Program-made: the position numbers and the translations under genes
The notes under the pieces: model-generated
Databases searched by the model: none
What the model saw: the letters and a program-made list of their open reading frames with translations, nothing else
Told to the model about the DNA's origin: nothing
Origin: Metallosphaera hakonensis JCM 8857 = DSM 7519
GTDB lineage: Archaea; Thermoproteota; Thermoprotei_A; Sulfolobales; Sulfolobaceae
Direction: 5' to 3'
NCBI RefSeq assembly: GCF_003201675.2
Contig: NZ_CP029287.2
Coordinates: forward strand, 434,001-498,000
Length of the DNA stretch: 64,000 bases
Shown: piece by piece, positions 1 to 64,000 of the stretch
Position numbering within the stretch: the stretch's first letter is position 1
Layout of the letters: every line of letters begins with the position of its first letter

Positions 1-285
1 TTGCACCAATCCCTTAACAACGATGGGGAGACCTTCGGTGAGGCACTGGATATGGTGAGGAGGACGTGGAAGGAGAGACCCATGATTGATTACAGTACCC
101 AGGAGGGGAGTAAGAGGGGAGTTCATGCCTCCACGTTGGACGAGAACCACTTTAGGGAGTTCATTAAGTCCGTGGATGATGTCGACATTATGCTTGAGAT
201 CAGGGATAAGGAGAGGAGCGCTCTTAGGGCGGTTGAGATATTGAGGGAGATGGGCAAGCTGGATAGGATCAAGAATCGGGGATGA
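1..285 (+). CDS. uvsE: UV damage endonuclease UvsE/UVDE, C-terminal part
   Basis: The frame is open at the left edge, so only the last 94 residues are seen. UVDE enzymes nick DNA next to UV photoproducts and use a metal-dependent TIM barrel related to endonuclease IV. The visible part has the family's C-terminal pattern: HQSLNN near the edge, a PMIDYSTQ segment followed by GVHAS, and a late DIMLEIRDKERSALRA segment, where acidic and histidine residues of the barrel lie. It ends normally at a TGA. Identification rests on motif recognition; the catalytic N-terminal half is outside the window. Confidence 0.8.
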   Translation: MHQSLNNDGETFGEALDMVRRTWKERPMIDYSTQEGSKRGVHASTLDENHFREFIKSVDDVDIMLEIRDKERSALRAVEILREMGKLDRIKNRG

Positions 286-693
286 GATTGCAGGTTAATA
301 AAAATGATAATTTTAACTCATTTTTGTATGTAACAAGACGAGATAACGTTCTGCAGTACCGAATTGAACCTTGAAGCGTACTTATCTTAGTAAATATTTT
401 GTATAGGAAGTAATGTCCCAGTTACTAAAAACCCTATCTTAGAACTGAGAAATCCCATCAAGATATAGTGATTCAGAGTTACGATTGTAATCACGCAAAG
501 GCGGTTCAAATCAACCTAGCGCTGGAAGATTTCAGACACGTGAACTCAGGTCCACTCAACTCTCCCTAACATAAGTGATCTCTTCACCGATTAATCCGTT
601 AAGTTTCCGATCCTCTGAAGACTTCGAGTGTACGAGGAGAAGGAATCCCGTCCCTGATTCCCGCAAAGTTTAACTGTAATTCGGTTCTTTCTC
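286..693. other. Intergenic, no gene seen
   Basis: About 400 bases between the uvsE end and cas6. I see no long reading frame, no tRNA and no CRISPR repeat. A weak TATA-like segment (around 668-676, TTTAAC) precedes the cas6 start by about 25 bases. Confidence 0.5.
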
Positions 694-1428
694 ATGTTAA
701 TGAGAATCTGCATGTCCTTCTCTCCGAAGGGACCTGTCCCCCTGCATTACAACTATTTAGTTCAATCGGCAATCTACAATCGCCTTCCCAAGAGGCTCTC
801 AAATACCCTTCACGACAAGGGGATAATGGAGGGACCCAGAAGGTTCAAAATGTTCACCTTCTCCAAGCTAATGGGGGACTTTAAGAGAGAAGGGGACCAT
901 TTGATTTACATCGATAGATGTTTCCTATGCATCTCATCCCCTCTTGATCGAGTAATCAAGGAAATCTATCGTTCCTTCTTAGTGGACCCCGACTTGATCC
1001 TCGGGAGGTCAAAGCTTGTGTTGGAGGTTATCAACGTTGTTCAAGACCCTGAGTTTAGGGAGACGAATAGGGTTTACACCCTATCTCCCATAGCGGTCTA
1101 CAGGAGGAACGGGAACCAGACTAGGTATTACAATCCCTTTGAGCTCGAGTGGGGTAGCCTGGTGGATCTTAATGCAAGGAGGAAATTCCTAGCCCTTGAG
1201 GGAAGAAATTTAAGGAACGGACTCTCGGTGAGACCTTTGAGGGCATTCATTAGCTTGGTAAGATACAAGGATAACGTGGTTGAGGCCTGGAGAGGGGAGT
1301 TCATCATGAGAGGGCCCAAATCCCTCCAGAGGGTGGTTTACGAGACCGGACTAGGTAGCAAGAACAGCCAGGGTTTCGGGATGGTTGAGATGGTGGGGAG
1401 GAACGTAAGGGAGTTCCTGAACATATAG
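694..1428 (+). CDS. cas6: CRISPR-associated endoribonuclease Cas6
   Basis: 244 residues, a normal Cas6 length. Cas6 cuts the CRISPR precursor transcript within each repeat to give crRNAs. The N-terminus has the family pattern FSPKGPVPLHYNYLVQSAIY, and the C-terminus has the glycine-rich RAMP loop GLGSKNSQGFGMVE (about residues 220-233) that contacts RNA. ATGs at 694 and 700 are both possible, with a TATA-like segment about 25 bases upstream. No CRISPR array, Cas3, Cas10 or adaptation gene lies in the window, so the gene stands alone here. Such solitary cas6 genes in Sulfolobales usually serve arrays elsewhere on the chromosome. Confidence 0.88.
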   Translation: MLMRICMSFSPKGPVPLHYNYLVQSAIYNRLPKRLSNTLHDKGIMEGPRRFKMFTFSKLMGDFKREGDHLIYIDRCFLCISSPLDRVIKEIYRSFLVDPDLILGRSKLVLEVINVVQDPEFRETNRVYTLSPIAVYRRNGNQTRYYNPFELEWGSLVDLNARRKFLALEGRNLRNGLSVRPLRAFISLVRYKDNVVEAWRGEFIMRGPKSLQRVVYETGLGSKNSQGFGMVEMVGRNVREFLNI

Positions 1429-1634
1429 AGCACTACGCATTCAGGTCTGGGCAGAGATAACTGGAGAGTCGTGAAAATAATGTGCGTGTTGCTTGTTCTT
1501 ATGGATGTTAAGCTTATTAGATTTTCCTCTATTTCAAGATCAAAGCTTAGAAAGTGTTCTTATTCAGCTATCCTCGGTACGTTTTATATTTTAGATATGT
1601 CGCCTCAAAGGGCTCAAACATATTTTTAAACTAT

Positions 1635-1687
1635 TTGATATTTCAAGTATCAAGACTTTTTAAACCTCTTGATATTCCAAGTATCAA
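1635..1687 (+). promoter_or_regulatory. Promoter with two palindromic operator-like sites
   Basis: Two 19-bp inverted repeats, TTGATATTTCAAGTATCAA at 1635-1653 and TTGATATTCCAAGTATCAA at 1669-1687, share perfect TTGATA/TATCAA arms and differ at one base. Their centres are 34 bp apart. The TATA box (TTTTTAAA, about 1657-1664) lies between them, and the second site overlaps the ATG at 1687. A protein on both sites would block TBP/TFB binding and the start. The likely ligand is the ATPase encoded just downstream (inference). Confidence 0.8.
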
Positions 1688-2916
1688 TGGAAGAGAACAT
1701 TTGGTGGAGAGGAAAGGATTACATAGAGGAGGACGTAGATATCAAGAAGTGGAACTCCGCTAAATTTAGGTGGATACCAAGGGAAACGAACCGGATCTCT
1801 CTTCAACCCTTCTCCTTAAACTTCATCGTTGGACCCAGACAAGCGGGAAAGACAACTCTCATGAAACTTCTAATTAAGAGGCTTCTTGAGTCCAATCACA
1901 ACCCCTTGTCAATATTCTACTGTAGTTGCGATCTCGTGTCCGATTATAAAGAACTTCTGGAAAAAATGAAGGAGTATCTAAAAATAAAGAAAAGGGAGGG
2001 TATCAAATCTTCGTTCATTTTCCTAGATGAGGTCACTTTCGTTAAGGATTGGTATAGGACAGTGAAGTACTTGATTGATACCGGTGAACTTAGAGGAGAT
2101 GTGGTCACAGTTTCGGGCTCAAGTTCATTGTCAATTCTAAAGCAGAAGGAGAGTTTTCCAGGTAGAAGGGGAAATGGAAACGACGTGGTCTTGTATCCTC
2201 TCAGCTTCTCCAGTTACATTAAGGTAATTGATCCGAGAATTGAGGTCGAACCAGGTTGGTATAGCGAAATTCAAGAGCTCTTTGAGAGTTACCTAAGGGT
2301 GGGAGGACTACCCCCATCGATCAACGGCCTATCTCCACTGAAAATGTACATAGAGTGGATTATTTACGAGATAAACAGGATAGGAAGGGATGAGACACTT
2401 GCCAAGCAAATACTCTCTGCAGTCCTCTCGACGACTCCTAGCAAGGTGAGCTACAACTCGATTGCCAAAGAGATAGGAGTAAATCACAGAACTGTTGCGG
2501 AGTACATGAAGCTCTTTAACGATATGATCTTGACCTTGACGCTTCACTTTATAGATGTAAATACAGTTTATTACAACTACAGGAAGCAAATTAAGATACA
2601 TTTTGTGGACCCGATGTTCTACGACGTGGTATCCACGTGGACTGGGGTTAAGAGACCGGACGATCCAATAATCGTGGAGGGGACAGTTGCATCACACCTT
2701 TCGAGAATTTACAATATAGGTTATACTGAGGTCGGGAAGGAGGAGATAGACGTCGTCACGCTGCCGGACGTTGTGGGTTACGAAGTGAAATACAGGGAGA
2801 GGTCAAGGCAGGTAAAGGTTATCGCAGGAAAGATGAAGAAAGTGATTACGTTATCGAGGAACGGCGATAACGACACGGTACCGGTTCATTTATTTCTAGC
2901 TCAACTGGATATATGA
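1687..2916 (+). CDS. AAA ATPase (AAA_14 type) with C-terminal winged-helix and PD-(D/E)xK-like segment
   Basis: About 409 residues from the ATG at 1687. That start is preferred over the upstream TTG because the TATA box sits about 27 bases before it. Walker A is GPRQAGKT at residues 49-56 and Walker B is FIFLDEV around 112-118, followed by a sensor-like VSGSSS. A helix-turn-helix region lies around 250-280 (SYNSIAKEIGVNHRTVAEYM). The C-terminus keeps nuclease-type residues: EEIDVV and then GYEVKYR, matching the D...ExK layout of DUF4143/DUF234 proteins. These archaeal ATPases are widespread and poorly understood; roles in defence or mobile elements are suggested. The HTH and the twin promoter palindromes suggest autoregulation. 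Confidence 0.8.
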   Translation: MEENIWWRGKDYIEEDVDIKKWNSAKFRWIPRETNRISLQPFSLNFIVGPRQAGKTTLMKLLIKRLLESNHNPLSIFYCSCDLVSDYKELLEKMKEYLKIKKREGIKSSFIFLDEVTFVKDWYRTVKYLIDTGELRGDVVTVSGSSSLSILKQKESFPGRRGNGNDVVLYPLSFSSYIKVIDPRIEVEPGWYSEIQELFESYLRVGGLPPSINGLSPLKMYIEWIIYEINRIGRDETLAKQILSAVLSTTPSKVSYNSIAKEIGVNHRTVAEYMKLFNDMILTLTLHFIDVNTVYYNYRKQIKIHFVDPMFYDVVSTWTGVKRPDDPIIVEGTVASHLSRIYNIGYTEVGKEEIDVVTLPDVVGYEVKYRERSRQVKVIAGKMKKVITLSRNGDNDTVPVHLFLAQLDI

Positions 2917-3058
2917 AATCTTTCGAGTTTTCATTTACCTTGTTTTGAGGATATTTATTTGTATAGATAATTGTTGACGAGAAGTCCATCATTTCAGACA
3001 TAGAGGTTAGACGCCTCAGGTTGGGTAAGGTTTTTATCATCTGGGCGTAACTGTAATT

Positions 3059-3913
3059 ATGGCCTTCATTGACTCCCACACGCATCTCTGGTTCAAGGGA
3101 GCAGTAACCCAGGAGATGAGGGAGAACTGGTCCAGGGTCGGATACGAGATTCCTGTGCTGGAGAAGGATCAAGTAATCAGGGAGATGGATGAAGCCGACC
3201 TGGAATTCGTGGTCATAATAGCCTACCCCATGAGGAGATTATGGGGTGCCAGGGAAGACTTCGCGATCAGGATGATCCAAGAGGCCAGAGATTTCCCTAA
3301 TAGGTTTTCCATTGTGGGCGGAGTGGAGGTTAACCAACTCACCCTGGAAGAGACCAGGAAGTGGTTGGAGGCCCAGTACTCCGCCGGAGTTTCTGGTTTT
3401 AAGCTCCACCCTCCTCACATGTGGATTAAACCCAATGATTACAGGGAGGAGGAGAGAGGAATGAACCAACTGGAGCTCCTCTACGAGTTCGCTCAGGATC
3501 ACGACCTCCCTGTGGTTATACACACCGGCACTTCCTTCTTCCTCCCAGCTAGGAACAAGTACGGTGATCCCATCTACCTCGATGACGTCTCCGTTGACTT
3601 CCCAAGGTTGAAGATAATCATGGCCCACCTGGGACGGCCGAACTGGGTAGAGACCGCGTTTCAATTACTAAGGATAAGGAAGAACATTATGGGCGACCTT
3701 TCCAGCATACCACCAAGGAGGATGTTGGAGTATTTCCCTAGGCTTGAAGAGGTATCGGATAAGTTACTCTACGGCAGTGACTCAGGGGGACCTGGAGTGA
3801 AGGGCCTAAAAGCACACCTGGAGGGATTCCTTCAGGTTAAGATTCAGGAGAGCTCCAAAGTGAAGATAGCTCATGATAACCCTAAGATGGTTTTCAGGAC
3901 AATAGAGAGGTAG
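3059..3913 (+). CDS. Metal-dependent amidohydrolase (Amidohydro_2 TIM barrel)
   Basis: 284 residues. The metal-ligand set of the amidohydrolase superfamily is complete: H7 and H9 in DSHTHLW, H118 in the FKLHPPH strand, H155 in VIHTG, H190 in MAHLGRP and D241 in YGSDSGG. Members act as decarboxylases or hydrolases on small ring or carboxylate substrates; the substrate here cannot be told. A TATA-like GTTTTTATC about 25-30 bases before the ATG fits a leaderless transcript. It appears monocistronic. Confidence 0.85.
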   Translation: MAFIDSHTHLWFKGAVTQEMRENWSRVGYEIPVLEKDQVIREMDEADLEFVVIIAYPMRRLWGAREDFAIRMIQEARDFPNRFSIVGGVEVNQLTLEETRKWLEAQYSAGVSGFKLHPPHMWIKPNDYREEERGMNQLELLYEFAQDHDLPVVIHTGTSFFLPARNKYGDPIYLDDVSVDFPRLKIIMAHLGRPNWVETAFQLLRIRKNIMGDLSSIPPRRMLEYFPRLEEVSDKLLYGSDSGGPGVKGLKAHLEGFLQVKIQESSKVKIAHDNPKMVFRTIER

Positions 3914-4335
3914 ACCGCGTTAATGATAATGAAGGTTTGTTCTAACTTAATTCAGAGGAAAGAGATGTTATCCCTGATGAAGTCAGGCCATGAGGTCGAA
4001 ACCATGCGAATACGCAGTTAACGGGAACGGATCTGCTTATCGTCTCCGGACGAAATCTCTTACTTTACTCTCTAGGAAGTTGTCACCATGATTATGTATT
4101 GAAAACACTGTTTTAAACGGATAATCACGTGAGTCTCCCTCAAGGGAATCTAAGCCTCTTGCCTCTCTCCTAAAGACTTCATGGGAATCTGCGCTTTATC
4201 GTCGTGAATAATTACCTTGATGTTTATTCTGTCTTTCAAGATTTGTGACAAGACTTGGTGCTATCACTATAAAAATTTTTAATTAAAGCTCTGGTTATAT
4301 AAAAATTAGTTAACTCCAGAGATTTCCGTAAAACT
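3914..4335. other. Intergenic, no gene seen
   Basis: About 420 bases between two genes ending toward each other. I find no convincing reading frame, RNA gene or repeat. A run of T and A near 4270-4310 lies just past the end of the small minus-strand gene and could act in termination. Confidence 0.4.
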
Positions 4336-4566
4336 CTAGCCGGTCTTTCTTCCTCTACATTTCTCGTCTATCACCGATATCATGGCCAGAAGAACCAAGG
4401 TCTGTGTGTCTATTCCTTCTTCATAGGCAGCGTTCTGGAAATATCTGATCCTCTTCTTAGTCTCCTGAATTACTTCATCAAGGGTACCTGTCCTCTTGGA
4501 TATTCTCTCCAGCTCAGAGATAAACGAATCGATGGATGCTGTATACGAGGGAATAGTTCTTCCCAT
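4336..4566 (-). CDS. Small conserved-type protein of unknown function
   Basis: 76 residues beginning MGRTIPSYTASIDSF, mostly helical and charged, ending DEKCRGRKTG. The MGRT-P-Y start is reminiscent of small archaeal DUF8156-type proteins (recalled resemblance only, not tested). Codon use looks like real coding sequence and there is no overlapping better frame. No motif reveals a function. Confidence 0.55.
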   Translation of the reverse strand: MGRTIPSYTASIDSFISELERISKRTGTLDEVIQETKKRIRYFQNAAYEEGIDTQTLVLLAMISVIDEKCRGRKTG

Positions 4567-4623
4567 TGGATCTCATTATTGTCCTCCTTAATATTTAGAG
4601 AGAGTTTGACGAAACTAATACGC

Positions 4624-4702
4624 TAGTAGTTCCAGTAAGTTTCAGTTAAGTCTCATCTTCGTCTCTAGCTCCCATCTCTGCAGGAACTTTATGGAAATAC
4701 TA
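4624..4702. mobile_element. MITE, TAGTRTTTCC-type termini, 79 bp
   Basis: Ends are inverted repeats: TAGTAGTTCCAGTAAGT at the left, and TAGTATTTCCATAAAG read inward from the right. It is flanked by GC on both sides (4622-4623 and 4703-4704), a 2-bp target duplication like other members at 14539, 26600 and 60240. No coding capacity. It is the longest of the short copies (others are 65-68 bp). The rest of 4567-4919 holds nothing else recognisable apart from the kinase promoter. Confidence 0.75.
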
Positions 4703-4919
4703 GCGAGGACAAATTAACGCTTCTTTGGTGACCTTTGAGGGTTCAAGTGTAAAACGTTGTCCCTATTCCTCAAGGTAGGCCCAATTTCATGGTAGTTAAC
4801 CCATGAATTCCGATCTTACATGAGAGGTTGTCCGTAGATCCTTGAAGATCTGAAATCGTCACACAAGGTTCCCAGCGAAACCTTAATAGCACAACGAATA
4901 TGATTTTTACCAGTTCTCG

Positions 4920-6716
4920 ATGGGAGGGATAATGGACGCGAAGGATCACTATAGAAGGGCGATATCCCTAGAGAAGAGAGGAAGGATATCTGAAGCCCTC
5001 AGGGAGTGCGACCTCTCCATCTCTCTGGACCCTTGGGAACCCAGATACCACGCCAAGAGAGCCCAGTTGTTGAAGAAGTTAAAAAGGTTTGAAGAGGCAC
5101 TCGGGGAGTACGATAAGGCCATCCGCCTGGACCCGATCAACTCCAGGTATCACGCGTCCAAGGCCTCGATCCTTCGCTCCATGAAGAGATACCTCGACGC
5201 CCTAAGGGAGTACGACAAAGCTCTATCCCTGGAATACGGGAATCCTAGATACATTGAATCCAGGGAGAAGATCAGAGAGGAGTTGAGATCCTTGGGATTG
5301 AATCCCTCTAGGCTCACCTCGATCTCCACTACCAATGCGCTCATAGCTTCGTTGAAGGAAAGGAAAGTCAGGAAAGCCAAGGTCTTAGTGGGTATACTTG
5401 AGTCCCTGGGTGTCTCCGTAACTTCCCTCGCCTGTGAACTGTCATCCAAGGGGGAGTGTAGAGCACTCCTATGGATTATGGAAAACTATCAAGTCAACTA
5501 TCAGAGGTGCCAAGATCTCCGCGGTTTCGTGGACTGCATCATGTCCTCGAGGGTTTTACCTCGCGGTGTGGACGATCTCCTCCTGGCCCTGGCCAGGGAC
5601 AGGGAATACGGGAAGAGGTTGGCCGGACTAGCCCTAGCCACGGCTAAGGATAGAGGGACGAGGGAGTTGGCGGAGAGATTGCTGACTGGAAATATTGAGG
5701 GGGTAAGGCTTCCTCCCCTTGATTCCTGGGATCCGAACCTATGGCTGAACAGGGAAATATACGGCTATCACGCGGTCAAATTCCTGGGCAAGGGAGGAAC
5801 TTCCTACGTTCTGCTTGTGGAGAGGGAAGGCGTGAAATATGCCATGAAAATACCGGCCCTGTCACCCTCTAACAAGGGCGAAACCAAGGTTAGTCAGTCC
5901 ACGTTCTCAGAGCTCGCCAGCGAGTCCAGCAAGCTCCAGGAGATATCTAGGAACGCCGATGATCTGGTGAAGCTCTACGGTATATTCAGTGACCTAACCA
6001 CAATTAGGCAGATCCTATCCGGTAAGGTTGACCTCTACCTGAGGACACCCCCGGCCCTAATCATGGAGTACATGGCTGGGGGAGACGCCGAGTCCCTGCT
6101 CTCCAGGGAAGCGCTCTTCTATTCCCAGAGGTGGGAGAAGATTGTAACCTTGATACTTCATAGGGTGGCCAGGGCTCTGAACTCCATCCATTCTGAGGGA
6201 CTGGTTCACTTGGACGTTAAAACTAGGAACGTTTTCTTCACCTCCGACCCAGGGGAGTCGGGGGAGGAGGTATTGAGGAACTTGAAAGAGCAGAAGGTGA
6301 AGGTGAAATTGGGTGATTTGGGGGCCTCAAGGAAATTGGGCACTCCTGTGGATCAATACACCCCGGAGTACTGCCCTCCAGATCAGGTTAAGGCTCTCCT
6401 TCGCCGGGGCGGGGCGACCAAGGAGATGGACGTTTTTGCGTTGGGGGCCACAGGTTACAAGATGTTTACCAGGAGATCCCTAATACCTCCAGAGATCGTT
6501 GAGATGTACGAGAAAGCTATTGAGGGGGATGGTGAGATGATTGTTAAGGCAGAAAGGAGTTATAGGGAAATGTATCTCTCACTTCGGATCGAAAACGCGG
6601 GACCTGAAATGGAGAGACTATTGAAACTCATGGTTCATCCCGATCCGGGAGTGCGACCCAGCGCAACCCAGGTGGCAATTACCCTATTCAAGATGAGCAA
6701 GGCCTTCTCCCAATGA
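4920..6716 (+). CDS. TPR-repeat serine/threonine protein kinase
   Basis: 598 residues. Residues about 5-110 form three TPR repeats (each with a -Y-x3-I-LDP- pattern), a protein-interaction module. The C-terminal half is a eukaryotic-type kinase: glycine loop GKGGTSYV (about 287), the AMKIP lysine (about 308), catalytic loop HLDVKTRNVFF with H430, metal-binding DLG (D466) in place of DFG, and an APE-like PEYCPPDQ. This TPR-kinase design is typical of Sulfolobales, where such kinases take part in broad phosphosignalling. A second ATG at 4932 is an alternative start. No partner gene is adjacent. Confidence 0.85.
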   Translation: MGGIMDAKDHYRRAISLEKRGRISEALRECDLSISLDPWEPRYHAKRAQLLKKLKRFEEALGEYDKAIRLDPINSRYHASKASILRSMKRYLDALREYDKALSLEYGNPRYIESREKIREELRSLGLNPSRLTSISTTNALIASLKERKVRKAKVLVGILESLGVSVTSLACELSSKGECRALLWIMENYQVNYQRCQDLRGFVDCIMSSRVLPRGVDDLLLALARDREYGKRLAGLALATAKDRGTRELAERLLTGNIEGVRLPPLDSWDPNLWLNREIYGYHAVKFLGKGGTSYVLLVEREGVKYAMKIPALSPSNKGETKVSQSTFSELASESSKLQEISRNADDLVKLYGIFSDLTTIRQILSGKVDLYLRTPPALIMEYMAGGDAESLLSREALFYSQRWEKIVTLILHRVARALNSIHSEGLVHLDVKTRNVFFTSDPGESGEEVLRNLKEQKVKVKLGDLGASRKLGTPVDQYTPEYCPPDQVKALLRRGGATKEMDVFALGATGYKMFTRRSLIPPEIVEMYEKAIEGDGEMIVKAERSYREMYLSLRIENAGPEMERLLKLMVHPDPGVRPSATQVAITLFKMSKAFSQ

Positions 6717-7515
6717 TTAGGCTGTGATGGTATGGCTTAACCTTTGACGTTTTAATAGGAAGTTTCAAGGAGACTTCTGATTGTAACGGTCCCTCCAGGA
6801 ATCGAGAGCCTTTAGGTTCAAGTGGCGAAGTCTACCCCGCCCTTACGGACGTGGCTTCCAACTTCACGGTAGGGATTTCCTGCTTCTCAGCTCCACCTTG
6901 CCAAAGGCAGAGGGCGGAACTCCACATCTGAGGGTCGCACCGACCCCGAAGTGAACGTGACGTCTTGAGGATCACTGGTTGGAGCAGAGCCATACCGCAT
7001 GGACCCTCGCTTTAACCAAGGCGTCTCGTGACGTTTGGCCCGTCTATGGCATCAATATGTCGAATGCGAACCCATATTTAAGTTCATACAAAGGGGGGCT
7101 ATCCGTCTCTCGCGGGTGGGGTCTTCCGCCTCTTTGAACTCCAATTAAGATAAACTTTCTCAAGTTCCGCTGATTTAGTGCCGGCGATTTGCGGTACCCG
7201 TCTAGAGTCAACCTCCGTTTACAAATCTGGAACGACGAACCTAGCCCAAACGAAAAAGGTTTACCTTTCGTCCTCGGCCACTTCTCAGATGCGTTCCCAT
7301 GTGCGTAACCTGTTTCGCCGGGGTCTCTAGTTCCTAGGGTTTTGGTTATACTTCCTGAAACTTTAGAGAGCAATGTAACCTTCTCTAATACATTGAGTGG
7401 CTTTGAATCCAACATTGTACTTTAGACTATGACTAAGTATAACTTAAAGGTGAGTTCTCAAGCCCATTCATGGCGTTATGAAAAGACTTAATTCCCCGAT
7501 GTAAACTCTCTCCCC
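6717..7515. other. Decayed region, possibly an old IS200/IS605 (tnpB) remnant
   Basis: About 800 bases without an intact gene. Read on the minus strand, 7048-6800 gives frameshifted stretches (GFAFDRDAIGA-like, then a proline-rich tail) and a GC-rich hairpin-like end near 6815-6850, reminiscent of a tnpB 3' end. The open frame 7044-7415 on the minus strand lacks recognisable motifs and starts inside a MITE, so I do not call it a gene. The tnpB reading is tentative. Confidence 0.35.
7349..7439. mobile_element. 91-bp MITE with TA target duplication, copy 1
   Basis: Begins TACTTCCTGAAACTT and ends GACTATGACTAAGTA. The ends match as inverted repeats (TACTT..T.A), and TA flanks both sides (7347-7348, 7440-7441). 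A second copy, about 85% similar by eye, is at 30922-31012 inside an ATPase gene, which fixes its boundaries. It carries no gene. A TA target and short TIRs suggest mobilisation by an IS630/Tc1-type transposase. Confidence 0.75.
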
Positions 7516-10339
7516 GTGTACAGAATAATCCTGCTTACGATCATGATAATAATCTCCACTATCTCAGTTTCTCAGTCCATCAATTCACATTTACACGAAT
7601 TACCCTCACACGTTCGTTCAGATCCTTCCATCTCCTTCAATTTACCTTCTGGATTTTACAATTATTTTCCATGTAATGTGTACAGTGGCCAGAACATTAC
7701 GGGCATCACGGATTCCAACTCCCCAGTGACCTTAATGATAATGAGTCAGGCTCAGTTCAACAACTATCAAAGCACCGGCGTTACCCAGGCTCTGTTTACA
7801 GGTTACGGTGTAGTCGTGGATTTCAATGTTGGCCCGTTGTCGTCAGGGGTGTACTATGTTGTGGTAGTGAACAACTACACGGGCTCAGCTAACGTCTTCC
7901 TCAGTTACAAGACAATCCCCATTGTTCCCTACACTGTTCACTCCTCCCCACCAGCTCCCATTGGGATTGTAGATTACGGAGTTCTCAACACCTCAAGTGG
8001 ACTCCTGGGTTACACCGAAAAATTTAACGATGTCATGGGAAACTTCACCATATACCAACTCTCAGCTTATAACTCCACCCCTCCCCAGGGAATATCACCC
8101 TACGGTGCTTCGCTCCAATTGAACGTAGTACTTCAGGTTAACACGGTACACGGTTCATATCAATACTGGCTCCAGGACGTTCCCACATTCCTCACCAATA
8201 GCGATACCATGGCCCTGGAGGACAACGTTTGGAACTTCACCTCATTTCCATCCCTTCTCTCCAATCAATCCGTGAAGGGATCAGGATACGTATACTCCTT
8301 TAGCTCAGGATTAAACACTGAGTATTTTTACGCATATGGAACCCAGTGGTTCAGATATCACCTACCGCTCTCTGGAAAAGTCGTCATAAGAGAGACCAGC
8401 GAGAGTAACGGGGTCCTTGTTCAATTCGGTTACTATAATGGGACCATCAACTGGTACGACAACGTCACAATCAGTCAACCTGGGGTCACTGGCGCTTATC
8501 TCCTTGTGGACGGATTCAACATGACGGGAAGCGGAAATTACTACGACGCTGAGCTGGTCTTCGGAGGAGAAGGCAATGGGGAAGTAACTTACTTCAATTC
8601 CATGAACTCGACCTTGGGTCTCTATTACTTAGCCAATGGGACTACAATCTCTCCCCAAGAACTGTACGGTTTCGGGGCAGACACTGCAGAGGGAGCCGAC
8701 AACGTCAGGACAACACTGCTCAACGGCGTTCCGGACGTTGTACTAGGTCAAGAGAACTTTTACGAGCCTCTCGTGCTCCCCTTGTTGGGTAAGTTCGCCT
8801 TTCACGTAATTAGGGCAGAAGAGGGATTACCCGTATTGGTTAACGTATCGGTGAACGTAACCGGTGGAGTTGGTCCCTACACCTTCTTGATATACTTGGA
8901 TCACGTTCCCATAAAAACGTTCTCGGGTTACAGTCTCGCCCAGGAGCTAGATCTAGGAGAACTCTCCCCTGGGATCCACAACCTCACGATAGTCGTGGTG
9001 GATAGGACAGGGGATAAGATGAGTGGATATACCTCCATCACAGTTACGTCAGGGCCCTCCGTGGTCATATCTTCCCAAACGGTAATTGATTCTGGGGAAA
9101 CATTGACAGTCTATATCCACGAGTTAGGAGGTACTCCACCATATACCGTTAGACTTCTCGTGAATGGAACCTCATACCAGGTTCAGGGAGACAAGTTCAC
9201 CCTCTCGCTCCCTCCTGGAGTTTATAGGATTTATGCCGAGATCACGGACTCCTCGGGATTGTCATCAACTTCAAACGTCCTCACCGTGAGGGTGAACCCA
9301 CCCCTAAACGTTTCCTTGAAATTTCCGTCTACGCTGGACGTCGGAGAGGTAAGAAACCTAAGCGTTGTCCCTCACGGAGGAACACCACCCTACGTGGTTC
9401 GGGTCACAGTGAACGGGACGTTGATTACGGGACCATTGAACTTCACGGTCCCTGATGAGTACCTCTTGGAGGTGAGAGTGACGGATCAGGTTAACGTTTC
9501 ATCCATTGCGAAGATGATAGTCACGGTAAATCCTGACCCTGTACTTAAGATAGAGTATTACCCTGAACTGGACGTGGGAGAGAAAGAGAACATTACTGTG
9601 TTAGTGGATGGGGGATCTCCTCCTTTCACGGTGATGATATATCCGCTGAATCCTGACCTCCAGGTTCATGGGAAGCATAACCATAACGCCGATTAACCTG
9701 GGTCTTGGAAATCACACCCTCATAATCTCCCTGGTCGATTCCTCGGGTTACGTTGTAAACGCGAGCAAGACAGTTCAAGTCAACCCTGACCCAAGGCTCA
9801 CGATCGTGGAGAACGCAACTGTGACGGATCAGGGTATTCCCATACTTCTAAACGTTAATTATTCTGGGGGAACCCCGCCGTACACACTAACTTGGTCAAC
9901 GGGAACATCGTCAACTGCTTACCTGTTCTACGGAGAACCTGGTCTCCATAACGTGACTGTGACTTTAAGGGACGGAACAGGCTACGTAGTGAACAAAACC
10001 GTTTCGCTTCAAGTGAACCCTAAACTTAACGTGAGCCTTTCGCTTTCTCTTTTGAACCAATTTCTAGGAGAGGTCGCTTTAGGTAAGACGTCGATCTCTG
10101 GGGGCACTCCGCCGTACACCCTCACCTGGATTGTTGACGGAAAGATAGAGGGATCCAACTCTTCCCTAAACTTGGCCTTAACCCCTGGTTCTCACAACAT
10201 TACTGTGATAGTGAAGGACTCGATAGGAGCCATCGCGGAGAGAACTGAGATCGTAAACGTAGGTTACGGGTACATCCTTCTACTGGTCCCTCTAGCTACC
10301 GTTGGAGTTATTATAGCTTGGATGTTGAGAAGGAGATGA
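7516..10339 (+). pseudogene. Thermopsin-like (A5) surface protein with Ig-like repeats, frameshifted
   Basis: A GTG start gives a signal peptide (MYRIILLTIMIIISTISVS). Residues about 120-420 match thermopsin, the acid protease of Sulfolobales (APIGIVDYGVLNTSS, GYTEKFNDVMGNFTIY, YWLQDVPTFLT). About six Ig/PKD-like repeats with the signature GG-PPYT(V/L) follow, then a C-terminal membrane helix (YILLLVPLATVGVIIAW) and RRR anchor. Many N-x-S/T sites fit a glycosylated outer-surface protein. The frame shifts at about 9668-9673: dropping one base joins LQVHG to SITITPINLG and gives about 940 residues. It may be a true pseudogene or a sequencing error. Confidence 0.82.
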
Positions 10340-10489
10340 GGTTGTTTTCAGAGGAGTTAGTAAATCAAATCCGTCTCATACGCGCAGAAGGATCTCTTTA
10401 ACTCCCCGGTTAAATGAATCCATAACGACATTAAGCTTAACATATTTGTGAAAACCCCTTAAAAATAAGTAAGTTACCTAAAGTAAAGT

Positions 10490-10503
10490 TAATTTTTAAA
10501 TTA
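10490..10503 (+). promoter_or_regulatory. TATA box of the dehydrogenase gene
   Basis: TTTTTAAATTATAAA lies roughly 20-30 bases before the ATG at 10523, the usual geometry of a leaderless Sulfolobales transcript. A purine-rich stretch just upstream (AAAGTAAAGTTAA) could be the BRE. Confidence 0.55.
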
Positions 10504-10522
10504 TAAAGAGTAATTTCACTTC

Positions 10523-11503
10523 ATGAAAGCCTTAGTTTTTGAAAAGAACGGATTAGATAACCTAAAGGTCTCAGAAATACCTACGCCGGAACTAGGTCCT
10601 CACGACGTTTTAGTTAGGGTGAAGTTAGCTGGCGTGAACCCAATAGACTACTTCGTGGTTCAGTTCATTCAGGCTAAACCCATGCCTCACATTCCAGGAG
10701 CTGAAGTATACGGGGAGGTGGAGAAGGTGGGAGAACACGTTAAGAGCTTCACCAAGGGAGACAAGGTGGTTGTATATAATAGGGTGTTCGACGGCTCCTG
10801 CGATATGTGCCTCTCTGGAAGAGAAATGTTATGTAGAAATGGAGGAATAATGAGCGTGGTTACGCAGGGCGGTTTCGCCGAGTACATGGCTGTTCCTGAG
10901 AAGAACCTGGTAAAAGTTGACCTGCCTCCGGAACTTTCTGCATCCCTTCCGGTATCAGCTTTAACCTCCTATCACGCCTTAAAGGAGGTCGAGGTTAAGC
11001 CCCTTGATTATGTGGTAGTGTTCGGAGCTTCCGGTAACACAGGCATGTTCGCAGTACAGTTGGCTAAGAAGATGGGAGCGAGGGTAATAGCGGTGTCGTC
11101 GAAGGGTTGGGTTAAGGAAATGGCTGATCACCTGGTTACCTACGATACAGCACAGGAAAAGATAAAGGAGATAACCAAGGGAAGGATGGCTGACGTTGTG
11201 ATAAACTCAGTGGGTCAATCCATCTGGGATCTGAGCCTTAAAACTCTTGGAGTAGGAGGGAGGTTAGTGTTCTTCGGTGGACTCACAGGTTCCCAAGCTA
11301 ACATAGATATCTCTTCACTCTACTCCCTTCATCAGAAGTTAGTGGGCACTACTGGTGGAACCAGGAAGGAACTCACGGAACTAACGGAACTCTGTGCAGA
11401 CTGTAAAGTAAAGGTTTGGAAGACCTTTAGCCTGGAAGAGGGTAGGGAAGCCCTGGAGGCGGTATCCAAGGGAAAGGACGGTAGGATATTCATAAGACCT
11501 TAA
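10523..11503 (+). CDS. Medium-chain zinc-type dehydrogenase/reductase (MDR)
   Basis: 326 residues with the GroES-like fold followed by a Rossmann domain (VFGASGNTG near residue 166, binding NAD(P)). Structural-zinc-like cysteines occur at C93, C96 and C104, but the position of the catalytic zinc cysteine is N39 (AGVNPIDY), as in quinone-oxidoreductase and enoyl-reductase branches. The enzyme is therefore probably a zinc-independent NAD(P)H reductase rather than a true alcohol dehydrogenase. The substrate is unknown. It is monocistronic, with its own promoter. Confidence 0.8.
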   Translation: MKALVFEKNGLDNLKVSEIPTPELGPHDVLVRVKLAGVNPIDYFVVQFIQAKPMPHIPGAEVYGEVEKVGEHVKSFTKGDKVVVYNRVFDGSCDMCLSGREMLCRNGGIMSVVTQGGFAEYMAVPEKNLVKVDLPPELSASLPVSALTSYHALKEVEVKPLDYVVVFGASGNTGMFAVQLAKKMGARVIAVSSKGWVKEMADHLVTYDTAQEKIKEITKGRMADVVINSVGQSIWDLSLKTLGVGGRLVFFGGLTGSQANIDISSLYSLHQKLVGTTGGTRKELTELTELCADCKVKVWKTFSLEEGREALEAVSKGKDGRIFIRP

Positions 11504-11703
11504 TTTCGTGGATGAGGTTAGTAAAAGGAGTCGTTAATTTTTGAAATTATAGTTATAATCAGGATGGATTAAATAAATTAGAGTGCTAAATGTATATCCC
11601 CACATGATGAGTAAAAAGCGTTCAATTAAATGAGGCCTATCACTTCAAACAAACTGAATTCTCAATGTTATGTGAATGATACCAGAAGAGCTTGTCAAGT
11701 TAT

Positions 11704-12288
11704 TCATCGGCTACCTTTCTTTATAACTAACAGAATCACTATTATTATCATAGGGAATATAATTATCTCTGTTAATAAATTGATGGGTATTATTGTTCTA
11801 TTGAATGTTATATGCTGAACGTAATAGCTACCGTTAACGATTACGGTGCCTGATGACGGGATAGGGAAATATCCCTGCACGGAACCAACTGTGAAGTGAT
11901 ATGTGCCTCTTGGTACGGATATACTAATCTGTGAGGAATTGCTTAACATGGTTACTCCGTTCAAAGTTACTGACCATATGGTTCCTGGAGGTAATCCACT
12001 CTCCACGAATGTAATCGTGAAATAAGCGCCCGATGCATTGAAGGAAGAACTATTACTCGTTGAAAGAGGAGTTACCTGAGTATGTCCAATGGGCACTGGA
12101 TACGTTAACGCGAGAAACGAAAGGATCATGAAAATTGAAAACAGGCTAGTTACAAAGTCCTTCTCGGTCTTTGGCAATCTTACCGCTGATATAAGATCAT
12201 TTCTCAAGTATATAGCCTTATGGGGATGGAACCTCTGAATCGTGTCAGAGACTATAGAATATAGAGATATCAAATCTGAAAATGACAT
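11704..12288 (-). CDS. Secreted or membrane-anchored protein with a thermopsin-type beta domain
   Basis: Up to 194 residues. A hydrophobic segment (SLFSIFMILSFLALTYP) is the signal or anchor. The core carries ITFVESGLPPGTIWSVTLNG, a motif common in archaeal surface proteins and thermopsin C-terminal domains, and SVPRGTYHFTV. The C-terminus has a second helix (IIIFPMIIIVILLVI) and KKGSR. N-glycosylation sites are frequent. The start is uncertain: the N-terminal 37 residues before LPKTEK look non-secretory, and a TTG near 12177 would put the signal at the N-terminus. Confidence 0.65.
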   Translation of the reverse strand: MSFSDLISLYSIVSDTIQRFHPHKAIYLRNDLISAVRLPKTEKDFVTSLFSIFMILSFLALTYPVPIGHTQVTPLSTSNSSSFNASGAYFTITFVESGLPPGTIWSVTLNGVTMLSNSSQISISVPRGTYHFTVGSVQGYFPIPSSGTVIVNGSYYVQHITFNRTIIPINLLTEIIIFPMIIIVILLVIKKGSR

Positions 12289-12399
12289 TGCTCACTCGCC
12301 CATAAGATATCATGACTCTCTCTGTTTTCCAGAGTCCCATCAATATAAATTGGACGCAAGTCAGGAAAATACGATCAAGATTAAGACCTTTCCTGATCC

Positions 12400-12810
12400 T
12401 CAAATTTTCCTCTTTATCCTTTCCATCCTCACCGATTCATCTAGCTGATCGGCGAAATTGGAGAACCACTTGTCCATGAAAAAGGTACCAGACACTCTCT
12501 GCATCCATCCCTCGTATTGGAATCTTAGATTAATTTCGCCCTCCATTAGTTGCATGGTTAATCTACCTTGACCCTTTCCCCCACCAGCGGACAGATAGAA
12601 GACGTAGACGATCTCGCTCCCCCTCAGAGCATTTCCATGCATGTTGAATTTCATTGCCAAAAATCTTCCATCCGCATCGAAGGACTCTCCGCTCTCCTGG
12701 ACGTTCTTAATGGGGGGAAATAGTCTAGGAAGAACGAATTGGGGATCCGAGAGGATCCTGTAGAGGGACTCCCTGTCATGTGAGGTTTTAACGGTGATGG
12801 TTTTTATCAT
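12400..12810 (-). CDS. SRPBCC/START-like protein of the DUF3211 type
   Basis: 136 residues with the helix-grip pattern: an N-terminal strand MIKTITVKTSHDRESLYRIL, a middle sheet (GSEIVYVFYLSAGG, GRLTMQLMEGEI) and a long C-terminal helix (FFMDKWFSNFADQLDESV). It resembles the Sulfolobales DUF3211 family, known structurally as a START-like lipid or hydrophobe pocket. The ligand is unknown. The gene stands alone. Confidence 0.7.
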   Translation of the reverse strand: MIKTITVKTSHDRESLYRILSDPQFVLPRLFPPIKNVQESGESFDADGRFLAMKFNMHGNALRGSEIVYVFYLSAGGGKGQGRLTMQLMEGEINLRFQYEGWMQRVSGTFFMDKWFSNFADQLDESVRMERIKRKI

Positions 12811-13297
12811 TATAAATCATATTATCTATTGATATCTTCTATAATAAACTTTTCGTCTTTAATTGTAAACTAAAAAACAAAAAGACGATATGATATTTAG
12901 AGGCTTTGTATAACGAGATCGAGTTGGGTACCCACTCGATCTCAGTCATGGTTCCCATAGGTTTCTTCATGGAGCTAAAGAGGAGATCGTTCACAGACGT
13001 GTCAATCTGCTTCTTACCCATTGGGTTTTGAGAATTAGCCGCTTAATTAACGTTGGGAAGAGGACTGAAAATTAATCTTTTGCTTGGGCTCTCTTCCCAA
13101 GAAACATCTAACGAGAGAAACCTCAAGGGAGAAGGATATGAGCTCATTGGATAGCGAAGCTTGTAATGAAGTAGATACTCTCTCAATAGTCCACTGAACT
13201 AGAGACATGTTGATCTAGAGAAAGCTTAGCGAGGAGTTATGGATTGGTGAAAACTCGGCCTCGGTAGACCTCTAGATTAGTTAGGCCTACTGAGGTC
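12811..13297. other. Intergenic, no gene seen
   Basis: Nearly 490 bases. A 60-codon minus-strand frame at 12839-13021 has a lysine/serine-rich, low-complexity product and no family features, and I treat it as chance. AT-rich sequence near 12812-12860 would include the promoter of the DUF3211-type gene. Confidence 0.4.
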
Positions 13298-13573
13298 TTA
13301 AGACTCCTTTGAGACGCTCATCCTGAGCTGGTGGCTTCTAGGGAACTCTCTCTCAAAGATCTCCTTCAGAACGTGACTAAGGTCGTCTACCATTACTTCA
13401 ATCTTATTATCGTTAAAACCCCTCTCCTCAATTATCACCCTCTGTCCCTTTTTAGACAATTTAACCCACCTGTCTCTCTTGAAGCTCTCAATGGTTAGAC
13501 TCTTTCCATCCTCCAATTTAGAGACCATAGAGACTACAGTCTTCAAAGCCGATCTGGCCGAAATCCACGTCAT
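13298..13573 (-). CDS. Small protein of unknown function
   Basis: 91 residues, predicted alpha/beta: MTWISARSALKTVVSMVSKL, then a basic strand region (FKRDRWVKLSKKGQRVIIEE) and a helix (LSHVLKEIFEREFPRSHQL). The even spread of hydrophobic positions argues for a real protein. The N-terminal MTW start recurs in the small gene at 47077, though the rest differs. No function can be assigned. Confidence 0.5.
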   Translation of the reverse strand: MTWISARSALKTVVSMVSKLEDGKSLTIESFKRDRWVKLSKKGQRVIIEERGFNDNKIEVMVDDLSHVLKEIFEREFPRSHQLRMSVSKES

Positions 13574-13935
13574 ATGTACTCGAATTAGCGGGATCTAATA
13601 TCTCTTGCGAGAGTTGGTACATTGTCTCTGATAGTGAAAGTTAAAAGCCCAATGGCTTATCTTACGTCATAGATATTAAGATAGATTCTCTTCGACGCGT
13701 ATCACGCAAACGTAAGGATTAATTTGTGTAGAATTTTATTACCGTTTTTGGGGTAGAAGACGGTCTTAATAGTACTAATCAAACTGACTCCCAGAATCAC
13801 TACTGATACCTCAAACGGGGTACAGAATCCTCCTCACCTATCTTAGAGCCTTGCTTCCTCGGTCAAACATCCTTGTCAATATGGAAAGATTTGATAATTT
13901 CTACAAATTCATTACACTTAAGTAAAATGATTATA
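13574..13935. other. Intergenic, no gene seen
   Basis: About 360 bases between two minus-strand genes. It contains AT-rich stretches (13735-13770, 13885-13930) and no reading frame of note. Confidence 0.4.
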
Positions 13936-14436
13936 CTACTCTATCTTCAAGGTTTCGAGAGTCTCCTTATAGCTCTTCTTAAAGGTGCAAACTAAGACGC
14001 CGTTATTTAGTTTCACAGATATGGGCTCAGACGGGCCAGGAAGGCTAACCTCGGTCTTATCCCCTTTATTTTCAATCACTAGTTTCGTCTTATTCTTAAG
14101 TGTCACCTTTAACTCCTCTTTACGAGCCTCAGGCACCTCCACAGTAACGATCACCTTATCACCGCTCTCCACCACCTCCGGCTCTGTTTTAATCTCACTC
14201 TGCCCTTGGTTTGATACGGGAAGGCCATTTACGAACTCCTCTACCTTGGGTTGTCCATCTGGACCCACGGTTACTCTCCTTGTGTATGTCCTCACTTCGC
14301 CGTTACCCATGAACCCCTTCAGCATTTCCTCCTGCATTTTCAAGAACTGATTTAGAACTTCGTCTAAATCCATTAAAGGATCTTGGTAGTCGTCCTTCTC
14401 GTTCTTATCTTTCTTGTCTTTCTTTCTACCGAACAT
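13936..14436 (-). CDS. hsp20: Small heat-shock protein, Hsp20/alpha-crystallin family
   Basis: 166 residues. The N-terminal 80 are charged and flexible (MFGRKKDKKDKNEKDD), and the alpha-crystallin domain spans about 85-166 (ESGDKVIVTVEVPEARKEEL, LKNKTKLVIEN). Such chaperones form oligomers that hold unfolded proteins. The classic C-terminal I-x-I tail is reduced to LKIE. TTTTTAACC on the minus strand (about 14458-14465) sits 25 or so bases before the ATG, giving a leaderless transcript. Confidence 0.82.
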   Translation of the reverse strand: MFGRKKDKKDKNEKDDYQDPLMDLDEVLNQFLKMQEEMLKGFMGNGEVRTYTRRVTVGPDGQPKVEEFVNGLPVSNQGQSEIKTEPEVVESGDKVIVTVEVPEARKEELKVTLKNKTKLVIENKGDKTEVSLPGPSEPISVKLNNGVLVCTFKKSYKETLETLKIE

Positions 14437-14538
14437 ATGTCTAGATCTACTTCAAGGTTAAAAAGAATATTTTAATTCATGGTTTCTATTGTCTTGCTAG
14501 AAAAGGCAACCCTGATATTTTCATTACAGCAGTTACGT

Positions 14539-14606
14539 TAGTGTTTCCGACAAGTTCTCAGCTTGGGACAAGAGATGTCTAGGTCGAATACTTACTGGAA
14601 ATACTA
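14539..14606. mobile_element. MITE, TAGTRTTTCC-type, 68 bp
   Basis: Starts TAGTGTTTCCGACAAGTTC and ends CTTACTGGAAATACTA, flanked by GT at 14537-14538 and 14607-14608. Nearly identical in inverse orientation to the copy at 60240-60307 and similar to 26600-26667. It lies in an old transposase-like remnant. Confidence 0.85.
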
Positions 14607-14611
14607 GTGAC

Positions 14612-14752
14612 TGTGACTTGATCGTCATCATCGACTCAACTATACTCCAAAACGGATTTCAACGATGCCTAGATCCTCCAAGCTAAGGAATTTCAATCCT
14701 CCTGACTTATTTAATCACGGTCAGAAAGAGGTGACGAATTGGAAATAACACC
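14612..14752 (+). repeat. 140-bp dispersed repeat, copy 1 (inverse of 23791-23931)
   Basis: Reverse-complementary to 23791-23931 with only scattered differences. Read 14612 onward it gives short pieces resembling a transposase core (VIIDSTIL, then frameshifted sequence), so it is probably a decayed IS fragment present twice. ISB is inserted immediately beyond its right end. Confidence 0.75.
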
Positions 14753-14771
14753 GTTTAGTAGTTGTTCTACT

Positions 14772-15172
14772 TTAACGTAGCTTAAACATTTTCATCAGAC
14801 CCTGTGCGCCCCCTAAACCATTTTCAACGAATCTGAGGAGCTCCTCCACGCTCCTCAGGTTGAGGGACCCGATCAGGTCCCTCACCGCGTTTACTACCAT
14901 CACGAAGAGGAGCAGGTAACCCTGAAGCCTTCTCCTCCTGAGGAAGGAGGAGTCCTGCATTCCTAGAGCCTTCACGTCCCTATGTAACTTCTCTATCTCC
15001 CACCTGATCTTCCACGTCTCCTCGATGGTCTCGTCCTCCATGTTCAGGTCCGTGGTGTACAGGTTGAGCCTGCTATCTTTATATTCCAGTATCAACAACT
15101 TTACTGTAATGACCTGGTCTCCCAGGGTCAGGTCAGCGAAGTAAGATCCGGGAGGAAGATCTCCCACGTGGA
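14772..15172 (-). pseudogene. ISB transposase, C-terminal third
   Basis: The last 130 or so residues of an IS4-like DDE transposase, including WKIRWEIEKLHRDVKALGMQ, which carries the catalytic E of the R-x3-E-x6-K type motif. ISA copy 1 separates it from the middle of the gene (16462-16954). Removing ISA and one TGGA duplication restores GHLHVGDLPPGSY, matching CRHVKDLPEGEY in the intact relative at 56128. The ISB end (TTCTACTTTAACG) is near 14757. Confidence 0.85.
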
Positions 15173-16457
15173 GAGAGTGTCCCGAACGCAAATAATTGAA
15201 TAAATCTATGTACAAGTTCATGGAGAATTATTCAAAAGAGAAGGTAAATTGGTGAGAAATTTTGAATTTTCTTTTGACGTTAAAGGTCGCGTAATACTTA
15301 TAGGGAACCGGGACGTTGTAATACCGATAGATATGAAACCGTGGATACAATACTACAACGGTACGGTTCCCTACGAATACTTGTCATCGTGGCATAAAAC
15401 TCTTGTGAAGATGAACTACATGTTGGTCACGTCGGAGGTGTTGTCGCGTCTAGATGACTTCGTGTTGAGGGCGTTGATAGTCATGGTCGTGTGGAGGTGT
15501 TCCTACAGGAACGTGCGGAGCTTCTACATGACTGACGTGGTGGTAAGGTGGTTCCTAGGGGAGTGCAAGTCCAAGTCGGAGATCCACAGGAGGGCCAAGG
15601 GATTTAGGGAAGTGTTCAAGGAGGCCTTCAAGGAACATGTAAAGGAGTTGGAGGGGAAGTTGAGCGCGCTAACTGACTACCTGCCCAGCAGCGCGTTATA
15701 TGGGAAGGTCTGGAAACTTTGGGCTGTGGACTCCTTCATAATCGAGGTCCCCTTCGGGAAGAGGAACAGGGAGACCTTGAAGAAGAAGTTCGAGCTCGAA
15801 CTGAGGCAGGGGAAGTTGAGGGACGCAGCTGACCGGCTCTACCAATTCATGAAGTGCAAGATAAGGAGGAGGTTTAAGGGACAGTTCACCAAGAAGAGGA
15901 ATCGAAGTTACTTCGGCTTCAAGGTATTCATAGCCATATCGCCCACAATGTTGATCCACGAGATTCAGGTTGAATTGGCCAACTTCCCTGACAACGAGGT
16001 CGACTTCTTCCTAAGCGGTTACAAGGTAGTGGACAGAGGATTCGTGGGGAAGTCCTCGACCTGGTTGATCGGCTTCCCCAGTTTCAGGAGGCACGTGGAG
16101 TTCTTCGGGACCTTCTTGAAGAACTACTGGAGACCCTACGCGGTTGACAGGGAGATGACCGAACTCTTCGTCTACGTCATCGCGTTGATCTACAACTCCT
16201 CGATGTACACCTCGGTCCTGTCTCGGGTCCCCGAGACTCAGCTCGCCCATTGACTTCTCGAGCGAGCAAGTCGAGTGGGGTAGTGAGGGGTATGTTGAAA
16301 ATTCTGTTTTTCTCCACAATTGGTTAATTTGCCTTACAGTATAAGATCGATCTTCAGTTACACTGAAAGATATAACTGTATTTCATCCTTGAAATCTTAT
16401 AATATTATATTTCTCTCTTGATATTTTTATTCAATTATTTGCGTTCGGGACACTCTC
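15173..16457 (+). mobile_element. ISA copy 1 (1285 bp, IS5-superfamily-like)
   Basis: Complete element with inverted terminal repeats beginning GAGAGTGTCCCGAACGCAAA and a 4-bp target duplication TGGA (15169-15172, 16458-16461). Inserted into the ISB transposase gene. Its internal 3' tail carries GGTTAATTTGCC where copies 2 and 3 share GGTTAATTTGTC. Confidence 0.93.
15249..16253 (+). CDS. ISA transposase, copy 1
   Basis: 334 residues, DDE type: D in WAVDSFIIEVPFG (about 163), D in GYKVVDRGFVGK (about 257) and a C-terminal REMTELFVYVIALIYN segment supplying the glutamate. The basic middle (KKRNRSYFGFKVF) precedes the second aspartate, as in IS5-type enzymes. The protein is identical to copies 2 and 3. 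Start is the TTG/GTG-type codon just after GGTAAA at 15245. Confidence 0.88.
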   Translation: MVRNFEFSFDVKGRVILIGNRDVVIPIDMKPWIQYYNGTVPYEYLSSWHKTLVKMNYMLVTSEVLSRLDDFVLRALIVMVVWRCSYRNVRSFYMTDVVVRWFLGECKSKSEIHRRAKGFREVFKEAFKEHVKELEGKLSALTDYLPSSALYGKVWKLWAVDSFIIEVPFGKRNRETLKKKFELELRQGKLRDAADRLYQFMKCKIRRRFKGQFTKKRNRSYFGFKVFIAISPTMLIHEIQVELANFPDNEVDFFLSGYKVVDRGFVGKSSTWLIGFPSFRRHVEFFGTFLKNYWRPYAVDREMTELFVYVIALIYNSSMYTSVLSRVPETQLAH

Positions 16458-16461
16458 TGGA

Positions 16462-16954
16462 GGTGCCCCTCCACCTCCAACGCGTCCTTCCCCTCGGACC
16501 TGACCCTGAGGAGCCTCCTGTTGGACTTCAGCTCAGACACCACGTTACCCTTCACGAGCTCTCCGACCAATACCAGGAGTCGAACACCACCCTTACCACG
16601 GGGAATCGGGTTGAGGACCTCAATCATTTCGGCAATCTCGATCTTGGTTCGAAACTCCTTCACCTGCCCGCTCTCCCACATCTTCCTAGTGTAGGGGAAC
16701 GCCCCAACCATATAGCTCCTTCCCGTACCCAAGTCGTGCAGGGCCACAGTGAGAACCTGAACGCCGGACTCGTACCCCTTGTGCATGGAGCACCAGGCGA
16801 AGTAGTTCCCGTACCTGCTGACATCCTCAACCCTGGAGTAGAGCTTGTGGTCGAAGGTGTCGTCAACTATCACCACGACCGGCCCAACTATCAGCGCCCT
16901 CAAAGCCTCCAGGTACTTCCCCCAAGCATCCTCCAGGTACTCCAGCGCCCTCAA
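16462..16954 (-). pseudogene. ISB transposase, middle part
   Basis: Encodes RALEYLEDAWGKYLEALRAL, then VVVIVDDTFDHKLYSRV with the first catalytic aspartates, and ELKSNRRLLRV. It is bounded by ISA copy 1 on the left and ISA copy 2 on the right. The upstream end RALEYLED joins perfectly to ...NHANLL encoded at 26403-26680, 10 kb away, which shows that the gene was split by an inversion. Confidence 0.88.
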
Positions 16955-18239
16955 GAGAGTGTCCCGAACGCAAATAATTGAATAAAAATATCAAGAGAGA
17001 AATATAATATTATAAGATTTCAAGGATGAAATACAGTTATATCTTTCAGTGTAACTGAAGATCGATCTTATACTGTAAGACAAATTAACCAATTGTGGAG
17101 AAAAACAGAATTTTCAACATACCCCTCACTACCCCACTCGACTTGCTCGCTCGAGAAGTCAATGGGCGAGCTGAGTCTCGGGGACCCGAGACAGGACCGA
17201 GGTGTACATCGAGGAGTTGTAGATCAACGCGATGACGTAGACGAAGAGTTCGGTCATCTCCCTGTCAACCGCGTAGGGTCTCCAGTAGTTCTTCAAGAAG
17301 GTCCCGAAGAACTCCACGTGCCTCCTGAAACTGGGGAAGCCGATCAACCAGGTCGAGGACTTCCCCACGAATCCTCTGTCCACTACCTTGTAACCGCTTA
17401 GGAAGAAGTCGACCTCGTTGTCAGGGAAGTTGGCCAATTCAACCTGAATCTCGTGGATCAACATTGTGGGCGATATGGCTATGAATACCTTGAAGCCGAA
17501 GTAACTTCGATTCCTCTTCTTGGTGAACTGTCCCTTAAACCTCCTCCTTATCTTGCACTTCATGAATTGGTAGAGCCGGTCAGCTGCGTCCCTCAACTTC
17601 CCCTGCCTCAGTTCGAGCTCGAACTTCTTCTTCAAGGTCTCCCTGTTCCTCTTCCCGAAGGGGACCTCGATTATGAAGGAGTCCACAGCCCAAAGTTTCC
17701 AGACCTTCCCATATAACGCGCTGCTGGGCAGGTAGTCAGTTAGCGCGCTCAACTTCCCCTCCAACTCCTTTACATGTTCCTTGAAGGCCTCCTTGAACAC
17801 TTCCCTAAATCCCTTGGCCCTCCTGTGGATCTCCGACTTGGACTTGCACTCCCCTAGGAACCACCTTACCACCACGTCAGTCATGTAGAAGCTCCGCACG
17901 TTCCTGTAGGAACACCTCCACACGACCATGACTATCAACGCCCTCAACACGAAGTCATCTAGACGCGACAACACCTCCGACGTGACCAACATGTAGTTCA
18001 TCTTCACAAGAGTTTTATGCCACGATGACAAGTATTCGTAGGGAACCGTACCGTTGTAGTATTGTATCCACGGTTTCATATCTATCGGTATTACAACGTC
18101 CCGGTTCCCTATAAGTATTACGCGACCTTTAACGTCAAAAGAAAATTCAAAATTTCTCACCAATTTACCTTCTCTTTTGAATAATTCTCCATGAACTTGT
18201 ACATAGATTTATTCAATTATTTGCGTTCGGGACACTCTC
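16955..18239 (-). mobile_element. ISA copy 2 (1285 bp), left breakpoint of an inversion
   Basis: Complete, opposite in orientation to copies 1 and 3, with TCAA on both sides (16951-16954, 18240-18243). The left flank is ISB transposase and the right flank is the 25-bp tandem array, so the two flanks come from different insertions. See the inversion finding. Confidence 0.93.
17159..18163 (-). CDS. ISA transposase, copy 2
   Basis: 334-residue DDE transposase, identical in sequence to copies 1 and 3. The reading frame is intact and probably active. Catalytic motifs are as described for copy 1. Confidence 0.88.
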   Translation of the reverse strand: MVRNFEFSFDVKGRVILIGNRDVVIPIDMKPWIQYYNGTVPYEYLSSWHKTLVKMNYMLVTSEVLSRLDDFVLRALIVMVVWRCSYRNVRSFYMTDVVVRWFLGECKSKSEIHRRAKGFREVFKEAFKEHVKELEGKLSALTDYLPSSALYGKVWKLWAVDSFIIEVPFGKRNRETLKKKFELELRQGKLRDAADRLYQFMKCKIRRRFKGQFTKKRNRSYFGFKVFIAISPTMLIHEIQVELANFPDNEVDFFLSGYKVVDRGFVGKSSTWLIGFPSFRRHVEFFGTFLKNYWRPYAVDREMTELFVYVIALIYNSSMYTSVLSRVPETQLAH

Positions 18240-18382
18240 TCAACAGTGAGTAACACGTTATACCTCAACAGTGAGTAACACGTTATACCTCAACAGTGAG
18301 TAACACGTTATACCTCAACAGTGAGTAACACGTTATACCTCAACAGTGAGTAACACGTTATACCTCAACAGTGAGTAACACG
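18240..18382 (+). repeat. 25-bp tandem array (5 full units and one partial)
   Basis: Five perfect head-to-tail 25-bp units starting at 18240, 18265, 18290, 18315 and 18340, and an 18-base partial unit at 18365-18382. Each unit begins TCAACAGTGAGTAACACG and ends TTATACC. There are no spacers, so it is not CRISPR. Two more partial units survive at 27966-27979 and 28193-28215. The array was originally continuous with these before IS insertion and inversion. Confidence 0.95.
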
Positions 18383-18609
18383 AAGTTTTCCAGAGCAAGA
18401 TTCAGATTAAGGCGGCCGTGTAAAGGACAACCGTGATTCTCCTTATAGATTTCGCTTAATGCATATTTAATTGTCTCAAAACCATAATTGGTGTACAACA
18501 CAGTTAAGCAAATGCTTATAGAATTTAAAAGCTCTACCTTTAACTTAGTTAAACGAGGAATCTCAAAAATTAATGAATAATTCTTTATAGAAAAGTAAAA
18601 AACTCCCAT
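18383..18609 (-). CDS. Possible small gene, C-terminus runs into the tandem array
   Basis: Starting at an ATG at 18609, divergent from the permease gene, the frame encodes about 76 unique residues (MGVFYFSIKNYSLIFEIPRL, later NYGFETIKYALSEIYKENHG) and then terminates within the first repeat unit (ENFVLLTVEV). No family recognised. The array may have replaced the original C-terminus. AT-rich codon use differs from the GC-richer neighbours. Reality of the gene is uncertain. Confidence 0.4.
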
Positions 18610-18625
18610 TATTGCAATTGTATTG

Positions 18626-20051
18626 ATGGATGAGAAAAAGAGTTTAGAAAACGAAGGTAAACGAGATCTGAAAAGAGGCGTGCTGGGAACCTGGTTAGTT
18701 GCAAGTTACAGTATAGCAGCCAACGCTCCTATTGCAGTGGCTACCCTTTACTTTGTAGGCATTGCGGGAATAGCCGGCGGAGCTATGCCGTTAGTAATTC
18801 TGCTCTCCTATCTGATCTATGCCACCACATTGATAGTAGTCTATGAGTGGAGCAAAGACGTGGCGTCATCCTATAGTTACGTGGCCATTATGAAAAAAGG
18901 ATTAGGGAGCAGTCTAGCTTCATTTACAGTGGGATATGGTTACATCTATCAATATCTTGTGGCTGGTTCCGCAGGATTCGGAATACTGGGACTGGCCTCT
19001 TTCCTTTATTTGATATCGCCCAGTATAGCGTCATCCATGCCATGGCTATGGGCTGTTATAGCCACTATTGTCACACTTGAGGTCACATTGGTAATGTGGC
19101 TAGGAGTGAAACCTGGCGGTCTTCTCAATTTGGCTATAGGGTTAATATCAATCGGTTTTCTGATCCTGACTTCCATAGTTCTCATAATTTATTGCAGGCA
19201 CTAAAAATAGCATTGAGCCTTTCACCGCAGGACCCATTAATAATGATTGGACCCTGGTACTTGTATCCATGATCTTCGGAATAACTACTTTTGGAGGTGC
19301 AACCACGCCAATTGGAGTCGCCGAAGAGGCAAAGGTACCCAAGAAGACTATGCCTAGGGCTCTCCTTTTGGGATTTGCAGTCCTTGGAATAGGACTGATA
19401 CTTAACTCTTATGCGCAGACCGTAATTTACGGTATCTCGAATATGTTTAACTACGCTTCGCTTCCGGATCCCATGATTATTATTTATAGTAAATACTTTA
19501 ATTCTATAATAGTAGACGTATTAATTATCCTCGTCGTTTTCATGTTCAATTCGTCTACTATAGCCTTCGCTACTAGCGGAAGCAGAATGATATACGGAAT
19601 GGCCAGAGACGGAGTGTTATATCCCAGGGAGTTCTCAAAGGTTAATCGGCACGGTGTACCTGGAAACGCCATAGTTCTCACAGGCGCAATAGCAGGAGGG
19701 CTTAGTTTAATAGCTGGTTACATTTTAGGTCCGCTGGAGGCAAGCATATTTCTAATAACCTTCGGTTCATTTTACGTTGCTTTAGGACATCTTTTTGCTG
19801 CCCTAGCGTTAATGAGACATAAGATAAAGATAAGCAATCCAAACGTGTTAAGGCACTTGATAATACCCGTCGTATCCATTGGGGCATATATAGCTACAAT
19901 ATATTTTGGAACATATCCAGCTCCAGCTTTTCCGCTAAACATCGCAGTTTACTCCGCATGGGTAGTATTGGCACTTCATGGGTTAGCTTATTATATTATA
20001 AAGAGAAGAAATCCTGAGAAGATTAGTAAATTCGGTGAATATAGCCTCTAA
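18626..20051 (+). pseudogene. APC-family amino acid permease, frameshifted
   Basis: Two frames, 18626-19190 and 19191-20051, together encode about 475 residues, the normal length for an APC transporter. About 12 hydrophobic segments are visible, beginning GTWLVASYSIAANAPIAVA and continuing after the break with FGITTFGGATTPIGVAEEAK, a conserved APC helix. Removing one T in the run at 19188-19190 restores VLIIIAGTKNSIEPF. Start is ATG 18626. It heads a same-strand cluster with an FAD oxidase, a DUF1177 protein and an M20 peptidase, suggesting uptake of an amino acid or acyl-amino acid. Confidence 0.85.
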
Positions 20052-20472
20052 AACTGAATCATTTTCTATTTTATCATCTTATAACAGATCTAGTTTCCCT
20101 CTAATCTGTCATAGTGGTATGAATTTAGAGGAGGCTATGTGGGAAGTGCTCTAAACCGGGCAAAATCTTGATATAGTGAACGTTTAACACTCAAGAGCGT
20201 AATGACCTAGAATGTAGCCTGTGGGAAGATAGGTAAAGTCATGATTTAGTCATGGAATGAGAACTGTTCTTTTAAGGCAAACAAATGAATTTGTATCATT
20301 ATTGCATTGGCGTCTCACTGTTACACCTAATGGGGCTTAAACTCTTGAAGCGAGAGATACACTCTATTGAGTATCTTTCCCACTAAGCCAAAGTACCATC
20401 AACTTTACCCTGAAATATTTTACACTGTTAAAGGGAATTCTTTAATACAAATTAACTCATTATTAATGTAGC
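20052..20472. other. Intergenic, promoter of the FAD-oxidase operon
   Basis: About 420 bases without a coding frame. A TATA-like TTTAATACAAATT (about 20440-20452) lies 25-30 bases before the ATG at 20473. No repeats or RNA genes seen. Confidence 0.45.
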
Positions 20473-21702
20473 ATGGAATCGTTAGTGAAAGAGTTAGAAA
20501 AAGAATTTGGCTCTCGCTTTGTCACCAAACGTGAGATCATCGATCAGTACTCCAGCTCCCCTTATCTAGTTTCACCAATATTATCGAAAATGGGTAAGAG
20601 GATTTTAGGAGTTGTGATACCTGAGGATGTTGAGGAAATCAAGCACGTCCTGGAGTTCTGTGATCTTAACAAAGTTCCACTTCTAGCCAGGGGAGCAGGT
20701 ACATCAACCATAGGCCAGGTTTTACCAATAACTCAGTCCATTGTCCTGGATATACAGAAGTTGAATAAAACTCTGGAGTACGATAAAACACTTAAGATAT
20801 CCCCTGGGGTTAAGGTACTTTCGGCTCTCAACTACCTTCGAAAGAGAGGGAAGGAGCTTCAGGTTTACCCAAGCAGTTTCTACATCTCTACTCTGGGAGG
20901 GTACATAGCAGGAGGGGATGTAGGAATAGGTTCATTTCAATACGGATACCATTTTCATAACGATGGAGTGAAGGCCGTGAAGGTCATGGGTACAACGGGA
21001 AGTCTAAATCTAGTCGGTGATAAGACCCTAGCGGTTTCACAGGCAGCCGGAACAACCGGAATAATTACAGAGGCTGAGCTCTCAGTTATCGATTACGAGG
21101 ATTGGAAAGATCAATTGATCAGGACCGAAGATATTGGAGAAGTCGTCAAGCTCCTTAAGGTATTGGAAAAGGACAAACAAAGCATAAGGAGAATTACGGT
21201 AGAAGATAGGGAGACACTTTCGTTGGTAGCAAAGGATAGGGTATTTGCGGGAAAATGGAACGTAATAGTCTCTAGTACCAAGAGTTACGGTGAAGAGGTA
21301 GAAATGAAATTTTTGGACGAACTAGCGTTCGCTGCGGTCTATGTGACAATGAGCAAGCTGACTGGCTTCTCAGACTACTTTTACGAAGTCAGACTTCTGT
21401 CTTTGGAGAGTTTCCTAAGAGTTGTTGGTCAAGTGAAGGATATTCTGGGTCCAAAAGTGCTGATACATGGAGACGTGATGACCTTGAGGGGAGAAACCAT
21501 AGTGTACACCGTGTTCATATCCGATAGATCCAATTTTGAAATAATAGATTCCATCATGCTAAAAGAAGGTATCCCCTTCGAGATTCACTCTCTAGTAGTG
21601 AACGACAGGGTAGATGAAGAATATAGATTAGAATTAATGAAGAAATATAAGAAAATAATAGACCCTCATAATATTCTGAACCCTGGGAAGTTGAGAGAAT
21701 GA
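20473..21702 (+). CDS. FAD-linked oxidase/dehydrogenase (GlcD/VAO type)
   Basis: 409 residues. The FAD_binding_4 (PCMH) domain has the pyrophosphate loop ARGAGTSTIGQ (residues 72-82) and the second FAD-contact segment STLGGYIAGGDVGIGS (about 143-158). The C-terminus ends with IIDPHNILNPGKL, the standard VAO-family close. Such enzymes oxidise 2-hydroxy acids or related substrates, passing electrons to the membrane or a partner. The cap is shorter than in bacterial GlcD (about 500). Its stop overlaps the next start by 4 bases (ATGA), so the three genes are translationally coupled. Confidence 0.85.
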   Translation: MESLVKELEKEFGSRFVTKREIIDQYSSSPYLVSPILSKMGKRILGVVIPEDVEEIKHVLEFCDLNKVPLLARGAGTSTIGQVLPITQSIVLDIQKLNKTLEYDKTLKISPGVKVLSALNYLRKRGKELQVYPSSFYISTLGGYIAGGDVGIGSFQYGYHFHNDGVKAVKVMGTTGSLNLVGDKTLAVSQAAGTTGIITEAELSVIDYEDWKDQLIRTEDIGEVVKLLKVLEKDKQSIRRITVEDRETLSLVAKDRVFAGKWNVIVSSTKSYGEEVEMKFLDELAFAAVYVTMSKLTGFSDYFYEVRLLSLESFLRVVGQVKDILGPKVLIHGDVMTLRGETIVYTVFISDRSNFEIIDSIMLKEGIPFEIHSLVVNDRVDEEYRLELMKKYKKIIDPHNILNPGKLRE

Positions 21703-22589
21703 TGCTCAAAACACTCATGGAAGTCATGGACTTAATAGAGTCGAGAGATCCTGTAGATAAAATCAGATCTAAAATCGAGGGAAGGATAAAATATGAGGAG
21801 AAGGCGGTTCAGGATGTTACCTTTATTAAGGCCCTTTATGACGGCGGAGGAGAAAATGTTGAAATTTTAGGAAGGCTGGGAGCAATTCAAATGTCTGGCG
21901 TAAGCAAGGGGTTGGTTTCTGACGCAGATGGAGCCATAGTGACTTTGACTACCCTCCTTGAGCTACTGAACTTAAGGGATAAGGGAATAGAACTCAAGGT
22001 GAACGCATCGTTCGTCACGAACCTATCCATGAAGGCTAGTTTAATTCCCCATTCCCCGTTCAAGTTCATGGTCCCCCCAGTGGGATTAGATGACGCTTTG
22101 AAGATTGAGGTAGATCCAAAAGCTTCAATCATCTTATCAATTGACTCCACCAAGGGGAACAGGTTAGTGAAGTTCGACGATTTCGCGTTAACACATGTAA
22201 TAAAGGATGGGTATATCCTAAAGTTACATGATAATCTTATCGATGTATACAATAGGGTTACCGAACATGAGATTTACATGGTGCCCTTAACTTCTGGAGA
22301 TCTAACACCGTTAGACTGCGACGTATATCACATTAGTACACTGGTTTCACCATGGCTATACACCAGCTCTCAGGTAATAGGATTGGCCACGGTCTCACCT
22401 CGAATGATACCAGGCTACGATACCGGAGTTACCAATCTTAACATGCTGGAACACGCATCTAGATTTACCTTGGAATTCCTTAAATACGTGGAAAATGGGG
22501 GAAAGGTTTACAACGAGAAAGAATTGGAGGAATTGGAGAGAAGGGTTGGCCAGTCTAGCTTAAGAAAAGTGCAAAGGATGACATCATGA
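21699..22589 (+). CDS. DUF1177 family protein
   Basis: 296 residues. Recognisable DUF1177 features: GRLGAIQMSGVSKGLVSDAD, then PVGLDDALKIEVDPKASIIL, SIDSTKGNRLV, and a late SPRMIPGYDTGVTN. The family is found beside racemases, hydantoinases and amidohydrolase-type genes in bacteria but has no established activity. The conserved D, K and N residues suggest an enzyme. It overlaps both neighbours by 4 bases (ATGA junctions), so it very likely shares their pathway. Confidence 0.75.
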   Translation: MMLKTLMEVMDLIESRDPVDKIRSKIEGRIKYEEKAVQDVTFIKALYDGGGENVEILGRLGAIQMSGVSKGLVSDADGAIVTLTTLLELLNLRDKGIELKVNASFVTNLSMKASLIPHSPFKFMVPPVGLDDALKIEVDPKASIILSIDSTKGNRLVKFDDFALTHVIKDGYILKLHDNLIDVYNRVTEHEIYMVPLTSGDLTPLDCDVYHISTLVSPWLYTSSQVIGLATVSPRMIPGYDTGVTNLNMLEHASRFTLEFLKYVENGGKVYNEKELEELERRVGQSSLRKVQRMTS

Positions 22590-23734
22590 AAGTTGTCAAG
22601 ATGTTGGAGGAATTAGTTCAAATAGAAACCGTAAATCCACCAGGAGAGAGATATCTGGAATTCATATCTGTAGCTAAGGACTTCTTCTCTGATCTTGCAT
22701 TTCAAACTCAAATCGTGAATATACCACAAGATTTCATGGATAGAAACTACATTTATTCCCCCTTACATAAGGGGAACGAAAGAGCTATAGCGGTGATGAG
22801 GAATGGTTCCGAGCCAAAGTTACACTTCAATTTCCATTATGACGTTGTTCCCCCCGGTGACGGCTGGGTTACGGATCCCTTTAAGCTAAAGGTTATCGAC
22901 GATAGGGCATATGGAAGAGGAACTTCAGATATGAAAGGGGCACTCGTAAGCCTCTACGGCGCACTTTCCAATTTCAATGATCTACCCATAGAGATCGCTC
23001 TGGTACCAGATGAAGAAAGTGGAGGAATCGGAACACGGTATCTCACCGAAGAGTTCAGAGCTAGACCGGAGAGAGTGATAATGGGGGAACCGAGTTTCCC
23101 TAACGTTTACGTGGGTCATTTCGGTATAATTAGAGGAATGGTGAAAGTGTTCGGTAAGCAAGTTCACGCTAGTAAGGCTAGGGAGGGGAGAAATGCGTTT
23201 CTGGAGGCGTCTAGGTTCGCTCTTGAAATATGGAAAAGGTATTCTAACAGAAGGATTGAATTGAACCCCTCCTTTGAGGGTGAACCTACAGTTAACTTGG
23301 GAGGATATGTTGTGGGCTCAACAAGCGATGGCGTTGTACCAGGTTCATTCGGGTTCAGTTTCTACAGGAGCGTCTCTCCCATAAACGATCAGGGTCCAGA
23401 ATTTGACAGGAAGATCCTTGAGGACATAGCCAGAGAATTGGGAATAGAGTACGAATTTGAAGTGAAGTCTTACGTTCCTGGCTCAATGACAAATACAAAT
23501 TCTGAGACCTTACGTAGACTGGAAAGCTGCGTGAAGTTAAAGATCAACTGGGAACCAAGAAAGGTAGTAACCAATATAAGGTACGATGGAGTGTTCTATA
23601 GAGGGGCAGACGTTGTGAACTTTGGTCCCGGAGAACCTGACCAGGCTCACGTACCAAACGAATCCGTGAGCTTGAGAAATGTAGAGAAAGTTGCTGAGGT
23701 ATACGAATGCGTCATGAGAGAGACACGTTCATGA
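22586..23734 (+). CDS. M20-family metallopeptidase (ArgE/DapE/acylase type)
   Basis: 382 residues. Metal ligands are in place: H84 and D86 in FHYDVVPPGDGW, D115 in GRGTSDMKGA, E143/E144 in PDEESGG, a GEPS motif and the late histidine in DQAHVPNESV. These enzymes remove N-acyl groups from amino acids or cleave dipeptides. As third gene of a coupled operon behind a permease and an FAD oxidase, it probably releases the amino acid that the oxidase or DUF1177 protein then handles (inference). Confidence 0.88.
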   Translation: MKVVKMLEELVQIETVNPPGERYLEFISVAKDFFSDLAFQTQIVNIPQDFMDRNYIYSPLHKGNERAIAVMRNGSEPKLHFNFHYDVVPPGDGWVTDPFKLKVIDDRAYGRGTSDMKGALVSLYGALSNFNDLPIEIALVPDEESGGIGTRYLTEEFRARPERVIMGEPSFPNVYVGHFGIIRGMVKVFGKQVHASKAREGRNAFLEASRFALEIWKRYSNRRIELNPSFEGEPTVNLGGYVVGSTSDGVVPGSFGFSFYRSVSPINDQGPEFDRKILEDIARELGIEYEFEVKSYVPGSMTNTNSETLRRLESCVKLKINWEPRKVVTNIRYDGVFYRGADVVNFGPGEPDQAHVPNESVSLRNVEKVAEVYECVMRETRS

Positions 23735-23790
23735 ATTTTAGTGGCACAATTATCCTCATCCAGACCTTGAACTAATTCGTGGGATAAAAA

Positions 23791-23931
23791 GGTGTTATTT
23801 CCAATTCGTCACCTCTTTCTGACCGTGATTAAATAAGTCAGACGGATTGAAATTCCTTAGCTTGGAGGATCTAGGCATCGTTGAAATCCGTTTTGGAGTG
23901 TAGTAGAGTCAATGATAGCGATCAAATCAGT
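23791..23931 (-). repeat. 140-bp dispersed repeat, copy 2
   Basis: Inverse copy of 14612-14752. Starts GGTGTTATTTCCAATTCG and runs through a highly conserved CTTGGAGGATCTAGGCATCG core. Non-coding in its present state. The rest of 23735-24079 is AT-rich with nothing recognised. Confidence 0.75.
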
Positions 23932-24079
23932 ATGGGGATCTCATTCTTATGAGATAAATGAGGATATTACTTAGATTGAATTTGATCGGTATTATTCAAA
24001 TATCATGATATATATTTTGTGAAAATAATTGCTAATAAATCAGTTTAGTATTCTGAAGATTAAATATATAGAATTAATT

Positions 24080-25386
24080 TCACGTAGCTGGGAGGAGATG
24101 CATGGGGTTAGCTGAGGTTGAGGGGAATGAGGTCTTCACTTCACGTAACGCGAGTTCCTGTTTCGCTCTTACCTCTCGGTCCAGGAGGTTCGAGAGGGAG
24201 ACCGAGAACTCCCATAACTTGACCTTCCTCCAAGAGCGGATCATGAGACGTTCAAGAGAAAATAGGAGAGGAGGACGAGGACCAGTTCCTTCCTCACTAG
24301 TACTTCCGAAAAGTTTAAAATATTCTGTAATGATCTAGAAGAATGGAAAATTTAGTAGGGGCTTGCAAGATGGAAAAGGACGTTAAGGTGAGGGAGAATG
24401 AGGCTTCCGTGTATAGATGTGTAAGAAACGTCGTTTTCAGGTAAAGTACGCAACTATAATTGATAGTCCCAAAATACTTGGGGCTAGATAAAATTGAGTG
24501 TTCATAACTTTCCGGAAATACTAACGTCACAGGTCCTGGTCCTGATCCTGAGCTCCTCAAGGGAGCGGAAGGCGTTCTCCACTCCCCACCTCTCCCTGTA
24601 CGTCTCTGCCAACGCTATGGCACCGTGAAGGTCGGTCTCCCTCCTCACGAGGAAGGCGACGATCTTGCCGTCTCCCTTCCTCAGGACAATGAGGTAAGCT
24701 CCGGTCCAGTGTCTCACGCAGAGGAAGCCCGTGTACCTAACTTCGCCGAGGCTCACGTTCACGTCCTGCAACATCCCCACGTACTTCTTGTACATCTGGG
24801 CCTTCGCAATAACGAAGTCTAAGCCCAACTCCAAGAGGAACTTGATCACCTCATTCACAAACTCCCTGTCCGCGAAGACCATGACGAGTCTCAGCCTGTC
24901 CTCCTTCAACTCCCTCACGATTACCTCCATCACCGCCTTGAAACCCTCAGCTACGTTCTTCACGGTCACGGGGATCACGTCCAGGAAGCTCCTCTTCCTC
25001 CCCAGGAGAAAGATCGCGGCTTGAACGAGTCCCCACGACGTCCCCTTAGTGGGCTTTATCCTGCTCAAGAGGCTCTTGTTACCGTGGTACTGGGGTATGG
25101 CGTGGAAGTCCACCGCTACCTTCCTGTCCCTGACCTCCCTCAACCTCCTCCTCCCCAACTCCCTCAATGCCTCCCTCACGTCCTCAACTTCAACGCGGTT
25201 CAGTCTCAGTGCACGTCTCCCCTCGTTCCCCAACCTGCTCAGGTAGCTCCCCATCGCCTTAAACAAGGCACTGAGGAGCTCCTCAGGGAAAAGCATTTTA
25301 GCGAGGACCGCGTAAATTACCTTGAGGGCGGACCTGGCGAAATCCCAGTTGAACTTCGCCAGTTTCGTTTGATTCACCCGTTTCAT
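24080..25386 (-). pseudogene. ISH3-type transposase interrupted by a MITE and frameshifted
   Basis: The first 290 residues are intact: D in VAVDFHAIPQYHG, TKGTSWGLVQAA, D in VMVFADREF and E in YRERWGVENAFRSLEELRIR, typical of ISH3/IS4-like transposases. After TRTCDV the 226-bp MITE at 24298-24523 interrupts the frame. Excising it with one copy of its 2-bp duplication gives CDVRKELVLVLLSYFLLNV. A second lesion (about 24243) shifts the frame, after which MIRSWRKVKLWEFSVSLSNL follows to a stop at 24080. Confidence 0.8.
24298..24523. mobile_element. 226-bp MITE, copy 1
   Basis: Termini TAGTACTTCCGAAAAGT and (read inward) TAGTATTTCCGGAAAGT. Flanked by AC on both sides (24296-24297, 24524-24525). 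Almost identical to 35289-35514. Inside a transposase gene whose frame it breaks. Shares terminal sequence with the 68-bp elements, so both are probably moved by one transposase. Confidence 0.9.
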
Positions 25387-25463
25387 ATGTTCAGGTTCGC
25401 CCTCGCGTATACAAACTTTTCTCCAGAAATTCCCATCCTCTCAACTTTTTCTGGATTTCACTC

Positions 25464-25491
25464 ATCTCGTTTTTTACGCGAAAAACGAGAT
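25464..25491. other. Perfect 11-bp hairpin upstream of the ISH3-type gene
   Basis: ATCTCGTTTTT and AAAAACGAGAT are perfect complements around a 6-base loop (TACGCG). It lies about 80 bases before the transposase start. It may be an IS end structure or a terminator for minus-strand transcripts from 25533. Confidence 0.5.
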
Positions 25492-25532
25492 TCCCATACT
25501 GAAGTAAGAGAAGAGTTAATATGTTGAGACAA

Positions 25533-25814
25533 TTAACATTCTTCTATTGATGAAATTTCTCCTTTAATTAATTTAATCGCACATTCTAAACCTCTCTGAG
25601 TTAATTGATAAGTAGTAGTCCCTCTTGTAGGGTGTAATGTAATTAGTCCTCTTTTAATCAGTTCTTTAATACACCTCCTTACATCTCCTCTTAAATGTCC
25701 TGGAAACCTCCTCAATACTGCCTCTAAGGGAATGTGAGCAGATAATGAACCGTTGGAAGCATCATAAACTGCTACTAGTATTGCGTTAAGTGTCTCGATA
25801 CTACATTTAGCCAT
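25533..25814 (-). CDS. Small winged-helix DNA-binding protein
   Basis: 93 residues. The C-terminal half reads as a winged helix: HIPLEAVLRRFPGHLRGDVR, then RCIKELIKRGLITLHPTRGT with a recognition helix and a TTTYQLTQRGLE wing. The gene is divergent from the AbrB-like gene at 25877 with about 60 bases between the starts, so it may control that shared promoter region. AT-rich codon use contrasts with the GC-rich transposase next door. Confidence 0.65.
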   Translation of the reverse strand: MAKCSIETLNAILVAVYDASNGSLSAHIPLEAVLRRFPGHLRGDVRRCIKELIKRGLITLHPTRGTTTYQLTQRGLECAIKLIKGEISSIEEC

Positions 25815-25876
25815 TTTCTGCTAGAATCATTTTATTCATAACAAGATTTATAAGTTTTTGGTAGAAAGTGATAATC

Positions 25877-26158
25877 ATGGAAAGCAAACAATTAGAAAAG
25901 GAAGTAGTTTTCGTAAGTAAGGTTTCCGTAACTAAGAGCAAGAAAAATGGTAAGGAGTATATTACTTACAGGATAACTATTCCTATGGAGAAGGCTAAGG
26001 AGTTGGAATTAAATGACGGAGATTATTTATTAATTAAAGCTAAGAAGGCTAAATGGTATCATCTCTTAAATTGGGAGGAGATGAAGAACGTTTACAACAT
26101 GTTACCGGAGGAAATAAAGAAGGAAGTTGACGAACTGAAAAGGCGGATGGGAGGGTAG
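25877..26158 (+). CDS. AbrB/SpoVT-like small DNA-binding protein
   Basis: 93 residues from the ATG at 25877, chosen because TTTATAAG lies about 25 bases upstream. The middle part YITYRITIPMEKAKELELND, followed by GDYLLIKAKK, is the swapped-hairpin AbrB pattern (strand, PxxxAxxLxLxxGD, strand). The C-terminus is a charged helix (EEIKKEVDELKRRMGG). Antitoxins and transition regulators use this fold. The partner may be the divergent winged-helix gene. Confidence 0.65.
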   Translation: MESKQLEKEVVFVSKVSVTKSKKNGKEYITYRITIPMEKAKELELNDGDYLLIKAKKAKWYHLLNWEEMKNVYNMLPEEIKKEVDELKRRMGG

Positions 26159-26226
26159 TGGTGTTTCCCTCGACTAGCCCCAATGATTTAAGGGGGAATT
26201 ACTTTTACTTGTTATATGAAAACGTG

Positions 26227-26322
26227 TTAGAGGTTAGATATAGGACTTTTCTTGCTTAACAATAATGCTTTTTTAATCAGCTCGTAATCAATCTTCTCCT
26301 TCCTTATAGCTTCAATTAAATT
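26227..26322 (-). pseudogene. Truncated C-terminal gene fragment next to ISB
   Basis: The minus strand encodes NLIEAIRKEKIDYELIKKAL followed by LLSKKSPISNL and a stop. It looks like the helical end of a small protein cut off by the ISB end at 26325. The matching upstream part is not found in the window. Confidence 0.35.
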
Positions 26323-26402
26323 ATAGCAGTTGTTCTATTTTCCCTCGGTAATACGGAATTCATGATACTACCGAAAAAGTTTTTAGATTGATGTCTTGTT
26401 GA

Positions 26403-26680
26403 GTGGAAAGTGTGAAGTCCCAGAAAGAGAACGAGCTGGACGTCGCGAGGAGCAAGTTCATCAGGGCCTTCAATTTCGTAACTGGGATACTTAGGATGAA
26501 GAGGCTGAGCAGGAAGGTCGCGTTGGGTTTAGCGCTCATATTGATCGGAGGAAGGGCCAGCGTTAGGAACGCCTCCATCTCGTTCGGGCTGAACCACGCT
26601 AGTGTTTCTGACAAGTTCTTAGGTAGAAACCAGAGATTTTTAGAGCAAATACTTACTGGAACTACTAGCGAACTTGTTGA
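26403..26680 (+). pseudogene. ISB transposase, N-terminal part
   Basis: Encodes ENELDVARSKFIRAFNFVTG, then RLSRKVALGLAL and NASISFGLNHA, closely matching the N-terminus of the second ISB copy at 53900. A 68-bp MITE interrupts it at 26600-26667. Excision gives NHANLL, and ISA copy 3 then cuts the gene at TTGA. The continuation RALEYLED is at 16954 on the other side of an inversion. The ISB terminal sequence (CAGTTGTTCTATTTTCC) starts near 26327. Confidence 0.88.
26600..26667. mobile_element. MITE, TAGTRTTTCC-type, 68 bp
   Basis: Flanked by GC at 26598-26599 and 26668-26669. Excision with one GC leaves AAC CAC GCG AAC TTG TTG, in frame and homologous to NYANSL in the other ISB copy. A TA duplication would leave the wrong frame. 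Confidence 0.88.
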
Positions 26681-27965
26681 GAGAGTGTCCCGAACGCAAA
26701 TAATTGAATAAATCTATGTACAAGTTCATGGAGAATTATTCAAAAGAGAAGGTAAATTGGTGAGAAATTTTGAATTTTCTTTTGACGTTAAAGGTCGCGT
26801 AATACTTATAGGGAACCGGGACGTTGTAATACCGATAGATATGAAACCGTGGATACAATACTACAACGGTACGGTTCCCTACGAATACTTGTCATCGTGG
26901 CATAAAACTCTTGTGAAGATGAACTACATGTTGGTCACGTCGGAGGTGTTGTCGCGTCTAGATGACTTCGTGTTGAGGGCGTTGATAGTCATGGTCGTGT
27001 GGAGGTGTTCCTACAGGAACGTGCGGAGCTTCTACATGACTGACGTGGTGGTAAGGTGGTTCCTAGGGGAGTGCAAGTCCAAGTCGGAGATCCACAGGAG
27101 GGCCAAGGGATTTAGGGAAGTGTTCAAGGAGGCCTTCAAGGAACATGTAAAGGAGTTGGAGGGGAAGTTGAGCGCGCTAACTGACTACCTGCCCAGCAGC
27201 GCGTTATATGGGAAGGTCTGGAAACTTTGGGCTGTGGACTCCTTCATAATCGAGGTCCCCTTCGGGAAGAGGAACAGGGAGACCTTGAAGAAGAAGTTCG
27301 AGCTCGAACTGAGGCAGGGGAAGTTGAGGGACGCAGCTGACCGGCTCTACCAATTCATGAAGTGCAAGATAAGGAGGAGGTTTAAGGGACAGTTCACCAA
27401 GAAGAGGAATCGAAGTTACTTCGGCTTCAAGGTATTCATAGCCATATCGCCCACAATGTTGATCCACGAGATTCAGGTTGAATTGGCCAACTTCCCTGAC
27501 AACGAGGTCGACTTCTTCCTAAGCGGTTACAAGGTAGTGGACAGAGGATTCGTGGGGAAGTCCTCGACCTGGTTGATCGGCTTCCCCAGTTTCAGGAGGC
27601 ACGTGGAGTTCTTCGGGACCTTCTTGAAGAACTACTGGAGACCCTACGCGGTTGACAGGGAGATGACCGAACTCTTCGTCTACGTCATCGCGTTGATCTA
27701 CAACTCCTCGATGTACACCTCGGTCCTGTCTCGGGTCCCCGAGACTCAGCTCGCCCATTGACTTCTCGAGCGAGCAAGTCGAGTGGGGTAGTGAGGGGTA
27801 TGTTGAAAATTCTGTTTTTCTCCACAATTGGTTAATTTGTCTTACAGTATAAGATCGATCTTCAGTTACACTGAAAGATATAACTGTATTTCATCCTTGA
27901 AATCTTATAATATTATATTTCTCTCTTGATATTTTTATTCAATTATTTGCGTTCGGGACACTCTC
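26681..27965 (+). mobile_element. ISA copy 3 (1285 bp), right breakpoint of an inversion
   Basis: Complete, with TTGA on both sides (26677-26680, 27966-27969). The left flank is ISB transposase N-terminus and the right flank is a tandem-array unit, the reciprocal of copy 2. Confidence 0.93.
26757..27761 (+). CDS. ISA transposase, copy 3
   Basis: 334-residue DDE transposase with intact frame, identical in protein sequence to copies 1 and 2. Its element also shares with copy 2 a noncoding variant (GGTTAATTTGTC) absent from copy 1, as expected for recombination partners. Confidence 0.88.
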   Translation: MVRNFEFSFDVKGRVILIGNRDVVIPIDMKPWIQYYNGTVPYEYLSSWHKTLVKMNYMLVTSEVLSRLDDFVLRALIVMVVWRCSYRNVRSFYMTDVVVRWFLGECKSKSEIHRRAKGFREVFKEAFKEHVKELEGKLSALTDYLPSSALYGKVWKLWAVDSFIIEVPFGKRNRETLKKKFELELRQGKLRDAADRLYQFMKCKIRRRFKGQFTKKRNRSYFGFKVFIAISPTMLIHEIQVELANFPDNEVDFFLSGYKVVDRGFVGKSSTWLIGFPSFRRHVEFFGTFLKNYWRPYAVDREMTELFVYVIALIYNSSMYTSVLSRVPETQLAH

Positions 27966-27979
27966 TTGAGGTATAACGT

Positions 27980-28192
27980 GAGAATGTCCGGAATGTAAAA
28001 AATTCAATTTATATTGCGGAGAATATTCATGTTTTTATTATCTTTACAATGAATAATTCGAATCATCTATCTCGGGGAACGGAGTCTCACGATAGACTGT
28101 TTACAGGTTATCCAGATATAACCTTATACCTAGAATAATTCTGGTTCTCATTTTAATATTTTCGCCGAAATATTTACATTCCGGACATTGTC
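27980..28192. mobile_element. 213-bp ISA-related MITE, copy 1
   Basis: Termini GAGAATGTCCGGAATGTAAA and, read inward from the right, GACAATGTCCGGAATGTAAA, related to the ISA and 58427 element ends. A 4-bp duplication ACGT flanks it (27976-27979, 28193-28196). It is inserted in a unit of the 25-bp tandem array. Nearly identical to 36371-36582. No gene. Confidence 0.9.
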
Positions 28193-28215
28193 ACGTGTTA
28201 CTCACTGTTGAGGTA
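28193..28215 (-). repeat. Last unit of the 25-bp tandem array
   Basis: ACGTGTTACTCACTGTTGAG and then GTATAA, the reverse complement of the unit at 18240. With 27966-27979 it reconstitutes the array after removal of the MITE. Confidence 0.85.
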
Positions 28216-28268
28216 TAATAAGATCTAATACCAAGGGAGTTTAAGGGGCTTCATAACACGACCAGCTC

Positions 28269-28880
28269 TCAGTCTAGGTCATATGCCGAAACAATCTTAC
28301 TTATGGAATTTCTAAGATGATATAGAAAGTCCTGCTTGGATACCCCAAGGCTATCTGCAACGTCCTTGGCTTTTATTGACCTTGGATAGTTAAAGTAACC
28401 CATGGACATTGCGACCTTTAACATGTATATCTCCTTCTCTGTGAGACCCGAATCAATTAGATTAGGAAGTTTTACTTCATTAAAGACAACGTTCTTAACT
28501 CCGAATCTCTCCATCAAGTTATTAACTATGGTTTTGCTAAAGGTAACAATTTCCCAGGATTCCACACCATCTCTAACTATATTTTTATAGTCCAAAACGT
28601 TATTTCCGAGTCCTAATATTGCACCGGATACAGTTGTATTAAGGTCCTCAACAAATTCCACAATATAACCGCCCTTTAGTTTTCTGAATTTCAATACTTC
28701 ATCCACGTTATCAGCCCTTTTTAAGTCCTGCACAATTTGTGTTGGTGAGGCCACGACAACGTTAACCTTTCGCCTATTATATTGAGTAAGTTTTAGCGTA
28801 ACGACCTTTTCATCTCGGATCTTATTAGTCCAACAACCCTGATGTATCAACGAAAACTTAACCTTGTATAACTTCTTCAT
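28269..28880 (-). CDS. Bacterioopsin-activator-type (HTH_10) transcription regulator
   Basis: 203 residues. The C-terminal 55 form the HTH_10 domain: LTEKEIYMLKVAMSMGYFNY, PRSIKAKDVADSLGVSKQDF and LYHLRNSISKI. The N-terminal 140 form an alpha/beta sensor region without clear ligand motifs. The family controls metabolic and stress genes in haloarchaea and Sulfolobales. No target is evident; the nearest divergent gene is the AAA ATPase at 29175. Confidence 0.82.
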   Translation of the reverse strand: MKKLYKVKFSLIHQGCWTNKIRDEKVVTLKLTQYNRRKVNVVVASPTQIVQDLKRADNVDEVLKFRKLKGGYIVEFVEDLNTTVSGAILGLGNNVLDYKNIVRDGVESWEIVTFSKTIVNNLMERFGVKNVVFNEVKLPNLIDSGLTEKEIYMLKVAMSMGYFNYPRSIKAKDVADSLGVSKQDFLYHLRNSISKIVSAYDLD

Positions 28881-29113
28881 TCCAACATTATACCAATGTG
28901 TACATTAATAAGCGTGATATTGAAATTGAAAATGTTAGATTCTGGTCTCACCCGTAAGTTGTAATACGCCCTATCACTTAGAATAGCTAAATTAAGAAAC
29001 AATTCTTTATATCTATGAATTGAGAAAAAATGAGATTTACTGTAATTATACTGAGAGAATCTGATTTGCTCGCGTTGAATTAAGTGGTAACTCACGAAAA
29101 TTGGTCCCAACAA

Positions 29114-29156
29114 GACCAGTTTCAACGTTAAACTGGTCAGAAATTGACTTATATTT
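29114..29156 (+). promoter_or_regulatory. Palindromic operator-like site and TATA box of the second AAA ATPase
   Basis: GACCAGTTT (29114-29122) and AAACTGGTC (29130-29138) form a perfect 9-bp inverted repeat with a 7-base centre. The TATA box (ACTTATATTT, 29147-29156) follows, and the ATG is at 29175. The site overlaps the expected BRE, so a bound protein could repress. Confidence 0.7.
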
Positions 29157-29174
29157 GACCGCCAAGATTCCCCT

Positions 29175-30413
29175 ATGGAGGAGAAGTTCAAGAGAGTCAT
29201 TGCAGAGTGGCTCACCTCTGAATTTCCTTACATAATGCAGAGAGAGGTCTCCTTACCTCTGGATAGGGATTACATCATCACCGTGACTGGGGGAAGGAGG
29301 AGCGGAAAAACCTTCCTCCTCTACCAAACTGCTCAAGAGATTGTCAAACGTGGGTTGGCATCCCGGGACGAAATTCTGTACGTCGACTTTGAGGACTACA
29401 GGCTCAAGGGAGTTTCAGTAGATGACCTGGACAAGTTATTGGTTTCCTTCATGGAATTAACTGGAAAGCAGCCAAAGTACCTGTTTCTGGACGAAATCCA
29501 GAACGTAAAGGATTACGGTAGTTGGTTTAGGAGAAAGCTGAACGCCAGGGTCTACCTCTCAGGTTCTTCCTCCCTATTAACCCCGCTGAACATTGCGGAG
29601 GAGTTAAGGGGGAGAAGTGTGAGCTATGAGGTTTACCCGCTATCCTTTAAGGAGTTCTTGAGGTTTAAAGGGGTATCATACAACCCCCTCCTCTCCTATA
29701 CCCCCGAGAGAGGGATGATACTCTCCTCGCTCAGAGAATACCTATACTATGGATCATATCCTGCAGTTGTCCTTGAGAGGGAGGACAAGGTTAGGCTTTT
29801 ACGTTCGTATTTCGATTCAGTGGTAGTGAGGGATCTCTCCCTCGTACCTCCCGCTGTTGCGGAGACCTTTGCTTCCTATTTGATAGCTAACTACTCCAAC
29901 GTCGTAACGATCAATAGGGTTTACAATTACATGAGAAGTCTCGGTATCAAAATAGGTAAGGAGACGACCATAGAGCTCTTCTCCAAGGGGAAGGAGAGCT
30001 ACTTCTCATTTCTCGTTGAGGAGTTCGAGAAGAGTGAAAGTAAGAGGAAGGCGAATCCCAAGAAGCTCTACGTAATTGACACCGGGTACTCTACAGCCTT
30101 AGGTTACGAATTCTCCATATCCAGGGCCATGGAGAACGCGGTTTTCATAGAACTCTTGAGGAGAGGACATAAGGAGGTATATTACTGGAAGGGGAATAGG
30201 GAGGTCGACTTCGTAGTGAGTAGGAATTTCTCTCCGGTCGCTCTGATTCAAGTGACTTACGCAGATGATGGCGTAGAGGAGAGGGAAATTGAGGGAATAA
30301 TGGAGGCTCGGAGGGAACTTAAGACTGAAAATTCCTTAATCCTCACTTGGGATTACGAAGGGGAGATCAAGGGAATAAGGGCATTACCGCTTTGGAAGTG
30401 GTTATTAAGTTAA
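29175..30413 (+). CDS. AAA ATPase (AAA_14/DUF4143 type)
   Basis: 412 residues. Walker A is GGRRSGKT (residues 39-46), Walker B is YLFLDEIQNV (about 103), followed by LSGSSS and the family signature YPLSFKEFLRF. The C-terminal nuclease-like part has GNREVDFVVS, but the usual ExK is replaced by IQVTY, so this copy probably lacks cleavage activity. Leaderless start from a TATA box 19-28 bases upstream. It is one of three relatives in the window (1687, 30648), each with palindromic promoter elements. Confidence 0.82.
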   Translation: MEEKFKRVIAEWLTSEFPYIMQREVSLPLDRDYIITVTGGRRSGKTFLLYQTAQEIVKRGLASRDEILYVDFEDYRLKGVSVDDLDKLLVSFMELTGKQPKYLFLDEIQNVKDYGSWFRRKLNARVYLSGSSSLLTPLNIAEELRGRSVSYEVYPLSFKEFLRFKGVSYNPLLSYTPERGMILSSLREYLYYGSYPAVVLEREDKVRLLRSYFDSVVVRDLSLVPPAVAETFASYLIANYSNVVTINRVYNYMRSLGIKIGKETTIELFSKGKESYFSFLVEEFEKSESKRKANPKKLYVIDTGYSTALGYEFSISRAMENAVFIELLRRGHKEVYYWKGNREVDFVVSRNFSPVALIQVTYADDGVEEREIEGIMEARRELKTENSLILTWDYEGEIKGIRALPLWKWLLS

Positions 30414-30574
30414 CGACAAGACGTTGGAATTAGGTTATAGTAGTGTAATCTTCTGGAAAAATAGAAGTTACGTACCTACTGGAACCGCTTCTTAATTTTT
30501 AGCCGAGATATTACGCCAAGATCTTCTGTCAAACCCTCTTAAATTGAAAGTAATATGTGTAAGTCTTCATGTTC

Positions 30575-30622
30575 TGGAGTATACTCCAAAACTTTATGAC
30601 CTGGATTCTGGAGTATATTCCA
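30575..30622 (+). promoter_or_regulatory. Twin palindromes around a TATA box, third AAA ATPase
   Basis: TGGAGTATACTCCA (30575-30588, a perfect palindrome) and TGGAGTATATTCCA (30609-30622) lie 34 bp centre to centre, with TTTATG between them as TATA box. The geometry matches the sites at 1635-1687 although the sequence is different. Confidence 0.8.
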
Positions 30623-30647
30623 AATTAATGTTAAAGACATAAAGGCA

Positions 30648-31194
30648 GTGTTAAAGGAGCAAAGGGAGGAGGCCATTGAACTGATTTCCGACAAAAGAGT
30701 AATCCCAAGAGATATGCCCAACTTGCTGAATTTCCTCTCCATACTCAACATCTTAGTGATCTTGGGAGTTAGGAGATCTGGAAAATCTACACTTTGGGTC
30801 CTCTTATTGAAAGGAGAGGAATTCGCCTACGTGAACTTCGACGATGAAAGACTAAGAAAGCTGACCATCGAAGACCTTTCAGGGGTTGAGGAAGGAATTT
30901 ACACAATCTATGGAAACCCTATACTTCCTGAGATCTTAAGGGGCAACATAACCTTCTCTGGTACATTGAGTGGCTATGGATGCTACATTGTACTTTAGAC
31001 TATGACTAAGTATAAATATCTTCTCCTTGACGAAATTCAGAACGTAAATGGGTGGGAGCCCTTCGTCAGCCGGTTGAGGAGGGAAGGTAAACGGGTAATA
31101 GTAACTGGGAGTAATTCCAAGCTCCTATCAGAAGAGCTCTCCACCTCCTTAACTGGAAGGCATGTGGACTATCTACTCTTCCCTTTCTCCTTTT
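30648..31194 (+). pseudogene. Third AAA ATPase, interrupted by a MITE and truncated
   Basis: Walker A GVRRSGKS occurs about 40 residues from the first usable codon (GTG 30648). An out-of-frame ATG at 30628, where the promoter predicts the start, suggests a lesion near the N-terminus. The 91-bp element at 30922-31012 splits the gene. Excising it with one TA restores GIYTIYGNPKYLLLDEIQNV, which includes Walker B. The frame then runs to LLFPFSF, where another element (31195) replaces the C-terminal two thirds. Not functional. Confidence 0.85.
30922..31012. mobile_element. 91-bp MITE with TA target duplication, copy 2
   Basis: TA at 30920-30921 and 31013-31014. Ends TACTTCCTGAGATC and, inward from the right, TACTTAGTCATAG. 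The restored ATPase frame proves the boundaries. Confidence 0.9.
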
Positions 31195-31368
31195 AGCAGT
31201 TGTTATACTTTCCCTCGGTAATACATGATCTCCAGTATTGTCAAGAAAGTTTTTTGGTATCTAACTGAATAAAAAGTATGGAGGAATTTCCTGGATTTAT
31301 TGAAAAATATTTAAGAAAAGCCTCAGACTGATGAAGATGTTTAGTCGCGTAAAAGTATAACAACTGCT
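31195..31368. mobile_element. ISB-related MITE, about 174 bp
   Basis: Starts AGCAGTTGTTATACTTTCCC and ends AAAGTATAACAACTGCT, a 17-bp terminal inverted repeat shared with ISB (26325 and 57463). It has an ISB-like left subterminal segment (CCTCGGTAATAC) and no coding sequence. It truncates the ATPase gene. Confidence 0.8.
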
Positions 31369-31456
31369 GTTGGATAAGGACTCGAGATCCTCGTCAAGCT
31401 CCCAACCTCTGATTTACATCTCCCTCAGTTTTGGAGTTCCTTTTCACGTATCTTGA

Positions 31457-32737
31457 GAGAGTGTCCCGAACGCAAATAATTGAATAAAAATATCAAGAGA
31501 GAAATATAATATTATAAGATTTTAAGGATGAAATACAGTTATATCTTTCAGTGTAACTGAAGATCGATCTTATACTGTAAGGCAAATTAACCAATTGTGG
31601 AGAAAAACAGAATTTTCAACATACTCCTCACTACCCCACTCGAATCGCGCGAGAAGTCAATGGGCGAGCTGAGCCTCGGGGACCCTAGACAGGACCGAGG
31701 TGTACATCGAGGAGTTGTAGATCAACGCGATGACGTAGACGAAGAGCTCGGTCATCTCCCTGTCAACCGCGTAGGGTCTCCAGTAGTTCTTCAAGAAGGT
31801 CCCGAAGAACTCCACGTGCCTCCTGAAACTGGGGAAGCCGATCAACCAGGTCGACGTTTTCCCCACGAATCCCCTGTCGGCTATCTTGTAACCGCTTAGG
31901 AAGAAGTCGACCTCGTTGTCAGGGAAGTTGGCCAGTTTCACCCGAATCTCGTGGACCAACATGGTAGGCGATATCGCTATGAAGACCTTAAAGCCGAAGT
32001 AACTTCGATTCCTCTTCTTGGTGAACTCGCCCTTGAACCTCCTGCTTATCTTGCAGTTCACGAATTGGTAGAGCAACTTGGGCAAGTCCCTGTACTTCCT
32101 CTGCTTCAGGCTCAGCCGGATCTTCTTCTTCAAGGTCTCCCTGTTCCTCTTCCCGAAGGGGACCTCGATTATGAAGGAGTCCACAGCCCAAAGTTTCCAG
32201 ACCTTCCCATATAACGCGCTGCTGGGCAGGTAGTCAGTTAGCGCGCTCAACTTCCCCTCCAACTCCTTTACATGTTCCTTGAAGGCCTCCTTGAACACCT
32301 CCCTAAATCCCTTGGCTCTCCTGTGGATCTCCGACTTGGACTTGCACTCCCCTAGGAACCACCTTACCACCACGTCAGTCATGTAGAAGCTCCGCACGTT
32401 CCTGTAGGAACACCTCCACACGACCATGACTATCAACGCCCTCAACACGAAGTCATCTAGACGCGACAACACCTCCGACGTGACCAACATGTAGTTCATT
32501 TTCACAAGAGTTTTATGCCACGATGACAAGTATTCGTAGGGAACCGGACCGTTGTAGTATTGTATCCACGGTTTCATATCGATCGGTATTACAACGTCCC
32601 GGTTCCCTATAAGTATTACGCGACCTTTAACGTTAAAAGAAAATTCAAAATTTCTCACCAATTTATCTTCTCTTCTGAAAAATTCTCCATGAACTTGTAC
32701 ATAGATTTATTCAATTATTTGCGTTCGGGACACTCTC
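31457..32737 (-). mobile_element. ISA copy 4 (1281 bp), divergent in the middle
   Basis: Full inverted repeats, TTGA duplication (31453-31456, 32738-32741). Inserted near the 3' end of a membrane-protein gene. Confidence 0.92.
31657..32661 (-). CDS. ISA transposase, copy 4 (mosaic variant)
   Basis: 334 residues. The first 177 and the last 60 or so are almost identical to copies 1-3, but residues about 178-262 differ strongly (KKKIRLSLKQRKYRDLPKLL in place of KKKFELELRQGKLRDAADRL; KIADRG in place of KVVDRG). Catalytic residues are kept. The block pattern suggests recombination between related elements. Confidence 0.88.
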   Translation of the reverse strand: MVRNFEFSFNVKGRVILIGNRDVVIPIDMKPWIQYYNGPVPYEYLSSWHKTLVKMNYMLVTSEVLSRLDDFVLRALIVMVVWRCSYRNVRSFYMTDVVVRWFLGECKSKSEIHRRAKGFREVFKEAFKEHVKELEGKLSALTDYLPSSALYGKVWKLWAVDSFIIEVPFGKRNRETLKKKIRLSLKQRKYRDLPKLLYQFVNCKISRRFKGEFTKKRNRSYFGFKVFIAISPTMLVHEIRVKLANFPDNEVDFFLSGYKIADRGFVGKTSTWLIGFPSFRRHVEFFGTFLKNYWRPYAVDREMTELFVYVIALIYNSSMYTSVLSRVPEAQLAH

Positions 32738-33726
32738 TTGAGGCCATTCCCAGTCTTAATGTAGTGAGGGTGAAGTTGTCCCTGATCATGAAAATGAAGT
32801 ATAAGGTTGGTAAGATAAAGAAAATAGAGGAAACCTCCAGGTTCCAAAATCTCAGTAGATATGCCAAGAGAAGGAGGACTGGGACGGGGATCATCTTTCC
32901 GTAGTTGTATCTAGAGGTGGAATAGGTTATACAACCGAAAAAGAACGGAGCCATCAAACCCAAGGCGAAGGCGTGGATTTCCTCCCCTAGGAAAACAGAG
33001 GAGATGGAAGCAATAACTGGGGCCAGGAGCGATAGGAGGGCAGTGAGATTGAACTTAACCCTCTTGGTCCCGAGGAGAAGCCACAAACCGTAACTGATGA
33101 TCAGGATTGGGAAAAACTTGGGGAAGAAACTGGTCACGATCACTAGGCCCAGAATGGGGAGCTGTCTCCGTCCGAACTTTGGCTTCAGTCCTAAGGTCGC
33201 CGAGAAAACTCCTACGTTTACGCCCAGCAAATACAGAAGTAAAGGAATCACCAATACCCAAATTTTCAGAGGATAAAGGAACCAAGCTAGAGAAGAGGCA
33301 AGGGGAGAGGAGAGAACCAGCCAGTTAACCGGGAACTTACTCCCATAGGACTTGATGTCCCTTATCCCCCAAACCTCTACGCCTATCAAGGCGAGCGACG
33401 CTAGGGCTTGAAAGGGATACACAGGTATGGCCAGTAGAACCAAGGAGATCAAATGAAGAGCCAGATAGTTTCTAGCGGGAAAGAAGAGCCTCTGGAACAT
33501 TCCAAAGTAGATCGAGTAGGTTCCTATCATCATCAAGAGGGGGTGAAACGTTATGTTCTCGAACAGGGATATCCCTCCTATGCACCAATAGATCAACCCT
33601 AACACCAGAAAGGGTACGTTAACTCCCCAAGGTTCAATCTCTTTCATGAGGGAAACTCCCCTCTATCACATTAATTGTTAACCCTAAATGTTAAGGGTTT
33701 CAAGAGGTTGTCCAGAGCTCAAGGTC

Positions 33727-34323
33727 TCAGGCCTTCTCCCTGAGGTAGAGGGCCAGCTTGTTGAGGTCCCTAACTATTACGTCCACTTCAAGGAAAGGAT
33801 CTAATTTCCTTGTTCCCCTGTTTACATAAACTGTTCCCATTCCTGCGTTCTTCGCCCCCATCAGATCGAAGGTGTTCGCTGAGACCAGAAAGGACGGATA
33901 ACCCTCATTCTCCATGAAGAACTTATAGACCTTGGGAGAGGGCTTATACTCCCCCACCTGCTCGGCTGAGTAAATCCCCTTAAAATACTTGAGGATTCCG
34001 TTCCTCTCAAGGTGTTCCCTCACTTCCTCCACTGAACCGTTGCTCAGGGCAAAGACCTCTGCCAGGGAGGAAATTTCAGCTAGGGAGGAGACGTCGCCAT
34101 GGGCCTTTAAGTTCCTCCAAATCTCCATTAGCTGCGGCTCTGATCCCTCATGTTCGTTGAGATAGCTCCTTACAGCCATAGAGGTGATCTCCCGAAACGG
34201 AAGGAATTTTCCCATTATAGTGAATAACCATGTGTATTCCAGTTGCTTCCTCCTTGCCTCCTCAGGAAATGAGGAGGTATCTAGAAGAGTGCCGAACACG
34301 TCGAAGGCCAAAATGATTTTCAT
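33727..34323 (-). CDS. HAD-superfamily hydrolase, 2-haloacid dehalogenase type
   Basis: 198 residues. Motif I is FDVFGTLLDT with nucleophile D8, motif II is ALSNGS, motif III lysine is in YKPSPKVYKFF, and motif IV is replaced by VSANTFDLMGAKNAGM, as in L-2-haloacid dehalogenases. The role could be dehalogenation or phosphatase activity. Transcribed toward the membrane-protein gene, with its own start near a non-repeat intergenic region. Confidence 0.8.
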   Translation of the reverse strand: MKIILAFDVFGTLLDTSSFPEEARRKQLEYTWLFTIMGKFLPFREITSMAVRSYLNEHEGSEPQLMEIWRNLKAHGDVSSLAEISSLAEVFALSNGSVEEVREHLERNGILKYFKGIYSAEQVGEYKPSPKVYKFFMENEGYPSFLVSANTFDLMGAKNAGMGTVYVNRGTRKLDPFLEVDVIVRDLNKLALYLREKA

Positions 34324-34544
34324 GGAGTTAAAGAGTATTGGGCAGATTAAAGGGTTTCCATTGATATTTCATTTATTATTGGATATTTTTATGAAAACTA
34401 GTCTTATCTTTGTTGATTGCACGATGGGCGATTCGGATGATTTGAATTGCAATTTATGAATAGATACATTTTATAATAAAGTAAGCTGTTGAGAATGTAT
34501 CCCCACTACTGACCTCCTCCCCACCCTAAATGGTAGACCCAAAA

Positions 34545-35819
34545 TCACCTCCGTAAAAATAAATCTATCTTGTTATTAAGTGTTTTCTCAAGAGTAAATA
34601 TAAAATCCTTGAGATCCGATAGATCGTCTAGAAAGCAGAGGATGAGCAGCAACCTGAACTCCTCCCTTCTCATGACGTCCTTGAACACGGTGTAAAGCGA
34701 GTAGAAGACCATCAGCACGAAGATCAACTCGCGGAAGACGAACTTGGTGGAGCTCGTGAAGGGAAGGAAGGCCTTGATGTTCCTGTAAGACGTCTCAATG
34801 GGACCCCTAACCTTGTTGTACAGCTTCGCTTCCCTCTTGGTTAGGTTGAGGTTGGTCGCCCTCGCGAAGTACACTACGGTCTTCCTCTTCTTCTTAACGA
34901 TTTCCTTACCATACACCAGAAGTCTGAAGTTGACCTGCTCTTCCTTCTTACGTCTCTTATTGGTCGCGTACTCCCCGTCGAACTCCTCGTATATCTTCAC
35001 GTCCCCCACGGGGACTCCTATCACGTACTTGAACTGCGATATGAACCTGAGGACTTCCACGGTGTAGAAGTCCGCGTCCAGGGTTACGAGCCTCACCTTG
35101 AAGCCCATTCCCGCAATTTGCTCCACGAGGAACTTCACGATCTCGTCCTTGGTCATCCCGTTAACTTGGGGAACGAAGGCCAGGAGGAGCACCATTCCCT
35201 GATACTTCGTGGTCGCGGTGGCGTAGTTCCACGAGCTCCCCTTGGAACTACCCAACCCGTTCACCGGCTTACCGTACCACGTCTTCGTTAGTACTTCCGA
35301 AAAGTTTAAAACATTCTGTAATGATCTAGAAGAATGGAAAATTTAGTAGGGGCTTGCGAGATGGAAAAGGACGTTAAGGTGAGGGAGAATGAGGCTTCCG
35401 TGTATAGATGTGTAAGAAACGTCGTTTTCAGGTAAAATACGCAACTATAATTGATAGTCCCAAAATACTTGGGGCTAGATAAAATTGAGTGTTCATAACT
35501 TACCGGAAATACTAGTGGTCCAATCTATGGAGACGTCGACCTCCTTCACTCCCTTGAGCATCTCCATGTAAATCCTCCTCATGGACTCCAGGAGCTTCTC
35601 CACAACCTCGTTTCCCTGCTCCTCCACGTAGTTCCTCACGGTCTGAGGTGACACGTTGTACCCGTTGGACCTGCCCTCCACGGAGTCCTTCCACAAGCAC
35701 GCGGAGACCAGAACTCTCGCTACCTCCTCCGCCCTTCTCCCCTTGAAGGTTAACATGGAAAGTAATTTATATCCTATTTGTTGTAGATTATTTTGGTGAG
35801 GAAGACCCGGTGTTACCAC
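34545..35819 (-). pseudogene. DDE transposase split by a MITE
   Basis: The N-terminal part (35819 to 35517) has an HTH-like GYNVSPQTVRNYVEEQGNEV and reaches DVSIDWTT. Excising the MITE at 35289-35514 with one 2-bp duplication gives DWTTKTWYGKPVNGLGSSKG in frame. The C-terminal part has D in LVTLDADFYTVEV and E in RGPIETSYRNIKAFLP. Family not firmly placed; it resembles Sulfolobus IS transposases. The interrupted gene is inactive. Confidence 0.8.
35289..35514. mobile_element. 226-bp MITE, copy 2
   Basis: Same element as 24298-24523, differing at a few bases. Flanked by GT (35287-35288, 35515-35516), the 2-bp duplication also seen in reverse as AC. Confidence 0.9.
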
Positions 35820-35990
35820 CTTAGGTTCACCACGTGATAATACCGGGTTCCTCGCCTTAAACCTTTCTTCAATTTGTTGCGCTCTTCACAAAGCAATAAA
35901 TTCTATTACTTTTTACGAATCTGATACTACCCAACCAGAATTATTTTTCGTAAAATGATTTTGGGTCTACCGTAAAGGGCGAGGGTTCCC

Positions 35991-37080
35991 CTAGGACGGA
36001 TCATAGTTCGGGTTTACCGCCTTCATCCTCATCACTTCATGGCTAGTGGGTGCTTGAACCCACCCCGCTCCGTTCGTCCAGCGGTAGACCACGGGCTGGG
36101 CCTTCAGCCCATTACCCCTATCCCTCACCAAGAGTTGCCCTCTACTTTTGGTTCTTTGGGACTCGGGGATATGTAGGATATTCACCGCACCGTTCAGATC
36201 CGCGTTTATCACTTTACCCGTGCGGGGACACTTGAAAAGACCACGTTTAATACGCCCACTTCCGTGGGCTTCCCCGCATAGGGAACAAGTCTTAGAAGTA
36301 TAAGACTCATCCACCTTAACGATCTTAATCCCTAATTCCTCTCCAACCTCCTCAAAACGTTTAATAACGTGAGAATGTCCGGAATGTAAAAAATCAATTT
36401 ATACTGCGGAGAATATTCATGTTTTTATTATCTTTACAATGAATAATTCGAATCATCTATCTCGGGGAACGGAGTCTCACGATAGACTGTTTACAGGTTA
36501 TCCAGATATAACCTTATACCTAGAATAATTCTGGTTCTCATTTTAATATTTTCGCCGAAATATTTGCATTCCGGACATTGTCACGTAACTGTAGTTCCAG
36601 AAGTTTACAGTGAGCTTGTTGCCGTGGTCTCGTGATATCTCCCTAGGATAACCTACAACTACCTCACTTACCCCCTTCTCCTTCAACCCCTCCATTATTT
36701 TCCTAACCATGCTGTTCAGAGCGTGCTTTAGAGACCTCCTCTTATCGTGTAACAACTTCAACTTCTTACTCCTCCTTTGCCCGTGCCGTGCTAAAACTTT
36801 TTGAACCTCACTTACCCTCTTGCTATAATGCTCGTACTGTGAGAGAGCACTACCCCCTTTAAACACGTACCAATTGCCGTCCTCAACGTAAACAGTTGCC
36901 AAATTAACAATACCCAAATCCACGGAAGCCTTTAACCTACCCTCAACTTTCACGTTATTCTCAACCTCCACTGGAATATGAGCGTACCAACTCCTCCTAG
37001 CTTCGTCAACATACACCTCAATGTCAAATACTTCGTAAATGTTAAGGATGAGTTCTTGTGGAACTTTATTTGTTTTCAGA
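35991..37080 (-). pseudogene. tnpB: tnpB (IS200/IS605 family nuclease), N-truncated and MITE-interrupted
   Basis: The RuvC-like domain is present: D in KASVDLGIVNLATVY, the EVVVGYPREIS segment with the second acidic residue, and D in VINADLNGAVNI. The zinc finger is degenerate (CSLC kept, second pair CPRT instead of CPRC). A 212-bp MITE at 36371-36582 interrupts it. Excision with one ACGT restores NYSYVIKRFEEVGEELGIKI. The first 150 or so residues are missing, the open frame fading near 37105. No tnpA nearby. Defunct as a protein, though the right end could still make RNA. Confidence 0.82.
36371..36582. mobile_element. 212-bp ISA-related MITE, copy 2
   Basis: ACGT duplication at 36367-36370 and 36583-36586. 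Ends GAGAATGTCCGGAATG and GACAATGTCCGGAATG. One base shorter than 27980-28192 and otherwise almost identical. Confidence 0.9.
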
Positions 37081-37184
37081 GGAAGACAGATTGAATAATA
37101 TTAAATTAAACTAAAATTTCAGAATGTGCTGCTTGAATTGTTTTCACAATGATTAAGGATAAGGGATAAAGGTTACTGCGAGAA

Positions 37185-37829
37185 TTGAGACCCGTGTTGG
37201 CAATTCTAAATCACAGATTAGAGGGACTCGGAACTCTAAAGTCCGTATTTGAGGATATGGGGATAAAGGTAACCGAGAAGATGGCTACAGAGCTTTCGGG
37301 TAGGGAAACCTTTGATGGATTGATCATTATGGGTGGTCCAATGGGAGTGTATCAGATGGACAAGTATCCTTTTCTTAGGATCGAAACCAAGTTAATAAGG
37401 GACGCAATAGAAATGGGGAAGCCAGTTCTAGGTATCTGTCTTGGAGCGCAACTTATTTCAGCATCAATGGGAGGAGAGGTAAGGAAGGGAACATTTGGAG
37501 AAGAGATAGGAGTCAAGAGAGTGACCTTCCTCAAGGACCTAGGAGTAGGAAACTCTGCGGAGGTCTTCCATTGGCACGGAGATACTTTTTCTCTGCCTGC
37601 AGGAGCAACGCTCCTGGCCTACAGCGATAAGTACTTCCAAGGATTTCAGATGGGATCTACGATGGGATTACAATTTCATGTAGAGGTAGACTCGAGAATG
37701 ATAAGAGAGTGGATAAGGGAGTACGGAGGAGATACGAAACTAGTTGACGAAGTAAGTGAAAGAGAGGAACGCTTCAGAATTGTTGAGGATAAATTGATGC
37801 ATGCATGGATTGACTCGTTAAAGGGATAG
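37185..37829 (+). CDS. Class I glutamine amidotransferase-like protein (GMP-synthase-GATase type)
   Basis: 214 residues from a TTG start. The catalytic triad of class I amidotransferases is visible: C85 in LGICLGAQL, H165 and E167 in GLQFHVE. An HWHGD motif at 129-133 is typical of the stand-alone GuaA-like group. Such proteins release ammonia from glutamine or hydrolyse gamma-glutamyl conjugates. No synthetase partner is adjacent, so it is not assigned as guaA. Confidence 0.8.
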   Translation: MRPVLAILNHRLEGLGTLKSVFEDMGIKVTEKMATELSGRETFDGLIIMGGPMGVYQMDKYPFLRIETKLIRDAIEMGKPVLGICLGAQLISASMGGEVRKGTFGEEIGVKRVTFLKDLGVGNSAEVFHWHGDTFSLPAGATLLAYSDKYFQGFQMGSTMGLQFHVEVDSRMIREWIREYGGDTKLVDEVSEREERFRIVEDKLMHAWIDSLKG

Positions 37830-38058
37830 GAGCATCTGACTTGCGAAAGGTAGTGGGACATTCCTTAACGCCTATCCTTAAGATAACTTCCTGTGAGTAG
37901 GGTGAGGAGATTTTACCACCTCTAGCTGTGAAAGACAAAAGAATTCAATCTAATAATAGTCTCTAAATCTTCCTATTTAGACTAGAACCTTAGTCTGGCC
38001 TATCCTTCATGCCTCAAGAAGGCGACGAATAACACCTTTTTAGAATTACCAACGTTAA

Positions 38059-38988
38059 CTAGACTTTCTTCTCTACTACGATAATACTTGGCATCAAGTG
38101 GACGTCTCTTCCTCCTCCACGGTTCACGTGAAGTTCACCGGGGTTGAGGACCAGAAAGGTCGCAGCTCTCCTCTCGAAAGTATCCAATAGCACTCCCCTC
38201 AAATCAACGTCCTCCCACTCAACGTACTTCTCTTCCTTTTTCAGGGTGTCCAGGAACTTATCCAGATTGGAGGCAACCTTTTTGGCTCTCACCTCCGCGA
38301 TCACCTCATAAACGTCTATGGGTTCCCTAATCTCACTCTCTATGTGCTCCTCGTCCTCAGAAATGTGTTCTTTCTCATCTGGGATCGAAAGGATGGAGGG
38401 TAACTCCACTTTGTTTCTTGAGGCTATGGATAATATCTTTCCCTCTAAGTCGTGATAGATTTGAACTAGGGAGTCCACACCATCAAAGTTTCTATCCAGG
38501 ATTTTATAGATCTCAAGGTAATTCAGGGAAATGGATTGCAATTCCTCCAACTCTTGATCCTTAAGACCTCTCAAGAAACTCTGGTAAATTCCATCCTTAG
38601 AGGATCTATCTCTTAGGTAAAGGTAATCCTTAGCCTTGAACTGGTTTATTTCTTGGTCCAAAAAGAACTGCCTCATCTCCCTATGATCCTTGAACGTCTT
38701 AATGATCTTTATTGCGTAATCGGTCACCAAAAGGGACACGTTGTCCTGATATGAGAAGGGCTCACCATAGATGTAATCGAAGCCCAAGCACTTCCTCACA
38801 TCATTAACCGAGACGCACCCCTTGTTGACGTCTAAGACCACCGCCTCTCCCTGATCTTTGACTATGACGAAGTCCTTCACAGGGTCAATTGTCTCCACAT
38901 AGGTCACTCCAGATACATCGAAGGAGTTTCTCCTTAGAGCCATCGCCACTTGATATCTAGTCTGATGGAACTGATCCAGGAACTCCAT
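38059..38988 (-). CDS. Protein of unknown function, acidic with coiled-coil region
   Basis: 309 residues with no family recognised. The N-terminal 140 look like a compact alpha/beta region (DFVIVKDQGEAVVLDVNKGC). The centre is helical (LKDQELEELQSISLNYLEIY), then an acidic linker (DEKEHISEDEEHIESEI), and a C-terminal strand-rich end (AATFLVLNPGELHVNRGGG). TATA-like TTATACTTATTTAG lies upstream on the minus strand. Probably real and Sulfolobales-specific. Confidence 0.6.
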   Translation of the reverse strand: MEFLDQFHQTRYQVAMALRRNSFDVSGVTYVETIDPVKDFVIVKDQGEAVVLDVNKGCVSVNDVRKCLGFDYIYGEPFSYQDNVSLLVTDYAIKIIKTFKDHREMRQFFLDQEINQFKAKDYLYLRDRSSKDGIYQSFLRGLKDQELEELQSISLNYLEIYKILDRNFDGVDSLVQIYHDLEGKILSIASRNKVELPSILSIPDEKEHISEDEEHIESEIREPIDVYEVIAEVRAKKVASNLDKFLDTLKKEEKYVEWEDVDLRGVLLDTFERRAATFLVLNPGELHVNRGGGRDVHLMPSIIVVEKKV

Positions 38989-39404
38989 GATGGAAAAGAT
39001 GGATTGAAGACTTTATACTTATTTAGAGACAGGTCTCAGGTCAGTTAAGAATTATGGAAGGTTCAATTATTTCCGTAAAGTACTATTTAAGGGGAAATCA
39101 GCTCTTCTTCATGAGAACCATCATTAAGTGGTGAACTTCTACTTCATGAGCCCTTTGTTTCCCGAGCAGATAAGGAACTTCACCATTCCGAAGGCCTTCA
39201 ATCACCTAACCATGGCCTTCCCGTTTATACGTTTCTCTCGCGTGCCTATGATGTCCTCTAGATGATCCTCCAGACTAGTAGAGATCTACATTGTCGCATA
39301 ACCTGTCCAATCATCCATGACTAATACTTTTGATGAGTACCTAGGCGCTCCGAAAGCTCCCCATATGGAAGAACCCCTCTCAACTCTCTCCGTCTCGTGA
39401 GATC
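38989..39404. other. Intergenic, no gene seen
   Basis: About 415 bases containing only short frames. It includes the promoter of the 38059 gene on the minus strand and probably decayed sequence upstream of the frameshifted gene at 39405. Confidence 0.4.
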
Positions 39405-39790
39405 CTAGAACTTCCTTAACGTCTCAAGAAGGCTCTTAAGCAACTCAACCCCAGAATTCACTTCGTTTTCTAGTGACCTTTTGAGAGGAATTAACCTGGT
39501 GGTCTCGAACGTGAGATGTATGCCCGTATCGTCGTCTACCGTATATAGAAACACCTTAATTTTATCCTTCAATTTATTATTTTTCGAATACACTTCCCAA
39601 ATGATATCGCTATTACTAAAGTAAACTATGGCGTTGTACTTCTTGTTTAACGAGATAACTCAGGTGTCCAGTCTTCTCTAGACTTTTCACGTCGTAAAAG
39701 AGCCTGAGAACTCCCTGGGTCAGGAAGAAAGCTCTTATCTTCCTGGGATGGAAAGGACAGTCTGGAGTTGGATAGACTTCATCGTCTTTT
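39405..39790 (-). pseudogene. Frameshifted small gene of unknown function
   Basis: The minus strand encodes VYPTPDCPFHPRKIRAFFLT through KSLEKTGHLSYLVK, then after a one-base shift near 39640 KKYNAIVYFSNSDIIWEVYS through SLLETLRKF. A TATA box (TTTTTATAAAG, about 39793-39802) precedes it. The two halves join naturally as one alpha/beta protein of about 125 residues. Not recognised. Confidence 0.5.
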
Positions 39791-39980
39791 GACCCTTTAT
39801 AAAAAGATAGATTGTGTAACGAAACTAAGAACGCATTAAGTCTTCATGGTGAATTAGCACTCGCTTATCACGGGCTTCTTTACGTCCTACTTTCATATCC
39901 TGTCTTGGGTCCTTTCGGTTGCAGGGAATCTAATCGCAAACGGGTTTTTATGTCAGGAAGAAATTCGCAAACGCGAACAT

Positions 39981-40045
39981 TAGTGTTTCTGATGAGTTCC
40001 TAGCTAGCCACAGGTGCTTAGGGTAAATATTTACCGAAATTACTA
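39981..40045. mobile_element. MITE, TAGTRTTTCC-type, 65 bp, diverged
   Basis: TAGTGTTTCTGATGAGTTC start and ATTTACCGAAATTACTA end. Flanks are AT and AC, so the duplication is no longer exact. An older copy of the family. Confidence 0.7.
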
Positions 40046-40220
40046 ACGTATTTACACCGAATCCGTTGCGTATATAAAGAATGTCAAAAGGCTTTTCCAA
40101 CCGTTTCTGCTTCTCATTTTGATTATCTCATGTTCAACTAAGCTTGTTTTGGTAGTTAAAGACTTGTTTCAGAAATCGTTATGATACATCATTTTTATTT
40201 GTAAGAACCCATCTGACATA

Positions 40221-42206
40221 ATGGAAGTCGTAAAAAGCATTTGTCCATTTTGCGGTGTAGGATGTGGGGTTGACCTCTACGTAGACCGGTCAACTGTTGT
40301 GAGATTGTCCCCGGCAGGAGATCACGTTGTGAGTAAAGGTCACCTATGCGGAAAAGGCACCTTGGCTTATGAACCCGCTTACTCCTGGGATAGACTAGCT
40401 TATCCATTAAAGAAAGTGAAAGAAGAGCACATAAGAATATCTTGGGATATGGCCATAAAGGAAATAGTTGCCAAGCTCAAGGAAATCATTCAAAATTACG
40501 GCAGTGAAGCGGTGGCATTTTACGGCGGTTGTCAAAACACCCTAGAAGAGGTTTACTTAATGCAAAAGTTAGCGAGGGCTCTAGGGACGAACAACGTCGA
40601 CTCCTGCGCTAGGGTCTGTCACGAGCCTTCCGCGACTGCCCTAAAGGAAATGGTTGGAATAGGTGCATCCTCGATCTCGGTGGAAATGATTCCGAAAATG
40701 AACACAGTGGTGATTGCGGGGGAATCAGTGACCGAAAGTCACCCAGTGCTGTCCCATTACTTAACTGAGGCAAAGAAGAACGGGACTAAACTAGTTGTGA
40801 TAGATCCTAGAATAACTGGGACCGCCAAGTTCGCGGACCTTCACATTAGATTAAGGCCTGGAACGGATATAGCACTATTTAATGGAGTTGGGAACTACCT
40901 AATTGAAAACTCGTTAATAGATAAAGAATTCATTAAGGAGAGAGTAACAGGGTTCGAAGAGTACGTAAAAGGAGTATCAAAATACACGTTGGAGTTCACG
41001 GAAAAGGTTACCGGAGTCGTGAGGGGCGACATACAAAGGTTTGCCCAGTTAATTGCCTTGAAAGAAACCATATTCTCGTGGGGATTGGGCCTTACCCAGT
41101 CCTCAGGAGTTAACGGGGTAAGGGCTTACATAAACTTAGCGTTACTGACCGGAAACGTAGGAAAACGCGGGGGACTCCTAGTGTTTAGAGGACAAACCAA
41201 CGTTCAGGGATCTGGTGATCTCGTGAAGCCCAACGTGTTCCCCAACGGACCCATGAACGATGAGAACGCTGAGAGGTTAGCCAGGATATGGAACTTCAAA
41301 CCTCCAGTGAAGCCAGGATTGCCTGTGACGGAAGCCCTATTGAGAGATAACGATGTGAAGGCAATCGTATTCATGGGATACAATCCTGTAGCTAGCATGC
41401 CAAATAGGACGAAAGTTGAGAAGAGATTAAGAAACTTAGATTTGTTGGTTGTAATCGACGCATTTATGACCGATACGGCAAGATTAGCCGACTACGTTTT
41501 ACCTGCAGCGGTATGGGCTGAGAAAGAAGGGTCAGTCTCCAGCTTAGATAGAATAGTAAAGTGGAGGTTCAAGGCCACAGATCCCCCAGGTGAGGCTAAG
41601 CCGGACCACGAGATATTGAGGAAAATCGCGGAGGAGTTCGGATATGTTTTCGTAGACGATCCCAAAGAAATCTTTGAAGAGATTAAAAGGACTGTTCCCG
41701 TGTACTCTAACCTAACTTTAGACGAGGTTATGGACTACTCAACAAACTCAAGGTATCCATCTCATGAAATTACGTTATATGACGAGAAATTTTACACGGA
41801 AAGCGGTAAGGGCAAATTAATTTTCGTGCAACAGCCTGAAGTCAAGAAAGAGATGACCCTGATCACGGTCAGAAACGTTACTAGGTACAACACCGATGTG
41901 GTCTCTGGAAGGATACCTGGGTTCGGAAAGTACGAAAGCCCCATTTACCTTAGTCCAGATGACGCTGTGGAATTGGAAATAGGGGATAACGAAGAGGTGA
42001 TGGTCGCGTCAGATTGCGGTAAGATGAGTTTCAGGGTCAAGATATCTAGGGAGGTCCAGAAAGGAACCGCAGTTATGTACATGCATGACTTCAAAGTTAA
42101 CTACGTTGTTTGTGATGAACTGGATGAGATCACAAAAATTCCAAAATACAAACAGACAAAGATAAAGATAGTGAAACTAAACCGCAATGACATTGGTGGA
42201 CCCTGA
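40221..42206 (+). CDS. fdhA: Formate dehydrogenase alpha-type molybdopterin oxidoreductase
   Basis: 661 residues. The N-terminus binds a 4Fe-4S cluster through C8, C11, C15 and C43 (CPFCGVGC ... GHLCGKG). The bis-MGD Mo/W ligand is C133 in CARVCHEPSATAL, in the place of selenocysteine in FdhF. Later, NVGKRGGLLVFRGQTNVQGS and a C-terminal molydop-binding domain (RYNTDVVSGRIPGFGKYESP) complete the family. Formate to CO2 oxidation is the best guess; other small-substrate members exist. No FdhB, NuoF-like or FdhD gene is adjacent, and no signal peptide is seen, so it is probably cytoplasmic. Confidence 0.82.
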   Translation: MEVVKSICPFCGVGCGVDLYVDRSTVVRLSPAGDHVVSKGHLCGKGTLAYEPAYSWDRLAYPLKKVKEEHIRISWDMAIKEIVAKLKEIIQNYGSEAVAFYGGCQNTLEEVYLMQKLARALGTNNVDSCARVCHEPSATALKEMVGIGASSISVEMIPKMNTVVIAGESVTESHPVLSHYLTEAKKNGTKLVVIDPRITGTAKFADLHIRLRPGTDIALFNGVGNYLIENSLIDKEFIKERVTGFEEYVKGVSKYTLEFTEKVTGVVRGDIQRFAQLIALKETIFSWGLGLTQSSGVNGVRAYINLALLTGNVGKRGGLLVFRGQTNVQGSGDLVKPNVFPNGPMNDENAERLARIWNFKPPVKPGLPVTEALLRDNDVKAIVFMGYNPVASMPNRTKVEKRLRNLDLLVVIDAFMTDTARLADYVLPAAVWAEKEGSVSSLDRIVKWRFKATDPPGEAKPDHEILRKIAEEFGYVFVDDPKEIFEEIKRTVPVYSNLTLDEVMDYSTNSRYPSHEITLYDEKFYTESGKGKLIFVQQPEVKKEMTLITVRNVTRYNTDVVSGRIPGFGKYESPIYLSPDDAVELEIGDNEEVMVASDCGKMSFRVKISREVQKGTAVMYMHDFKVNYVVCDELDEITKIPKYKQTKIKIVKLNRNDIGGP

Positions 42207-42435
42207 ATCGCTCACCCGTCTAGTACTTGAGTGTCGTTACATCGCCTTTGAACATATTATACTTGGTCTTGATTAAAAGTATTTATCGTGAGGCAGATGG
42301 GATCAAAAAGTTGTTCAGAAGGAGAAGAAAACCGTAAAGTGTTACTAGAACAACCGCTATACTTAACTTATAATCTAATGTGACCATTCTATTGTAAATA
42401 TTATCAGAATGACGATATATAAATTTCAAAAATAT

Positions 42436-44556
42436 TTATTTATTTTCTGGTTTTTTCAATATCGCAATCATGGCAGGAAAATAGAAATTCCGAATAACGA
42501 AGGTGTCCAAGGATATGGCTACTACAAACGCTATTCCCAATTGCTCCAGAAAGCCCACGGGTATTAACGCTAAAACTCCTAGAGATATTGCTAAAATTAT
42601 TCCTAGCGAAGTAACTATCTTACCTGTTTTGCAGAACGCCCTCGGGACTGCCTCCCTGAAATCTTTAGAAGACTCCTCCTCAACAGTGGAAATGATAAAT
42701 GTACTGTAATCGCTCCCTAGCGACATTAATATTACAAATAATATTACAGGAATCAGATAGATTAACTGTTGATGCAGTAGAGTTGTTGAAATGATATAAA
42801 GTATAACAGTGGACCAGCTGATGCTTATTATAACACCACTAATTGAAATTAAGGCATATTTTATAGATTTAAATGATATCCCTATTACAAGAGCCGCAAC
42901 TAGGGTTATAAGAACCTCTAAGAGAGGATAATAAACTTCATTCACTCTCTGCTGATCTACTATACTGGACGTCAACCCTCCTACTATTATACTACTGTTT
43001 TCTCTTAAATGCCTGACCAAATTTATAGCATTATGGGAGTAAGGGGAATAATTCGAATAAAGTATGTAATAGTAGTAATTATTAATTTTAAATTGAGATA
43101 TGTTATTAATCACAATAGAATCTCCTTGTAAGAATGGACCGAATCCTCCGCTTATTCCCTTGACCTTCACGAGGTAGTTGGATATATTGTTTAGTTCATT
43201 AGATTTATTAGTAATTACAAATATAGGAAAAACGAAATTAGAGCCGAATTTACTCTCAAGGTAATTTAATCCTTGAATACTTGGTAAATTATTGGATAAA
43301 CCGGCTTGTATGTTATACGTAGTTGGTAGATTTACAAAGAATAAGATGGATGGAACGGTAAGCATTAGAATGATTCCCGTTATCAGAAGCTTATGCTCCA
43401 CTGAATATCTAGCGGTTTTGTAAAAGAACGACTTCTCAATTGGTTTCTTATACTTATTCTGCAAATCATTAAAAATTTTCCTTCCCAACAAGGAGATCAG
43501 AGAGGGGAGAAATGTAACTATAAATGTTACGTTGATTAGGACTGAAATTATGAGCACTATTCCCCAAGACAAGAATCCAGGGATCAACGAGAACGTCATT
43601 AGACTGAATCCCACAGTGAGTCCACTAATCAGTACCGTTTTTCCAGCTCTCTTGGCCGTCTCTAAGGCTGCCTCGTTATGGGATTTCCCAGATGACAGTT
43701 CGCCCTTGTATCTACCTAGTATGAATACTAAATAATCAGTTGTTATCCCTATTAACACGGCAGTAAGCGTATAATTGACTACGTAATCTACGGAACCAAT
43801 TAGTATACCACCTATCACTATTCCCAGATATCCTATTAATGTGGATATTGAGACCAAAAGCAAACTCAATAACGAGGCCCTAAAACTGTACAGTGTTATT
43901 CCCACAGCTATGGCCAACACCACAAAAATTAGACCGAATGCGAATCCGCTACGTGAGGTTAAACGTTGAGTATCGTAAAGTACGGCTCCATTACCCGTTA
44001 TGTAGAAAGAGTTGAAGTGGTTAGAGGCTATCTTCTCTACTTTTGGATAGTCGAATTGTGAGGCTGTTTCTCCGGTGGGGAGATAATAATTACTTGAAAC
44101 ATTAAAAACAATAAATACAAGAAAAGTTGAATTATCATTACTTACGTATCTATCTTGAATGAAGTTTGGAACGCCCTTCAAACCGTTATTTTGGACGTAC
44201 TGAGTGGCCAGGGTTCGGTTATCTAAAACGTTGGATAGAAAGTTCATGTAATCCGAGAAAGGGGACTCCACCTTTGACACGTAAGGTAGTTTTTCTATCT
44301 GTTCCTGAAATTGCAGAACGTTACTAGATGATATATTGAAGGGGCTCTCTTTAACTATCAAAATCAGGGTATCGTTATTTATAGGAGATAACACTCTGTC
44401 TACAATGTAACTTTGACTGTCTTGAAGAGCGGGATTCTGAGGATTATAGCTTATGAATTTATTATAATTTAACGCTGGGATAACCATAAGGAAGAGAACC
44501 ACAGCCCAGACCATGACGATGGCTCTTCTTCTTTTGATTATATTATTCCAAGCCAT
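42436..44556 (-). CDS. RND/MMPL-family membrane transporter
   Basis: 706 residues with about 12 hydrophobic segments arranged as two repeats, each with a large outer loop after the first helix. SSD/MMPL-like signatures include GLIFVVLAIAVGITLYSF and GITTDYLVFILGRYKGEL in the first half, and LMSLGSDYSTFIISTVEEES in the second. Substrates are likely lipids or hydrophobic compounds driven by protons. It lies 46 bases downstream of an Lrp-like regulator on the same strand, which probably controls it. Confidence 0.85.
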   Translation of the reverse strand: MAWNNIIKRRRAIVMVWAVVLFLMVIPALNYNKFISYNPQNPALQDSQSYIVDRVLSPINNDTLILIVKESPFNISSSNVLQFQEQIEKLPYVSKVESPFSDYMNFLSNVLDNRTLATQYVQNNGLKGVPNFIQDRYVSNDNSTFLVFIVFNVSSNYYLPTGETASQFDYPKVEKIASNHFNSFYITGNGAVLYDTQRLTSRSGFAFGLIFVVLAIAVGITLYSFRASLLSLLLVSISTLIGYLGIVIGGILIGSVDYVVNYTLTAVLIGITTDYLVFILGRYKGELSSGKSHNEAALETAKRAGKTVLISGLTVGFSLMTFSLIPGFLSWGIVLIISVLINVTFIVTFLPSLISLLGRKIFNDLQNKYKKPIEKSFFYKTARYSVEHKLLITGIILMLTVPSILFFVNLPTTYNIQAGLSNNLPSIQGLNYLESKFGSNFVFPIFVITNKSNELNNISNYLVKVKGISGGFGPFLQGDSIVINNISQFKINNYYYYILYSNYSPYSHNAINLVRHLRENSSIIVGGLTSSIVDQQRVNEVYYPLLEVLITLVAALVIGISFKSIKYALISISGVIISISWSTVILYIISTTLLHQQLIYLIPVILFVILMSLGSDYSTFIISTVEEESSKDFREAVPRAFCKTGKIVTSLGIILAISLGVLALIPVGFLEQLGIAFVVAISLDTFVIRNFYFPAMIAILKKPENK

Positions 44557-44591
44557 AAGATATTTAGTAATAATTATATGAAAAGTGCTTA

Positions 44592-44606
44592 CTAGTCAAT
44601 GACTAG
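44592..44606. promoter_or_regulatory. 15-bp palindrome between regulator and MMPL gene
   Basis: CTAGTCAATGACTAG is a perfect odd palindrome overlapping the regulator's stop and lying about 36 bases before the MMPL start. TCAATGA also occurs near the regulator's own promoter (ATCAATCAATGAT on the minus strand, about 45225-45237), suggesting one recognition core (inference). Confidence 0.55.
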
Positions 44607-45199
44607 AAAAAGCTTTTATATCCCCGGATAGCGAAGTCGTAAACCAGCATTATCTGAGCGTACCGGTCGATTCTCCTCACTTGATCGACCATATCTTTGG
44701 ATTCCTTAATTCCTCCAGTAAAGCATATTTCAACACCTTCCCCTTCCCTACTATCTATGGTAATTACCGAGCAAACTTCGGTAACATGTTTAATCTCCTC
44801 AAGTCTCTTTGTGAATACTCCCAGGAGCATGGAGTCGGCCTTTATTAGATCGACCTCAGGGACAATCTTTGCCTTTTCGTTCATTTTCAACATTGTTCTT
44901 CTTACTTTTTCTGTTGTATAATTCAACTTCAGTGCAATTTCACCTATTCTTGCCCTGGGATTTTCTGAAAGAGTCGACAGAATTTTACTAATGTTTTTCT
45001 TCATGGGTGTAGGACTCTGGTCAGGAACGTATTTCATTATGGGGCTTCCCAACGTAAGCGACAAGTCACCAATTATCCTATTTAATTCAAGTAGATTGTC
45101 TGCCTCGATCCCATAAACATTGAAGTTTTCCAAACATCTGAACTTAACGAAAACTCTATCATCGTCCGTATCCAGTGGTGTTTCACCAATTAAGTTCAT
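44603..45199 (-). CDS. Lrp/AsnC-like HTH regulator
   Basis: 198 residues. The N-terminal 70 are an extra alpha/beta region. An HTH follows at about 73-105 (ILSTLSENPRARIGEIALKL, NYTTEKVRRTML). The C-terminal half has two strand-helix units (TEVCSVITIDSREG, EICFTGGIKESKDMVDQV) like a RAM effector domain. Genes of this kind in Sulfolobales often sit before RND exporters. Same strand as the exporter, so an operon is likely. Confidence 0.7.
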   Translation of the reverse strand: MNLIGETPLDTDDDRVFVKFRCLENFNVYGIEADNLLELNRIIGDLSLTLGSPIMKYVPDQSPTPMKKNISKILSTLSENPRARIGEIALKLNYTTEKVRRTMLKMNEKAKIVPEVDLIKADSMLLGVFTKRLEEIKHVTEVCSVITIDSREGEGVEICFTGGIKESKDMVDQVRRIDRYAQIMLVYDFAIRGYKSFF

Positions 45200-45392
45200 C
45201 TAGATGATATATAGTTTGTACTTTTAATCATTGATTGATATAGAGTAAATGTTGATTAAATACAATGAAACATAACATGTTTAAGTATTTTTGGACATAT
45301 TTAGCCAGTATATTCGATAACGGTCAGTGGATTCTGAATTTTTCTCACGTGGTTGGGAGGACGTGCATAGCCCACCCTGCACGCCCCGGTTT

Positions 45393-46394
45393 TTAGAGAA
45401 GTTTGATGAAGGAGTCGAAGGAGATGAACTTCTTGCCTGGAGTGACGTAGCCGAAGACGACACGGTTGAACAGGTTCCACGCGTTGTCCAGTATCGTGTA
45501 GTAGAGGAAGAGGAAGACCTTGTTCCTGAGCTTCCTCACCAGCTCTATCCTGGCCTTCTTGATCTTGAAGCCCTCCTCGATCTGCCACCTTAGCCTGTAG
45601 AGTTCAGCTAAGGTGTAGGGGTCGCCCTTGAAGTTGGTGACGAAGGTGAAGTGCCTGGGCCTCTCCTTGTCCTTCACGTAGACCACGTCGTAGTAGTAGA
45701 GGCCGTCGAGCTCCAGCTCCCTGTACGCCACGTAAGTCCTGTCTTCCACCTTCCTTACGCTCTCCTGGAGACGAAGGGAGGAGAGCTGCTGAAAGCCCTT
45801 CAACCCGGACTTCCCCCTCACCATGGTCTTCACGGGCATCTCCCTCAGTACCTGGAAGTTGAGGAAACCCGCGTCTGCGAGCACGTAATCTACCTCCACG
45901 TGCTTCACGACCTCTTGCACCGAGTGGAGGAGGAAGAGGGAAGGGCTCTCTCCTCTCAGGTCGGCGAACTGGAGCATGAGGGAACACCTCACTGGGTGAA
46001 CTAAGTCCACGCTCCTGGCCTTCACTCCCTTCCTCCTCCACGGGATGAGTCCAACTCCGTCCCTCAAGGCCTCCAACTCCCCCTTCTTCCCCACCGTGAG
46101 CCCGCTCTCGTCGACTGCAAGCACGGTCCCGAACTTCCCCTTACCCACCTTCCCGCACTGGTCCCAGAACGTGAAGGTCTTGCCCACAAGCGAGCCCAAC
46201 CCCTCTCCCAACCTCGTGAGGTACACGTAGTCCTTCCCCCTGTTCCCCTGAAGTAGGGAAGGAGCTGCCTGGACCAGCTTCTCAGGATTGGGGGAGATAA
46301 GTTTAAACTGCTCCAATGCCATAACTTGAGCGAGGGACTCCAACCTCTCTTGGGAGTACACGGGAACCTGTACTCCTTCTATCATGGTTTGCAT
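45393..46394 (-). CDS. IS4-type DDE transposase
   Basis: 333 residues, intact. D in LAVDESGLTVGKKGE, D in YVLADAGFLNFQVLREMP and E in YRLRWQIEEGFKIKKARIEL, the Y-R-E-K signature of IS4. The terminal NLFNRVVFGYVTPGKKF tail completes it. It is GC-rich relative to neighbours. Exact element ends were not located; they lie between about 45345 and 46490. Confidence 0.82.
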   Translation of the reverse strand: MQTMIEGVQVPVYSQERLESLAQVMALEQFKLISPNPEKLVQAAPSLLQGNRGKDYVYLTRLGEGLGSLVGKTFTFWDQCGKVGKGKFGTVLAVDESGLTVGKKGELEALRDGVGLIPWRRKGVKARSVDLVHPVRCSLMLQFADLRGESPSLFLLHSVQEVVKHVEVDYVLADAGFLNFQVLREMPVKTMVRGKSGLKGFQQLSSLRLQESVRKVEDRTYVAYRELELDGLYYYDVVYVKDKERPRHFTFVTNFKGDPYTLAELYRLRWQIEEGFKIKKARIELVRKLRNKVFLFLYYTILDNAWNLFNRVVFGYVTPGKKFISFDSFIKLL

Positions 46395-46604
46395 AGTGGG
46401 GCTCTGGGGTCCCTCGCTTAAATCTTTTCTCCCTCAACTCCACCCCGCTTGATAATACTAGACATTTAGTATTACAGCACGCGGGAAAACACGTCTCCTC
46501 TCGTCTTCTTCGCGCTTAATTCAATCTGTCTCGTCCATCACAAGGAAATTAAACGTATTTCTCCAACTTAACGAGAGATATAACCGTGTTTAAGAAATTT
46601 CCTC

Positions 46605-46898
46605 TTAATGAGTAAAATTGGTGTAACACCACTGGTCCGTATCCCTCAAATTCGGAAACGCTGCATACATAAAATACTTTCCATACATGTTTGGATTCAC
46701 AAACAGCTTGAAACCTTTTATTATCCCTCCCACTAGTAACTTTCTGAATCTATCGTTGATGCTGGGAGAAGAAATATTAAGTAGCCTAGCTAATTTATTT
46801 TGTGAAATTCTGCCGTCTTTGAGCAAATAAAAGATTATTTTTCTGTCGGTTTCATCCATTATACCAGACAGTTTGTCACTACTTAAAAACATTGCCAA
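46605..46898 (-). pseudogene. Lrp/AsnC regulator, N-terminal fragment
   Basis: From MDETDRKIIFYLLKDGRISQ the product is a standard Lrp HTH (NKLARLLNISSPSINDRFRK) and the start of the linker and RAM domain (GFKLFVNPNMYGKYFMYAAF), then ends after 97 residues instead of about 150. The true start is probably the internal ATG of MDETDRK (46859). The missing effector domain suggests truncation. Confidence 0.65.
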
Positions 46899-47076
46899 CG
46901 TGGAGACGGGTGTAGGTGTTAATGACCACCACTTGATTTAAAATTTTATAATAAACACACAGAGTTATTGGATATGATAGTGAATCTAGTATGAAAAATA
47001 AAGATCTCCAGATACACAGGCTCGAGGTTCCAAAAGATTAATAATTTCAGAGAAGACCTAGGCCACCCTCAGGTCA

Positions 47077-47367
47077 TTAGGGCTTAATTACGCCCCTCTC
47101 CCTTGCCTCTTTCTCGATTTCAGTTATGATTAGATCAATATTATTTAGGTTCCATTTTCTCCTGACGTCCTCCACTGTTTCCTTCCCCTCCTGAAATACC
47201 TTGATCACTACCTCACTTACCAGTCTATGGGCCTCACTTCCATGTCCCGTCTTAAGCCCGGCCTCCTGAAAGAGCGACCTCAGCTTCGGGCTTCTCTCTA
47301 TTTCGTCAACCACGCAAACCGGAACGTCCTTCACCTCAATTTTAGAGGACTTGAATTTCCATGTCAT
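47077..47367 (-). CDS. Small protein of unknown function
   Basis: 96 residues, MTWKFKSSKIEVKDVPVCVV then helices (SEAHRLVSEVVIKVFQEGKE, RRKWNLNNIDLIITEIEKEA). Good coding character, no known family. Its MTW start and small size recall the gene at 13298 but the sequences do not align further. Confidence 0.5.
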   Translation of the reverse strand: MTWKFKSSKIEVKDVPVCVVDEIERSPKLRSLFQEAGLKTGHGSEAHRLVSEVVIKVFQEGKETVEDVRRKWNLNNIDLIITEIEKEARERGVIKP

Positions 47368-47981
47368 AAATTATGATCTTTAACGGGGCTAAAAAGGGTA
47401 TGGGAAAGATAACGTCCTTCTAGGTCGCCTACCCTAGAATCGGATTTATAAGAAAATTGTTTCACACCGTGATCCTTATGAAGAGCCACATTTGTATTTG
47501 TTATTTTCGAGAAAAATATCAGTATAAAATAAAATCATAATGAGATTTTTCAATCTAAATACATGGTCTCTAAAAACTAGCTAATGTTAGAGGTTCCCGT
47601 GAAGGGTTACTGGGAAATCGTGAGACGACCCTGAGGCACGCAGGTGTAATTGAGCGTCTTACCTTAGGTAGCATTTCCTGCATGTAGGGAGGCGTCCAAC
47701 ATATGAACCATGTTCAGGAGAGTTAAGAAAAACATGCTTTGTGGATTACTTCAATTTTTATCAAAGCAAACGTGAAACCTACTTTTAAATTAACGTATGA
47801 TTTAGAATTTAAGAAAAATCTATAAGCTTAACATCTGAGAAAATTGAAGCGATCCATAAGGCAAGAAAGGGGCTACCGGGTACAGTTGTGTATTTTACCT
47901 GAAAATGACGTTTCTTACACATCTATACATGGTAGCCTCCAAGAAAAACAATTTTCCTTAAATTAGGGTTTTCAGTCTATA
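47368..47981. other. Intergenic with a fragment of the 226-bp MITE core
   Basis: About 610 bases without a gene. 47880-47945 closely matches, in reverse, the centre of the 226-bp MITE (shared TTTACCTGAAAA and GACGTTTCTTACACATCTAT). Terminal sequences of that MITE are not recognisable here. The rest shows nothing. Confidence 0.5.
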
Positions 47982-48238
47982 TTACCTCGACAACTGTTCC
48001 AACTCAATTTGAGATGCCCTTGGCCCCAACATTCCAACGTCCAGCGTTACGATCACTGCCATAATGAAGACGAGAGCATACATCACTAGAGGTCCGTCAC
48101 TAAACAGCACCAAGGGTAGCAGGGTTAACCAGATGTAATTTCCCAACCTACTTAGTGAGTATTGCACACCGTCGGCGAAAGCCCTCATCCTGGTGGGATA
48201 CAGCTCCGCGCCATATTGATGAAACGCGTTGGAAAAGA

Positions 48239-49412
48239 GGGAGTGTTCTCATGCAGTCATCTTATTCGATAAGTACCTGTAAAAATATTAATGCGAGGCA
48301 GAAATCTCTTCAAGGATTTTTGTGGTCCTTACAACGAGTGGACTTGAAGACTTGAGGACGCGTGGGATCGAAAAGACTTATGTGCGAGGACCTCGAGGTT
48401 CTTTAGGTGTATGCCATGAACCTCGTAGCCCTCGCACAACTTATACTTCTCGTTCTAAGAAATTTAAACCTTAAGCCCCGAAAGCACAGACCGGAGGAAA
48501 TCGCCTTCGCCCTCGCGGCTTACGTGATGGGAGTGCAGGTCACCAAGCTCAAGATACCTCCCTCCACTTTGTATTATTACATCAAGAAACTCGGGATCAA
48601 GAGGAGGAAGGACGCGAGGCCGAGATGTCCGTCCTGCAACTCGGACCGCGTGGTCAGGAACGGTTCGTCAAGAGGGAAGAGCAAGTACAGGTGTAAGGTC
48701 TGCGGGAGGACCTTTTACGGAACTGCGAGTCACAGGATGAGCAGGGAGCAGAGGGAGAGAATCTTGAAGGAGTACACCAACAGGATGAGCTTGAGGGGAA
48801 TATCCAAGGTTGAGGGAAGGCCCTTGACCACGGTTTACAGCTTAGTGAAGAGGGCCGGCTTGAAGGCCTACGTTAACCTGTTGATCCTGCAAGCCCAATT
48901 GAAGGCCTTTAGGGCGAAGTTCGCGGTCCTAGACGAGAGCTGGACTTACGTACACGTGAGACGCGGTCCTAGACGACAGAACCTCTGGATCTGGAACGCC
49001 CTGGTCGACGGAGTTCCCTTCTTCGTCACCGGCGACAGGGACTACAACACCTTCCGCTTCCTCTGGAGTTCTCTTCCCAAGTGCGAGGTCCACTACACCG
49101 ACGCCTACTCAATCTATCAAGTCCTAGATCACCACGTCGTGGGCAAGAAGTACACCCACACCGCGGAGAGTTACAACTCGTTCTGTAGGTCGCACTTAGC
49201 TCGGCTAGCCAGGGACACGAAGGCCGTCAACAGGAGCAGAGGGATGACGGACTACAGCCTGGCCCTGTTGAACGTCATGAACCCGCATGTTTTCTCGGAC
49301 GAGGAGACTCCCTTGAACCTGGCCTATTTGAGGGGAGTACAGCATATTAGAGAACATCTGATATAATTTTACAGGTAGTTATCGAATAAGATGACTGCAT
49401 GAGAACACTCCC
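48239..49412 (+). mobile_element. IS1-type element, 1174 bp
   Basis: Terminal repeats start GGGAGTGTTCTCATGCAGTC on both ends. An 8-bp duplication GGAAAAGA flanks it (48231-48238, 49413-49420). Duplication length and transposase agree with the IS1 family. Confidence 0.9.
48416..49366 (+). CDS. IS1-family transposase
   Basis: 316 residues from ATG 48416. The N-terminal InsA-like zinc ribbon is CPSC ... CKVCGRTFYG, followed by an HTH (SLRGISKVEGRPLTTVYSLV). The InsB-like catalytic part has D in FAVLDESWTYVHV, D in VHYTDAYSIYQVL and E in THTAESYNSFCRSHLARLAR. A single intact frame, so no frameshift control as in classical IS1. Confidence 0.88.
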   Translation: MNLVALAQLILLVLRNLNLKPRKHRPEEIAFALAAYVMGVQVTKLKIPPSTLYYYIKKLGIKRRKDARPRCPSCNSDRVVRNGSSRGKSKYRCKVCGRTFYGTASHRMSREQRERILKEYTNRMSLRGISKVEGRPLTTVYSLVKRAGLKAYVNLLILQAQLKAFRAKFAVLDESWTYVHVRRGPRRQNLWIWNALVDGVPFFVTGDRDYNTFRFLWSSLPKCEVHYTDAYSIYQVLDHHVVGKKYTHTAESYNSFCRSHLARLARDTKAVNRSRGMTDYSLALLNVMNPHVFSDEETPLNLAYLRGVQHIREHLI

Positions 49413-50557
49413 GGAAAAGATGTTTGATAGGAATCCGAAAATGAACCCTGTGATCACAATGAACAGAGGAGAGGAGGAGAAGCCGAAGGCCAATCCGTCC
49501 AACCCCATGAGCAATATGACAATACTCACTTGCCACTTTCGGTCGAATTTCTTACTATCAATCACGAACACCGAAGCCAGGGAACTTAGGAAGTAGGACG
49601 TGTATATTATCATTGTGTACTCCAGCGTATGAACCAAAGTGAAACCTTTAGCGGCTAGGACTGAGGGAGCCAGGGAGGCAAATCCGTAGTAGACTCCAGC
49701 CTGAAGGAACTCGAAAACCCACAACATGATAGTCCTTTTGCGATACTCCTGGGAGAAGAGTTCAGACACCTTCACCTTCTGCGTCTGTATAACTTGAACT
49801 TGAAGAGGTTCCCCGAGACTTCCTCTCTCCTTCGTGGCAACCTCCTCCATTCCCTTCAGTATCTTGTCGGCCTCCTCGACTCTACCCTTGCTCTCGAGCC
49901 ATCTGGGCGACTCCGGAATCAAGAATCTGAACGGGATAACTGTGAGGATCCCTAGCCCTCCTATGATGAAGAGCCACTGCCACCCCCTCAGTAGGTAAAC
50001 GTGGGGGAGTAGAAAATAGGCCAATACTGCGACCACGATCGGGGCCGTCCATGAGGCGGTGTAAGCTATGGCCAGAGCTCTTCCCCTGATTGCGGAAGGG
50101 AAAAACTCGGTTATGAGCACATCGAGTACAATGAGAGCCTCAGGTCCCACTCCGAGACCCGTGACGAACCTAAGCAATCCCAGAACGTAGATGTTGGGAG
50201 AGAAGGGCACCAGCAAGAGTCCAATGGAAGCTATCACCATGTTAACAATTAGAGCTGTCCTTCTACCCAAGGAATCCCCAATGTAAGTAAACACGATTGC
50301 GCCCGCGAAAGCCCCAAGGAAGAAAACCGCAATCGTGTAATATATGGCCTCGGCTGAGGGAACCTTGAAAAAGGAGGCTATGGGCCCCACCACGAATCCT
50401 CCCACAAAGAGGTCATAGAGTTCGAAAAACTCACCTAAGCTGAGGAGGACTAACAACTTAGTGTGGAACGAGGTCCACGGTAATCTTTCCAATCTACCTG
50501 CGATGGTCATTATAGATGGTAAGTAGTTATGGATATTTAAAGCATTTATCAACATAT

Positions 50558-51600
50558 GTGCGTTGTGGATCGCTTCAGAATTATACAAAAATTTTTAAAT
50601 AATCGCGTCGAGTATTACTCATGGAGAGGAGCAAGTACACGAGGGACTGGAGCAAGTACGACGAGAACGTGGTAACTAGGTACGAGTTGATGTTCCCGTT
50701 CTACGTCTTCGAGCACTGGTGGGAATTACTTCAGGAGGAGAACAGGCACGCTAGGACCAAGTATAAGGCGCCCAAGGAGTTCAACGACTTCCTAGCCTTC
50801 CTGCACGTGTTCTTTCCTTACAGGGGAGTGGAAGGGGTGCTTAGGGCATTAGAGAGGGCGGGAATCATCCCCACGAGCTTGGACTACTCCACCGTGTGGA
50901 AGAGGGTCTCGGAAATGGAGTTGACCTTCCCCGAGACCAACGAGGAGCTTGAGGTAATAGCTGACGGTACGGGTATCAGCACGGATAGGGGAGGTCAGTA
51001 CGTGGTCGCGAGGTGGGGTAAGAAGAGGTACTCCAAGTTCCTCAAGATCGAGGTGGTCATGGACAAGGGAGAGTTCAACGTGATCAGCGCCGAGGTCACG
51101 ACCAACGAAGTCGAGGCTGCGGTCGAGACCGTGAAGGACCTACAGGCCCAGGGTAAGGAGGTCAAGAAGTTCTACGATAAGACTTACGACGCCAACAAGG
51201 TCTACGAGACGGGAGTCGAGGTCGTCGTCCCGCCCAGGGAGAACGCCTCCACCAACGGGGACATCCCGCCAGACGAAAGGCCGTGCGGGAGTTCAGGAAG
51301 TTGGGCTACGAGAGTTGGAGGGATAAGAAGGGCTACGGGATGAGATGGCTCGTGGAGTCCCTATTCTCAGTGAAACGAACCTTCGGGGAGTCGGTCCGGG
51401 CCACGAGTTTCCACGGTCAGGTAGTGGAGGCTAGGCTCAAGTTTTGGGTCTACGCCTGGATGACCTACATAACCAGGTCGTGGGGAGAGCTCCAGGGATC
51501 AAGGTCAAGACTTAACGACCAGATTAATATAAATAATTGCTGAAGAGCTATTTACACTATATTATTCTCATGAAATAAATTGAACCAATACACAAAGCAC
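50558..51600 (+). mobile_element. IS5-type element, about 1043 bp
   Basis: Imperfect ends GTGCGTTGTGGATCG and, inward from the right, GTGCTTTGTGTATTG, with AACATAT on both sides (50551-50557, 51601-51607). It lies about 50 bases before the MFS start, just upstream of its TATA box. An inverted fragment of the same element is at 58245-58426. Confidence 0.78.
50621..51543 (+). pseudogene. IS5-family transposase, frameshifted
   Basis: MERSKYTRDWSKYDENVVTR, then D in VIADGTGISTDRGG and D in KKFYDKTYDANKVY. A one-base shift around 51255-51285 moves to the frame giving WLVESLFSVKRTFGESVRAT with the catalytic E. It resembles the Sulfolobus ISC1058 group (recalled, not tested). Inactive. Confidence 0.82.
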
Positions 51601-52081
51601 AACATATGTAAAAATAACTCCATAATTCCCTGCGATGTTAAGGTCGATAAGAGGTAAGCACTTAGAACTTAGGATAGTGCAGGAGAACCACACTCAAGAG
51701 TGGAATTGTTGAAGGGAGTTTTTGCACTGGCATGACTGGATAGAGGGCATGAGCCCACAAGCAAGTTACCCTGAACTTGCAGAAAGGGACATCTTAACCT
51801 GGCGATGGAGATTCTGGTTCTTGGAGAAGGCTCGATTTGTCCTAACCCATAAGCCAATCTGCTTCAACTTAATCATAACTCAGGAATCTCATACGCTTTA
51901 TCTGAGGCGTTCTCGCTAGGTCTCACCTCTCATTTAAGTGAACTTAATCTCGGGGATTTCAGTCGCTGAAACTTATCCCTCCGATTGGACACGTTAAAAT
52001 TTTAAATCCATGTGGGATCAAGGACTAAGAACCTGGCCTGTTGGGAACTAACTTTATAAGCAGTTAAGTAATAATTACATT
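51601..52081. other. Intergenic; tRNA promoter at its end
   Basis: Short frames only (such as 51722-51919) without recognisable protein features. CTTTATAAG at about 52052-52060 is a TATA box about 25 bases before the tRNA. Confidence 0.5.
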
Positions 52082-52170
<89 letters not shown>

Positions 52171-52385
52171 CTAATTCCTTACTAGTTGGTTATTCATACA
52201 GCCATGGGAGGATAATACATATGTATAGTGTGAGGGCAAATACAGTTTGACCATCGCTTCTGCTGAAAATTATTTTGGATCCTATACCATAGTATATTTT
52301 AATTTTTTATTTGTAAATCTCGATAATATTATTGCATTATTCCCTAATCAAGACTTTTAGATCGAAAAAGATAAAAAGCGTTTCA

Positions 52386-52395
52386 GCTATATAAT
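52386..52395 (+). promoter_or_regulatory. TATA box of the cysteine-rich peptide operon
   Basis: GCTATATAAT about 25 bases before the TTG at 52415 and the GTG at 52421. A purine-rich BRE-like stretch (GATAAAAAGCG) precedes it. Confidence 0.6.
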
Positions 52396-52414
52396 TATTA
52401 ATAGGGTTAGTAGT

Positions 52415-52600
52415 TTGATTGTGAGGAAATTTTTAGAAATAGATTCCCAGGGCAAAATCCTTCATGAATCCAAAATAAATATCGATATAAGTAAAGTAGA
52501 AATTGATCAAAACAAGAGATCTGAAGCTTCTAAGAGGATAGAAGCGAGAGAAGTACAAGTAAACACATTAGAAGGAGGAAAAACGAGCCCATACAATTAA
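52415..52600 (+). CDS. Small hydrophilic protein, first gene of the cysteine-rich peptide operon
   Basis: 61 residues (TTG start at 52415; a GTG at 52421 is also possible), charged and without cysteines: KFLEIDSQGKILHESKINID through EREVQV-type helix to GGKTSPYN. The stop TAA shares its last base with the next ATG (TAATG), so translation of the two is coupled. Could be a chaperone, leader or regulator of the next gene; no family recognised. Confidence 0.6.
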   Translation: MIVRKFLEIDSQGKILHESKINIDISKVEIDQNKRSEASKRIEAREVQVNTLEGGKTSPYN

Positions 52601-53250
52601 TGAAAATAACTAGTGAGGCTATAACAAGCAAGAAAAGGAAAATTAGAATTACAACATTTTATTACAAAAACAAAAATCTGTACTATGATGCACAGATATA
52701 TACTTTAATACTAGAAGATCCTGATGACACTGCTAAGCGCTTATTTTATACTGTAGCTGATATATATCCAAGAGACCGTCGAGCACTGGAGCAGTTTGAT
52801 TTAATTGTAGCGAAGGATAAGGTAAGCTTAGAAACACATTATAGAATTCTTTCATCTATTATAGGAAGGAATCAGCCAAACGAGGAAGAATTAGATCAAA
52901 TAATTAAACCTCTGTCGTCAGAGCTCGAAATATTCAGCAAAATGATCGGAAAATACGTAGACCTTCATCAGGTCGGAAATCATATGGCTCTTGTCGGAGA
53001 TCAAAGTATATTTACATGTATAGAGAGTTTGCTTAGTTTAGGAGACTGTTTACTAACAACCTCTGAAGCTATAGATTTATGCCCTCTCTGTGCTCAAGTT
53101 GTAACTTGCATACCAGCTTGTGTAGACATATTCACCGCACCGGTCTGTCTGGCTTGCGAAGCTACGGGATTAGGAGGTTGTATTGTCTGCCTAATTGCAG
53201 CTTATGTATGTTACGACGCTGCTTTGGCAGTTAGGAATAATTGTCTCTAG
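52600..53250 (+). CDS. Candidate archaeocin precursor with a 12-cysteine C-terminal domain
   Basis: 216 residues with an extreme split. Residues 1-139 contain no cysteine and form a charged alpha/beta region (KKRKIRITTFYYKNKNLYYD). The last 77 residues contain 12: C140, 150, 161, 164, 170, 174, 183, 186, 194, 197, 204 and 215, set in a hydrophobic, Gly/Ala-rich sequence (CEATGLGGCIVCLIAAYVC). Halocin C8 precursors have the same plan: an N-terminal immunity part and a roughly 76-residue, 10-cysteine peptide. No clear signal peptide. An alternative is a disulfide-stabilised membrane or metal-binding protein. Confidence 0.65.
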   Translation: MKITSEAITSKKRKIRITTFYYKNKNLYYDAQIYTLILEDPDDTAKRLFYTVADIYPRDRRALEQFDLIVAKDKVSLETHYRILSSIIGRNQPNEEELDQIIKPLSSELEIFSKMIGKYVDLHQVGNHMALVGDQSIFTCIESLLSLGDCLLTTSEAIDLCPLCAQVVTCIPACVDIFTAPVCLACEATGLGGCIVCLIAAYVCYDAALAVRNNCL

Positions 53251-53274
53251 GTCAAAGCTAAAGGTGATTACGTT

Positions 53275-53475
53275 ATGCCAAGTGGTAACTCAAGGTATTT
53301 AATTTTCATAGCAGTAATGATATCGCTTCTCATTGTAGCAACTGCTATTGCAACTTACTACTTCATATCTTTCATCAGTACTAACTTCAAGGCTTTTTTT
53401 ATTACTGCGAACGTTTTAGGAATACTTGGGGCTTACTCAATTTATAAGAGGTTAAGGAGAAGACAACACAATTAA
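53275..53475 (+). CDS. Small two-helix membrane protein, third gene of the operon
   Basis: 66 residues with two membrane segments (YLIFIAVMISLLIVATAIAT and FKAFFITANVLGILGAYSIY) and a basic tail RLRRRQHN. Starts 22 bases after the upstream stop, with a Shine-Dalgarno-like GGTGAT 5 bases before the ATG, as expected for an internal operon gene. A small basic membrane protein next to a peptide precursor is typical of immunity or export helpers (inference). Confidence 0.65.
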   Translation: MPSGNSRYLIFIAVMISLLIVATAIATYYFISFISTNFKAFFITANVLGILGAYSIYKRLRRRQHN

Positions 53476-53814
53476 AAAACGAAGATAAGTGTTAAACTTA
53501 AGAGTATAAACTGTACTTTTAGCCATCTGTATTTTTGATGAAATAATATTTGTCTAAATGTGCTGTTTTCTTTCAACGTGTCCATATTTTTACATTTCAA
53601 TCTACTATTCAGATTCTATACCAACAACTCACTCTCAAGGCTTAGCACTTATTCTTCATATTTCTTCCTTAGCCTTTATTAAATAATTATTAAACCTTCA
53701 GGATAAATAGCTGGCTGCACAACCTCGATTCTACCTCTCAGATTATTTACATATTCTTTGGAGTAATGCTGTCTGCTCTCGGAATAGCTGGTTTAATGAC
53801 TAAACTATTAGTAG
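53476..53814. other. Intergenic, no gene seen
   Basis: About 340 AT-rich bases between the peptide operon and the left end of ISB copy 2. No frame or repeat recognised. Confidence 0.4.
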
Positions 53815-54138
53815 CAGTTATTCTACTTTTCCTTGGTAATACGAAATTCCCAGTACTACCGATAAAGCATTTAATTTAGCGTTTAGTTGATCGAAAACTG
53901 TGAAGTCCGAGAAAGAACTAGACGTAGCGAGGAGTAAGTTCATCAAGTCCTTCAATTACCAAGTCGGAATACTGAAGATGAACGGGTTAAGCAGAAAAGT
54001 CTCACTAGGTTTAGCACTCACGGCCTTGATAGGAGGAAGGGCAAGCATCAGAAACGCGTCCATCACCTTCGGGCTAAACTACGCCAACTCACTAAAAGCA
54101 CTAGAGGACTTAGAAGACACTTGGAGTGACTACCTTGA

Positions 54139-55408
54139 GAGAGTGTCCCGAACGCAAATAATTGAATAAATCTATGTACAAGTTCGTGGAGAATTTTTCA
54201 GAAGAGAAGATAAATTGGTGAGAAATTTTGAATTTTCTTTTGACGTTAAAGGTCGCGTAATACTTATAGGGAACCGGGACGTTGTAATACCGATCGATAT
54301 GAAACCGTGGATACAATACTACAACGGTCCGGTTCCCTACGAATACTTGTCATCGTGGCATAAAACTCTTGTGAAGATGAACTACATGTTGGTCACGTCG
54401 GAGATGTTGTCGCGTCTAGATGACTTCGTGTTGAGGGCGTTGATAGTCATGGTCGTGTGGAGGTGTTCCTACAGGAACGTGCGGAGCTTCTACATGACTG
54501 ACGTGGTGGTAAGGTGGTTCCTAGGGGAGTGCAAGTCCAAGTCGGAGATCCACAGGAGAAGGGATTTAGAGAAGTGTTCAAGGAGGCCTTCAAGGAACAT
54601 GTAAAGGAGTTGGAGGGGAAGTTGAGCGCGCTAACTGACTACCTGCCCAGTAGTGCGTTATATGGGAAGGTCTGGAAACTTTGGGCTGTGGACTCCTTCA
54701 TAATCGAGGTCCCCTTCGGGAAGAGGAACAGGGAGACCTTGAAGAAGAAGATCCAGCTGAGCCTGAAGCAGAGGAAGTACAGGGACTTGCCCAAGTTGCT
54801 CTACCAATTCGTGAACTGCAAGATAAGCAGGAGGTTCAAGGGCGAGTTCACCAAGAAGAGGAATCGAAGTTACTTCGGCTTTAAGGTCTTCATAGCGATA
54901 TCGCCTACCATGTTGGTCCACGAGATTCGGGTGAAACTAACTTCCCTGACAACGAGGTCGACTTCTTCCTAAGCGGTTACAAGATAGCCGACAGGGGATT
55001 CGTGGGGAAAACGTCGACCTGGTTGATCTTCCCCAGTTTCAGGAGGCACGTGGAGTTCTTCGGGACCTTCCTGAAGAACTACTGGAGACCCTACGCGGTT
55101 GACAGGGAGATGACCGAACTCTTCGTCTACGTCATCGCGTTGATCTACAACTCCTCGATGTACACCTCGGTCCTGTCTAGGGTCCCCGAGACTCAGCTTA
55201 CCCATTGACTTCTCGCGCGATTCGAGTGGGGTAGTGAGGGGTATGTTGAAAATTCTTTTTTTCTCCACAATTGGTTAATTTACCTTACAGTATAAGATAG
55301 ATCTTCAGTTACACTGAAAGATATAACTGTATTTCATCCTTGAAATCTTATAATATTATATTTCTCTCTTGATATTTTTATTCAATTATTTGCGTTCGGG
55401 ACACTCTC
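54139..55408 (+). mobile_element. ISA copy 5 (1270 bp), degenerate
   Basis: TTGA duplication (54135-54138, 55409-55412). Carries small deletions relative to copy 4 but the same variant middle block. Confidence 0.9.
54215..55208 (+). pseudogene. ISA transposase, copy 5, three frames
   Basis: Frame shifts near 54560 (bases lost at HRRAKGF) and near 54940, plus a small in-frame loss near 55025, break the 334-residue protein into 54215-54604, 54514-54972 and 55002-55208. The middle matches copy 4 (KLLYQFVNCKISRRFKGEFT), not copies 1-3. Confidence 0.88.
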
Positions 55409-56101
55409 TTGAGGAGTTAAGCAAAGTGATAGTTGGGCTATAGTAATAGTTGACGACACATTCGACCGCAAGCCCTACTCCGGAGTGAAGGGCGTAGCCA
55501 GTAAATACGGGAACTACTTCACATGGTGTTCCACACACGCTCGAGCCCGGCATACAAGACCTCACAATAGCCTTGTACGACCTAGCCACAGGGAAGAGCT
55601 ACTTGGTTGGCCATTCCCCTACACGACAAGAAAAATGTGGGAGAGCGGAATGGTGAGCGAATTCAAGATCGAGATGGCTGCGGAGATTATCGAGATCCTC
55701 AAAAGGCGTTTCCCCGTATGTAGGGTCGTTTTCGACTCATAGTCGGAGAAGTTGGTGAAGGGTAGTGTAGTTTCGGAATTGAAGTCTGATAGGAGACTTC
55801 TCAGGTCTTTGGAGGGAGCATTGGGGGTGGAGGGGCACCCCATGTCGGAGATCTCCCTCCAGGGTCTTATTTGGCCGACTTAACCCTAGGAGACCAAGTT
55901 ATTACTGTAGAGTTGTTAATACTCGTAATATAAAGATAATAGGCTCAACTTGTATTCCACTGACCTTAACTTGAGTGATGAGGAGATAGAGTAACTTGGA
56001 AGATTAGGTGGGAGATAGAGAAGTTACATAGGTACGTTAGGCCTTGGGTATGCAAGATTCCTCAAGAGGAAGAGGCTTCAGGGTTATCTGCTCCTCTTCG
56101 T

Positions 56102-57313
56102 CAGCACTTTCCTGAGTTTTACGCGAATTACGTAAATCTCACCTCCCCCTTTATAATGTTAAGTAATCCGCCGTAAATGTGTAAACAATGTTCGAAAAAT
56201 TCGTGCAATTCCTCAATACTTGAGATTCCGAGCTTCCGCATTGCGTTCCTCACGATTCTTGCGATAAGGGCGTGAAGGAACGCGAAACCCTCAAGCCTAT
56301 CTCTCCTCTTAAACGAGGTATCCTCAAGTCCTAAGGACTTAAGATCACGGTGGAACTTCTCAATATTCCACCTGCTCTTCCACTCCCTCAATATCTCGGA
56401 GGCTGAGAGTTTCAGGTTCGTTGAGTACACGTAGTTGATCGATCCAGTATTTTTAACCGCAACTAGCTTAACTTCTATTACGGAGGATCCTCTGGATATC
56501 TTGATAATGTACTCGCCCTCCGGCAAGTCCTTAACGTGTCTGCAACCCTCTACATCCACGTTAGGACTCGCGGAGACGAGTTCCAGGATCCTCCTGTTAC
56601 TCTTCAGTTCCGAGATCACGTTATCCGTCACGAGCTTCTCCGACCGGGAGTCAAATACAATCCTCTTAACGTTGAAGCGGAACTTGAGGTAGTTAACCAC
56701 CTCGTAAACCATGTCTATCTTCGTGTTGAACTCCTTTCCAATTCCCATGTCAAGTAGCCTTCTGCTAGCGTAAGGAAGTGCACACACAGGGGAAGTTCCC
56801 CCCTCGCTGTCAACGAGAATTACCGTGAGGAAACTGACTCCGGCCTCGAACCTCTTATGTTCATTACACCAAGCTGCGTAATTTCCGAAGTTGCTTACCG
56901 AGTTCCTTAACCTCGCGTAGGGCTTGTGGGAGAAAGTATCATCTATCAAAATCGTCACGGGTCCTTTGATTTGCTCCTTGAGGAGCTCTAGGTATTTCCT
57001 CCACTTTCCCTCCAGCTTCCCAAGAACCTTCAACGCATTCTCATAGTTAATTCCGAACTCCCTCGAGATCCTCATTACGCTAGATCTTCCCTCAAGCAGA
57101 GCGTAAAAGACGAACGAAAGGAAGATCTTCTCGCTTACTCCGCTTCTCTTGAAGAGCTTCGCGATATCCTTAACCTCACTCAAGATCTCCTTAACGAGTC
57201 TCTTGAACTTCGTCTCTAGTTCAAACATGTTAACTCAATATCGAAGTAGAAGTTAACAATTTAAAGGTAATACTAAAAATCACGTATTTCCCGAGAAACT
57301 CAGGAAAGTGCTG
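56102..57313 (-). mobile_element. IS4-like element, 1212 bp, intact
   Basis: Perfect 18-bp inverted ends CAGCACTTTCCTGAGTTT, with a 5-bp duplication TTCGT (56097-56101, 57314-57318). Inserted in ISB copy 2. Confidence 0.9.
56128..57228 (-). CDS. IS4-like DDE transposase, intact relative of ISB
   Basis: 366 residues: HTH-containing N-terminus (FGINYENALKVLGKLEGKWR), catalytic D in VTILIDDTFSHKPYARL, D in VKRIVFDSRSEKLV and E in WKSRWNIEKFHRDLKSLGLE. It is the complete homologue used here to align the broken ISB genes, at perhaps 35-40% identity by eye. Probably active. Confidence 0.88.
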   Translation of the reverse strand: MFELETKFKRLVKEILSEVKDIAKLFKRSGVSEKIFLSFVFYALLEGRSSVMRISREFGINYENALKVLGKLEGKWRKYLELLKEQIKGPVTILIDDTFSHKPYARLRNSVSNFGNYAAWCNEHKRFEAGVSFLTVILVDSEGGTSPVCALPYASRRLLDMGIGKEFNTKIDMVYEVVNYLKFRFNVKRIVFDSRSEKLVTDNVISELKSNRRILELVSASPNVDVEGCRHVKDLPEGEYIIKISRGSSVIEVKLVAVKNTGSINYVYSTNLKLSASEILREWKSRWNIEKFHRDLKSLGLEDTSFKRRDRLEGFAFLHALIARIVRNAMRKLGISSIEELHEFFEHCLHIYGGLLNIIKGEVRFT

Positions 57314-57639
57314 TTCGTGATGGTGGTTAACACGGCCAGAGATTTGATCAGTTCCCTTAATCTGAGGGGTATGGAGGAACTTCTCCGGTTCGTTGAAATA
57401 CGTTTAGGGGGTGCTCTGGGTTTGATGAAAATCTTTAAACTGCATTAAAGTATAATAACTGCTATATAATGCTGTTGGCAGCACTTTATTTGCACAACTA
57501 CCATTTCTATTATCATTATTACAAATATTATTTCTGAAGAGATAATATACAAAAAGAGAAAGATTTTTAAATGTGTTTTCTATATCTTTTTATCGTGGTT
57601 TGCGAGAAGTGGATTTTCAGATTTTTAGTTAAGGGTGAG

Positions 57640-57903
57640 ATGGATAGGAAAGAGTTCATAGAATGGTTAAAAAGGAATTTCCCTCAATTGAAACTTCTAA
57701 GGCTTATTCTTGAAAAATTGGAGTTAATAAATGAAGATCCATTTAAGTACGCTAGGGAGAAGCTTGGAATAGATAAGTACGGAAACCCAATGTTCTCTAT
57801 AGAAGTTACGGGGGATATAAGAATACTTTACAGTGCGGATTCAAAAAATTGTGTAGTTTTTATTTGGGAGATCGGATCTCATAAGAAGGTTTATGGACGT
57901 TAG
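57640..57903 (+). CDS. RelE/ParE-superfamily toxin-like protein
   Basis: About 87 residues from the ATG at 57640 (GGTGAG just before it); longer in-frame starts at 57595 and 57571 are possible. The C-terminus GDIRILYSADSKNCVVFIWE then IGSHKKVYGR is the RelE core: basic R, a YS(A)D turn, a central strand and the terminal H-KKVY-R catalytic cluster. RelE toxins cleave mRNA on the ribosome. No upstream antitoxin is seen; a convergent small acidic frame overlaps its 3' end. Confidence 0.75.
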   Translation: MDRKEFIEWLKRNFPQLKLLRLILEKLELINEDPFKYAREKLGIDKYGNPMFSIEVTGDIRILYSADSKNCVVFIWEIGSHKKVYGR

Positions 57904-58012
57904 CCTTCTCTTCCTCTTCAATTTCTTTAATAGCCTCCTCAAATACTTCCCTTACTTCATTAAAGTCGCTGAATTCAACAAAAGTGTCTTCCCCTTTCTT
58001 CACAGTCTTCAT
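57860..58012 (-). CDS. Small acidic protein, candidate antitoxin
   Basis: 50 residues, too short for usual gene lists: MKTVKKGEDTFVEFSDFNEV, then an acidic helix (REVFEEAIKEIEEEEKAN). TATA-like CTTTAATAACC (about 58030-58040) lies about 25 bases before the ATG, the local leaderless geometry. It converges on and overlaps the toxin gene by 44 bases. The acidic helix could neutralise the basic toxin. Arrangement is unusual for RelBE, so confidence is moderate. Confidence 0.5.
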   Translation of the reverse strand: MKTVKKGEDTFVEFSDFNEVREVFEEAIKEIEEEEKANVHKPSYEIRSPK

Positions 58013-58160
58013 ATGTATAAACTTCTCACAGAGGTTATTAAAGCAATATGCTGATTGAATTTCTTCTCATTGAATTTTAAAAAATTGGATTAAAGAAAGG
58101 AATAGCACATATCTTAGGATCCCTCGCTTTCCAGTCTCGTTAGAAAAATTGAATAAACTC

Positions 58161-58212
58161 CCCAGTTAACTGAGAAAAATTGTTTGCCCAGTTGACTGGG
58201 CATTTATATTTA
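58161..58212 (+). promoter_or_regulatory. Orphan promoter with two operator-like palindromes
   Basis: CCCAGTTAACTGAG (58161-58174) and CCCAGTTGACTGGG (58187-58200, perfect arms), 26 bp centre to centre, directly before a TATA box (TTTATATTTAAA, about 58202-58213). The gene that should follow has been replaced by an IS5-type fragment. Confidence 0.65.
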
Positions 58213-58244
58213 AACTTTTCGCATAAAGCTGCTTTGTGTATTGG

Positions 58245-58426
58245 TTCAATTTATTTCATGAGAATAATATAGTATAAATAGCTCTTCAGTAATTATTTAT
58301 ATTAATCTGGTCGTTAAGTCTTGACCTTGATCCCTGGAGCTCTCCCCACGACCTGGTTATGTAGGTCATCCAGGAGTAGACCCAAAACTTGAGCCTAGCC
58401 TCCACTACCTGACCGTGGAAACTCGT
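58245..58426 (-). mobile_element. 3' fragment of the IS5-type element
   Basis: Reverse-complementary to about 51410-51592 of the element at 50558 (the end of its transposase, RSWGELQGSRSRLNDQI, and its right tail). Cut by the element starting at 58427. Confidence 0.82.
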
Positions 58427-58828
58427 GAGACTGTCCGGAATCTAAAAAATTGAATTTTTATTGACGAGAATAAGTCGGTTCCTAGCGTTGATCTGGATTA
58501 AATTGAAGTAACACTTAAGTCAGAGGAGGAGAGGGTAGTACCATGGCGCGGACTTTAAGAGGAGTCCCAGACTTGATGTACTACCCTCTTCCCCCAAGGG
58601 AGGATATGCCGTGGAGGGAAAAATGGTTAACGGAGATCAAACCCGTGCTGGACGCCATGGATTTGGAGAGGTTTCTGGGAGAGGGCGAGCTGGTTTACCT
58701 GAAGTTGTTAATCGTCATGGTGCTCTACTCCTGTTCCTATAGGGAAGCGGTGAAAATGGTCAACGTGAACGTGGTCGTGGCATGGTTCGTGGGGAAGAAG
58801 GTGGGTAAGAGCACGTTGGAGAGTACCC

Positions 58829-60127
58829 GAGAAAAATGTGTACAATGACTTATAAACCTTCATCTCACTCGCCTCCATTGAACTGCACCTCGAAGATCTG
58901 CCTGAGCCTATAGCTGTGTGACTTCACTGCAGAGTTCACGTGCTTCTCCCAGTGCTCCTCCAGGTTCGACGCTATGACGAAGAGAGTAGTGTCCAGCGAC
59001 TCCTGCGAGGAGAAGTAGCTCAAGGACCTCTCGTTCCTTACGTAGGAGAAGAACGACTCACAACTGTTGTTGGTGTAGATTGAGGTCCTAACTTCCCTGG
59101 GGTAGTTCAGGAAGGCCACGTAGTTCTCAGCTCTCTCCGCTATGTACTTGCCGTAACTTGCTCTCCTCTTGGAGACGAACTCGGAGATCTCCCCCACGAC
59201 CTTCCTACCACATTCCGCGTCCCTGCAGGTCTTGAGATCCTTCATGTGCTCCTTGATGGAGCTCGCGTCCTCCTTGGGTAGGTTCCTATACAGGTCCCTC
59301 TCAAAGTGCACCAGGCAGAGCTGATGCCTTGAGGAGGGGAAGTACTTGGAGATCAGCTCGTGGAGTCCCCTGAAGTCGTCCGTGACGAAGAGGGAAACGC
59401 GGGAGAGGCCTCTCTCCACAAGGTTCTGCAAAACCTCGTTCCATCCCTTGAGGTCCTCCGCTCCCTCCCTCACGGTCAGGTTGAGCACGGTCTTCCTTCC
59501 CTCGAAGTCCACCCCCAGCACCAAGTAGACCGAGTACGTAACTATCTTTCCCGCTTCGTTTCTGACCTTCGCGTGATACACGTCCATGAACGCGGCGAAG
59601 GTCTCCTCCCCTATCTCCCTGGTCCTATAGTCCTTCATGAACTGCGCCATCCTAGATGCTATCTGGTCCACTGCGGTCCCCGTCACTCCAGCCTCCCTTA
59701 GCACTTCCCTCACTTCCTCCTTGGAGTATCCCTTCGCCAGGAGCTTGATCACGAGCTCGTCGTATTCCCCCGACCTCCTCCACGCGTCTGGGAGTATCGA
59801 CGACCTGAACTGGCCCTTCCTGTCCCTTGGAACTTGTAGGTTCAAGCTCATGCCCAACACGTTGAACTGCCTGTCGTAGTACCCGTTGCCGTAGTTCCTC
59901 TCTCCGCTCTCCCTCTGCGACTTAAGGAACTGATCCCTCTCATTCATGACCTCCTGGATCGCGTCCTCCACCAACTTCTTCAGGCTGTCCTTTACTCCAC
60001 TCTCCTGGAACTCGCTGAGCATGCTCTCAACTGACGCGTTCATGGTATCACCCTCCTCTTTTCTCCCTTTAATATTACTCTTCATTTTTTACCACCTTTC
60101 CAACCATTTTTGTACACCATGTTTTGG
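58829..60127 (-). mobile_element. IS256-family element, about 1.3 kb
   Basis: GTACCC occurs at both junctions (58823-58828 and 60129-60134), consistent with a target duplication of 6 bp or slightly more. Ends share GTGTACA near each terminus. Exact boundaries are approximate. Confidence 0.75.
58865..60043 (-). CDS. IS256 (mutator-type) transposase
   Basis: About 392 residues from the ATG at 60043, which has GGTGAT a few bases upstream; a start at 60085 is possible. DDE residues: D in FAAFMDVYHAKVRN, D in SLFVTDDFRGLHELI, and E in TNNSCESFFSYVRNERSLS. The LCLVHFERDLYRN segment is the family's C/H motif. Intact and probably active. Confidence 0.9.
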   Translation of the reverse strand: MNASVESMLSEFQESGVKDSLKKLVEDAIQEVMNERDQFLKSQRESGERNYGNGYYDRQFNVLGMSLNLQVPRDRKGQFRSSILPDAWRRSGEYDELVIKLLAKGYSKEEVREVLREAGVTGTAVDQIASRMAQFMKDYRTREIGEETFAAFMDVYHAKVRNEAGKIVTYSVYLVLGVDFEGRKTVLNLTVREGAEDLKGWNEVLQNLVERGLSRVSLFVTDDFRGLHELISKYFPSSRHQLCLVHFERDLYRNLPKEDASSIKEHMKDLKTCRDAECGRKVVGEISEFVSKRRASYGKYIAERAENYVAFLNYPREVRTSIYTNNSCESFFSYVRNERSLSYFSSQESLDTTLFVIASNLEEHWEKHVNSAVKSHSYRLRQIFEVQFNGGE

Positions 60128-60239
60128 GGTACCCCCTCGCGACCTCAAGGAAGTACAGGGGGAGTTGGGGCATGAAGCGGGGCAAAGCCTACTACGGTCA
60201 TAAGGTATGCAACCTTGTGGAGAGGAAAACTAACCTGGT

Positions 60240-60307
60240 TAGTGTTTCCAGTAAGTATTTGACCTAGACATCTCTTGTCCCTAGCTGAGAACTTGTCAGA
60301 AACACTA
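60240..60307. mobile_element. MITE, TAGTRTTTCC-type, 68 bp
   Basis: Flanked by GT (60238-60239, 60308-60309). Excision with one GT restores KTNLVRDFKVGLANLSD in the ISA-family remnant. Inverse orientation to 14539-14606, nearly identical sequence. Confidence 0.9.
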
Positions 60308-60563
60308 GTGAGGGACTTCAAGGTAGGGTTAGCGAACCTCAGCGACCTCAAGTTCTCCTTCCCCAAGGACAAGCTCATGGGGGACAGGGCGTGGTCCTCG
60401 AGGAAGGACGTCCTGGTCAAGGGAGTGAGCGCTGCGAGACTACCTGTGGAGGGGAGCGGTGTGAGGATCAGGGAAGGCGTGGCGTCTTCGACCACCGAGA
60501 GGGGAGAGGCGTTCAGTATTTAAATGTTTCGGGTCAAGTTCGAGCATAGTGTTAGCTAAGCTT

Positions 60564-60592
60564 GTCGCGTGGGTCCTTTCAACCCACGCGAC
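60564..60592. other. Perfect 11-bp hairpin downstream of the IS110 gene
   Basis: GTCGCGTGGGT and ACCCACGCGAC around a 7-base loop. It lies just past the transposase stop on the minus strand. It could terminate transcription or be part of the element's end. Confidence 0.6.
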
Positions 60593-60605
60593 GATTAGGG
60601 GAGGG

Positions 60606-61673
60606 TCACCTGGGCTCGTAGGGCTTGTTGTTGTACCATACGCTCCATACGATCCTGGCCAGCTTCCTTGCTAGGGCGGTGTAGAGCTTCTTTCCCCTCA
60701 GTCTCTCCCTGTGGGACTCGTGGAACTTGAGGAGGGTCGGGTTCCTGGAGTAGTTCATTTGAGCCAGGAAGTAGAAGAGGCTCCTCAAGTGCCTGTCTCC
60801 CCTCCTGGAGATCCCCTTACTTATCGTGGCCTTACCGCTCCTCTCCACCACAGGGTCCAGGCAGTGGGCGACGAAGGACTCGGGTTTTGGGAAGCGCTTG
60901 ATGTCCTCTACTACGCCCAGGATTATGCCCGCAGCCAGCTTACCCACTCCGGGTATGGTGAGCAGGACGTGGTTCTCGGGCACCATGCCTTCAATCTTCT
61001 CTTGAACTCGCCTCAACTCCTCCCTAACCTCTAGGAGGACCTTGGACAACGCCCTTATCTCCTCCAGCACCGAGTCCGTGTACTCGAGACGGTACAACTG
61101 TAGTTCGGAGAAGTCTCCCCTGGAGAACCTCTCCAACCTCTCCTGACTCACCCCGTCGTCGTCGCTCACCAGGAACAACGCCCTCCTCAACCTGTTCCTG
61201 AACTTTACCTCCACGTCCTTCAAGAACAGGTAGAGCGAAACAGACTCCCTCAACGGGTTGTGCACGTATTCCCTCGCCTCATCCACCATGTGCTCCAGTT
61301 TCTTGTCGTAAAAATCGGTTTTCTTCCCCCTCAAGTCCTTCTCCCTGAAGAGGACGTTGGGACCAACCTGGAGCACCTTGACCCCTCTCTCCTTGAAGTA
61401 CTGAGAAGGCCTCACTGAGTACACTCCGCTGGGCTCGAGGACTACGACCTCCGGCCTCATCTCCATTATCCTCTCGTAACCTTCCCTGTCGTTCCTGTAC
61501 TTCCTCACCCTCCCCTTGCTTGTCACGAGACTTTCCTTGGAGACGTCTATCCCCAACACCCCTACCCTAACGTCACACCTATATCCGTGAACTTTGTCAC
61601 ACTGTTCAGTCCGACGGTAGGGGTAAGTCACGCCTCTCCCCGAAGACTTAGCTTCAGTCGTGAAGTCGACCAT
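60606..61673 (-). CDS. IS110-family transposase (DEDD recombinase)
   Basis: 355 residues. The RuvC-like N-terminus has D in GVLGIDVSKESLV, E in VVVLEPSGVYSV, and DEDD partner residues in GKKTDFYDKKLEHMV. The C-terminal Tnp20 domain has LLTIPGVGKLAAGIILG and KGISRRGDRHLRSLFYFLA with the nucleophilic serine region. IS110 elements insert without duplications, guided by a bridge RNA made from noncoding sequence. The true start may be nearer RVGVLGID than 61673. Confidence 0.88.
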   Translation of the reverse strand: MVDFTTEAKSSGRGVTYPYRRTEQCDKVHGYRCDVRVGVLGIDVSKESLVTSKGRVRKYRNDREGYERIMEMRPEVVVLEPSGVYSVRPSQYFKERGVKVLQVGPNVLFREKDLRGKKTDFYDKKLEHMVDEAREYVHNPLRESVSLYLFLKDVEVKFRNRLRRALFLVSDDDGVSQERLERFSRGDFSELQLYRLEYTDSVLEEIRALSKVLLEVREELRRVQEKIEGMVPENHVLLTIPGVGKLAAGIILGVVEDIKRFPKPESFVAHCLDPVVERSGKATISKGISRRGDRHLRSLFYFLAQMNYSRNPTLLKFHESHRERLRGKKLYTALARKLARIVWSVWYNNKPYEPR

Positions 61674-61679
61674 GTTCCC

Positions 61680-61706
61680 AGTTGGGGAGTATTATCCTCC
61701 CCAACT
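61680..61706. other. Perfect 10-bp hairpin upstream of the IS110 gene
   Basis: AGTTGGGGAG and CTCCCCAACT around a 7-base loop, immediately 5' of the transposase start on the minus strand. The stretch from here to about 61850 is noncoding and could hold the bridge RNA of this element. No structure was computed. Confidence 0.5.
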
Positions 61707-61956
61707 AATTAACCTATATAGGTCGTGGAGGTCTTCTTCCTGAACCTCTATCGCGACCTCGAGGTACTCCTGACCAGGATCAGGACTAAGATCGCGATCA
61801 ATTGACGTACGCCTCCTCGAGATCCTCCTCAGCCAGGGGCATTGAAAAATTTATCTCAAAATTGTACAATTATTTCTATATGATCTGAAGAATATAGATT
61901 ATATTACTCGTTATAGTTAAATTTTATACATAATTACATGAAATGAAATATTATAG

Positions 61957-64000
61957 TCACGATAATATTTCAATTTTGCTTAACCTGGACAACGTCACGA
62001 GTCTTTCGTCGCCCTCAAGATAACTAAAGATAAGTTCAACGTAACTTTTTGGTCCCTTAAGGAAGCCGTATCTTCCTAGTTTATCCTCTATTTTTTGAGC
62101 AGTCTCATAATTAAGTCGAACCATCTTAACCTCGTTATCCTCTAACACTTGATGTGAACTAGCACCTTTCCACTTTTTGAATAATTCTTTAATCTTCTTA
62201 TAATATGCTTCAGTAGCAGTAAAGTCAGAACTAGGTGGTGGATCACCTATTATTTCCTTAAGACTTTTCTTTAAAAAGACAAATGTATGTATTCCCAGGT
62301 TACCATATTTCTTTGTTATTACTATATTTGGTATTCACTTTAGCATCTTCGAACCACCTCTCCGTCAATGGTTCTATAACTGTGGTCTCAGTTTTATCTG
62401 ACAAGAGAATTCTTCTCAGCGGTTTTCCATATTCCGCATTCAGCCAAGAGTTCTCTACTAGGTAGCCTATACCTTTCTTAGCCTCATTAAAACTCTTCAC
62501 TATAAAATAAGCGTAGATGGAGGCTCTTTTATTCCAATCTTCAATGCCATTCGCAACCTTTTCAAGATCTCGCTTATAGTCCTTGTTGAAGTAGGCAATC
62601 TTCATCTCTTCCTGTCTCGTGTAAGGAGGGTTAGTAATTATATAATCTACTTCATATTGTCTCTGAAAATAATCTTCTTGGATTACATTAGGCTGGAATT
62701 TGAAGCCGTTTCTGATTTCGTCAAGCCCAATTATGTATAAATTTATCTTAGTTAACATTACAGCTAATCTATCTATGTCAATTCCTCTTAAGTTCTCTAA
62801 CACTTCCCTAGCAACATTGTTCCTTGAGAGATAATTGAACGCTCTAACTAGGAAAGTACCAGAGCCACAAGCTGGATCAAGGATAGATCCTAATTCATCT
62901 ATTTGTGATACTATTAAATCTGCTACAATATCCTTTGTATAGAATTGCCCTAGGAGGTGTCTCCTCTCCTCATGAATTAACTTTTCGAAGATCTTCCCTA
63001 TTACATCGCTTCTCAGACTGCTCCAGCTTATCTGCTTAAGAAAGTCTAATAGAAGGTCAAGTTTACTAAGAGCAGCTGGGGGGATAGTTAATTTATCCAC
63101 TGTATTACTCTTGAAGACCTCCTCAAAGTCTCCAGTTCTTTCAATTGCATATTTGAATACTTCATCAAAGATCTTTTTGAATAACTCTGGTTCACTTGGT
63201 TTAAGTTCAGCTATATCTTGTTTTAGTTTATTCGCCATATCTGCGTCCTCTGTTTGAAGGATGTAATAGAACATTACCTTCATAATGAAGGTATAGATAG
63301 CCTCCTTTAGTACATATTGAAGAATCTCCTTCATTTTACTATCGTTATTCGGAATTTCTATTCCTTTCTCCTTCAATATTTCAGCTACTGCATCCTTTGT
63401 CTCCTTATTATTCTTCCAATTATTGAAAAGTTGTTCTACCGCTCCTGGATTAGCTGCAGCCTCTATGTATCCATGGATTTTCTCTATCGTCTCATCTGTA
63501 AGATCAAAAGATTTACCCTCTATCAGTTCCTTTAAGCGAATCAGAAACTTTTCTAGGTTCTCTCTACCCTCACGTGTTGTCGAAATCATTCTATAATCTG
63601 CTATAGACTTCGTTTCAGGTATTATGGGGAGGGGAAAGTCAAACGCTCTGACCCACTTAGAAATTTTAGGCTTTGAACTACCCTCCATGAAATCCATTAA
63701 GTTTATTTGACGATTAGCTTCCTTGCTCTCATCCCACCTATAAACGTCTGCGTATTTCATATTATGAACTATGAAGAACTTTAAATCCCTGTAATACTTT
63801 CTATAGGAGTCAGCGTAACGTAGAACCTGATCTAAAAGACTAGAGTCAGATAGATCTACATCAGGCTTTTTGATCTCTATTACTGCAATTGGTTTATCCT
63901 TAAACTTTAGAAGTAAGTCACTTCTTCCCTTTCCTATTTTCAATTCTTGTTCAGCGTCAAACCCAAGCTTTCCTCCTATATTCTTAACCTGAGAAAGTAG
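61957..64000 (-). pseudogene. Type IIG restriction-modification protein (N6-adenine methylase), frameshifted, 5' end outside window
   Basis: The frame enters at the right edge. The first part is nuclease-like (ELKIGKGRSDLLLKFKDKPI then AVIEIKKPD, a D...ExK site). A helical region follows, then the methylase: GQFYTKDIVADLIVSQI, motif I LDPACGSGTFLVRA and motif IV DYIITNPPYTRQEEM. Near 62320 a one-base shift separates DAKVNT from the continuation NIVITKKYGNLGIHTFVFLK through GPKSYVELIFSYLEGDERLV, ending at 61957. Joined, the tail is the target-recognition end. The system may be inactive or phase-variable. Confidence 0.82.

Follow-up and report, generated by a model that had tools for sequence, protein, structure and literature searches.

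To our knowledge, few archaeocins have been characterised outside the haloarchaea. Makarova et al. are said to have described archaeal polymorphic toxins, as well as an extended halocin C8 family, in 2019. A single halocin C8 gene is reported to confer production as well as immunity (Sun et al. 2005, cited in PMC8628083). For Sulfolobales, reports are limited to sulfolobicin and to toxins carried by viruses (PMC8628083). The sulfolobicins of Sulfolobus acidocaldarius are antimicrobial proteins whose genes, according to work cited in the same article, form a small cluster. Protein B310 of the Sulfolobus spindle-shaped virus SSV9 is a secreted toxin of about 310 amino acids (aa) with a signal peptide. 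Its gene is followed by C108, a gene for a small three-helix membrane protein, and it is B310, not C108, that protects the producer (PMC8628083).

The locus considered here consists of three ORFs in a window of 64,000 nucleotides, i.e. the whole stretch of DNA that was analysed. According to GTDB, its genome belongs to the family Sulfolobaceae (order Sulfolobales, class Thermoprotei_A, phylum Thermoproteota). An earlier note on this DNA had described a hydrophilic 61-aa ORF, a 216-aa ORF and a two-helix membrane protein in an AT-rich stretch adjoining a tRNA gene. All three ORFs are found in this layout, and the GC content is 36% at 52-54 kb, between flanks of about 50% (left) and 46-48% (right). 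The features of the locus are:

52388..52394, forward strand: TATATAA, a TATA-box-like element about 24 nt 5' of the ORF1 start, read by eye
52415..52600, forward strand: ORF1, 61 aa, hydrophilic, TTG start, TAATG-coupled to ORF2
52600..53250, forward strand: ORF2, 216 aa, whole gene of the putative precursor
52600..53007, forward strand: ORF2 residues 1-136, cysteine-free scaffold domain (AlphaFold2 model, profile homologues)
53008..53250, forward strand: ORF2 residues 137-216 and stop, the 'type A' module, hydrophobic and helical with 12 cysteines, putative active peptide
53275..53475, forward strand: ORF3, 66 aa, predicted to have two membrane helices, basic at the C-terminus, putative partner in immunity or export

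The stop codon of ORF1 overlaps the start codon of ORF2 (TAATG at 52598-52602), and 24 nt separate the end of ORF2 from ORF3. The placement of the TATATAA element would be compatible with a leaderless operon transcript starting at ORF1. With respect to codon usage, the own frame scores best for each of the three ORFs. The tRNA gene (52082-52170) was found with Rfam and missed by ARAGORN; it apparently bears an intron. Its 3' end has no second copy within the window, which gives no support for a tRNA-linked element.

Insertion sequences abound in the window. Four near-identical ORFs of 334 aa, presumably an IS gene, are located at 15249-16253, 17159-18163, 26757-27761 and 31657-32661, and a decayed fifth copy (54215-55208) directly follows the ORF1-3 locus. 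The AT-rich locus sits between a DDE transposase that is split over two frames (50621-51543, left) and a fragment of an ISC1217-type transposase (53900-54169, right). A long secreted repeat protein at 7516-10339 is encoded in two overlapping frames and possibly frameshifted.

The cysteines of ORF2 are located at residues 140, 150, 161, 164, 170, 174, 183, 186, 194, 197, 204 and 215. None therefore falls within the first 139 residues and 12 fall within the last 77, as already described in the earlier note. Under random placement of 12 residues such clustering has p = 2e-6. The window contains 278 stop-to-stop ORFs of 60 aa or more, and the runner-up among them has no more than 9 cysteines in 77 residues. 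The clustering is beyond chance, because profile homologues keep the region ahead of the cysteines and, within the same domain type, the cysteines themselves. The type A module also occurs in three other genomes (G096, G237 and G130) and in a pseudogene of G124, with shared cysteines. All 12 cysteines of ORF2 align to cysteines in G237, and 11 of the 12 in G096; eight are common to four sequences in the type A alignment. Loss of the cysteines in homologues had been named beforehand as an observation that would speak against the proposed peptide, and within the type A module their conservation is upheld. Between modules of different kinds, and hence across the family as a whole, the cysteine patterns vary. 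A decayed type A fragment is located in G213, a genome of the window's own family (L142, about positions 1500-1610), and is followed by a membrane-protein-like ORF.

An AlphaFold2 model of ORF2, built with 18 sequences, predicts five strands, two helices and one strand for residues 1-135 (mean pLDDT about 85), such that ORF2 appears to begin at a domain boundary. For the C-terminal part helices are predicted with low confidence. A fold search of the PDB with this model, including its low-confidence C-terminus, gave nothing convincing (best Foldseek E 0.15). The search against viral models was no more convincing (best Foldseek E 0.07), and VIA Z scores were at most 4.7, which is the range of common arrangements.

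The ORF2 protein has no family match in Pfam, NCBIfam, PHROG or PADLOC, and no relative in viral, phage and plasmid collections. A search with the single sequence retrieves remote relatives from other families within the order (best E 1.5e-13). With a profile of eight members, the family is detected in nine more genomes of the window's class, not counting a tenth, G134, whose marginal match is to an ORF that looks unrelated, and in another sixteen genomes from a sample of the phylum, i.e. in 25 genomes besides that of the window. Scored against a profile of the relatives alone, with the window sequence left out, ORF2 obtains 72 bits (E 1e-23). Among the sampled genomes of the window's taxonomic family the scaffold is kept in the window genome only. 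A search of the haloarchaeal class (145 genomes) with the scaffold profile came back empty. Neither the scaffold nor the cysteine-rich modules of this family have a name in Pfam or NCBIfam.

Full-length members comprise about 315-460 aa and start with a hydrophobic N-terminal segment, as predicted for secreted precursors. They are composed of an N-domain, often with a CxxC motif, followed by the scaffold (motif N-x-T-T-L-S-x-x-Y) and a C-terminal cysteine-rich domain. Ahead of the scaffold, 4 of the 18 aligned members carry a rhodanese domain (PF00581, E 6e-20). At two loci, L097 and L105 (genomes G048 and G339), the N-domain and the scaffold of the precursor are encoded in separate, neighbouring frames, which may reflect a frameshift, a sequencing error or recoding. 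Some scaffold relatives have a hydrophobic C-terminal part with almost no cysteines (L067, L068, L072, L073), and in 2 of the 25 genomes only members nearly without cysteines were seen; others carry further sequence beyond the cysteine-rich part (L063, L070, L071). Given such cysteine-poor and extended members, liberation of a separate C-terminal peptide cannot apply to the whole family. The family shows a patchy distribution, tandem copies and pseudogenes, a combination that is usual for conflict genes.

Scaffold and C-terminal domain were compared separately, in pairs and with shuffle controls, and the two parts give incongruent similarities. The scaffolds of G399 and G478 are 78% identical (z 104), whereas their C-terminal domains are unrelated (z 0.1). 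Likewise, G237 matches G339 (z 88) and G265 (z 68) in the scaffold, with C-terminal domains at z 0.9 and z 1.3, respectively. The reverse is also observed. The C-terminal domains of the window and G096 are 40% identical (z 18) with scaffolds at z 2.7, and those of G161 and G440b are 60% identical with scaffolds at 21%. G440 (L102) harbours two adjacent precursors with 43% identical scaffolds and unrelated cysteine-rich modules, with a rhodanese domain before each. Rapid divergence could account for pairs with similar scaffolds and unrelated C-terminal domains, but not easily for the reverse pairs; module exchange would account for both.

One relative, G129, links the family to halocin C8. The end of its scaffold is identical to that of G130 in 28 of 38 residues (74%) and runs unbroken into a C8-like domain. 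Using a profile built solely from the C8-like proteins of the window's taxonomic family, this domain scores 44.7 bits (E 7e-13), compared to 5.4 bits for the best of 900 shuffles. Its best NCBIfam match is TIGR04449, covering the full model (1-69) with 14.7 bits, which is below the curated cut-off of 24 bits. Since the scaffold runs into the C8-like domain, a halocin-C8-like domain appears to fill the slot that is occupied by the 12-cysteine domain in ORF2, as seen in this single gene, which is cut short where its contig starts. Together with the incongruent similarities, the G129 module gives the family the arrangement expected of polymorphic toxins, namely a conserved N-terminal part with exchanged C-terminal domains.

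The genes next to the precursor were compared as well. In 16 of 17 family loci the precursor gene is immediately followed, in the same orientation, by one that encodes a small membrane protein, compared to 9 of 133 controls (p 2e-14). As controls served the remaining genes of these loci that encode 120 aa or more, and at least two helices were required according to a simple hydropathy rule. At the 17th locus, G440a, a 144-aa two-helix protein is encoded 178 nt away. ORF2 thus combines the two marks of the scaffold family, a profile match (the 72 bits given above) and a downstream gene for a small membrane protein, ORF3. The downstream proteins are mostly unlike each other in sequence, and ORF3 has no pairwise similarity to the others (best z 4.2). 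Small membrane-protein genes likewise follow the C8-like genes in Halobacterium and Haloferax plasmids and in the window's taxonomic family, and in haloarchaea the C8-like gene is followed, at 19 of 29 loci, by a short ORF with one or more predicted helices. Among the C8-like genes of the window's family (L036-L041, L052), those checked precede a gene for either a 180-200-aa protein that has two membrane helices at its N-terminus or a 55-aa protein that has one helix. Of the two companion genes whose conservation had been in question, a membrane-protein gene is thus present in the equivalent position, whereas the 61-aa ORF1 has no counterpart in the homologues. ORF1 has no significant match in Pfam, NCBIfam, PHROG or PADLOC and no detectable homologue. 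Its assignment as the detached N-domain of the relatives, i.e. one half of a split gene, is not supported (profile E 0.2 with a set of five, pairwise p from 0.06 to 0.99).

Taken from sequence comparison, the family, its module exchange including the C8-like domain, the shared type A cysteines and the downstream membrane-protein gene point to ORF2 as the precursor of an archaeocin-like peptide. The precursor would belong to a modular family, represented in several groups of the phylum, with a conserved beta-sheet scaffold, exchangeable cysteine-rich modules and a downstream membrane partner. We assign this reading a probability of roughly 60%; killing, processing and the role of the partner are its conjectural parts. 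The C-terminal module (about residues 137-216) would fold with disulfides, be cut from the scaffold during export and, once released, act on the membrane of related cells, with the producer guarded by the scaffold, by ORF3, or by both. The scaffold is also a candidate for immunity by analogy, since B310 rather than C108 protects the SSV9 producer and one halocin C8 gene gives both production and immunity. We infer export, cleavage, disulfides, killing and immunity for the ORF2 system. The chances are slightly better than even that the family constitutes a phylum-wide antagonism system, in which a common secreted scaffold, in some members with a rhodanese domain, carries interchangeable, small, membrane-active cysteine-rich modules, the halocin C8 domain included, and is accompanied by variable small membrane proteins. 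The window would then hold a compact, signal-less version. The main weakness of the archaeocin reading is the missing signal peptide: ORF2 has no hydrophobic signal, even if the frame upstream is included, and most relatives have a signal peptide. The C8-like proteins of the window's family look signal-less too, hence another export route, for example vesicles, may serve there.

The rhodanese domain in several relatives also fits sulfur or redox chemistry. ORF2 and its relatives might accordingly be extracytoplasmic redox, metal-binding or sulfur-handling proteins, whose rhodanese domains, CxxC motifs and cysteine-rich parts handle sulfane sulfur or metals together with a membrane partner. Rhodanese in 4 of the 18 aligned members, CxxC in the N-domain of many relatives and the sulfur-rich habitats agree with such a function. 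We nevertheless consider it unlikely: unrelated C-terminal domains and cysteine spacings on near-identical scaffolds are hard to square with a conserved chemistry, a C8-like module occurs in the same slot, and the window copy has neither a rhodanese domain nor any cysteine ahead of residue 140.

The locus might also be a decaying relic, a non-functional operon that has lost the signal peptide and the N-domain and in which ORF1 is a meaningless remnant. The upstream frame without signal peptide, the IS-rich surroundings, the family pseudogenes in G124 and (as a fragment) G213, and the retention of the scaffold by the window genome alone among the sampled genomes of its family are all consistent with decay. 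However, ORF2 is intact, starts at a predicted domain boundary, carries all 12 cysteines and overlaps with ORF1 in TAATG; codon usage favours the own frame in ORF1 to ORF3; and same-family proteins of the C8 type also appear to do without a signal. A relic is therefore doubtful in our view, and we retain the archaeocin precursor as the preferred reading.

The proposal that ORF2 belongs to the halocin C8 family itself did not withstand comparison by profile. ORF2 has no match to TIGR04449 at E values up to 10, and the window genome has none at E up to 1. Across 229 genomes of the class, the same model finds C8-like proteins in six genomes of the window's family at E of at most 0.001, five of them above the cut-off, and one of the six belongs to the same genus as the window. 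Since C8-like proteins are present in such close relatives and ORF2 gives no match, ORF2 is something else. The C8-like proteins of these six genomes (L036-L041, L052) apparently lack a signal peptide. What stood of the proposal is the layout: ORF2 has the cysteine-free N-terminal part and cysteine-rich peptide of about 76 aa of the halocin C8 precursor, the latter part hydrophobic and followed by a membrane-protein gene. In 23 haloarchaeal C8 precursors, a set that leaves out one record from the plasmid collection, seven of the ten cysteines never vary and the other three hardly do. This pattern is not found in ORF2, which has 12 cysteines with a different spacing. Shallow profile-profile comparison left the window family and C8 unmatched, as it did the positive control, haloarchaeal C8 against the C8-like proteins of the window's family. 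The N-terminal part had been likened to the C8 immunity region. It has no detectable sequence similarity to that region, and the order of predicted elements differs between the two AlphaFold2 models, the halocin C8 precursor being modelled with two helices ahead of five strands, and with four helices at the C-terminus; judged from these models, the ORF2 scaffold is not evidently a HalI immunity domain. A true C8 family member, homologous along the whole precursor, is thus very improbable: the shared plan, the C8-like domain on the G129 scaffold and the cysteine-rich part of G161, whose sole NCBIfam match is TIGR04449 at E 0.91, are outweighed by the missing TIGR04449 match, C-terminal domains with no pair above z 5 against C8 domains, the different predicted scaffold and the scaffold profile that is empty in the haloarchaeal class.

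If correct, the archaeocin reading would connect halocin C8 with hyperthermophilic archaea via one scaffold that carries C8-like and other modules, and it would suggest a route by which archaeal killing peptides diversify. It would also provide numerous candidate peptides, possibly stable to heat and acid, as well as a testable guess at the role of the small membrane proteins that follow halocin-C8-like genes.

With regard to known systems, halocin C8 and C8-like proteins (TIGR04449, NF040679) resemble ORF2 in having a cysteine-free N-terminal part followed by a hydrophobic cysteine-rich C-terminal domain of 70-85 aa, and their loci resemble the window in that a gene for a small membrane protein is often directly adjacent. 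They differ in the number of cysteines (10 versus 12) and their pattern, in the lack of a profile match and in the predicted layout of the scaffold; moreover, haloarchaeal C8 precursors mostly have a twin-arginine-like N-terminus, whereas ORF2 has no signal. The sulfolobicins share with the locus the occurrence in Sulfolobales and the small gene cluster, a likeness at the level of description. SSV9 B310 and C108 correspond to the scaffold family in combining a signal-bearing protein of about 310 aa with a small membrane-protein gene. This is an analogy only: homology was rejected, as B310 has no cysteine and no profile match to the family. The scaffold family may partly be listed already in Makarova et al. 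2019. One text that combines rhodanese, cysteine-rich domains, archaea and polymorphic toxins appears to concern another superfamily. In archaeal polymorphic toxin systems, as in the scaffold family, a common N-terminal part is joined to C-terminal domains that can be exchanged, and the genes are sporadically distributed, with remnants and tandem copies. In those systems, however, the toxin is large and enzymatic, whereas the exchangeable part of the scaffold family is a small, cysteine-rich hydrophobic domain.
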